A DNA stretch of 34,796 nucleotides from Planctomycetaceae bacterium (GTDB lineage Bacteria > Planctomycetota > Planctomycetia > Pirellulales > Thermoguttaceae), in assembly GCA_021372555.1 (NCBI GenBank), contig JAJFUI010000288.1, positions 1 to 34,796 of the forward strand. The letters run 5' to 3'. The notes under the pieces were generated by a model. The model made no database searches and was not told where the DNA came from. It worked only from the letters and a program-made list of their open reading frames with translations. Shown piece after piece: positions 1 through 34,796 of this stretch (positions are counted from its first letter, which is position 1; each line of letters begins with the position of its first letter). The translations under genes and the position numbers were made by a program.

Positions 1-460
1 CCGGATGCGGGGAATCGTCGCGGACTTGCACCACTTGGTCGACGATCTCCCACGTGGCCAGATTTCGATGGAAGCCCATGCGGCCGGTGGCGCAGAAGGC
101 GCACTGCATCGCGCAGCCAATTTGCGAACTGACGCAAACGACATATTTCGCGTCGTCCGACCGGTGCAGGAGCGGAATGCGAACAGCTTCGAACGGCTTA
201 CCATCGTTCCCGCGGAATAAATATTTGACGAACCCGTCGTGCGGCGAGACCGTCTTGTCCGCGAGCGTCAAACCGGGGATGGCGGTCAGGCGGCGGACCT
301 CTGTGAGCAGCTTGGCTGGGATACCTTCATTGTCGGTCGGAAGTGCCCCGCGTCGCAGGACCGTCGCCTGAATGCGTCGAGCTTGGCCGAGTGTGACGCC
401 AACGGCGGCCAATCGCTCGTGCAACTGTTCAGAGGTAAGGTCTTTTATTAGGATCGGCAT
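1..460 (-). CDS. RlmN/Cfr-family radical SAM RNA methyltransferase (partial, C-terminus outside window)
   Basis: The first 153 residues are present; the rest lies beyond base 1. The deduced protein starts MPILIKDLTSEQLHERL at the ATG ending at 460. It has the short N-terminal helical domain typical of RlmN. The radical SAM cluster motif CAMQCAFC follows (Cys116, Cys120, Cys123, spacing CxxxCxxC), within the context VCVSSQIGC...ATGRMGFHRNL that is characteristic of RlmN/Cfr enzymes. Members use a 4Fe-4S cluster and two SAM molecules to methylate C2 of A2503 in 23S rRNA and an adenine in some tRNAs. The methyl-carrying C-terminal Cys cannot be checked. Planctomycetes can carry more than one RlmN-like paralogue, so orthology to rlmN itself is not certain. 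It is divergent from mug, with 93 bases between the starts. Confidence 0.85.
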   Translation of the reverse strand, partial: MPILIKDLTSEQLHERLAAVGVTLGQARRIQATVLRRGALPTDNEGIPAKLLTEVRRLTAIPGLTLADKTVSPHDGFVKYLFRGNDGKPFEAVRIPLLHRSDDAKYVVCVSSQIGCAMQCAFCATGRMGFHRNLATWEIVDQVVQVRDDSPHP

Positions 461-540
461 GGCAAGTCGCCGTAGTGTACCATGGCAGAGGAGATCCGTC
501 TGGTGCTGCCGCAATTCGGCACCGGGGATGAACGACCCGG

Positions 541-546
541 TAGAAT
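541..546 (+). promoter_or_regulatory. Candidate -10 box (TAGAAT) directly before mug, possible leaderless start
   Basis: TAGAAT matches the bacterial -10 consensus at five of six bases and ends 7 nt before the mug ATG. No Shine-Dalgarno sequence lies between, and no good -35 box is found at normal spacing. If used, transcription would begin at or one base before the start codon. Confidence 0.4.
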
Positions 547-553
547 ATCGATC

Positions 554-1114
554 ATGCCCGTCCAACGTCCCACTCCGGCTCAGCTTCAGGCAGCGTTCGG
601 CCGCTCGGTGCCTGATGTAATAGCGCCGAGGTTGAAGGTTCTATTCTGCGGGATTAACCCCGGGCTCTACTCGGCGGCCGTGGGCCATCACTTTGCGCGG
701 CCAGGCAATCGTTTTTGGCCGGCACTGCATGCCGGCGGCTTCACACCGCGGTTGCTGAAGCCGTCGGAAGAGCGGGAGTTGCTCAAGCTGCGACTCGGCG
801 TCACAAACATCGTCAACCGTGGCACGGCGACGGCTAGCCAATTGACGCCGGACGAACTGCGTCGGGGCGGCGCACTGCTGCGGCGGAAGGCCGAGCGATA
901 CAGCCCGCGGTTTCTTGCGGTGCTGGGAACCGGGGCCTACAAGCACGCGTTCAGTCGCCGACAGGTGCAGCTTGGCCGTCAACCGGAACTGTTGGGGGCG
1001 TCGGTCGTCTGGGTGCTGCCCAACCCGAGCGGGATCAACGCACACTACCAACTTGCGGATCTGGCCAAGCAGTTCCGCCAGTTGCGCGACGCAGTGGAGG
1101 CCGAAACGGCCTAG
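554..1114 (+). CDS. mug: G/U mismatch-specific uracil-DNA glycosylase (MUG family)
   Basis: The 186-residue protein aligns over its length with E. coli Mug (168 aa). It shares the FCGINPGL active-site motif (residues about 32-39, including the catalytic Asn), the FARPGNRFW segment, LGVTNIV, and the C-terminal WVLPNPSGIN motif that inserts into the DNA helix. Mug removes uracil and 3,N4-ethenocytosine from mismatched DNA in base-excision repair. The ATG at 554 is chosen because homology starts soon after it; the upstream in-frame start at 482 would add 24 unrelated residues. The gene converges on the PolX gene, and their stop codons overlap as CTAG at 1111-1114, so two DNA-repair genes meet tail to tail. 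No Shine-Dalgarno sequence is visible. Confidence 0.93.
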   Translation: MPVQRPTPAQLQAAFGRSVPDVIAPRLKVLFCGINPGLYSAAVGHHFARPGNRFWPALHAGGFTPRLLKPSEERELLKLRLGVTNIVNRGTATASQLTPDELRRGGALLRRKAERYSPRFLAVLGTGAYKHAFSRRQVQLGRQPELLGASVVWVLPNPSGINAHYQLADLAKQFRQLRDAVEAETA

Positions 1115-2832
1115 CTGGGCCGAGTGAGCAGCTTCTTGAGTTCCGGCCACTCACGGGTATTGGCGACGTCGGCCTTGGTGAGCCCGCCGCGGCGAGCTTG
1201 CTGGACGCCGCAGCGCATGAAGTCGAAGCCCTCCGGCCGATGCGAGTCGGTGCTGATGACGACGGGCACACCCATTGCTTTTGCTGCGGCACAGGCGACG
1301 TCGTCGATGTCGAGCCGCGTGGGGTGAGCGTTGAGCTCCAGCATTTTTCCATGCTCTCGACACGCACGCATCACCGCGTCGAGATCAATGTCGTACGCCT
1401 TGCGCTGCAAGAGCATCCGTCCGGTGGGATGACCGATTGCGGAGACGCGGGGATTGGCAATCGCTTCGATCACTCGTTGAGTGATTTGCTCGCGAGATTG
1501 CTGCTGGCCGTAGTGCACGCTGGCTACGACCCAGTCCGCGTGGCCCAGCACGTCGTTAGGCAAGTCGAGTCCGCCGTGTTCGAGAATGTCGACTTCGACG
1601 CCTTTGAGCGCGGTGAAATCATCGAGCCGACGGTTTAGCTTGTCGATTTCCGCCCACTGCTCGCGCAGTTTCCCGGCGTCGAGCCCGTGGGCCATCGACA
1701 CCCGCTTCGAGTGATCGGTAATGGCGAGGTACTTGAGCCCGCGGGCGCGAGCGGTGTAAACCATCTCGCCGATTCTGGTTGTGCCGTCAGTCCAGTTCGT
1801 GTGCGAGTGCAGGTCGCCGCGGATGTCTTGCAGTTCAACGAGCTTCGGCAAGTGGCCGGCGTCGGCCCATTCGAATTCGCGTCGGGCCTCGCGAAGCTCG
1901 GGGGGGAACCAGGGCAGCCCTAACGTCTCGTAGACTTCCTCTTCCGTGCGGCCGGCAATTCTGGCGTCGCCGCGGAAGACGCCGTACTCGTTGATTTTCA
2001 GGCCTTGGGCCTTCGCGCGGCCGCGGAGGACGATGTTGTGCTCTTTCGAGCCGGTGAAATATTGCAGAGCGGCGCCAAACGCTTCGGCTTCCACCGCACG
2101 AAGATCGACCTGCAAGCCGGCCGAGAGCCGCAACGACATCTTCGTGTCGCCGCGAGCGATGATCGACGCGACCGCCCCGAACGAGGCCAGGTGGTTCATC
2201 ACGGCGGGCACGTTGGCCGTCACGACGAGAAAATCGAGATCGCCGACGGTTTCCTTTCCGCGGCGGTAGCTGCCCGCGGCGGCGATCCGCTCCACCGCCT
2301 TGCACTCGCGCATGTGCGAGAGGATTTCCTGCACGTGCTGGTCAGCGTCAATCCAGAGAACCCGCTTGTCGGCCTCCGAAGCAATGCCGAGACCTTGCAC
2401 GATGGCGGCCTCGGTCTTCGTGCCAAAGCCCTTGAGATGCTGAACCTTATGCAACTCGCACGCTTCGCGGAGTTGGTCGAGCGTGGCGACGTTTAACTCT
2501 CGGAAAAGTTGCGATGCGCGTTTCGGTCCTAGGCCAGGCACGCGTAGGATCGCCAGCACGCTTTCGGGCACCTTGGCCAGCAGTTCTTCGAGCATGGGCA
2601 GTGTGCCCGTCTCGATCAGCGTAACGATCTTTCCAGCGAGATCCTTACCGATACCTTCGACGCTGGTCAGGGACCGCTGCGGGTTAGCGATGATGTCGGC
2701 AACCGATTCCGGCAGGTCGTGAATCGTTCGAGCCGCGTTGCGGTAGGCCCTTACTCGAAACGCATTGGCGTCCTGGAATTCGAGCAGGTCGGCAATCTGG
2801 TCGAAGATGGCGGCAATCTGGTGGTTCGTCAT
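1111..2832 (-). CDS. polX: DNA polymerase/3'-5' exonuclease PolX (Pol X + PHP domains)
   Basis: A 573-residue protein of normal length for bacterial PolX (about 570-575). The N-terminal 8-kDa region has helix-hairpin-helix segments (VEGIGKDLAGKI near 58-69, VPGLGPKRA near 98-106, LKGFGTKTEA near 133-142). The nucleotidyltransferase core has GSYRRGKETVGDLD (187-200) with the two metal Asp residues at 198 and 200, and a third Asp in VDLR (Asp243). A complete C-terminal PHP domain follows, with DLHSHT (340-345), ITDHS (371-375), Glu413, Glu418, SVH (438-440), GHP (467-469) and TDSH (528-531). PolX fills gaps in base-excision repair and the PHP domain supplies 3'-5' exonuclease/phosphatase activity. 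The ATG at 2832 starts MTNHQIAAIFDQIADLLE as in homologues; the longer frame to 2952 adds 40 non-homologous residues. No clear Shine-Dalgarno sequence precedes it. Confidence 0.93.
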   Translation of the reverse strand: MTNHQIAAIFDQIADLLEFQDANAFRVRAYRNAARTIHDLPESVADIIANPQRSLTSVEGIGKDLAGKIVTLIETGTLPMLEELLAKVPESVLAILRVPGLGPKRASQLFRELNVATLDQLREACELHKVQHLKGFGTKTEAAIVQGLGIASEADKRVLWIDADQHVQEILSHMRECKAVERIAAAGSYRRGKETVGDLDFLVVTANVPAVMNHLASFGAVASIIARGDTKMSLRLSAGLQVDLRAVEAEAFGAALQYFTGSKEHNIVLRGRAKAQGLKINEYGVFRGDARIAGRTEEEVYETLGLPWFPPELREARREFEWADAGHLPKLVELQDIRGDLHSHTNWTDGTTRIGEMVYTARARGLKYLAITDHSKRVSMAHGLDAGKLREQWAEIDKLNRRLDDFTALKGVEVDILEHGGLDLPNDVLGHADWVVASVHYGQQQSREQITQRVIEAIANPRVSAIGHPTGRMLLQRKAYDIDLDAVMRACREHGKMLELNAHPTRLDIDDVACAAAKAMGVPVVISTDSHRPEGFDFMRCGVQQARRGGLTKADVANTREWPELKKLLTRPS

Positions 2833-2902
2833 GCCAGCGGCCAGGGGTGAGTAGGCGAAAGGGCAATGGGCGACCGGTGCGGCGGTACGTGCAACTTCAG
2901 CA

Positions 2903-2930
2903 ATTGTACGTGCTTCGCGTGGACTTCCAA
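2903..2930 (-). promoter_or_regulatory. Candidate sigma70-type promoter for polX
   Basis: Read on the minus strand: TTGGAA (2925-2930), a 16-base spacer, then TACAAT (2903-2908). Transcription would start near 2896, giving a leader of about 64 bases before the polX ATG at 2832. It lies in the gap behind the GTPase gene and would let polX be expressed on its own. Confidence 0.35.
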
Positions 2931-2948
2931 GCCCCGGCACGCAGGCCG

Positions 2949-3941
2949 TCACACGTGAAGTTCCACCACGTCCTGGTCCTGGAGGACATAGTCGCCCCTG
3001 ACCTGGGTGCCGTCGTGCACGCCGGAGCCCCAGACGCGAGCGAACTTCAGACCCTGGAGGAAGTCCTTGTGGACCATGCCAGCCATTTCTATCAACTGGC
3101 TGCCGCGACGAAGCGTGAAAGGCCGTTCGCGGTCCGCCTCCTTGGCCGTGGGGAGCTTCGAGTAGACGCGGACAACGTCGAGCGAGTGGTAAATCGCGTC
3201 GCGCAGCCGCTCCAGACCGGCGCCATGCTTGGCGGAGATGACGTACTCGGGGAACTCCAGCGGCAACAATTCATGAAGCAATTCCAGCCGTTCGTCCGCA
3301 CCCGGGGTGTCGCTCTTGTTCGGCACGAGGAACGTCTGGGTGTAGGAGAGCCCCACATCCTCCTCGTCCAAGCAGGAGGTGACGCCCAGCCGGGTCTTGG
3401 TCTGAGCAAGTCGGTCAAGGACTTCCTCGCACTGCTCGATTCCGTCGTCGCTTTCCAGATCGACGAGCAATAGAGCCAAGTCAGCGGCGCGGATCAGCCC
3501 CTGCAAATGGGTATCCATGTAATCGGCGGTGATTGGTGGCGTATCGATCAGTTGCACCGCGACGTCTTCCCACGGCATCATTGCCGGGGCCGGAACCATC
3601 GTGGTGAACGGATAAGGCGCCACCTCGGGCGTGGCCCGGGTGAGACTGGCAACCAGTTGGCTTTTTCCCGTGTTTGGGCCACCCAGAAGAATCGCTGTGC
3701 CGGCGCCCTGTCGCGGAATCCGCAGACTGCGGGGCTTTTTGCCGGAGCTTTTTTCGGCGACCAGTTCCTTCTTTAGCTTGGCGACCTTCGCTTTCAGGTC
3801 CGCCTGCAGGTGGTCGGTCCCCTTGTGCTTGGGGATTTCCTTGAGCATGACCTGGAGACACGCCAGTTCCTCTTCGAGGGTCGTGGCGCGGCGGTAGTTT
3901 TCTTCCGCCCTCAGGTATTGCTGGGTGAGATTAGCAGGCAT
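2949..3941 (-). CDS. OBG/DRG-like GTPase with C-terminal TGS domain
   Basis: A 330-residue TRAFAC-class GTPase. An N-terminal charged, probably coiled-coil helical region (1-70) precedes the G domain: G1 GGPNTGKS (87-94), switch I PFTTM (111-115), G3 DTPP (133-136), G4 NKSD (208-211) and G5 SAK (236-238). Residues about 258-330 form a TGS domain (VYSKLP ... PFTLRRGSQL ... DYVLQDQDVVELHV), as in DRG, YchF and threonyl-tRNA synthetase. That architecture is closest to the archaeal/eukaryotic DRG family and points to ribosome- or RNA-linked GTPase function (inference). The G3 motif reads DTPP where most relatives have DxPG, so the usual glycine is missing. The ATG at 3941 lacks an obvious ribosome-binding site. 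Confidence 0.87.
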   Translation of the reverse strand: MPANLTQQYLRAEENYRRATTLEEELACLQVMLKEIPKHKGTDHLQADLKAKVAKLKKELVAEKSSGKKPRSLRIPRQGAGTAILLGGPNTGKSQLVASLTRATPEVAPYPFTTMVPAPAMMPWEDVAVQLIDTPPITADYMDTHLQGLIRAADLALLLVDLESDDGIEQCEEVLDRLAQTKTRLGVTSCLDEEDVGLSYTQTFLVPNKSDTPGADERLELLHELLPLEFPEYVISAKHGAGLERLRDAIYHSLDVVRVYSKLPTAKEADRERPFTLRRGSQLIEMAGMVHKDFLQGLKFARVWGSGVHDGTQVRGDYVLQDQDVVELHV

Positions 3942-4003
3942 GGCTTACGGGAAGGATACTGCTTCGTCGCAAGGTCTGCTAATAGTGTATCAAAACCGGG
4001 GGA

Positions 4004-4993
4004 CTACTGACGCGAGGGACGCCAGCCGTCGTCCTCGGTGGCTGCGGACGTCGTACGCCACGAGGCCGTTTGAACCCGTGGGGCAGCCGACACGGCGCTG
4101 GCGACGCGCCGATTATTTGGGTCGGGCAGCGAGGGCGCGGGCATCGAGTTCTGCTTAAGATCACCGCTCTGCGGCACGCCCTGGTCGGGGCCGACGGCAG
4201 GCTTGTTGGCCCCTTCCTGGAAGGTCCTGGGCGTTTGCGTCGATGCCTCCGGGGTCGGCAGCGACGGGATCGGAGTGGGCGTGTTCGCAGGCGGCACGCC
4301 ATACGGCGTTCCATTCGAAGGTGGCGGGGTGGCCGGCACTGCGGGGGTTGGTGCTGCCGGCGTTGGTTCGGGCGCCGCGAGCGGCGCGGCTCCGGCGCCG
4401 GCGCTGCACGAAGGGCACCCGCCGCCGACATTGCAACCCGCCGGGCCACAGCCCGCGACACCGCAACTCATGCAAGGGCTGTAGGCCGGAGCGGCGTACG
4501 TGACAGGAGCGGCGTAGGTGGCTTGATACGTCGTGTAAGGCACCAGACGCGTCTCGTAGGTGCCCCGCCATGGATGATACGAGGTCTGCGGGTATGCCGC
4601 CACCACTGGCATGCGGCATGTTCCGCAGCCGCCGGCGCACGGCCCGCAGGCGGCCACCGGCCGGTATGCCGCGATCACCGTGGGCCGATACAACGCGTTG
4701 TAAACGACCGACGGCATGTACTGGCAACTTTGGACGCACGGTGTGCAAGGCGTGCAAGCCGGGACGCACGCGGGACAGCATGTTGGCACGCAAGCCGGTA
4801 CACATGCTGGTGCGGCCGCAGCCGGCGCGGCATATGCAGGGTTGAACGGCGGCGCGTAGGTCGTCACGGACGGCGTCGCTGGTCCGAACAGGCATTCGCA
4901 AAGCCGCGCAGCGAGGCTCTCAGTGGACATCGCTAACAATGCTGTCACGACGACACATGCGACCGTCAGGCGATGGATGGGCCGGCTGAACAT
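4004..4993 (-). CDS. Cys/Pro/Tyr-rich secreted protein, function unknown
   Basis: A 329-residue protein with a Sec signal peptide (residues 1-28, MFSRPIHRL...TESLA). It has a cysteine-dense region with clusters near 64-90 (repeated PACVP / CTPC units), 116-126 (CGPCAGGCGTC) and 174-196 (CMSCGVAGC...CPSC), totalling about 21 Cys after the signal. Tyr/Pro/Ala-rich segments are interspersed, followed by a Pro/Thr-rich low-complexity tail from about 200. I recognise no enzymatic domain. Such proteins recur in planctomycetes and may be disulfide-linked wall or surface components, which is inference. A good ribosome-binding site (GGAGG) lies 5-6 bases before the ATG. Antisense ORFs over this gene are artefacts of its skewed composition. 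Confidence 0.8.
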   Translation of the reverse strand: MFSRPIHRLTVACVVVTALLAMSTESLAARLCECLFGPATPSVTTYAPPFNPAYAAPAAAAPACVPACVPTCCPACVPACTPCTPCVQSCQYMPSVVYNALYRPTVIAAYRPVAACGPCAGGCGTCRMPVVAAYPQTSYHPWRGTYETRLVPYTTYQATYAAPVTYAAPAYSPCMSCGVAGCGPAGCNVGGGCPSCSAGAGAAPLAAPEPTPAAPTPAVPATPPPSNGTPYGVPPANTPTPIPSLPTPEASTQTPRTFQEGANKPAVGPDQGVPQSGDLKQNSMPAPSLPDPNNRRVASAVSAAPRVQTASWRTTSAATEDDGWRPSRQ

Positions 4994-5031
4994 ATGTAAC
5001 CTCCGCTATTTTCCGTAGACAATTTCACTTC

Positions 5032-5060
5032 ATCAGACCGCGCGCCGAAAAAAGCGTCAA
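5032..5060 (-). promoter_or_regulatory. Candidate promoter for the Cys-rich secreted protein
   Basis: On the minus strand, TTGACG (5055-5060) is followed by a 17-base spacer and TCTGAT (5032-5037, four of six consensus bases). The expected start near 5025 would leave a leader of about 32 bases containing the GGAGG ribosome-binding site. The -35 match is good, the -10 poor. Confidence 0.3.
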
Positions 5061-5220
5061 GCGGCGGTCATTCGCGGACGACACATTACGCCGTTTCGAG
5101 TTTGCCGACCTTGCGGCCTCTGCGCTTTGGGACAAGTCTGCGGGCCGTGCGAAAGTTGCCGGCCCGGAGCTCGCGTGCTCGGCGCCACACGCCGCCACGC
5201 AAGTACACTCATTGTAAAGC

Positions 5221-5847
5221 CTAGGTCAACTTTTGCCCGGAGGACGGGCGTCGACTCTCGAAAAGATCGTAAAGATCGAAGAGCATTTCGCGCACGTCGC
5301 CGCGATGACGCGCGAAACAGAGGACCAATTCTTCGTCGGTGAAGGGACGCGGCATGCCGGGCAAGAGCATGTCGACAATCCGCCGCGTCAGCGCCGGCGT
5401 TGTGCTGGTTTGAAACACCGCTGGCAGCCCGACCGAAACGTGCGCGGTCACTAGCAGGCCCCATCCGCGACGATGACAAAGTCGGCGGAGTCGCCACCGC
5501 GTAAGGCGGCGAAGTTGCTCGTAGCCGTCGATGACAAGAATCGTGAAGGGATGCAGGCGATGCCGGCGATCGGGATCCAGCGGAAGCCATCGCTCGCCAT
5601 CGTGCAATTCGAGCGACAGAGGTCGCTGGCCCGCGCGCTCGAGCTCCGGAAGAAGCGATGCCAGCAGCGTGGACTTGCCGGTTCCGTGGGGCCCGATGAT
5701 TTCGCCTTCCCACCGGCTCTGCCGAAGGCGTCGGACCAGCGTCCCGGCGTCGTCATCACCTGGAAACAGGAACGGCAGTGCGCCGGGGCGGGTTCGCCCC
5801 GTGCAAAAGGGATTCTCGGGCGTGAGGGACGCGGCGATGTGGGGCAC
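5221..5847 (-). CDS. P-loop ATPase, AAA-like, function unknown
   Basis: A 208-residue protein with a Walker A loop GPHGTGKST (52-60), a Walker B strand FTILVIDGYEQ (101-111) and a likely sensor strand LLVTAH (131-136). It starts at GTG 5847, with AGGA six bases upstream. The N-terminus (NPFCTGRTRPGALPFLFPG) resembles the 'N-terminal to P-loop' region of small planctomycete ATPases. It probably acts in the cytoplasm on an unknown partner. It is the last gene of a minus-strand set with the arrestin-like protein (64 bases upstream) and the multi-spanning membrane protein. This suggests that the ATPase serves the same membrane-associated process (inference from context only). Confidence 0.78.
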   Translation of the reverse strand: MPHIAASLTPENPFCTGRTRPGALPFLFPGDDDAGTLVRRLRQSRWEGEIIGPHGTGKSTLLASLLPELERAGQRPLSLELHDGERWLPLDPDRRHRLHPFTILVIDGYEQLRRLTRWRLRRLCHRRGWGLLVTAHVSVGLPAVFQTSTTPALTRRIVDMLLPGMPRPFTDEELVLCFARHRGDVREMLFDLYDLFESRRPSSGQKLT

Positions 5848-5910
5848 GGCTTTCCTGGAAGCTAAAACGGTTTGCCGAATCCGTCCTACGACTTACTGTC
5901 GGGAACTCTA

Positions 5911-6312
5911 TCACCCGTGCACATGGGAGGGCGACACCGCGCCCAGACGAAACTCCCTCTCGCCGACCACGTCTTTGCCCCGATGCAGGAACGCACGAAC
6001 GCGGAAACACCAACGCAGCTTGATGATTTGGCCGTCATAGCTCAGGGGGCTGCGTGGTAGCACCGTGCTAAAGCGTTCGGGACGTCTTGGTTCCAGTAAC
6101 TGCCCCTCCTCGGCGCGACGACGCCAGAACTCGTGCACGGCCATGTCCTCGTCGCCCTTGCCTTCCGTGCGCCAGAGGACGGATGCCTCGATCGAAGCCA
6201 CTTGGCTCGAGTCCACCGATTCGATCCAATACTCGCCCGAAAGCGTCTCGCCGGGGCCGTAGTGCCGGCTGTCACCGTCAAGGACGATGACCACACTTGG
6301 TTCGTCACTCAT
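5911..6312 (-). CDS. Small arrestin-like beta-sandwich protein
   Basis: A 133-residue soluble protein without a signal peptide. Its pattern of short beta strands resembles arrestin/Spo0M-like beta sandwiches: VVIVLDGDSRHYGPGETLSGEY near the start, then VLWRTEGKGDED, and FSTVLPRSPLSYDGQIIKLRWCFRV near 80-105. The same plan (PGDLY..., a FETEIELTVP strand, a final NEINWTLVVDG strand) appears in the C-terminal third of the upstream membrane protein, so the two may be related domains. Its ATG overlaps the TGA of that gene by 4 bases (6309-6312), which indicates translational coupling. Function unknown; a scaffold or adaptor role is inference. Confidence 0.75.
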   Translation of the reverse strand: MSDEPSVVIVLDGDSRHYGPGETLSGEYWIESVDSSQVASIEASVLWRTEGKGDEDMAVHEFWRRRAEEGQLLEPRRPERFSTVLPRSPLSYDGQIIKLRWCFRVRAFLHRGKDVVGEREFRLGAVSPSHVHG

Positions 6313-7622
6313 GGCTGACCTCCGGCTGCCGGACTGATGACGACCGGAAACGCGCGGCGGTAGTGCTGCCAGCCGGCGGGTTCGCCGTCGACAACGAGCG
6401 TCCAGTTGATCTCGTTGTGTTCGGCCGCAAACGAGTGCATCGCTCGTCGCGGTACGGTAAGCTCGATCTCGGTCTCAAACGGCTGATCGACGATGTCGAC
6501 ATCTTCCTGGCGGAAGAGTTCCTGGCGATAGACTTCCCGCGTTTCGCTGCGGGCGTTGGTTCCTTGTCGGTAGGTGGCAGCCTCTTCGCAGACCAGTGAG
6601 ACGCGGAGCAATTTGATTCGCAGCCGACCAGTTTGCGTAAGAAAAAGTCGATAAAGATCGCCGGGCTGCAAAGGATGATCGGAGATTTCGAGTCGAGTTG
6701 GTCCGATGCCTGCCGCCGTTAGCAAGCGGCGAAGAAAACAGACGATCGCCGCAATGCCAATGGCCAGGAAGGGAATCACAAAGAGCGTCAACGGCCAATC
6801 GGCATGGCCGGCAAGAAAGCCGCGGATAACGACCACGATCAAGACCGTGACCGCGCCGTTCCAAGCGACGCAGAAGGTCAACATGCCGAAGAGCGCCCAG
6901 CCTGCTGCGCCGGCCATCGGCAAGCGGAACTTCAGTTTCGTGCCAGGGCTGTTGGTCATGTCCGCGCCCTGCGGTACAAACGGATAGTCGCCGTTGTCGC
7001 CGGTGTGGAAAAGTCTTCTCGCGCTGGCGCGTCGGGCGATGGCGGCGCGGCGTTCGACCGACTTGCCCCACCGCAGCAAGGCGTAGATGAGACCGCCCGC
7101 GCCGATGATTACGAACGAGACCGGAACGGTGAAACCGACCCACACCCACCAGCCATAGCCGCGCGTCAGGACGACGAGCTGCGGATCGGATGGGTCGTAC
7201 CAACAGGGGTAACGATTGTCGCGAGATCGCGTGTAGAGACGAAAGTCGTTGAGAACGGCTCGCGCGCTATCGCGATTATCGAAATAGCCGCCATGTACGT
7301 CGTAGCGGCTTTCGCTCCGCATCGACGTCTTGCCATCGATGTTGTATTCGAGCGTCAGACGTGGGGCGAAGAGCATGCCGTCCTTGCCCATCGACTCGAC
7401 GATCTCCGTCTTAAGCACCTTGCAGGGCGCTTCGATGAACTCGTGGTTCACGCGCCACTCGGGCACGACGAAGGTAGAGAACAGCCAAACAAGGCCGGCG
7501 CAGCCGAGCAGCAGCAGCGCGGCAAAGAAGATGGCCTCGCCGACGCTGCCCAGCTTGGGCGAGCCGGTGCGGCGATGTCCTCGTTTTTTGCCGTAGTAGC
7601 GAAACGCGCGTGCCAAGTTCAC
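6309..7622 (-). CDS. Four-helix membrane protein, DUF3592-like with C-terminal arrestin-like domain
   Basis: A 437-residue protein with predicted membrane helices near 30-52, 157-183, 238-268 and 277-299. Between helices 1 and 2 lies a DUF3592-like extracytoplasmic domain (CKVLKTEIVES...LTLEYNIDGK...YPCWYDPSDPQLVVL). After helix 4, residues about 305-437 form a soluble beta-rich domain resembling the neighbouring arrestin-like protein. The start is GTG at 7622 with a weak TGGGGA ribosome-binding site, so it is less certain. Its stop overlaps the start of the next gene by 4 bases. With the arrestin-like and ATPase genes it forms a compact three-gene unit. No transport or enzyme motif is seen. 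Confidence 0.8.
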   Translation of the reverse strand: MNLARAFRYYGKKRGHRRTGSPKLGSVGEAIFFAALLLLGCAGLVWLFSTFVVPEWRVNHEFIEAPCKVLKTEIVESMGKDGMLFAPRLTLEYNIDGKTSMRSESRYDVHGGYFDNRDSARAVLNDFRLYTRSRDNRYPCWYDPSDPQLVVLTRGYGWWVWVGFTVPVSFVIIGAGGLIYALLRWGKSVERRAAIARRASARRLFHTGDNGDYPFVPQGADMTNSPGTKLKFRLPMAGAAGWALFGMLTFCVAWNGAVTVLIVVVIRGFLAGHADWPLTLFVIPFLAIGIAAIVCFLRRLLTAAGIGPTRLEISDHPLQPGDLYRLFLTQTGRLRIKLLRVSLVCEEAATYRQGTNARSETREVYRQELFRQEDVDIVDQPFETEIELTVPRRAMHSFAAEHNEINWTLVVDGEPAGWQHYRRAFPVVISPAAGGQP

Positions 7623-7713
7623 GTCCCCAGAGATCAGAGACCGGAAGCTAGAAGTCGGAAGTCAGACAACGATGCTTCTGCCTCTCTGACCTGATCGCTC
7701 TGGCGGCCGCCGG
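7623..7713. other. Intergenic gap with short direct repeat
   Basis: This 91-base gap holds AGAAGTC and GGAAGTCAGA units in direct repeat (about 7641-7668). I see no gene or convincing promoter here. Confidence 0.35.
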
Positions 7714-8013
7714 TCATCGCGGCTGCGAGGGCGTTCTCGGTTGTGCTGCCGACGGTGACTGCGTGCCGCGGAAGAAGCCGATGCCTTCCAACGCCTTGTA
7801 GACTTCTTCGAGAGTCTTTTCACCGAAGTTGGAGATGCTCAGCAGATCGTCGCGAGTGCAGTGCAGCAGGTCGTTGACCGTAAAAATCCCTCGGTCTTCG
7901 AGGCAGTTGGTCGTGCGGACGCTTAAACCGATCTCGGCGGTGCTCATGTCGAGCTTGTTGGCGAGATCCTTTTCCTTGGTGCCTTTGGTGGGGAGCGGTA
8001 TTCGGGTGCCCAT
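7714..8013 (-). CDS. Free-standing RNA polymerase alpha C-terminal-domain protein
   Basis: A 99-residue protein that is essentially one alpha-CTD. Residues 28-80 (EIGLSVRTTNCLEDRG...NFGEKTLEEVYKALEGIG) align with E. coli RpoA CTD (LTVRSANCLK...NLGKKSLTEIKDVL). Key DNA-contact positions are kept: Arg33 (E. coli Arg265), Asn36 (Asn268), Gly64 (Gly296) and Lys66 (Lys298). No assembly N-domain is present. The start is ATG 8013, with a strong GGGAGGG ribosome-binding site; the same frame stays open upstream to 8421, but that part is the 3' end of smc in another frame plus its spacer. It could bind AT-rich UP elements or compete with or replace RpoA contacts with activators (inference). The tail (85-99) is Pro/Gln-rich. 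Confidence 0.88.
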   Translation of the reverse strand: MGTRIPLPTKGTKEKDLANKLDMSTAEIGLSVRTTNCLEDRGIFTVNDLLHCTRDDLLSISNFGEKTLEEVYKALEGIGFFRGTQSPSAAQPRTPSQPR

Positions 8014-8082
8014 GGGTTCCCTCCCAAGTCGGGGTCCTGATTGAACGGATTTAACGGCGAGACCACCCCGCCAGCGACCGGT

Positions 8083-8088
8083 AGTATA
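8083..8088 (-). promoter_or_regulatory. Candidate extended -10 (TGC-TATACT) for the alpha-CTD gene
   Basis: On the minus strand TATACT is preceded by TGC, an extended -10 pattern that can work without a -35 box. The start would fall near 8076, leaving about 63 bases of leader with the GGGAGGG site. Confidence 0.35.
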
Positions 8089-8125
8089 GCAATTCCCGCG
8101 ATCTTGAGGTAGTGGCCAGGGATCG

Positions 8126-8151
8126 GGTTGCCAGCGGGCGGGATGGCAACC
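8126..8151. repeat. Perfect 8-bp inverted repeat, GGTTGCCA / TGGCAACC
   Basis: The arms at 8126-8133 and 8144-8151 flank a 10-base loop in the smc/alpha-CTD gap. It could form a hairpin in the smc transcript, but no T tract follows. The arms share the GGTTGCC core seen in other repeats of this window. Confidence 0.55.
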
Positions 8152-8221
8152 AGTGGCGGCGATTGATGGCAGCTGGTGGTGTTCGCCGCGTTCGGCCGCC
8201 CCCCCGATTGCGGGCAGGACT

Positions 8222-8279
8222 GGTTGCCGACCCAAACTGACCAAGGGGCAGGGCCCGTGCGTTTCAGGCACCGGCAACC
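8222..8279. repeat. Second perfect 8-bp inverted repeat, GGTTGCCG / CGGCAACC
   Basis: The arms at 8222-8229 and 8272-8279 are separated by 42 bases. The right arm ends exactly at the base before the smc stop codon region (8280-8282). The GGTTGCC core is the same as in the 8126-8151 repeat. Confidence 0.5.
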
Positions 8280-11200
8280 CTACGCCGCTTTGGATTCCGG
8301 GCCGTCGACGGGGCGGCTGGTGATGATCTCGCCGTCGTCGCTGATGTCCTCGAAGCGAACGGAGACCTGCTTCGTGACCCCGGACTCCTGCATCGTCACG
8401 CCGTAGATGGTGTTGGCGCACGACATCGTCCGCTTCGAGTGCGTGACGATGATGAACTGCGTCCAGGCGGTGAAGTCTTTTAAGACCTGCGTGAAACGGT
8501 CGATGTTGGCTTCGTCGAGGGCTGCGTCGACCTCATCCAGCACACAGAAGGGGCTCGGCCGGCTGCGGAAGATGGCCAGCAACAGCGCCACGCAAGTCAT
8601 CGTCTTCTCGCCGCCGCTTAGAAGCGAGATGCTCCGCGGTTCCTTGCCGGGCGGGCGGGCGACGATCTCCACGCCGCTGTCGAGGATGTCGACGTTTTCT
8701 TCCAAGACGATGTCGGCCTGCCCGCCGCCAAACAGATCGCGGAACAGGGTCTGGAAATGCCCGCGGACGGTCTCCAGCGTCTCTGTAAACAGCCGGCGGC
8801 TGTCGGAATTGATCCGCTCGATGATCTTTTCGAGCGAACCCTTCGCAGACGAAAGATCGGCGTACTGATCGGCCAGCGTTTTGTGCCGGGTTTCCAGTTC
8901 GTCGAGCTCATCGAGAGCTTCCAGATTAACATTGCCGAGGTTGTTGATCTTTTGCCGCAGTTCCTCGATTTCCTTTTGCACGGCCGTCCGTTCGAGCTGC
9001 TCCTGGTCGCTGGACGCCTGCTCCAGGGCAGCCAACTCGATGCCGTAGTCCTCGCGCAGCCGGTCGGCTAGTGACGTTCGCTCGTGACGGGCTTCCGTAG
9101 CGGCAATCTCTGCCGAGTGAATCTTCTCTTCAAGCTTGCGGACGCGGGCACGGAGCTTTTGGGCCTCAGCGGCCAAGGCAGCGCGGTTCTGCTGAAGCTC
9201 GGCGCGCTGTCCCGCTAGACGGACGCTGTCGCTAGCGAACGTTTCCTTGCGCAGATACAGGTCGGCGATTTCAGTCTCGGCGGCGAGAATGGCGCGGCAG
9301 GAAGCCTCTGCCCGGGTTGCACCTTGCGCCAAGTGCTCACGGGCTTCCTCAATTGCCCGCTCGCGTTCTTGCTGGCCGTCCTGAAATTGGCGCATGTGCG
9401 CGCGGAGGTTGCGAAGGCGCTCTTCGCTTTGGGCCAGCTCGATCTTGATCGCTGCGGTTCGGTGGTCGGCCTCGAGACGCCGCGATTGCAACTCGGCGAG
9501 CTGCTGGTCGAGCTGTTGGATGCCGGCTTCCATGCCGACCACGGCCGCGTCCGCGGCTTCTCGCTCCTGCCGAGTATGAGCCAGACGATGCTCGGTGGCG
9601 TCGAGTCTTGCTTGCGCGGCTTGCAGCTCGCGAACGAGCGACGCTCGCTGCTGATCGAGTTGGCTGCGCCGCTGCTCCGCGGCGGAAACGGACTGTCGGT
9701 TCTCGGCAGTGGCGGTAAGCGTATTCTGATGCTCTGCCAATCGCGAGTCGGTCAGTTGCTGGTCGGCGGCTATCTGCGTGGCCAGGGCCGTGGTTGCGGT
9801 CTCGGCTGCTTGGATAGCGGCGTCAAGATCGTCGAGCTGGACACGCAGCGCTCGCAACTGGCTCCGCCGCGAAATTAGGCCAGTCGCGACGTTCCGCGGC
9901 CCGACAACGAGCGTGCCGGAAGGCTCCAGGAGCTCGCCGGCCAAGGTGACGTAGGCCAAACCGGCGCCGACGGTGTGGGACAGCGCCAGAGCATGATCGA
10001 GCTTTTCGACAAACCACGTTCGGCCCAACAAACGGCTGGCCATCGCGGCAAATCGCGGCTCGCTTTGAACGAAGCGATCTGCGCGGCCAATGACTCCGGG
10101 CCGGCCTTCAAGATCGGGAACCGCCCCATCGCCCAACGGCAAAGCGGAACAGTTGTCCAGCCAGACGAAGCCAACCCGTCCGCCGAGGCGGCTCGACTCG
10201 GATGATAGACGATCTAGCAGCTCTCGGCTTCGGGTTGCGACGACATGCTGCGATGCGTTGCCCAGCGCGATTTCGACCAACGGCGCGACCTCGACGCTGA
10301 CTTGCAGGGCGTCGGCGACCAGGCCACAGACCGTGTGGAAAACGGACTGGGCTGGATCAGCGGCGCGGCGCAGCACTTCCTTCACGCCATCGCTGACGCC
10401 GTCGTTGCGTCGGACAAGGTCGTCTAGCACTTCGGCACGCTCGGCGGCGCCGGTGCGACGCTGACGCAGTTCGGCCAATTCATTTTGGCGGGCGGCGTAT
10501 TCGTGCTGGCGTCGCGTGAGCTGTTCCTTGGCCGTTTCGAGCCAGTGGGCTTGTGCCTGCACCCGATCCGTCAACTCGCTGCGACGACTGCGTAGTTCCT
10601 CCAATTCGCGTTGCACCGCGTCAAGCGATTGGTCTAGTTCCGCCATGCGCTCGGCGTCACGCTGGGCGGCGGCGCTGGCGGCGGCGGTGGTGCTTTCGAG
10701 CACACCGACCTCGTTGGCTAGCGCGCCGGCGCGACGCATCTGCTGCACGTAGGCCGCTCGGCGCTGCTCGGTCTCGTCGTGGAGCCGATCGACGAACGCA
10801 ATGATCTCGGCCAGTTCATGTTCGGCGTCGGCCAGTCGCTGGCTGACGTCGCGGTGGTTCTCATCGGCCGCCTCGACCGCCTGGACCGTTTCACGCAACT
10901 GCTGTTGAAGGTCGCCGGCCTTGGCGCTCATCGTGGTCAGTTGGCGCCGGTAGCGAGCGAGTTCCTCGTCGAGCTCGACACCGCGGTTACGCTCGTGCTC
11001 AACAGCCGATTCGGCCGCAGCGATGCGCTCGCGGTTGGTGGCCATCTGAGCCTCCGCCTGACGCAGTTCCTCGCTCAGGGCGGCGGCCCGGGAGTCGGTT
11101 TCGAGAAGTTCAGCCTCGGTCTTTTCAGCCTCGGCCACGCCGGCATCGCACTGCTCGGTGAACGCCTGCAACTCGGTCTCGATGCCGGTAAGCTTCTCGG

Positions 11201-11909
11201 TGAGGTGTCTCCAGTCGACCTGGGCCACCTGCGTTCGCAATTCCTGAAGGCGATCGGTGTGTTCTTTGTAGCGGCGGGCTTTGCTCGCCTGGGCGCGGAC
11301 GCTCCGCAGCCGGTTTTCGACCTCGTCGACGATGTCGGCCAAACGCAACAGGTTTTGATCGACCCGTTCGAGACGTCGGAGCGCCTCAATCTTCCGGACC
11401 TTGAAGCGGCTGATGCCGGCCGCTTCCTCGAAGATGATGCGGCGATCGCGGGGCGAGGATTGCAGGAGGCCGTCGACTTTGCCCTGCTCGATGACGCTGT
11501 AGGCTTGGGTGCCCATCCCCGTGCCGGAAAGCAAATCGCGGATGTCGCGGAGCCGGGCGGGATTGCGATTGATCAGGTACTCGCCTTCGCCGCCACGGTA
11601 GACGCGGCGGGTGATGTGGACCTCGGGGGCGTCGATCGTCAGCAGGTGCTTCGAGTTGTCGAGCGTCAGCGTGATCTCGGCGGTGTTCAACGCGCGGCGG
11701 GCGCCGGAGCCGTTGAAGATCACGTCGGCCATCTCGTGGCCGCGGAGACTCTTAACGCTCTGCTCGCCGAGCACCCATTTGATAGCGTCGACGATGTTCG
11801 ACTTGCCCGAACCGTTCGGCCCGACGACGACCGTGATGCCCGGCGGAAACTCGAACCGGGTATGGTCGGCGAAGCTCTTGAAACCGACGATGTCCAGGGC
11901 CTTAAACAT
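8280..11909 (-). CDS. smc: Chromosome segregation ATPase SMC
   Basis: A 1209-residue protein of full SMC length. Head N-half: [15 protein letters not shown], then Walker A GPNGSGKS (30-37). A long coiled coil (about 170-500 and 680-1010) surrounds a hinge near 520-660. Head C-half: ABC signature LLSGGEKTM (from 1096), Walker [11 protein letters not shown] (about 1120-1130) and the D-loop and THS switch after it. SMC dimers with ScpA/ScpB compact and segregate origin regions. The ATG at 11909 is chosen over the frame start at 11945 because homology begins at MFKALDI. No good ribosome-binding site is seen. scpA and scpB are not in the window. Several long plus-strand ORFs over this gene are shadows. 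Confidence 0.97.
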
Positions 11910-11997
11910 AGGCGTCACCGAGGCAATCTCATCGCGAGGCGGCAAATCGCAAATGCTTCGAAAACTCGCCGCCTGCTAGCGTCTTGCCTGTTGAGCG

Positions 11998-13887
11998 TTA
12001 CCGTCCGAACATTTTGGAAAAGAAGCCCTTCTTCGGTTTTTCTTCTTCGTCGTCCGTGTTGTCGTCCGCCTTCTCGCTCGCGCCGTGATTCGCCCCAGGT
12101 TTATCGAACAATTCGGGCGATGGACTGGCCGGCGTGGCGGTCTTCTTAGGCGAATTGTCGGCCGACCGACGCCCCGCTGCTTCCGACGTGTCGGAATCAT
12201 CGGCGGCCATGCGGTCATAGGATCGCCCAGCTTCGGGCAGGGCGTCCACCTCGAGCCGCGACGCCACCGCGCCAAGCTTCATCGCTTCTTCGAGGGCTTG
12301 GACCACATCGGGGTACGTTCCGCCGAGTTCGACAATCGCGCGAATCACGTCGTCAAGGCGAGTGGAAACCGTCCGTTTTTGATCGCCGTCCGCGACGGAG
12401 TACTTGCTCACGCAGATATCACCTTCCGGCGAGCTCTTGAGCATGATCTCGTTGCCGGCGTTGATGAGCACGGGCACTAGCAGCCGCTGATCGGCGCCAA
12501 ACAGAACGATCTCGGCCAGCCGATTGCGAGTCAGGTGGATCATTGGCGGGCCGGCCACGTCCAGCACGTGATAGTGGAACTGGTCGCCGAGGATCTCGCC
12601 CTTGACCAAGGGGTCTTTGTCGTTCATCGCCCAGAGAGCGCGGAACGCACCGTAGCGGGTCTCGGCGCTCGGCATCGAAAGCAGATCGCGGAGTTGGCTA
12701 TAGGCGGCAAAATCCTGCATGGCGCTCAAGGCCGTCAACGCAAAGACGCGGAAGGCGGGCTGCTCGCGGGCGATTTCGCCGAGCGGCTCCGCAGCCTCGC
12801 GACGATCGAGATAAGCGAGGGCCTCGGCGGCATAGAATCGCACTTCCGGGTCTTTCGATGCGACGCCCTTCAACAAGGTGTCCATGCCCTCGGTGCCAAG
12901 GGCTTCGAGTTGCACCGCGGCCTCGGCCGAATCGTTAGGATCGAGCAACCGCCGTTCAAGCGAGGCAATCCGGCCGGTGCGCTCCGTGGCCGACTCGGAC
13001 AGCGGAATCGACCGAACGACCTGCATGTAGCGGGCGATGTTGTCTTTGTAACGTGGATGAAGCTGCAACTCGACGAGCTGGTCATCCACAGCCTTGGCCA
13101 TGCCGATTTTCACACCGTTCTTCATGGTGTGGAACCGTTTGTTCACGGCGTTGGCCACCTTCGAGTTGTACATGGCGTGCTGGAGCCGCGACTTCACGGC
13201 GGCGGGATCCGGCTTCGAATCGTCGAGGGCGTTACGGTGCCCCTTGGTGAGCACGAGGCCCAGGGGCCGGTTCTTTAGACAGACACCACCGCCAGGAATG
13301 CGGCCACGGCAGAGCGCGAGGCGGTCCGTCTTGTCGGCCGTTGGATCGACCAATACGGGACCCTTGGCCAGCGCTAGGAGATTGCCGCCGAGCACACGGC
13401 TTTGGTGCGATTCATTTTCCACGACCCGCATTTCTTTCAGGCGAGTCTCGAGCAGGAATCCGCCACGCAGGCTCTTGGTGTCACTCTGCGAGGGAACGCG
13501 AAGCTCGATGTCGAAGCGGTCGCCTTTTTGGATGCCCGGCCGCAGGTAGCCCTGCATCATGACGAGCGAGACGTCGCCCGAGGCTAAAACGGTGTCGGGG
13601 TTGGCAATGCCGCGGATCTGCATTTCTTCGACCAACGCAGCCCTTTGCGGCGAGGGGCTTGGGTCAGAGCCCGTGCCGCGAAGGCCGGTGATCAGCCCAA
13701 TGGCCTCGACGCGAACCGGCCAGACGCCGGTTGGCACCGCAATGTCGCCAATGAGCCGCGTTTGGGGCTCGTCGGAGTTCGATTCGTCCGGGCTTTGGGA
13801 CCGCATCGTCCCGTTAAACCACGAACATCCGCCCATGCTCAGTGCGGCGGAACCGCAGGCCAACAGGAGAAAATGCCGACGTTTCAT
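11998..13887 (-). CDS. Lipoprotein with FlgI-like (P-ring) region and HEAT-like repeats
   Basis: A 629-residue predicted lipoprotein: MKRRHFLLLACGSAAL, then lipobox SMGG-Cys21. Residues about 44-310 resemble the flagellar P-ring protein FlgI (RLIGDIA...VRVEAIGLITGLRGTGSDPSPS, VMMQGYLRPGIQKGDRFDIELRVPS, GGNLLALAKGPVLV). Residues about 330-480 contain HEAT-like helical repeats (RIASLERRLLD, EAAVQLEALGTEG, EVRFYAAEALAYLDRREAAEPL, FRVFALTALSAM). The tail is acidic and Lys-rich. The ATG at 13887 directly precedes the signal sequence; the 28 extra residues upstream would block it. No flagellar gene is nearby, so a ring-type envelope protein recruited for another role is possible (inference). The gene is followed 88 bases later by smc. 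Confidence 0.75.
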   Translation of the reverse strand: MKRRHFLLLACGSAALSMGGCSWFNGTMRSQSPDESNSDEPQTRLIGDIAVPTGVWPVRVEAIGLITGLRGTGSDPSPSPQRAALVEEMQIRGIANPDTVLASGDVSLVMMQGYLRPGIQKGDRFDIELRVPSQSDTKSLRGGFLLETRLKEMRVVENESHQSRVLGGNLLALAKGPVLVDPTADKTDRLALCRGRIPGGGVCLKNRPLGLVLTKGHRNALDDSKPDPAAVKSRLQHAMYNSKVANAVNKRFHTMKNGVKIGMAKAVDDQLVELQLHPRYKDNIARYMQVVRSIPLSESATERTGRIASLERRLLDPNDSAEAAVQLEALGTEGMDTLLKGVASKDPEVRFYAAEALAYLDRREAAEPLGEIAREQPAFRVFALTALSAMQDFAAYSQLRDLLSMPSAETRYGAFRALWAMNDKDPLVKGEILGDQFHYHVLDVAGPPMIHLTRNRLAEIVLFGADQRLLVPVLINAGNEIMLKSSPEGDICVSKYSVADGDQKRTVSTRLDDVIRAIVELGGTYPDVVQALEEAMKLGAVASRLEVDALPEAGRSYDRMAADDSDTSEAAGRRSADNSPKKTATPASPSPELFDKPGANHGASEKADDNTDDEEEKPKKGFFSKMFGR

Positions 13888-14082
13888 GCTTCCCTGCACT
13901 CCATCTCGGACGAGAACGCGAATCGGAGAAAAGACCGGGCGGCAGGCGCGCAGCCGACGGCCCGGGATCACCGCGGTCGCGAAGAATAGCGAGTCAGGCG
14001 GCGGGAATCAAGCCGAGGATTGAGGTCAGCGCGAAAAGATGGCGAGAATGCGAAAGCCAGGATGACCGGTTCCTCCGCTCGC

Positions 14083-14331
14083 TCACGGAGGATCGTAGCC
14101 GCCGCGGTTCCACGGATTGCAGCGGAAGATCCGCCAAATACCGCGGAGCGAACCCAGAAGGACTCCGTACTTTCGTACCGAGCCAATAAAATACTCGCTG
14201 CAACTCGGCTCAAACCGGCACCGCTGGCCCAGCATCGGGCTTAGCGTCCACTGATAGACCCGCACAAGGCCGATGAGCAGCAGGCCGGGGAAGCGAAAGA
14301 GCAAATGCGGGACTTTGCGATACCAGGGCAT
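14083..14331 (-). CDS. yidD: Membrane protein insertion efficiency factor YidD
   Basis: An 82-residue protein with the family core YQWTLSPMLGQRCRFEPSCSEY (about 27-48, paired Cys) and the C-terminal CNPWNRGGYDPP. YidD is a small membrane-associated protein that aids insertion by the YidC route. The ATG at 14331 is preferred over a TTG at 14343. It lies 30 bases after rnpA, the usual rnpA-yidD order. yidC is not in the window; a hydrophobic N-terminal stretch (LLFRFPGLLLIGLVRVY) is present. Confidence 0.93.
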   Translation of the reverse strand: MPWYRKVPHLLFRFPGLLLIGLVRVYQWTLSPMLGQRCRFEPSCSEYFIGSVRKYGVLLGSLRGIWRIFRCNPWNRGGYDPP

Positions 14332-14361
14332 TGCGCTGAGCAACGGGTCGTTACGAGGGCG

Positions 14362-14706
14362 TCAGTTTCGGGCCACGCGTCCGGCCAGCCGGACTAGTGA
14401 TTCCTGCAGGGAGACCAGCGGCGGTGGGACGGAGACACGGGGAACCACGATCAGATCCACGCCTGGCGGCAACTGCTCGCGGCTTAGCCGGAAGGCCTCC
14501 CGCAAAAGACGCTTCCAGCGGTTGCGGACCACCGCGCCGCCAAGCTTCCGCGATGCGGAGAGACCCAGCCGCGGGTACGGCAGTCCGTTGGGATGGCCAA
14601 AGACCAAAATGGACGGACACGCCGCGCTTCGGCGACGGCGGTATGCCCGCTGGAAGTCGCCGGTGTTGCGGATTCGGTACTGGGGTAGGAAACGCTGGTC
14701 GGGCAT
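14362..14706 (-). CDS. rnpA: Ribonuclease P protein component
   Basis: A 114-residue basic protein. It contains RIRNTGDFQRAYRRRRSA, PRLGLSASRKLGGAVVRNRWKRLLREAFR (about 52-80, split here by the RNRxKRxxRExFR signature) and LPPGVDLIVVPR. RnpA binds the RNase P RNA and pre-tRNA leader during 5'-end maturation. The ATG at 14706 fits the family start; the upstream frame to 14763 adds an unrelated 19 residues. rpmH, which precedes rnpA in most bacteria, is absent: upstream lies the dnaJ-type gene, with 50 bases between. Confidence 0.93.
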   Translation of the reverse strand: MPDQRFLPQYRIRNTGDFQRAYRRRRSAACPSILVFGHPNGLPYPRLGLSASRKLGGAVVRNRWKRLLREAFRLSREQLPPGVDLIVVPRVSVPPPLVSLQESLVRLAGRVARN

Positions 14707-14756
14707 TACGTTCACATCCCGCCGTAAAGCCACGATTGTTAGTCGCGGCCTTATCG

Positions 14757-15761
14757 TTACCACCGCAGGTCGCCGCGGGGGTTCTCGGCATAACGCTGAT
14801 CGATGTCGCGGATTGTCTGTCGATCCGCTTCGCTAAGCTGCTTAGGCAAGACGATTTGGATCTCGGCCATCAGGTCGCCGGCGCTGCCGTTCTTCGGCGC
14901 GACGCCATGTCCCTTGATGCGCAGCTTCGTCCCGCTGGAGGAGCCCGGCGGAACACGGACGGCAACGGTGCCGCGCGGCGTCGGCACATCCACCTTAGCG
15001 CCGGCCGCAGCCTCGCCAAGTGTTACGGGCACGCGGACGTAAAGCTGATTGCCGCGACGGTGGAAAAATGGATGTGGCGCGACGCGGATGGTTAGGATAA
15101 TATCTCCCGGCGTTCCGCGACGGGCGGGCTGGCCGTGACCACGGATGCGGATCTTCTTGCCGTCCTCGATGCCCGGCGGAATCTTGACGGCCAGCGTTTC
15201 GGTTTTGCCCTGGGGGCGCTGCACAGCGATTTGGACTTCGCCGCCCGTGATGGAGGTGGTGAACGGGATTTGCAGTTCCTGGGTGACGTCTGCGCCGTGG
15301 TTCGGGGCCTGCTGAGCGCCCGATGGTCTATTGCGGTACTTCCCCGCGGCGCGGCGGAACTGGCCGAAGAGATCGCCGAGCCCGCCGGGCATCTCTTGGC
15401 CATAGCGCTCGCCAAGGAACTGACTCAGGTCGATGTCTTCGACGCCGAAACCCCCAGGACCAGCTCCACCGCTCGGTGCGCCGCCGGGCGCCCACGACCA
15501 AGTGTAGCCGCCTTGGGGCTGAGGACCGCCGGGGCCGGCCGTCTCGAAGGAACTGCCGTAGCGGTCGTACATCTCCCGCTTCTCGGGATTATTCAAGACG
15601 TCGAACGCGGCCTGAACCTTCTGGAATTTCTTCTTGGCCGTCTTGTCGCCCGGGTTCATGTCCGGGTGGTGTTTCCGCGCGAGTTCCCGATAGGCCTTTT
15701 GAATTTCGGCCGGAGATGCGTTTTTTGGCACACCCAGAATGCCGTAATAGTCTTCCGCCAT
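14757..15761 (-). CDS. DnaJ-class co-chaperone, CbpA/type II
   Basis: A 334-residue J-domain protein. The J domain (4-70) has the HPD motif at 32-34. A Gly/Pro/Phe-rich linker (about 75-150) follows. Two C-terminal beta-barrel domains (about 165-320) contain GEVQIAVQRPQGKTETLAVKIPPGIEDGKKIRIRG-like strands (residues split over the segment 185-220). There is no CxxCxGxG zinc finger, so it is the CbpA type rather than DnaJ. It stimulates DnaK ATPase and hands over unfolded clients. The ATG at 15761 matches MAEDYYGILGV; an upstream start at 15797 would add 12 residues. A TACAAT -10 box ends 6 bases before this ATG. Confidence 0.92.
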   Translation of the reverse strand: MAEDYYGILGVPKNASPAEIQKAYRELARKHHPDMNPGDKTAKKKFQKVQAAFDVLNNPEKREMYDRYGSSFETAGPGGPQPQGGYTWSWAPGGAPSGGAGPGGFGVEDIDLSQFLGERYGQEMPGGLGDLFGQFRRAAGKYRNRPSGAQQAPNHGADVTQELQIPFTTSITGGEVQIAVQRPQGKTETLAVKIPPGIEDGKKIRIRGHGQPARRGTPGDIILTIRVAPHPFFHRRGNQLYVRVPVTLGEAAAGAKVDVPTPRGTVAVRVPPGSSSGTKLRIKGHGVAPKNGSAGDLMAEIQIVLPKQLSEADRQTIRDIDQRYAENPRGDLRW

Positions 15762-15767
15762 GCCCCA

Positions 15768-15773
15768 ATTGTA
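15768..15773 (-). promoter_or_regulatory. Candidate -10 box (TACAAT) directly before cbpA, possible leaderless start
   Basis: On the minus strand TACAAT ends 6 bases before the ATG at 15761, so the expected start site is the A of the ATG. A weak TTGCTG lies 18 bases upstream. No Shine-Dalgarno sequence is present. Confidence 0.45.
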
Positions 15774-15823
15774 AGGACCAGATGGGGCGTTCAGCAAGAC
15801 GGCCCGACAGCGGGGCTTCAGAC

Positions 15824-15854
15824 AAAAAAGGCGGCCGACACCTTGTCGACCGCC
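15824..15854 (-). terminator. Rho-independent terminator after the HTH regulator
   Basis: On the minus strand a 10-bp stem (15845-15854 with 15830-15839, one G-T pair) encloses a 5-base loop and is followed by six T (15829-15824). It ends transcription from the HTH gene before cbpA, so cbpA needs its own promoter. Confidence 0.85.
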
Positions 15855-15901
15855 AAATAAGTCGGAAATTGCGTTGTGCTGCCGCCGTCCGACGACGGAC
15901 G

Positions 15902-16426
15902 CTACTGACGGTCGATAAACACGTCCTCGCCCAGCCGTCGTTGCGCGGCCACTCCCAGTTCATTCAAACGCCGCCGCCGGCCGACAGCGTGCCAGGGGCT
16001 GACGTTTTCCAACTCCGGCATGATCTCGATCAGTTGCGCGATCATCGTCTGGGCCATTCGCCGAATCGATTCTTGTTTGGCTTGCTCGCGAATTGCCAGC
16101 ACCGTTTTCATAAGCCGCACGAGTTGCGAGCGTTCGAGCACCGGCGAAGAAAGGCCGTCGCCAGCCTCGATGAGCAGCTCGGCGACAGGCACCTCCAACA
16201 CTCGCTGCCAGGCATACAGCACGCTCAACGGCAAATCGGTCGTCTCGCATTCCTGTTGTCGCACCTGGTCGATGTCTACGTTCATTCGCCGCGCCACGGT
16301 GCGGCGAGAAAGGCCTTGCAGCCGGCGCGTGGAGGCCAATCGCTGCATTGGTCGGCCGGTCGATGCCGGCAGGGGCACGTCATTGGGCGGTCCCAAGCCC
16401 GTCGACAAACAATTGCCAGTACTCAT
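15902..16426 (-). CDS. Helix-turn-helix regulator-like protein, target unknown
   Basis: A 174-residue protein. Residues about 28-60 (RLASTRRLQGLSRRTVARRMNVDIDQVRQQE) look like a Cro/XRE-type helix-turn-helix. Then comes a helical region (LSVLYAWQRVLEVPVAELLIEAG...LVRLMKTVLAIREQAKQESIRRMAQTMI, about 66-132) and a C-terminus (LNELGVAAQRRLGEDVFIDRQ) with no known domain. No ligand-binding fold is recognised. It is a single-gene unit closed by the terminator at 15824-15854. A GGGAGAGG site lies about 13 bases before the ATG, rather far away. The product is likely a DNA-binding protein; what it controls cannot be told. Confidence 0.7.
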   Translation of the reverse strand: MSTGNCLSTGLGPPNDVPLPASTGRPMQRLASTRRLQGLSRRTVARRMNVDIDQVRQQECETTDLPLSVLYAWQRVLEVPVAELLIEAGDGLSSPVLERSQLVRLMKTVLAIREQAKQESIRRMAQTMIAQLIEIMPELENVSPWHAVGRRRRLNELGVAAQRRLGEDVFIDRQ

Positions 16427-16513
16427 GATGGCACTGCCTCTCCCTGGTTCACGGTCCGAAGTGAACCGGCAAGAAATGGAAGAAACGAGAAGAATGAGTC
16501 ACACGCTCGGCGA

Positions 16514-16651
16514 TCAGACTCCCGCGACCGACCGGGAGCGGCCGGACGCCTTCTTTGAGCGACGTCGCTTGCCCGCCAAACGTCGCGCCGAGGACTGGCC
16601 CGGTGGCTTGTTGCCACGGGGTGGCGCGCTGCCGTATTTGCTGGCTCTCAC
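16514..16651 (-). CDS. Possible small, very basic ORF (45 aa)
   Basis: A GTG-started frame encoding a 45-residue protein, about one third Arg/Lys (RASKYGSAPPRGNKPPGQ...ARRLAGKRRRSKKASGRSRS). It fills part of an otherwise empty 434-base gap between the GT2-like and HTH genes. A strong AGGAG lies about 40 bases upstream, and next to it is an ATG whose own frame stops after 11 codons. The frame of the basic ORF is closed just after that ATG, so a small frame difference or unusual start would be needed to use the AGGAG. Composition suggests nucleic-acid binding if real. I match it to no family. Confidence 0.25.
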   Translation of the reverse strand: MRASKYGSAPPRGNKPPGQSSARRLAGKRRRSKKASGRSRSVAGV

Positions 16652-16860
16652 GTCAGCCGCATACTGACAGTCGCCACCGGCAATTCATATTACTCCTAGT
16701 CCGGACGAATGCAAGTAGCGCCCGTGGGTGACCCAGGCGAGCGGCCTGAAACGCAGCATGCCAAACGGGCCTGAAGAAGTGGGTGGAGGGGTTCTCGGGA
16801 ATGACCCTTCCATGCAAGACAGTTTTGGCCGAGAAGCTCCCCCGCCCTCCCGGACACCCG
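16652..16860. other. Intergenic region without a supported gene
   Basis: Between the possible small ORF and the GT2-like gene. It holds the AGGAG noted above and an imperfect hairpin (about 16794-16814, GGAGGGGT against ACCCTTCC). I see no gene in it. Confidence 0.4.
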
Positions 16861-17259
16861 CTACTCGCCCAGAACGAAGTCCTTCACGCGGCGGAGATAA
16901 TTGGGCTGTGCGGGCCGGCTGGGAATCAGCCGGTACGGCTCGGGCCGTCGCTCAAGCACCGAGAAACCCTGTTCGTTGTCCCGCAAGAGCACCGTCTGGC
17001 CGCGGCTGCGTCTCAGCCCGCTGCGGATCGCGGCATCCTGGCCCAATGGAGCGGCGTGACGGATCAACCGCACCTGTGGATAATCGCGCGTCAGCTCGTG
17101 CGCAACCTCGCTGGTGGCGTCGGTCGAGCCATCGTCGATGATCAGCAGTTCAAATGGTTCGCCAGAGTCTGCCACGACATCGAGGATTTCGTGCACGTTC
17201 TGGTGCAGGGTCGCTTGGGCGTCCTTTACCGGCAGCAGGATGGAAACCGAGCGTTGCAC
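16861..17259 (-). CDS. Truncated family-2 glycosyltransferase-like protein
   Basis: A 132-residue protein covering only the nucleotide-binding half of a GT2 (GT-A) domain: SVSILLPVKDAQATL at the N-terminus, FELLIIDDGSTDATS (near 35-50, DDGSTD motif), then VRLIRHAAPLGQDAAIRSGL (about 63-82). Beyond this the acceptor-binding half and the second Asp motif are missing; the tail (RPAQPNYLRRVKDFVLGE) is unique. The GTG at 17259 is chosen for its AAAGGA ribosome-binding site seven bases upstream and because the GT fold begins right after it; the frame is open back to 17589, into the divergent RidA gene. It may be a degenerate enzyme or a non-catalytic sugar-nucleotide binder (inference). Confidence 0.68.
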   Translation of the reverse strand: MQRSVSILLPVKDAQATLHQNVHEILDVVADSGEPFELLIIDDGSTDATSEVAHELTRDYPQVRLIRHAAPLGQDAAIRSGLRRSRGQTVLLRDNEQGFSVLERRPEPYRLIPSRPAQPNYLRRVKDFVLGE

Positions 17260-17266
17260 AAACGGG

Positions 17267-17272
17267 TCCTTT
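17267..17272 (-). promoter_or_regulatory. Ribosome-binding site AAAGGA deciding the GT2-like start
   Basis: AAAGGA on the minus strand lies 7 bases before GTG 17259. It supports this internal start over the upstream open frame. Confidence 0.55.
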
Positions 17273-17460
17273 CGTGCAGGGAAATCAGGTTGCCACGCTG
17301 GAAATACATTTCGGCCGCCGTCGGAGACGACAATCAATCGGATGTCGCCGCGGGACGTCTGGCGGGCCGACGAGAGGCCGACTATGCTGAGATTCCCTTG
17401 AGTATCGGTGGTAGCGACAGGGATATTGTGAAAAACATCTAGAAATTCGAGGACACCCGA

Positions 17461-17931
17461 ATGGCCGCTGAACTGCAACTTGCCGCCGCTCTTGCCAAGC
17501 TTGGCTTCGAACTGCCGGCAGCCCCCGAAGCGAAGGGGCTCTACCAATCCGTTGTCACGTCGGGCAGTCTCCTCTACACCTCCGGCCATTTGCCCGTTGA
17601 CGCTTCGGGCAAGCTAATCGTCGGGCGACTCGGTGCAGACCTAGACGTGCAGGCCGGTTACCGGGCCGCGCAATGGGCGTGTCTCAACATTCTGGCTTCG
17701 TTGCGCAAGCACCTGGGCAGCCTCGATCCTGTGCGTCGGGTGGTCAAAATCCTTGGTGTAGTCAACTGCACCCCCGACTTTACGCAGCAGCCGGCCGTCA
17801 TTAACGGCTGCAGTGAATTGCTGGCTGATGTTTTCGGCCGAGAGGCCGGCGTTGCCGCACGCAGCGCCATTGGCGTCGGCTCTTTGCCACTCGGCGTACC
17901 AGTGGAAATCGAGGCGGTCTTTGAGATCTGA
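17461..17931 (+). CDS. RidA/YjgF/UK114-family protein
   Basis: A 156-residue protein of the longer RidA-like subfamily. It has LYQSVVTSGSLLYTSGHLPVD (about 28-48), YRAAQWACLNILASLRKHLGSLDPVRRVVKILGVVNC (about 66-102), and the closing signature ARSAIGVGSLPLGVPVEIEAVFEI (about 133-156), whose Arg binds the substrate carboxylate in RidA. Classical RidA hydrolyses reactive enamine/imine intermediates made by PLP enzymes; this subgroup is less well characterised. The start is ATG 17461, with GAGGA eight bases upstream. It runs divergently from the GT2-like gene. No nearby PLP enzyme hints at a specific substrate. Confidence 0.88.
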   Translation: MAAELQLAAALAKLGFELPAAPEAKGLYQSVVTSGSLLYTSGHLPVDASGKLIVGRLGADLDVQAGYRAAQWACLNILASLRKHLGSLDPVRRVVKILGVVNCTPDFTQQPAVINGCSELLADVFGREAGVAARSAIGVGSLPLGVPVEIEAVFEI

Positions 17932-18058
17932 TGTTCGGCGATGCCTAGCAGCCCAAAGCCAGACGCACCTCCATTGGGTTGTCTGCTAGCGCGGTCGCCT
18001 TGCCTGGCTCACGAGAAAGAACCGCGACCTTCCGCAATAAGCTGCGGCCAACCTCGTT

Positions 18059-18064
18059 TACAAT
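18059..18064 (+). promoter_or_regulatory. Candidate -10 box (TACAAT) directly before the ECF sigma gene
   Basis: TACAAT ends 7 bases before the ATG at 18072. There is no Shine-Dalgarno sequence at normal distance and no clear -35 box. Same geometry as at mug and cbpA. Confidence 0.4.
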
Positions 18065-18071
18065 CGTAGGC

Positions 18072-18602
18072 ATGGCCGAGAAAAGCTGCAACTCTGACGA
18101 GGAGCTGTTTGCAACCTGGGTCCGTGAACACGGCCGGGCGGTGCGTGGATTCTTGCTGGCGATGGTGCGACGGCCCGACGTGGCCGACGAGCTAAGTCAG
18201 GAAGTCTTCTGCCGCGCCTGGCAGGCCCGGCAAAGGTATCGCGAACAGGGCAACGCTCGGGCGTACCTGCTACGAATCGCCGACCGGCTGGTGTGCGACC
18301 ACGGTCGGCGACGCAAGCCGTATGTGCATTTGAACGACGACGGCTGGCAGATTCATGAGCCAGTCGACCCCGCAAGGGGACCGTCGAGTGCGGCCATCGT
18401 GGCCGAGCATGTCGAACTACTTTCGGCGGCGTTGGACCGGCTTTCACCGTCGCAGCGCCGGGTGCTGCTGTTGAGATATTACGGACAGTTGACTTTCGCC
18501 GAGATCGCCACGGAGACGGGTATCCCGTTGAACACCACCCTGAGTCATTGCCGGCGAGGTCTGGAGGCCTTGCGCGCACTGCTGGTGGAGGAAAGTCCAT
18601 GA
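18072..18602 (+). CDS. ECF-type RNA polymerase sigma factor
   Basis: A 176-residue sigma-70-family factor with only regions 2 and 4. Region 2 (about 17-82) has the polymerase-binding and -10-melting segment DVADELSQEVFCRAWQARQRY and RAYLLRIADRLVCDHGRRRKP. Region 4 (about 114-172) has LDRLSPSQRRVLLLRYYGQLTFAEIATETGIPLNTTLSHCRRGLEALR (split), with the HTH for the -35 element. The ATG at 18072 is the family start; a TTG at 17979 would add 31 residues. The stop overlaps the start of the anti-sigma-like gene by 4 bases (ATGA), which points to coupled synthesis of factor and antagonist. The target regulon is unknown. Confidence 0.92.
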   Translation: MAEKSCNSDEELFATWVREHGRAVRGFLLAMVRRPDVADELSQEVFCRAWQARQRYREQGNARAYLLRIADRLVCDHGRRRKPYVHLNDDGWQIHEPVDPARGPSSAAIVAEHVELLSAALDRLSPSQRRVLLLRYYGQLTFAEIATETGIPLNTTLSHCRRGLEALRALLVEESP

Positions 18603-19123
18603 GCAAACAATGCAACGAACTGCAACGGATGCTGGAACTGGCGACTGCCGAACAAGACACCGCACAGGTTGATCTCGATCCGGAGACAGCGTCATTTCGC
18701 GATGCGTGGTTGGTCTTTGGCCAACTGTTGGAATCGAGTCAGTCGACGTTCGAGCCCGCAGCGGACGTGTGGGTTAGGCCTCGAACCAAGCCGCGAGGTC
18801 GTTGGTTGTTGTCAGCCGCGGCTGCATTGGCGGCCTCGCTGCTGATCGCGGCCGTCTGGCTTTCCGCGTTCCAGTCGAAGCAGATAGCCAAGGTCCAGCA
18901 ATCAACGCCTCACGTGGTGCAGGTTGCCAACCTGCCAGTGACGTCGTCCGGGATCGTGACAACCGGCTCCAAATGGGACGACTCCTGGGACGACCAAGTC
19001 GCGCAGGTAGGACAAAGCGTGCTGTATGCTCACCAAGACCTGTACGCCAGTTCTGAACCGGCGCGGGCCGTCCAATACGGAATCGAGCAGGTGCGGCAAG
19101 ACGTCGACGATAGCAAATTGTAG
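18599..19123 (+). CDS. Putative membrane-anchored anti-sigma factor
   Basis: A 174-residue single-pass membrane protein. The cytoplasmic N-part (1-65) has no zinc-binding HxxxCxxC motif. One hydrophobic segment (about 69-90, LLSAAAALAASLLIAAVWLSA) is followed by an extracytoplasmic C-part rich in W/D (SKWDDSWDDQVAQVGQ near 130-145). The assignment rests on a strict 4-base overlap with the ECF sigma gene and on topology, not on a named domain. A GGAGGAAAG ribosome-binding site lies inside the end of the sigma gene. The coding sequence contains a perfect palindrome (18919-18935). The C-part may sense envelope conditions (inference). Confidence 0.7.
   Translation: MSKQCNELQRMLELATAEQDTAQVDLDPETASFRDAWLVFGQLLESSQSTFEPAADVWVRPRTKPRGRWLLSAAAALAASLLIAAVWLSAFQSKQIAKVQQSTPHVVQVANLPVTSSGIVTTGSKWDDSWDDQVAQVGQSVLYAHQDLYASSEPARAVQYGIEQVRQDVDDSKL
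18919..18935. repeat. 17-base palindrome inside the anti-sigma gene
   Basis: GCAGGTTG-C-CAACCTGC is an 8-bp perfect inverted repeat around one base. The 14-base core GGTTGCCAACCTGC recurs exactly at 29627-29640, inside another gene. Confidence 0.6.
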
Positions 19124-19146
19124 AGTCGCTTTTTTCCATCATCGCA

Positions 19147-19210
19147 CACTAGCCCGGCGCACAGGCGAGGGCGTTCGGGTTGCTGCCTTGGCCGGAGCTT
19201 CGGGCTAGTG
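19147..19210. repeat. Perfect 10-bp inverted repeat CACTAGCCCG / CGGGCTAGTG
   Basis: The arms at 19147-19156 and 19201-19210 enclose 44 bases in the 119-base gap between the anti-sigma gene and the low-complexity secreted gene. In RNA it would place a large stem-loop 32 bases before the next ATG. It could be an attenuator, an mRNA-stability element or a mobile-repeat remnant. Confidence 0.6.
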
Positions 19211-19242
19211 CTGTACACATTCGCAGAGAGGAGAGAGGAACC

Positions 19243-20049
19243 ATGACGAGAAGGATGTGTTTCGTTGCTCTAGCAGCAGCCCTGGCATTGGGCCTGCTTT
19301 GCGTGAAGCCGGCCACGGCGGCCGATGATCAGAACCAGAAGGTTGCGCAGGACTCCCGCTGGGATGACGGCGGCCCAATCGCCAAGGCGCCAAGCGGCCA
19401 ATTGGCACAGCGAGGGCCAGACGGCTTCGGGCCTCCGGGTCCGCCACGTGACGGGGACGATGATCGACCGATGCCGCCACCGGGCAAGCGTGCGGATCGC
19501 GGTCAGCCGCGTGACGGAGGCATGGAGCGTCCGATGGGACCGCACGAAAAGCGTCGCGGTCCTGGCTTTGACGATCGACAGCCGATGGGCCATGACGGTC
19601 CGAAGGACGGCCCCGGCGCCGATCGCGGCCAACCAATGGGTCCGCCGCCTGAGGGTGGCCCGTTGATGGGCGGTCCTCGTCCCGAGGGTCAATTTCCAGG
19701 GCTGCCGTTTGGACCCCATGGCGATTGGCAATCGCTTGAAAAGAAGGATCCCGAATTGTTCGCTCTCCTGAAGAAGGACATGGAGATGGAACGCAAGACT
19801 CGGGAACTGGTTCGCGACTACCGTCAAGCCTCCAAGGACGACCGCGACAAGATCAAGCAGCAGATCGAGGAGCAGGTCGCCAAGCATTTCGACGTCCGGC
19901 AGCAACGCCGCGCTTTGGAGTTGAAGCGACTGGAGCAGGAGTTGCAGGGACTCCGCGAAAAAATGGACCGCCGCAGCAAGGCCAAGAAGGAAATCGTCGA
20001 CAAGCGAGTTTCCGAGCTGACTGGCCAAGGCGACGATCTTGGGTTCTAG
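19243..20049 (+). CDS. Secreted low-complexity protein with C-terminal coiled coil
   Basis: A 268-residue protein with a clear signal peptide (1-26, ending KPATA). Residues 27-150 are Pro/Gly/Asp/Arg-rich with irregular repeats (RGQP, RPMGP, GPPxG, DDRQPMG). Residues about 160-255 form a charged helical/coiled-coil segment (LFALLKKDMEMERKTRELVRDYR, KIKQQIEEQVAKHFDVRQQRRALELKRLEQEL). The helical part resembles Spy/CpxP-like periplasmic proteins only loosely, without an LTxxQ motif. The start is ATG 19243, with GAGAGGAA upstream. It follows the sigma/anti-sigma pair and ends at a strong terminator, so it is a plausible regulon member or sensor partner (inference). It shares a short R/KWDD motif with the anti-sigma-like protein. 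Confidence 0.75.
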   Translation: MTRRMCFVALAAALALGLLCVKPATAADDQNQKVAQDSRWDDGGPIAKAPSGQLAQRGPDGFGPPGPPRDGDDDRPMPPPGKRADRGQPRDGGMERPMGPHEKRRGPGFDDRQPMGHDGPKDGPGADRGQPMGPPPEGGPLMGGPRPEGQFPGLPFGPHGDWQSLEKKDPELFALLKKDMEMERKTRELVRDYRQASKDDRDKIKQQIEEQVAKHFDVRQQRRALELKRLEQELQGLREKMDRRSKAKKEIVDKRVSELTGQGDDLGF

Positions 20050-20060
20050 CTGGCTGAAGA

Positions 20061-20107
20061 GGCCGCCCCTCTTCGCGGGGACCGGGAACTCGGAGAGGGG
20101 CTCGGCC
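20061..20107. repeat. Bulged stem-loop with CCCCTCT / AGAGGGG arms
   Basis: CCCCTCT (20066-20072) pairs with AGAGGGG (20094-20100). The outer GGCCG / CGGCC (from 20061) extends the stem past a two-base bulge. There is no T tract. It starts 12 bases after the stop codon of the secreted protein. Confidence 0.5.
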
Positions 20108-20162
20108 AGCAACTCGTGCTCCGCACAAACGCCAGCGATTTGCCATTCATCCGGTGCTCCAG

Positions 20163-20211
20163 ACGCGGGGCGGAAGCGAAACGGTCGCCATCCCGCCCCG
20201 CGTTATTTCTT
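20163..20211 (+). terminator. Strong rho-independent terminator after the sigma/anti-sigma/secreted-protein unit
   Basis: An 11-bp perfect GC-rich stem (20163-20173 with 20193-20203) encloses a 19-base loop and is followed by TTATTTCTT. It separates the ECF unit from the aldolase gene. Confidence 0.85.
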
Positions 20212-20389
20212 GGCGAGCTAGCAGACTTGTTGGTGCACGTCGTAAAACCACCCTAACCGTTTCAGCCGTTCCGCAAGGAATTGACTTCGCTGATTCGCGC
20301 TAGCAGAATTGACCGTCCACTGGATGCTGAAGCGTCCAGTTCTCTTGACGCCGTCCACATACACACACCGCCGCAATCAGCCGACTGTT

Positions 20390-21358
20390 ATGACCGCACC
20401 CTGGATCACCTATCGTCCGGCCCTAAAGGTGCTCGATTGCACGGTGCGCGATGGCGGCTTGATCAACGACCACACATTCGACGACAGTTTCGTCCGCGCG
20501 ATCTATGAGGCGTGCGTGGCCGCCGGCATTGACTACATGGAGGTCGGCTACAAGGCCTCCCGAAAGCTGTTCAACGGCGGACAGTTCGGCGTCTGGAAGT
20601 TCTGCGAGGAGGACGACCTGCGGAGGGTCGTGGGCGACAATCCGACGCCGCTCAAACTGGCTGCCATGGCCGACGTCGGACGCGTCGACTGGCGGACCGA
20701 TATCCTGCCCAAGAACCAGAGCGTTTTGGACATGATCCGCGTCGCGTTTTACGCGCATCAGGTCTCCGAGGCGGCCGACATGATCCGCGACGCCGCGGAC
20801 AAGGGCTACGAGGTGTCGGCAAACCTGATGGCCGTCACAACGGTCACCGAGACCGAGATCGACCAGGTGCTCGACGTTCTTTGTCAGACGCCGGCCGCCG
20901 TGCTCGTCGTGGTCGACAGCTACGGCGCTTTGTACGCCGAGCAAGTCGAGTTGCTGGTGAAGAAGTATCTGGCAGCGGCGAAAGCCGTGGGCAAGGAAGT
21001 TGGCTTTCATGCCCACAACAACCAGCAATTGGCCTTCGCCAACACGATCGAGGCGATCATCCAAGGATCGAACTATTTGGATGCCTCGATGGGAGGCCTG
21101 GGCCGCGGCGCTGGCAACTGCCCCATGGAGCTGCTGCTGAGCTTCCTTCGCAATCCCAAGTTCCGCATACGGCCGCTCTACAAGGTGATTCAGGAGCGGT
21201 TGCTGCCGCTAAGCCGGCAGGTCGAGTGGGGCCCGTACGTGCAATACAACATCACCGGCCAGTTGAATCAGCATCCGCGCGCGGCGATCGCCGCGCGTGC
21301 CGGCGAGAAACGCGACGACTACATCGATTTCTACGATAAGCTGACCGGCGACATCTGA
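20390..21358 (+). CDS. DRE-TIM-type aldolase/lyase (4-hydroxy-2-oxovalerate aldolase / HMGL-like)
   Basis: A 322-residue TIM-barrel enzyme. The N-terminal catalytic strand is VLDCTVRDGGLINDHTF (about 14-30), with the Arg20-Asp21 pair typical of DRE-TIM enzymes. Metal ligands appear in GFHAHNN (His207 and His209). The barrel end is SMGGLGRGAGNCPMELLL (about 233-250). These enzymes make or break C-C bonds next to a carboxylate (2-isopropylmalate synthase, HMG-CoA lyase, 4-hydroxy-2-oxovalerate aldolase). The acylating aldehyde dehydrogenase that pairs with the latter is absent, so the substrate is open. The ATG at 20390 fits the family; no Shine-Dalgarno sequence is seen. It lies alone between the terminator and the convergent thioredoxin-CAP gene. 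Confidence 0.85.
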   Translation: MTAPWITYRPALKVLDCTVRDGGLINDHTFDDSFVRAIYEACVAAGIDYMEVGYKASRKLFNGGQFGVWKFCEEDDLRRVVGDNPTPLKLAAMADVGRVDWRTDILPKNQSVLDMIRVAFYAHQVSEAADMIRDAADKGYEVSANLMAVTTVTETEIDQVLDVLCQTPAAVLVVVDSYGALYAEQVELLVKKYLAAAKAVGKEVGFHAHNNQQLAFANTIEAIIQGSNYLDASMGGLGRGAGNCPMELLLSFLRNPKFRIRPLYKVIQERLLPLSRQVEWGPYVQYNITGQLNQHPRAAIAARAGEKRDDYIDFYDKLTGDI

Positions 21359-21421
21359 TCGCAACGCGCGCTGCGTACAGAACCGTTCAAACGATGGCAA
21401 GGACGCCGCCATTGCCGGCGC

Positions 21422-22342
21422 CTAGCCGCCGAAGATTCCCGTGGCGTACCAGACGCCGTCGTCGCCGCGTTTCATGTCGTAGCCCGAGTATGTGTGACTA
21501 CTGCGGACGGCGTCCCAGTGGCCGGACGAGGAACGCCACGAGCGGACGCACTCGATCGCGGCTTCGACGAGGTGTTCGCCCGGCCAGCTTTGGGCGCAGA
21601 CCTCGCGGGCGCCAAAGCCGCCCGGCAGCCGGGAAATAATCCGCTGGAAACGGGACTCCCAGGCGTGATGGCCCAAGAGCCGGATGTCCGCCTGATATTG
21701 TGAGTGGCTTTCCGCCTCCTCGGACAACTCAGCCGACAGGTCCCCGTCCGCGCTGGCCGGCTTCTCCGGATGGGTGCGCACGGCGTAGACCAGTGTTCGC
21801 TGAGTTAAAGTGCCGGAAGGGAGTGTCAGAATCACCGTCATTTGCTCAGGGGTGTAGCAGAGCGTTTCGGTGATGGGAAACATACTTACAATCGCGCCTC
21901 GCAACGGCTCCTTCCGGGCGCGGAAGTCGACGATGGCGATGCCGGGGCTGCCGTGCATTTCCGAAAACGCCTCCTGCTCCAGAAGCACCACGTCCTTGCC
22001 ATGCATCTTAATCTTGGCCGTCAGCGGCAGCTTGACGCAAACATACTCCCGCAGCTTGCTGGTCACCTGCGGGTCCCGAAGCGTCTCCTCTCGGAAATTT
22101 CGGCTCGGCTCGGCTTGCTCCCCGTCGCAGAAATAGATCAGCAGCATGGCATTGCGACGATCCGCCTCGGCCATCGCCAGGGCGTAATCCTTGTGCCATG
22201 TGATGGCAAGGCGGGCATCCTGGATGCTTGCTTGTCCGTTAGGGGCTACCTGATCGGCGGCCAGCGCCGCAGGCGCTCGGAGAGCCGAAATCGCTCCAAC
22301 GCAAAGGCACAAAAACAGTGTCTGACGATATTTAGAGCACAA
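21422..22342 (-). CDS. Secreted thioredoxin-like and CAP-domain fusion protein
   Basis: A 306-residue exported protein with a signal peptide (about 1-29, SKYRQTLFLCLCVGAISALRAP split). A thioredoxin-fold region (about 45-140) contains ALAMAEADRRNAMLLIYFCDGE...FREETLRDPQV...YVCVKLPL; the usual CxxC is reduced to one Cys. A C-terminal CAP/SCP-like region (about 215-306) has HHAWESRFQRI, REVCAQSWPGEHLVEAAIECVRSWRSSSGHWDA and VWYATGIFGG, with His, Glu and His at the expected cleft positions. The TTG start at 22342 is supported by AAGGAGG five bases away and by the signal peptide following at once; the open frame runs on to 22390. The role is unknown. Confidence 0.75.
   Translation of the reverse strand: MCSKYRQTLFLCLCVGAISALRAPAALAADQVAPNGQASIQDARLAITWHKDYALAMAEADRRNAMLLIYFCDGEQAEPSRNFREETLRDPQVTSKLREYVCVKLPLTAKIKMHGKDVVLLEQEAFSEMHGSPGIAIVDFRARKEPLRGAIVSMFPITETLCYTPEQMTVILTLPSGTLTQRTLVYAVRTHPEKPASADGDLSAELSEEAESHSQYQADIRLLGHHAWESRFQRIISRLPGGFGAREVCAQSWPGEHLVEAAIECVRSWRSSSGHWDAVRSSHTYSGYDMKRGDDGVWYATGIFGG
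22214..22237. repeat. Inverted repeat GCATCC-T-GGATGC inside the thioredoxin-CAP gene
   Basis: A perfect 6-bp core extends outward with G-T pairs. It shares GGATGCTTGC (22222-22231) with the hairpin upstream of the TolC-like gene (25012-25021). It encodes the segment just after the signal peptide (GQASIQDARLAI). Confidence 0.4.
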
Positions 22343-22659
22343 AGCGACCTCCTTCGGGCGGGCCCGATTGTTACAGGGACTCGTTACCAACCCGTCCTTG
22401 GGGGAGTCTTCCAGAGCGTTCCCGTCTCCGGACGACGCACGCGATCAGACTACCTTGTCGGTCCTAACACTTCTGTTGTGGTTATGACCGATACTTGGTA
22501 AGCTACGCAGGCTCACGCATTCTTGCCGGCTTTCCCGAAGAGGTGGTTTCGGTAGAAAATGCCGGCGGTTGGCGAAGCGGCAATTATGGCAAGCGGGGGT
22601 TTTCGGGTCTATAACCCGGGCTTCGAAGCAGGTCCCCCCCAGCACGAAGGAGCAGTTCG
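22343..22659. other. 317-base divergent intergenic region
   Basis: It separates the divergent thioredoxin-CAP and 633-residue secreted-protein genes. Each end has a ribosome-binding site: AAGGAGG (minus) at 22348-22354 and AAGGAG (plus) near 22647-22652. A hairpin CGGGT-ctata-ACCCG (22604-22618) and a perfect 10-bp palindrome GCTTCGAAGC (22620-22629) sit before the plus-strand gene and could be an operator. No convincing -35/-10 pair is seen. Confidence 0.45.
22348..22354 (-). promoter_or_regulatory. Ribosome-binding site AAGGAGG deciding the TTG start of the thioredoxin-CAP gene
   Basis: A full AAGGAGG sits five bases before TTG 22342. The only in-frame alternative upstream starts would bury it within the coding sequence. 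Confidence 0.65.
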
Positions 22660-24561
22660 ATGCAGTTCGGCACGGCGCGTCGGGTGCGGACGGTTCTCGT
22701 ATCGTTGGGATTTTGCGCCGCGGCTGCCTTCGCGCCGCGCGCCGGCATCGCCGGAGGAGCACCAACATCGGAAGGCCTCGCAGCGGCCGCAAAGGCCGCC
22801 AAAGCCGCGTTTCGCCCGATCGACCGGTCTGATGTCGAAGAGTCTAAAGCCGCGTTGCTAGAAGCCTTAGATCGTTTGGATGGGCGTCTCGGTCAGGCCG
22901 GACCCAACGGCGACGACTGGCGCAAATGGCTCTTGTGGGATCAATTGCAGGATCAGTTGAGCAGTGAAAGACAGCCCGACAAGGCCGTGCTGCGGCGCGT
23001 GCTTACCCGCTACCGTCCAGACCATGACGGTCTTGAGTTGGTTTGGTTCCTCGATGTTCAACGAGCCTTGCACAACTACCTTGCGATGCTCGGCGCGGTC
23101 GACAATCCGGCCGTGAAGAATGAGTTCGAGGAAAGAATGGATCGACTGGCCAAGACGCTGGAGGAATACCAGGTCAAGCCGACTACCGAGGACGCCGTTG
23201 TTATTAGCGAGACAGTCCGCTTCCTGCAGGGCGCCCACCAGACTCCCAGGCTGGTCCGTGCGATCGAGCGAGAGCTGGTCCATCCGAACGTGATTGTCGA
23301 TCTCTCCCCGCAACTGGTTGGCGCCGGCTTGGTCGAGTGCGTCGATGACACGATGCCGGTCGAGGACTGCATTCTCGGCACCGCTATCTATGGAATGGCC
23401 CGCACTGTCGGCCAAACTCACACCGAGTTGGTCCCGAGCCGGAACGTGGGCATCTTGGACACAATCTTCTGCGGGGTCACCCACTCGAACAACATCGGCT
23501 ATCACGGCAATATCACGATCTGCAGCACGGCCACCGTCGATCTAGTCGCCCGAAAGCGGCTATGCATCAATGCCGAGGGCTTGTGGACCGAGCCGGCCGT
23601 TTCTTCTGCAACAGTGTCCACGGACATTGGCGACATCCAGTCACGCAAAGGCCGTCGGATGATCGAGCGGATGGCCTGGAAAAAATCGGACAAACTGAAG
23701 CCGGAGGCCGAGTGTATTGCGGCCCGCCACGCCGAATCGCGGCTCAACCAGCGGATCGACGAACGGGCCGAAGACCCGCTCGAGCAGGCCAATCAGAAGT
23801 ATGTCGAGAAGTTCTACCGTCCGTTCAGTGAGCGGAAGCTCTTCCCGCAAACGCTCCGGTTCAGCACCATGCCGCAGGCGTTCACGATTACCGCCGTGCA
23901 AGCGGGCGGCGGCAAGGTGGCGGCTCCCTCGGCCCCGCCGGCCGTGGCGGCCGAAGGCTCGGATATGACCCTGCGCCTCCACGAATCGATGATCAACAAC
24001 TTGGCCTTCGACGCCTTGGCCGGACGTACGATCCATGAAAAGAAGGTCCAGACGATGGCCGTCGATCTGCTCGGCTATCTCCCCGACAGAATGAAGGGTG
24101 ATGACGACGGCAAACCGTGGGCGATTACCTTTGCCCCGCGCCAGCCGGTCTCGGTCACATTCGCAGACAACGGTTTTCGGGTAACCCTCCGAGGCGCGAG
24201 GTATTTCAAGGGAGAGGATGCCTACCCGGCCATGAACATCTCGGCCATCTACAAGATTGACAGATCGGTCGAAGGGAAGATCAAGGTCGTGCGTCAGGGC
24301 GGGATCGAAGTCTTTCCGCCGGGCTTCGTCCCAGGCGGCGAAAAGAAGCTTTCCGGTCCCCAACAGGTCCTCCGCAAGCTCCTCGAAAAGCGATTCGCGA
24401 AGGTCTTCGAGCCCGAGTTCCTCGGCGAGGGCCTCACTTTGCCGGGCAAGTGGAAGTCGTTCGGCAAGTTGCTTGCCGCCGGCGTCACCTGCGACGACGG
24501 CTGGCTATCGGTTGCCTGGAAGCGAGCGGCGGTATCGCCAAAGGTGGCCGCAGCCAAGTAG
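22660..24561 (+). CDS. Large secreted protein of unknown function
   Basis: A 633-residue protein with a signal peptide (about 1-31, ending RAGIAG). The mature N-part is helical (KAALLEALDRLDGRLG, VLRRVLTRYRPDHDGLE, VWFLDVQRALHNYLAML). The middle part (about 205-330) has VIVDLSPQLVGAGLVECVDD and a GNITICSTATVDL segment with two Cys. The C-part (about 420-600) looks beta-rich (RQPVSVTFADNGFRVTLRG, YFKGEDAYPAMNISAIYKI). I recognise no catalytic motif. Start ATG 22660, with AAGGAG eight bases upstream. Length and composition resemble planctomycete-specific exported proteins, but I cannot name the family. It is followed by a hairpin at 24579-24601. Confidence 0.8.
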   Translation: MQFGTARRVRTVLVSLGFCAAAAFAPRAGIAGGAPTSEGLAAAAKAAKAAFRPIDRSDVEESKAALLEALDRLDGRLGQAGPNGDDWRKWLLWDQLQDQLSSERQPDKAVLRRVLTRYRPDHDGLELVWFLDVQRALHNYLAMLGAVDNPAVKNEFEERMDRLAKTLEEYQVKPTTEDAVVISETVRFLQGAHQTPRLVRAIERELVHPNVIVDLSPQLVGAGLVECVDDTMPVEDCILGTAIYGMARTVGQTHTELVPSRNVGILDTIFCGVTHSNNIGYHGNITICSTATVDLVARKRLCINAEGLWTEPAVSSATVSTDIGDIQSRKGRRMIERMAWKKSDKLKPEAECIAARHAESRLNQRIDERAEDPLEQANQKYVEKFYRPFSERKLFPQTLRFSTMPQAFTITAVQAGGGKVAAPSAPPAVAAEGSDMTLRLHESMINNLAFDALAGRTIHEKKVQTMAVDLLGYLPDRMKGDDDGKPWAITFAPRQPVSVTFADNGFRVTLRGARYFKGEDAYPAMNISAIYKIDRSVEGKIKVVRQGGIEVFPPGFVPGGEKKLSGPQQVLRKLLEKRFAKVFEPEFLGEGLTLPGKWKSFGKLLAAGVTCDDGWLSVAWKRAAVSPKVAAAK

Positions 24562-24578
24562 ATTAATGGAGGTCGCGT

Positions 24579-24601
24579 CGTTCCCGCCCCACGCGGGAAC
24601 G
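24579..24601 (+). terminator. Terminator-like hairpin after the 633-residue secreted protein
   Basis: A perfect 9-bp stem CGTTCCCGC / GCGGGAACG with a 5-base loop lies 18 bases after the stop. No T tract follows, so it may be a weak or factor-dependent terminator. Confidence 0.5.
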
Positions 24602-24997
24602 GCCGGCCGCTAGCTTTACCCACCTCTTCTATTCTGCCTCGACAACAACGGGCGGTCAGCCGCGGACCGCGCTCGTGGTCTGCGCCTTCTCCGAAGCGTC
24701 CACGGCAAGCTGCCGAAACACCCCGTACGCTGTCTCGATCCTCGCAGCATCGGTCGCCAACGATTCTTCCACTGCCGATCGGCGTCAGGCCGCAGTGCTT
24801 GTGGTGGTCTGCGCAGGGCTGGCAAGGTGGAGTAACGGTGTAATGTTTGCCGGTTCTGTGATTCTGTCAAAGTCTGCTGAATGCGCTGCCGATAACAAGT
24901 TTGCCGATTACTCCGTCTGGAGTCACGCGCGGATTGCGCTGGTTCTGGACGGGGTAGGCGGCGGGGGGGAAAACGATGAAAGCCACTTGTCCCGCAG

Positions 24998-25026
24998 GTA
25001 GCGGCAGGCACGGATGCTTGCCCTAC
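24998..25026. repeat. Hairpin repeat 20 bases before the TolC-like gene
   Basis: GTAG / CTAC ends plus GGCAGGCA / TGCTTGCC arms (one G-T pair, one bulged C) form a 12-bp stem with loop CGGA. It lies between any upstream promoter and the ribosome-binding region of the next gene. It resembles a dispersed hairpin repeat. Confidence 0.55.
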
Positions 25027-25045
25027 AGAACAGGATCGCAGGCTT

Positions 25046-27415
25046 ATGAGTCGGCAAGCCCCCTGGATCAATCTCACGGCCATCGTCCTGCTGGTCGCTA
25101 CGGTCGGATGTCAACCGCAGATGCCGTTCTACTTGAAGCAAGTCGACGGCGATTTGGGCCACTACATCGGCGTGGCGACGGAAATCGAGCAGCCGGCCGT
25201 TGATGCCGACCGGTTGGCCGACGTCAGCGAAGCCATCGAGCCGTTCTCTCTGCGAAACAAGAAACCGCAGGAGGTTTGGGACGTAACGCTTGAGGAAGCG
25301 ATCCAGACCGCGCTAAAAAATAACAAGGTCATGCGGACCCTTGGCGGGCAAGCGGGCCCGCCGGAATACATCCTCCGCAACCCCGAACTCGTCCCGACGA
25401 CCTACGATCCTGCTCTGGCCGAGAGCAACCCGCGGACAGGCACCGAGGCCGCGCTTGCACAGTATGACGCCCAGCTCAGCGCCAGTGCGACATGGGAGAA
25501 ACGCGATCGGCCGGAAAACATCAACGCCTCCTCCGCGCTGTTCTACCCGACCGTCGATCGGGAAGACTTGGGCGTCTTTCAAGCCCGCTTGCAGAAAACG
25601 GCGGCAACCGGCGGCACGTTTGCCGTGACGCATAACGTCGACTATGCGTTGACGAACAATCCGACGCGTGCCTACTCGGCGGACTGGAACGTCAATCTCG
25701 TCGCCGAATTGCGGCAGCCGTTGTTGCAGGGCGCTGGCGTGCAGTTCAACCAGATCGCGGGCGTCGGCGCGACGCCTGGCGTCTACAACGGCGTCGTGTT
25801 GGCGCGGCTCAACACCGACGTCGCGTTGACCAACTTCGAGATGGGTGTGCGCAATCTGGTCAATGACGTCGAGAACGCGTACTGGGAATTGTACTACGAA
25901 TACCGCAGCCTGGACGCTGTGATCGCCGGCCGCGACAGCGCCTTGACCACATGGCGGAAAATCTACACGCTCTACCGCGTCGGCGCGAAGGGCGGCGAAG
26001 CCGAGAAAGAAGCTCAGTCTCGCGAACAGTACTTTCTGTTCCGCAGCACGGCCGAGCAGTCGCTCAACGCCCTTTACGTGGCCGAAGCCCGGCTGCGTTA
26101 TCTGATGGGCTTGGCCGCAACCGACGGCCGCCTGATTCGTCCCAAGGATGAACCAACGACGGCTCGCGTCACGTTCGAGTGGCACGATGTGCTTTGCGAG
26201 GGCTTGGCCCGCAGCCCTGAACTGCGGCAACAAAAGTGGATCGTGAAACGCCGCGAGTTGGAGCTCATCGCCTCGAAGAACTTCCTGCTGCCCCGGCTCG
26301 ACGCTGTTGCCCAGTACCGGTGGCTCGGTCTTGGCAATCGATTGGACGGCGCCGACTCGCTGGACGTGAACACGTTCCTCTCCGGACCTCCGTATACCGA
26401 TTCGAATGCCTACCGAACGATGACCTCCGGCGAATTCCAGGAGTGGCAGGTGGGTTTCCAAGGCCAAATGAATCTCGGCTTCCGTCGTGAGCACGCTGGC
26501 GTCCGCAATGCCGAGCTGCAATTGACGAAGGAGCGGACGATTTTGCAGGAAGGCGAATTGGAGTTGTCGCATCAGTTGGCGTTCGCCATTCGCGACATGG
26601 AAACCAATTACGTCTTGAGCCAAACGTCGTTCAATCGCCGGATTGCCGCCCAGCGGCAGGTCGAGGCGGTGGCCCAGGCGTATGAAACCGACACGATTAC
26701 TCTTGACGTTCTCTTGCAGGCTCAGCAGACCTTGGCACAAGCGGAAAGTGACTATTACCGGCGATTGGTTGATTACAACCGGTCGATCGCCCAGGTCCAC
26801 TTTCGCAAGGCCTCGCTGCTGGAGTACAATGGAGTCTACTTGGCTGAAGGGCCTTGGCCGGGCAAAGCGTACTTCGATGCCCGTCGCCGGGCCAGGGCCC
26901 GCGAAGCCGCCACGTACATGGACTACGGCTTTACGCAGCCTCGCGTGCTGAGCCGTGGGCCGATTGAGCAGCACGCCGACGCGGGTCTGCCGGCACAAGG
27001 CGGTCCGTCGGGATCGACGCCGGCTCCCGAAGCGGTGCCGACGCCCGAGGCTCAGCCGACTCCGGCCGAGTCGTCGCCGGCAACCAAGACGCCGGCCGAG
27101 GCAGCTCCGTCGAAGCCGGTTCCGGCCGAGCCCTTGCCAGCCGAGTCGGTTCCGGGCGAGCCTCCGCTCAAGCCGGCGCCGCAGGCGTCGGCCAGGGCAA
27201 AGGCCCAGTCGCAGGCAGTGGCTGCTGCAGATTGGCAACAAACGCAGCGGCAACAACCGAGTTGGCAATTGACGCCGCGACCGAACGCCGCACGGCAGGT
27301 GGTTCCGACCAGTTGGTCAGCCGCCGAGAAGGGCAGTTCCAGTGAATCTCGCGAAAATCCACCGCTTGCTCCAACTGATCGGCTTACTTCAGGCGGGCAG
27401 GGGATACAACGCTGA
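25046..27415 (+). CDS. TolC-like outer-membrane lipoprotein
   Basis: A 789-residue predicted lipoprotein (lipobox ATVG-Cys22). Residues about 90-615 form an outer-membrane efflux (TolC/OprM-type) domain: VTLEEAIQTALKNNKVMRT opens it. A duplicated helical plan includes FEMGVRNLVNDVENAYWELYYEYRSL (first half) and QLAFAIRDMETNYVLSQ...VEAVAQAYETDTITLDVLLQAQQTLAQAESDYYRRLVDYNRSIAQVH (second half, split here). Such proteins are trimeric exit ducts for efflux pumps or type I secretion. Beyond the domain is a Pro/Ala/Glu-rich low-complexity tail (about 645-720). No membrane-fusion protein or pump gene is in the window, so the partner is elsewhere. Its 3' end overlaps the WYL regulator by 74 bases in another frame. 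Confidence 0.88.
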   Translation: MSRQAPWINLTAIVLLVATVGCQPQMPFYLKQVDGDLGHYIGVATEIEQPAVDADRLADVSEAIEPFSLRNKKPQEVWDVTLEEAIQTALKNNKVMRTLGGQAGPPEYILRNPELVPTTYDPALAESNPRTGTEAALAQYDAQLSASATWEKRDRPENINASSALFYPTVDREDLGVFQARLQKTAATGGTFAVTHNVDYALTNNPTRAYSADWNVNLVAELRQPLLQGAGVQFNQIAGVGATPGVYNGVVLARLNTDVALTNFEMGVRNLVNDVENAYWELYYEYRSLDAVIAGRDSALTTWRKIYTLYRVGAKGGEAEKEAQSREQYFLFRSTAEQSLNALYVAEARLRYLMGLAATDGRLIRPKDEPTTARVTFEWHDVLCEGLARSPELRQQKWIVKRRELELIASKNFLLPRLDAVAQYRWLGLGNRLDGADSLDVNTFLSGPPYTDSNAYRTMTSGEFQEWQVGFQGQMNLGFRREHAGVRNAELQLTKERTILQEGELELSHQLAFAIRDMETNYVLSQTSFNRRIAAQRQVEAVAQAYETDTITLDVLLQAQQTLAQAESDYYRRLVDYNRSIAQVHFRKASLLEYNGVYLAEGPWPGKAYFDARRRARAREAATYMDYGFTQPRVLSRGPIEQHADAGLPAQGGPSGSTPAPEAVPTPEAQPTPAESSPATKTPAEAAPSKPVPAEPLPAESVPGEPPLKPAPQASARAKAQSQAVAAADWQQTQRQQPSWQLTPRPNAARQVVPTSWSAAEKGSSSESRENPPLAPTDRLTSGGQGIQR

Positions 27416-28310
27416 CGCGCTAGCACAAGCTTGCGGCGTCAGTCGGCGGACCGTCTTCCGCGATGTCGACTTGCTCCGTCAGTCGGGTGTGCCGGTGGCG
27501 TTCGACGAGCTTCAACAGTGCTACCGCATCCCCGGCGCGTGTCTGCTGCCGCCGACCAATTTCACGCCCGAGGAGGCGATGGCGCTGCTGGTCCTTTGCC
27601 ACGAATTGGGTGATGGACGCGGGCTGCCCTTCCTCGGTCCGGCGCGTTCGGCGGCCGTCAAACTGGAAAGCACACTCCCCGCCCGGCTCCGCGACCAACT
27701 CCGCAACGTTACCGCGGCCGTGCAGATCCAACCGCCGCCCAGCAATCCGCTGGATGGGTGCGAGCCAGTCTACGAGCAACTGCTCGCGGCGATTGCCAAT
27801 CGGCGCAGCGTGAGGATTCGGTACGACAGTCTCAAGGAGCAGAAGCAACTCGTTACGCGGCTAAGCCCCTACCGGTTGTTCTTCAGCCGGCGAAGTTGGT
27901 ACGTCGTCGGCCGATCGTCGATCCATCGGTCGAAGCGGACGTTCCATCTCGGTCGCATCATGCAGATCGAGCCGCTGGACGACCACTTCGAGGTGCCGCG
28001 GGGTTTTTCGATCGAACGATACCTCCGTAACGCCTGGCACATGATTCCCGAGCAAGGCCGCGATTCTCAGGTCGTCGTTCGATTCAGCGACCTGGTCGCC
28101 CAAAACGTGGCCGAAGTACACTGGCACAGGACCCAGCGTGTCGAGTATCGCGAGGATGGCACACTCGACTTCCATGTAACCGTCTCAGGGCTAAATGAAA
28201 TTTCGTGGTGGATCCTCGGCTACGGAGATCAGGCCGAGGTCCTCGAACCCCCAGAACTCCGCCGCCTGGTCGCCGAGCGAGCCAGACGAATGGTGGAAAA
28301 ATACACTTAG
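27342..28310 (+). CDS. YafY/PafC-type WYL-domain transcriptional regulator
   Basis: A 322-residue protein. The N-terminal winged HTH (about 4-60) is HRLLQLIGLLQAGRGYNADALAQACGVSRRTVFRDVDLLRQSG (split). The WYL domain (about 140-230) contains AIANRRSVRIRYDS...LVTRLSPYRLFFSRRSWYVVGRSS...FHLGRIMQIEPLD. A C-terminal WCX-like extension follows (VVVRFSDLVAQNVAEVHWHRTQ...FHVTVSGLNEISWWILGYGDQAEVLEP). WYL proteins bind nucleic-acid or nucleotide ligands and act as repressors or activators, often of stress or defence genes. Start is GTG 27342 inside the TolC-like gene; that 74-base overlap gives close coupling. It is followed after 114 bases by the HTH-EIIA gene. Confidence 0.9.
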   Translation: MNLAKIHRLLQLIGLLQAGRGYNADALAQACGVSRRTVFRDVDLLRQSGVPVAFDELQQCYRIPGACLLPPTNFTPEEAMALLVLCHELGDGRGLPFLGPARSAAVKLESTLPARLRDQLRNVTAAVQIQPPPSNPLDGCEPVYEQLLAAIANRRSVRIRYDSLKEQKQLVTRLSPYRLFFSRRSWYVVGRSSIHRSKRTFHLGRIMQIEPLDDHFEVPRGFSIERYLRNAWHMIPEQGRDSQVVVRFSDLVAQNVAEVHWHRTQRVEYREDGTLDFHVTVSGLNEISWWILGYGDQAEVLEPPELRRLVAERARRMVEKYT

Positions 28311-28424
28311 TGGACAGTGGATAGTGATTAGCGGCGTGTGAAGAGTCGTCCTTCGACCACTTAACCGCTACCCACCGCGCACCATACTACCCACAACTTG
28401 CTATCCGCTTGCCACCTTCGACCC
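28311..28424. other. Intergenic gap with imperfect AGTGGA repeats
   Basis: Begins with AGTGGACAGTGGATAGTG, an imperfect tandem repeat of AGTGGA/CAGTGG just at the WYL stop. There is no ribosome-binding site before the next ATG. Confidence 0.35.
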
Positions 28425-29132
28425 ATGTCACACAACGATTTTGACGTTCAGGGATTAGCACGCTACTTGCACCTTGCCGCACAGAAAGTCGTCAAGCTTG
28501 CCGAGCGAGGGAAACTGCCGGGAAGAAAAGTGGCTGGGCAGTGGCGGTTCGCGCGACCGGATATTCACCATTGGCTGGAGCGACGCATCGGACTTTCCGA
28601 CGAATCGGAACTGCTCGAGGTGGAAGCTGTGCTGCAGCACTCGGCGCCGCCGGACCACGAATACGAATCACACGTGGCTGCGCTGCTCCCATTGGAGGCG
28701 ATCGCCGTGCCGCTGTTGGCCCGCACGCGCAACTCCGTGATCGATTCCATGGTCGAGCTGGCGGCACAGACCGGATACGTATGGGACCCGAAGGAGATGG
28801 CCGAAGCCGTGAAAGCCCGCGAGGACATGCACACCACGGCATTGGACAGCGGCGTTGCGCTCTTGCACCCGCGACGTCCGATGGCAAAAATCCTCGCTCA
28901 GCCGCTGCTCGCGCTTGGCCGCAGTACCAGCGGAATCCCGTTTGGCGGCGGCGATGCCCCGCTCACCGACGTCTTCTTCTTGATTTGCTCGGTCGAGGAT
29001 CGCGGCCATCTTCGGGTGCTGGCCCGTCTTAGCCGGATCCTGACCGCTCCAGGTTTTCTCGATGCTCTACGGCGGGCAACGACGGCCCAGGAGGCGCGGC
29101 AGTTGATCGTCGACACTGAGGATAGCCTTTGA
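28425..29132 (+). CDS. Excisionase-type DNA-binding domain fused to PTS EIIA (PtsN-like)
   Basis: A 235-residue fusion. Residues about 7-55 (DVQGLARYLHLAAQKVVKLAERGKLPGRKVAGQWRFARPDIHHWLE, split) are a MerR/excisionase-like winged HTH. Residues about 88-230 are an EIIA-fructose/PtsN domain, with a helix TRNSVIDSMVELAAQTGYVWDPKEMAEAVKAREDM (split) and then SGVALLHPR, where His148 is at the phosphorylated position (IAIPHG in PtsN). In nitrogen-PTS proteins EIIA-Ntr is phosphorylated by Npr/EI-Ntr; here it would link phosphotransfer to DNA binding directly (inference). No HPr or EI gene is in the window. Start ATG 28425; no clear ribosome-binding site. It overlaps the next gene's TTG frame by 4 bases. 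Confidence 0.85.
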   Translation: MSHNDFDVQGLARYLHLAAQKVVKLAERGKLPGRKVAGQWRFARPDIHHWLERRIGLSDESELLEVEAVLQHSAPPDHEYESHVAALLPLEAIAVPLLARTRNSVIDSMVELAAQTGYVWDPKEMAEAVKAREDMHTTALDSGVALLHPRRPMAKILAQPLLALGRSTSGIPFGGGDAPLTDVFFLICSVEDRGHLRVLARLSRILTAPGFLDALRRATTAQEARQLIVDTEDSL

Positions 29133-29137
29133 ACGCA

Positions 29138-29166
29138 AATGACGAAGTCCGAATGACGAATGACGA
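29138..29166. repeat. AATGACGA short repeat at the gene junction
   Basis: Three copies of AATGACGA (29138-29145, 29152-29159, 29159-29166) span the boundary between the HTH-EIIA stop and the start of the receiver-like gene. The translated upstream N-terminus (NANDEVRMTNDEG) is just this repeat, so the real start of the next gene may be ATG 29153 or later. Confidence 0.55.
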
Positions 29167-30019
29167 GGGAAGGACGCCCGCCTGCGACGCCGGCCGGCTG
29201 GTCTTGCTTCTGCTTGGCGAGGCCGAGCGGCCCGAGTTCCGCGAGGCGCACGCGTGCGTCGAACGCTGGGGCGTTGTTCGTGCGATCGAGGACATTAGCG
29301 CCGCCGCATCAGCGGTCTCCGACGGCCATGTCGCGCCCGACCTGATTGTCGTGGCGCAGTCGCGGCCCGGCGAGTTCTCGCATCAGGCAATCGACAAGTT
29401 GCGGCGTCAGGCCCCACTGGCGCGGATTGTTGGCCTGATGGGCAGTTGGTGCGAAGGCGAGATGCGAAGTGGCTCACCGTGGCCAGCCACAGCACGCGTC
29501 TATTGGCATCAATGGCCGATCCGCTGCAACCGGCAATTCCGCCGTTTCGCTGGCGGCCAAACCAGTTCCTGGACGCTGCCCGTCACTGCCACCGAAGAGG
29601 AACGCCTGCTCGCGGATTGTGGGGCCGGTTGCCAACCTGCTCCGCACGACGGAGACATCGCTAACCCGACGTACCAGCACGCGGGTGGACTGATTGCGAT
29701 TCGCTCCCGATCACGCGAGATTGGCAATTGGCTCTTGATGGCATGCCGTGCGCGCGGATTGACCGCCGTTTTGCAGCGACGTTCGGGCGATGTGCAGATC
29801 GAGGGGGCAGCGGCCGCCATTTTCGACGCCGGGAAGTCAAATGAGGAAGAATTCGCCGAGCTTAGCAACTTCGCCGCCGCGGTGCGACCCAGTCCGACCA
29901 TCGCTTTGCTGCCGTTCCCACGCGTCGAGGATTGTCGGCGAGCGTTGTCGGCGGGAGCGACGACGGTAATTTCAAAGCCTGCCGCACTAGACGACTTGTA
30001 CGCTGCCCTGCCTGTGTAG
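29153..30019 (+). CDS. Tandem receiver-like (CheY-like) protein, N-terminal receiver degenerate
   Basis: About 288 residues from ATG 29153 (a TTG at 29129 overlapping the upstream stop is the alternative). Two receiver-like halves are seen. In the first (about 10-150), LVLLLLGEAERPEF, DLIVVAQSRPGEFS and ARIVGLMGSW lie where the phospho-acceptor strand is expected, but the Asp is missing (AQS). In the second (about 175-288), AAAIFDAGK carries an Asp, TIALLPFPRVEDCRRALSAG follows, and ATTVISKPAALDDLYAAL keeps the conserved Lys-Pro. No effector domain is present. It might read a phosphorylation signal or act as a docking protein for the regulators upstream (inference). The coding sequence includes a GGTTGCCAACCTGC repeat at 29627-29640. 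Confidence 0.62.
   Translation: MTNDEGRTPACDAGRLVLLLLGEAERPEFREAHACVERWGVVRAIEDISAAASAVSDGHVAPDLIVVAQSRPGEFSHQAIDKLRRQAPLARIVGLMGSWCEGEMRSGSPWPATARVYWHQWPIRCNRQFRRFAGGQTSSWTLPVTATEEERLLADCGAGCQPAPHDGDIANPTYQHAGGLIAIRSRSREIGNWLLMACRARGLTAVLQRRSGDVQIEGAAAAIFDAGKSNEEEFAELSNFAAAVRPSPTIALLPFPRVEDCRRALSAGATTVISKPAALDDLYAALPV
29627..29640. repeat. GGTTGCCAACCTGC copy inside the receiver-like gene
   Basis: Identical over 14 bases to the palindrome core at 18922-18935. Here only a 5-bp GGTTG / CAACC stem is kept. Confidence 0.5.
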
Positions 30020-30113
30020 TCCGCGCGTGCCGTTTTGTCCCAACGCGGGCATCTCCCCCGGCGATCTGCGGCCGACACGCAGAGGACGGCTATTCTACAC
30101 GCCGGCTAAAGAA

Positions 30114-30142
30114 TTGCGAGCAACTCTGCCCCCCGGTATAAT
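30114..30142 (+). promoter_or_regulatory. Sigma70-type promoter of the small membrane protein
   Basis: TTGCGA (30114-30119), a 17-base spacer and a perfect TATAAT (30137-30142). Transcription should start near 30149, leaving a leader of about 17 bases that contains AAGGAG (30153-30158). This is the best promoter in the window. Confidence 0.75.
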
Positions 30143-30165
30143 GGATACTTCCAAGGAGCCTGAAG

Positions 30166-30462
30166 ATGCACCGTCTACGACCAATATTCCGCCGGTTGAC
30201 TGTTGTCGCGATCACCTTGGTCACTTGGCTAGCCGTCGACGCGGCCGTCTTCGCCCAGAAATTTCAGCAGCCGAAAGCCGGTGAGGCTACCACCGGCACT
30301 GGCCCGTATGTTATGGCATACGGTCTCCTCATCGTTGGTATTGCTCTCGGCCTGGCGGTCGTGTGCACCTCTAGCAATCGCCGCGACCGCGCCCACCCCG
30401 AGGGCTTCGTCAAGTCGGCCGTGATCGAGGAGCAGGAAAAGAGAGCCCAAGCGAAAAAGTAG
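30166..30462 (+). CDS. Small membrane protein, function unknown
   Basis: A 98-residue protein. The N-terminus (MHRLRPIFRRLTVVAITLVTWLAVDAAVFA) is a signal peptide or signal anchor. A second hydrophobic helix (about 47-67, GPYVMAYGLLIVGIALGLAVV) is followed by a charged cytoplasmic tail (RRDRAHPEGFVKSAVIEEQEKRAQAKK). It has an excellent promoter and an AAGGAG site 7 bases before the ATG, so it is likely well expressed. No family is recognised; short hydrophobic-then-charged proteins like this occur in many planctomycetes (established only loosely). Confidence 0.78.
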   Translation: MHRLRPIFRRLTVVAITLVTWLAVDAAVFAQKFQQPKAGEATTGTGPYVMAYGLLIVGIALGLAVVCTSSNRRDRAHPEGFVKSAVIEEQEKRAQAKK

Positions 30463-30548
30463 CTCCTGTCCCGGGCGGCTTCTCGGATCGCGACATCGAA
30501 CGACGGCCGGCCAGCTTCGCGGCAGGTGCCGTGGCCACCGATGCTGGG

Positions 30549-30570
30549 GGTGAGCGCAGCTCACCTTTGT
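30549..30570 (+). terminator. Possible terminator hairpin after the small membrane protein
   Basis: GGTGAGC-gca-GCTCACC (30549-30565) is a 7-bp stem followed by TTTGT, 87 bases after the stop codon. Short T tract, so only a possible terminator. Confidence 0.4.
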
Positions 30571-30629
30571 AATCCCGGGGCGGCAACGCTACTCGCCGCT
30601 GCTCCGTCTACACGACACCGAACCTTTGC

Positions 30630-30646
30630 CACGCGTCAAACGCGTG
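30630..30646. promoter_or_regulatory. CACGCGT-caa-ACGCGTG inverted repeat upstream of the FMN reductase
   Basis: A perfect 7-bp inverted repeat with a 3-base spacer lies 28 bases before the reductase ATG. It could be an operator or a hairpin in the mRNA leader. No clear promoter is seen next to it. Confidence 0.4.
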
Positions 30647-30674
30647 CCACCTGTCACCGCGACCGAGAATCAAT

Positions 30675-31250
30675 ATGCGAGTCCTCGCCATCTCCGGGAG
30701 CCCACGCCGTAACGGCAACACTGACATCCTTATCCACACCGCCCTCGACGTCCTCGCCGCCGAGGGCGTCGAAACTGACTTCCTCTCGCTGGCCGATCAT
30801 CCCGTAAAGCCTTGCATTGCCTGTGGTGGCTGCTTCCGTGGCGATGAGGTCCGCTGTGTGCAGAAAGATCCCGCGTTCGACGGCATCCTCGACCGCGTCG
30901 CCGCCGCCCAAGGAATCCTCGTCGGCTCGCCCGTCTACTTCGGCTCGGCCACGCCGCAAACGATGGCCCTGCTCGATCGCATCGGCTATGTTGCTCGCCG
31001 CCACCCCGATCTGCTCCGCCGCAAAGTCGGCGCCGCCGTGGTCGTTGCCCGCCGGGCCGGCCAAAACTTCACCTTCGCCCAGCTCAACTACTTCTTCCTC
31101 ATCGCCGAGATGATCGTCCCTGGCTCCAACTACTGGAACGTCGCCTTCGGCCGCGAGAAAGGCCAAGTCCAAAACGACACCGAAGGCCTCGACACCGTCA
31201 AAACCCTCGCACGCAACATGGCCTGGCTCATGAAGAAGCTCGATGGGTAG
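30675..31250 (+). CDS. Flavodoxin-fold NAD(P)H-dependent FMN reductase
   Basis: A 191-residue protein of the iron-sulfur-flavoprotein/NADPH-FMN-reductase superfamily. It begins VLAISGSPRRNGNTD (4-18), the phosphate-binding loop for FMN. A Cys cluster CIACGGCFRGDEVRC (about 47-61) is typical of the iron-sulfur flavoprotein group, then ILVGSPVYFGSATPQTMALLDR (about 81-102) forms the flavin-binding strand. It may reduce quinones, metals or flavins. Start ATG 30675; no strong ribosome-binding site. Its codons favour C at the third base (CTC, ATC, GTC) more than neighbours do, a mild compositional difference. Confidence 0.87.
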   Translation: MRVLAISGSPRRNGNTDILIHTALDVLAAEGVETDFLSLADHPVKPCIACGGCFRGDEVRCVQKDPAFDGILDRVAAAQGILVGSPVYFGSATPQTMALLDRIGYVARRHPDLLRRKVGAAVVVARRAGQNFTFAQLNYFFLIAEMIVPGSNYWNVAFGREKGQVQNDTEGLDTVKTLARNMAWLMKKLDG

Positions 31251-31394
31251 CCCCAGAAAGCATTCGCGCCTCTGCGCCGATCGGAATTAGCGCGCCCATG
31301 TGAGTTCTCGTCATGGCTGTCGTGACTGGCGATCCGCTCTCATCTATTTGAACTTCGTGAGAGGTCGACTTTCCTGAGCAGTTGGCCATGATCC

Positions 31395-31422
31395 TTGACT
31401 CGGATCGGCGGAAGGGAATAAT
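31395..31422 (+). promoter_or_regulatory. Candidate promoter for the giant PQQ-propeller protein
   Basis: TTGACT (31395-31400), a 16-base spacer, then AATAAT (31417-31422). The start would lie near 31429, with a leader of about 68 bases. Confidence 0.45.
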
Positions 31423-31496
31423 TTCGGCGCGTGTCCTGCATCTTCCGATGCACGTGGTTTCGCCGCGGTACGGGCGTCACATGCGAGGGTCACTCC

Positions 31497-34400
31497 ATGC
31501 GCTGGAATAAGCGTGTGTTTCGTGGCAGACCGAAGGCGAGTCACCGCCCGTCACCCAAGTTCGCCCGAGGGATCTTTGAGCGGTTGGAGTTGCGACTGAC
31601 GCTTTCGACAAGCGTCTTGACCTATCACAACGACATTGCCAGCACCGGCCTCAACGCCGGCGAGACGCTGTTGACGCCGACCAACGTCAACGCGCTATCG
31701 TTCGGTAAGTTGTTTGCCACGCCCTTGGACGGACAGGTGTACGCTCAACCGCTCGCCGATCCGGGCGTCACGATCGCCGCGGGGGTCAACACCACCGCCG
31801 GCGCGTCTGGCATCCACGATGTGGCGTTGGTCGCGACCGAGCACGACTCGCTCTACGCCGTCGACGCCAACCCTCTGGGCAACGGAAGCGTCCTGTGGAA
31901 ACGGAGTTTCATCGACATCATCACTCCAGGCTACTCGGGAAGCGCTCCCGGCTCCAATATCAATAGCACGCTCGGCGCGACGACGATCACCACCGTACCA
32001 AACGCCGACGTTCAGACGACCGACATCACGCCTGAAATTGGAATCACCGGCACGCCAGTCATCGATCCCGCCACCAGCACGTTGTACGTCGTAGTAAAGA
32101 CCAAAGAGACAATCGCGGGGACGGCCCACTATGTACAGCGACTGCACGCCATCAACATCGCCGACGGGACCGATCGAGCCGTTCCCTACCTGATCGGCGA
32201 CACATCCGGCGGCAACGCGAACAATACGCAAATCTATGTCTACGGCGCTGGCGATGGCAGGGTGATCGATCCTTACAACGCGACGGGCAAGAACGTCGTG
32301 CAATTCAACGCCCTGCGCGAGAACCAGCGCGGCGCCCTGAGCTTGGTGAACAACGTCGTCTACGTGGAGTGGGCCTCTCATGGCGACAAGGGACCGTACC
32401 ACGGCTGGGTCGCGGGTTGGAATGTGTCGAACCTGACGCAGGGCGGCTTCGCGCTGGCCGGCGTGTTCAATAGCTCGCCCAACGGCGGCCTAACTGGCAT
32501 TTGGCAAGGTGGCGGACGGCTTGCTTTCGAGGCCGACGGCAGCGCCTTCTATTTTGAAACCGGCAACGGCCCCTCGAACCACGCCAATCCGGTCCTCGAC
32601 GCCAACGGATTCCCCGCGGACGGCAATTATTACGACGCGCTCGTCAAAGTCGTCCCCGACCCAACCACCACCGCAACGAACCAGGGCACCAATGGTTGGG
32701 GCTTCCGCGCGGCCGACTACTTCATCCCCTATAATCAAGTGGCGCTCGACAGCCGAGATACAGATTTTGGCTCCGGTGGCCCGTTGTTGCTGCCCGATTC
32801 GGCCGGCATCCCTGGACATGCTCATTTGATGCTCGCGGCAGGCAAGCAAGGAAAAATCTATCTGGTCGACCGTGACAACCTGGGCAAGTTCAACGCGACC
32901 AATGACAACGTGATCAATTCCGTCCCCGACGGAGCCGGTCACAACACGCCGCCGGTCGTCATCGCCGGCGTCTATAGTACGCCCGCCTATTACAGCGGTA
33001 CGATCTACTACGTTGCCGGCATCCTCGGCACGGCCGAGGCGTTCACGATCAGCAGCAACGGCACGCTCGTCGCCACGTCGCGGACTGCGGCCACCTTCGG
33101 CGACAAGCCGGGTTCGCCGAGCATTTCCGCCAACGGCGCCACGGCCGGCGTGGTCTGGGTCATGGACCGCAACGCCAATGAGATTCACGCGTTCGACGCC
33201 ACCAGCTTCAACACGGAACTCTGGAACAGCGGGCAGAAGGCCGGCGGCGCCGACAGCCTCGGCTCCGTGGTGAAGTTCGCTAGTCCCACCGTGGCCAATG
33301 GTGAAGTCTTCGTCGGCACGAGCACTGGCTTAGTGGTCTACGGGTTGGTTCCAACCCTCACCCTGACCGGCCCAACCTCCGGCACATTCGCCGCCGGGGA
33401 GACGGTGCCGATCCAGTGGACGGCCGCCAATGTTCCGGCTGGCAGCGTGATCAGCCTATGCTATGACAAAGACACTATTTGGGGGAACGGCAACGAGACT
33501 TGGATCGAGGTTGACCAAGTGGCCGCGGCCAGCGGCGCCGGCAGCTATAACTGGAACACCACCGGCGTGGCCGGGGGCACCTATTATCTGGCCGGCTATA
33601 TGTGGTCAGGCAGCAAGGCGTACCTCTCCCACCTGACGCAAGCAATCACGATCCAAGGTGGAGCTGCCCCGGCCTTCACCTTGACCGGCCCCACCTCGGG
33701 CACATTCACCGCCGGAGCAACGATCCCGATTCAGTGGACGGCCGCCAATGTCCCGGCTGGCAGTGTGATCAGCCTGTGCTACGACAAAGACACCATTTGG
33801 GGAAACGGCAACGAAACGTGGATCGCCGTGAACCACGCGGCCTATACCGGCGCGGGCGTCTACAATTGGAACACGACCGGCGTCACGCCAGGCAACTACT
33901 ACATCGCCGGCTATCTGTACGCGAACGGTGCGCCCACATGCAGCCACCTCACGACCTCGATCGCCATCCAGCCCAGCACGCCGGCGTTCACGGTGACTTC
34001 GCCCACTTCGGGCACCTTCTCGGCTGGCCAGACGGTCGCCGTCCAATGGAACGCCGCCAACGTCCCGGCGGGCAGCACGATCGCCCTCTGCTACGATACC
34101 GACAATGTCTGGGGCCAAGGCGTCGAAACCTGGATCACGCTGACCCAGACCGCCGCGAACGGCACGGGCAGCTACAACTGGAACACCACCGGCGTCGCGC
34201 CCGGCAACTACTACATGGCCGGTTACCTGTACGCGAATGGCACGGCGACGCCGTCCCACGATTTGGAACCAATCAAGATCCAGACGGCGCCCAGCACGCC
34301 AACATTTAACATCCTTAGCCCGACCTCCGGCACGATGGTCGCCGGTCAAACCGTCCAAATCATGTGGAACGCCGGCAACGTGCCGGTCGGCGCCACGATT

Positions 34401-34796
34401 GCCCTGTGCTATGACACCGACGCCGTTTGGGGTTCCGGCACCGAACACTGGATCACCGTCAGTCAGACGGCCAACAACGGCTATACCAGCTACGACTGGA
34501 ACACGTCCGGCGTCGCCCCTGGCCGCTACTATGTCGCCGGCTACTTGTACTCGGCCGGCACTCCAACGCTCTCTCACTTGACCCAATCGATCACCGTTAC
34601 AGCGGCCCCCGCGGCCACGTTCGCCATGAACGGCCCGACGGCGGGAATTTACCTCGCCGGGCAAACCGTTTCGCCGATCTGGACCGCCAGCAACGTGCCG
34701 GCTGGCAGCACCGTCAGCGTCTGCTACGACACCGACGCCGTCTGGAATGGCAACGAGACGTGGATCGCCGTCGACAAGGCGGCCATCAACGGCAGC
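31497..34796 (+). CDS. Extracellular PQQ-like beta-propeller protein with Ig-like repeats (partial, continues beyond window)
   Basis: The first 1100 residues are seen with no stop. The N-terminus (MRWNKRVFRGRPK...FERLELRLTLSTS) carries the planctomycete LExRxLLS-type motif found at the start of many large exported proteins. Residues about 42-615 are a PQQ-like propeller (HNDIASTGLN, TEHDSLYAVDA, EIGITGTPVIDPATSTLYVV, WASHGDKGPYHGWVAGW, LGSVVKFASPTVANGEVFVGT). From about 619, at least five Ig/KRE9-KNH-like repeats of about 105 residues follow (starts near 620, 726, 830, 936, 1041). Each has NVPAGSxIxLCYDxD, GxETWI and SYNWNTTGVxPGxYYxAGYLY. No ligand or enzyme site can be assigned. It is probably a surface or adhesive protein (inference). 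Confidence 0.9.
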   Translation, partial: MRWNKRVFRGRPKASHRPSPKFARGIFERLELRLTLSTSVLTYHNDIASTGLNAGETLLTPTNVNALSFGKLFATPLDGQVYAQPLADPGVTIAAGVNTTAGASGIHDVALVATEHDSLYAVDANPLGNGSVLWKRSFIDIITPGYSGSAPGSNINSTLGATTITTVPNADVQTTDITPEIGITGTPVIDPATSTLYVVVKTKETIAGTAHYVQRLHAINIADGTDRAVPYLIGDTSGGNANNTQIYVYGAGDGRVIDPYNATGKNVVQFNALRENQRGALSLVNNVVYVEWASHGDKGPYHGWVAGWNVSNLTQGGFALAGVFNSSPNGGLTGIWQGGGRLAFEADGSAFYFETGNGPSNHANPVLDANGFPADGNYYDALVKVVPDPTTTATNQGTNGWGFRAADYFIPYNQVALDSRDTDFGSGGPLLLPDSAGIPGHAHLMLAAGKQGKIYLVDRDNLGKFNATNDNVINSVPDGAGHNTPPVVIAGVYSTPAYYSGTIYYVAGILGTAEAFTISSNGTLVATSRTAATFGDKPGSPSISANGATAGVVWVMDRNANEIHAFDATSFNTELWNSGQKAGGADSLGSVVKFASPTVANGEVFVGTSTGLVVYGLVPTLTLTGPTSGTFAAGETVPIQWTAANVPAGSVISLCYDKDTIWGNGNETWIEVDQVAAASGAGSYNWNTTGVAGGTYYLAGYMWSGSKAYLSHLTQAITIQGGAAPAFTLTGPTSGTFTAGATIPIQWTAANVPAGSVISLCYDKDTIWGNGNETWIAVNHAAYTGAGVYNWNTTGVTPGNYYIAGYLYANGAPTCSHLTTSIAIQPSTPAFTVTSPTSGTFSAGQTVAVQWNAANVPAGSTIALCYDTDNVWGQGVETWITLTQTAANGTGSYNWNTTGVAPGNYYMAGYLYANGTATPSHDLEPIKIQTAPSTPTFNILSPTSGTMVAGQTVQIMWNAGNVPVGATIALCYDTDAVWGSGTEHWITVSQTANNGYTSYDWNTSGVAPGRYYVAGYLYSAGTPTLSHLTQSITVTAAPAATFAMNGPTAGIYLAGQTVSPIWTASNVPAGSTVSVCYDTDAVWNGNETWIAVDKAAINGS
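33354..34796 (+). repeat. Tandem repeats of about 315 bases encoding Ig-like domains
   Basis: Repeat starts fall at about 33354, 33672, 33984, 34302 and 34617, with periods of 312-318 bases. The first two units are also close at the DNA level (CTATGACAAAGACAC-like runs), suggesting recent duplication or gene conversion. The fifth is cut by the window edge. Confidence 0.85.

Follow-up and report, generated by a model that had tools for sequence, protein, structure and literature searches.

Start-codon-proximal −10-like hexamers in a planctomycete genome and a candidate ECF-type promoter of a sigma factor gene

Three genes with a −10-like hexamer next to the start codon

The window, i.e. the whole 34,796-nt stretch of DNA analysed here, derives from a 4.05-Mb planctomycete genome of 361 contigs and contains three genes whose start codons are closely preceded by a −10-like hexamer. 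On the forward strand, TAGAAT (541–546) lies 7 nt before the ATG at 554 of a mug-type DNA glycosylase gene (554–1114; 186 aa from this ATG; Pfam uracil/mismatch glycosylase), and TACAAT (18,059–18,064) lies 7 nt before the ATG at 18,072 of an ECF sigma factor gene (18,072–18,602; 176 aa). On the reverse strand, a second TACAAT (15,768–15,773) is separated by 6 nt from the ATG at 15,761 of a gene for a CbpA/DnaJ-type co-chaperone (14,757–15,761; 334 aa; Pfam DnaJ/DnaJ_C). A preliminary description of this DNA had taken the three hexamers for −10 boxes of probable leaderless mRNAs devoid of a Shine-Dalgarno sequence. Positions and gaps proved exact on re-reading, and AGGA, GGAG or GAGG occurs within the 25 nt upstream of none of the three genes. 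As a mark of leaderless transcripts, the use to which the preliminary description had put it, this absence does not discriminate: among 385 called genes of the same genome, one of these 4-mers is found at −18 to −4 in 128 (31–43 in shifted windows), so most genes of this organism do without a clear Shine-Dalgarno signal. Elsewhere in the window, a reverse-strand gene (11,998–13,971) encodes a protein with matches to both FlgI (flagellar P-ring) and HEAT repeats, an odd combination.

The cbpA upstream region has the layout of a sigma-70-type promoter, with TTGCTG (15,792–15,797, reverse strand) as the −35 box at a distance of 18 nt from TACAAT, which in turn lies 6 nt before the ATG. The gene product shares up to 74% identity with its closest relatives, which come from metagenome-assembled genomes of Pirellulales or Planctomycetota and place the host in or near Pirellulales. 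Of 80 cbpA loci, 23 were left out (incomplete 5′ end, alignment start other than ATG, or non-planctomycete origin), leaving 57 related loci to be compared with that of the window. TANAAT occurs within 120 nt upstream in 46 of these 58 loci, and its distance to the ATG falls into two groups: a gap of 5–9 nt is seen in nine loci and one of 10–19 nt in none, with 39 further sites at 20–110 nt (23 of these at 45–64 nt). The closeness of the box to the ATG is thus lineage-specific. Since a promoter-like box is usual and its distance to the gene variable, a leaderless cbpA would be a lineage-level state.

The mug gene is the weakest of the three cases. Its product matches the NCBIfam G/U mismatch-specific glycosylase above cut-off. 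Its start is placed differently by different readings of the frame, with a further in-frame ATG at 482 (210 aa) and a TTG at 632 as the start called by the gene finder. The search for a −35 box at a spacing of 16–18 nt from TAGAAT returned no TTG, the best match being TCGGCA (4 of 6 positions) at a spacing of 19 nt. Among the genomes compared, one contains a clear mug relative (G036; 56% identity) and another a weak match (G035). The upstream region of the G036 gene lacks TANNNT at a gap of 6–7 nt, and mug was set aside as a candidate for a conserved leaderless gene.

A conserved element upstream of the ECF sigma factor gene

The ECF sigma factor consists of sigma2 and sigma4 domains only (Sigma70_r2, PF04542; Sigma70_r4, PF08281/PF04545), and among the best 25 of its 81 NCBIfam matches only the general sigma70-ECF superfamily passes the cut-off, with no ECF group number emerging from them. 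Its stop codon overlaps, in an ATGA, the start of a second gene (18,599–19,123, forward strand) for a 174-aa protein with one hydrophobic segment. The 4-nt overlap recurs in 19 of 34 ECF loci, and the window's second protein is matched at E < 0.001 in 17 of the 33 other loci; its family follows many of the orthologs, for example at L104–L107, L254–L258, L263 and L270. An alignment of 17 sequences revealed a conserved N-terminal LExATA...LRExW region and a C-terminal W-x-D motif. Searches against Pfam and PDB profiles assigned the protein to no known family and gave no anti-sigma domain, only weak matches to other things, and NCBIfam returned no match. From its position and topology, the second protein is probably an anti-sigma factor.

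A homology search at E ≤ 1e-25 yielded 42 places with an ortholog of the sigma factor, of which 34, own gene included, had a locus that could be examined; the eight without a locus were left out. Upstream of 33 of the 34 we found GCAAT[A/T]-N13-16-CGTT, with a spacer of 14–16 nt in 31 loci and of 13 nt in two (L109 and L272); the element is absent at L275. Since the GCAAT and CGTT columns of the resulting motif are fixed by the search pattern, it is this locus count that constitutes the finding. Outside the fixed columns, the element is preceded by T in 26 of 31 orthologs and by C before that T in 22, and the spacer carries little information except at its first base. Downstream of CGTT, positions +1 to +6 are likewise poor in information, followed by T at +9 (20/31), A at +10 (19/31) and G at +11 (20/31). 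In 25 of the 33 orthologs, 11–17 nt separate the end of CGTT from the ATG; L110, L254 and L274 lack an in-frame ATG within 29 nt. The window carries, in this order, GCAATA (18,034–18,039), CGTT (18,055–18,058), TACAAT (18,059–18,064), TAG (18,067–18,069) and ATG (18,072), such that the hexamer highlighted by the preliminary description directly abuts CGTT and falls into the stretch of low information.

The element appears tied to this ortholog group. It was found in none of the 250-nt regions upstream of 19 further ECF genes, taken from the genomes of the ortholog search with starts extrapolated from the alignment. Within the own genome, the upstream stretches searched contain it at two of 381 genes, one being the ECF gene itself; at the other (L136:2930), GCAATT-N14-CGTT lies ~155 nt upstream and was taken as a chance match. 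Across 40 genomes, TGCAATAA-N14-CGTT occurred at 20 places versus 14 for a backward control, and five of the 20 precede the ECF ortholog itself (in G002, G011, G016, G017 and G022). Similarly, GCAATA-N15-16-CGTT occurred at 12 places in the own genome versus nine for the backward control, and the ECF gene was the only one of the 12 with an ATG-started, positively scoring frame 8–20 nt past the element; at L329 and L336, such frames begin 47 and 40 nt after it. Neither the 40-genome nor the own-genome search thus gave a clear regulon beyond the gene's own operon. Because the element goes with one group of orthologs and these searches brought up no clear regulon outside the operon, self-activation of the operon is the simplest reading.

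Together, these data suggest that the sigma factor gene is transcribed from a conserved (T)GCAAT[A/T]-N13-16-CGTT promoter, with GCAATA as the proposed −35 and CGTT as the proposed −10 box. This promoter is probably of the ECF type and autoregulated, in that it would most likely be recognised by the encoded sigma factor itself. Transcription would probably start at the A or G of the conserved TAG, leaving a leader of 3–4 nt here and of roughly 1–7 nt in most relatives. In the preliminary description, TACAAT had served as the −10 box of the ECF gene. This assignment has given way to the conserved element, as only six of 33 orthologs keep a TANNNT immediately behind CGTT, and TACAAT is probably the wrong box for this gene.

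We consider it unlikely that TACAAT is nevertheless a true housekeeping −10 box of the ECF gene, either alone or overlapping the ECF-type promoter. Its 7-nt gap fits exactly, and in 12 of 33 orthologs some TANNNT lies 5–8 nt before the ATG, which looks like an excess over chance. Against this stand the scarce retention of the hexamer behind CGTT, a best −35 match of 2 of 6 positions at spacings of 16–19 nt, and the low information content of columns +1 to +6 compared with GCAAT and CGTT, which are present at nearly all loci. The ECF-type promoter remains our preferred assignment for this gene.

A further idea concerns translation. With the proposed self-recognised promoter kept ~11–17 nt from the ATG in most orthologs throughout the order, the sigma message would be near leaderless, and the ratio of sigma to putative anti-sigma factor could be set by how readily ribosomes take up leaderless mRNA; if true, the sigma factor would be switched at the level of translation. 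A Shine-Dalgarno 4-mer is found at the sigma start in three of 31 orthologs. The second gene is preceded by GGAG-type sequences in 14 of 29 loci, a count that may partly reflect coding signal because these sequences fall within the final part of the sigma coding region. We regard this scenario as improbable.

A minor class of genes with the hexamer near the start codon

The preliminary description had proposed a genome-wide scan for such hexamers. In the own genome, both TANNNT and TANAAT at gaps of 6–7 nt exceeded chance in a sample of genes, as did TANAAT in the whole genome. A sample of 61 sequences (621,520 bases) gave 423 called genes, 385 of them usable; start calls are approximate, as our home-made gene finder works without ribosome-site or promoter input. 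Upstream of the 385 genes, TANAAT at a gap of 6–7 nt was seen six times versus 0.56 expected (Poisson p = 2.7e-5) and TANNNT 13 times versus 4.94 expected (p = 0.0018). In the whole genome, TANAAT-N6-7-ATG numbered 61 versus 24 for TANAAT-N3-4-ATG, a control spacing with the same relation to the reading frame (binomial p = 3.7e-5). Matches to TACAAT-N3-12-ATG, counted for gaps 3 to 12 in turn, numbered 6, 6, 0, 9, 14, 6, 5, 6, 7 and 9; 56 of these 68 TACAAT places, including all those at gap 6–8, were retrieved for inspection, and two of them (C166 and C225) dropped out as string matches to another locus.

The excess is widespread in the order. Gap 6–7 exceeded gap 3–4 in 110 of 117 genomes, with six showing the opposite and one being even; the excess reached p < 0.01 in 62 of the 117, and the summed TANAAT counts were 9571 versus 6338. 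Genomes of one family can differ: the signal stood out among the 385 genes sampled from the own genome (G000) and was absent from a 250-gene sample of G024 (TANAAT, 0 versus 0.34 expected; TANNNT, 4 versus 3.5), for which the genome-wide counts gave a small excess (70 versus 52). For G017, of the same family, TANAAT-N-ATG numbered 598 at gap 6–7 and 708 at gap 3–4, i.e. no excess at gap 6–7; its match counts lie far above those of other genomes, and it is probably strongly AT-rich.

Inspection of the 61 places in the own genome found that 36 of the ATGs begin a coding frame; by eye, three of the 36 appear to lie within longer genes, and the other 33 sites were counted as gene starts. A TTG at the −35 position (spacing 16–19 nt) accompanies ten of the 33 gene-start sites, compared to 1.9 in shuffled upstream regions, and two of the other 28 sites, compared to 1.4; the remaining 23 gene-start sites lack it. 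As the −35 TTG is enriched at the gene-start sites and not at the other 28, real sigma-70-type promoters are supported.

Chance occurrence of TA-rich hexamers near ATGs, with ordinary leaders transcribed from promoters further upstream, is in our view quite unlikely as a general explanation. In its favour, the window contains many TANNNT sites (112 on one strand and 95 on the other), the G024 gene sample showed no excess, most of the cbpA relatives that carry TANAAT have it 20–110 nt upstream, and mug has no TTG at −35. Against chance stand the genome-wide excess and the confinement of −35 TTG enrichment to gene-start sites. For mug alone, the chance explanation may well hold.

A minor leaderless or near-leaderless transcript class in this genome is thus likely, judged from the sequence signature. 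In such a class, a sigma-70-type promoter would be placed so that transcription starts at, or within 1–2 nt of, the ATG, and ribosomes would then initiate on an mRNA with little or no leader. Counted strictly by TANAAT, the class would comprise ~33 genes, with cbpA as a member and mug possibly another, and it may arise through changes in the distance between promoter and start codon, as cbpA suggests.

The preliminary description had further proposed that the class is stress-linked, which the functions of its 33 gene-start members do not bear out. Pfam searches at E ≤ 0.001 gave one or more family matches for 26 of the 30 members outside the window, in some cases below the curated cut-off, and none for the other four. 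The matches comprise RecG, glutamine amidotransferase, PLD-like, alpha/beta hydrolase, PP2C phosphatase, UPF0004/Radical SAM (a member that we take to be a MiaB-type protein), transposase, histidine kinase, glycosyltransferase families 2 and 9, sulfatase, class-V aminotransferase, calcineurin-like phosphoesterase, PdxJ, metallo-beta-lactamase fold, M50 peptidase, HD domain, DUF4416, SRAP, DsbD, amine oxidase, archease and TPR, along with weaker matches. A stress-linked leaderless regulon is very improbable: although an ECF sigma factor, a chaperone and a repair glycosylase share one window, and RecG and SRAP bring the members for which a stress or repair label is possible to five of 33, the other 28 are very mixed in function or lack an assignment, the ECF gene is probably served by a different promoter type, and no element common to the three window genes was seen beyond the −10-like hexamer.

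Taken together, we consider it likely that the window combines a mixed near-leaderless sigma-70 class with an ECF gene that has its own ECF-type promoter. Two separate causes would give the ECF gene on the one hand, and cbpA and mug on the other, the same appearance of a −10 box near the ATG. Of the original proposal of leaderless mRNAs, what stands is a non-random minor class with −35 TTG; what is not supported is the inclusion of the ECF gene by way of TACAAT, as its promoter is probably of another type. Two testable results come out of the analysis, namely the sequence signature of a small leaderless class and the predicted promoter of an uncharacterised ECF group. It also exposes a trap for TANNNT scans, in that a −10-like hexamer by an ATG can sit inside the promoter of another sigma factor.

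Comparison with known systems

That leaderless genes can carry TANNNT close to their start is already known (PMC3160421, PMC12340547). TA-led leaderless genes, with TANNNT ~10–12 bp before the start and interpreted as a −10 box, were described as widespread but not dominant and as exceeding their frequency in shuffled sequences (Zheng et al. 2011, PMC3160421); the terms Planctomycet, Rhodopirellula and Pirellula are absent from the main text of that study. The class described here resembles them as a minor class with a TANNNT −10 near the start above chance, its TANNNT core lying ~12 bp before the start. It adds to them the enrichment of TTG at −35, with ~33 strict cases in 4.05 Mb. In Deinococcus-Thermus, TANNNT situated a few bp ahead of the ORF was shown experimentally to drive leaderless mRNA, more strongly so with a −35 box located 17 bp upstream (PMC12340547). 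There, the arrangement is common and mostly lacks a −35 box, whereas in the own genome it is rare and enriched in −35 TTG. For one planctomycete, a study of nucleotide bias at non-Shine-Dalgarno genes suggested leaderless and/or S1-dependent initiation (PMC5397173). Our literature searches (leaderless together with Planctomycetes or Gemmata; start-site maps) found no planctomycete transcript-start map.

The ECF locus, for its part, can be set beside autoregulated ECF operons. According to PMC8103513, ~55% of ECF sigma factors are autoregulated, the ECF −10 is CGT with AAC as the usual −35, and the later definition of the group asks for sigma2 and sigma4 domains only. An older definition adds CGT and AAC as −10 and −35 of the target promoter, a cognate anti-sigma factor from the same transcript and positive autoregulation. 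In our partial survey of the literature (PMC8103513, PMC7406223), no ECF promoter motif like GCAAT[A/T]/CGTT was encountered. The window shares with the autoregulated operons of PMC8103513 the sigma2–sigma4 architecture, a −10 of CGT(T) (if the conserved element is indeed the target promoter) and a co-encoded downstream protein with a hydrophobic segment. It differs from them in its −35, which reads (T)GCAAT[A/T] instead of AAC, in a second protein that lacks a known anti-sigma domain, and in the short distance of 11–17 nt that most orthologs keep between CGTT and the ATG.
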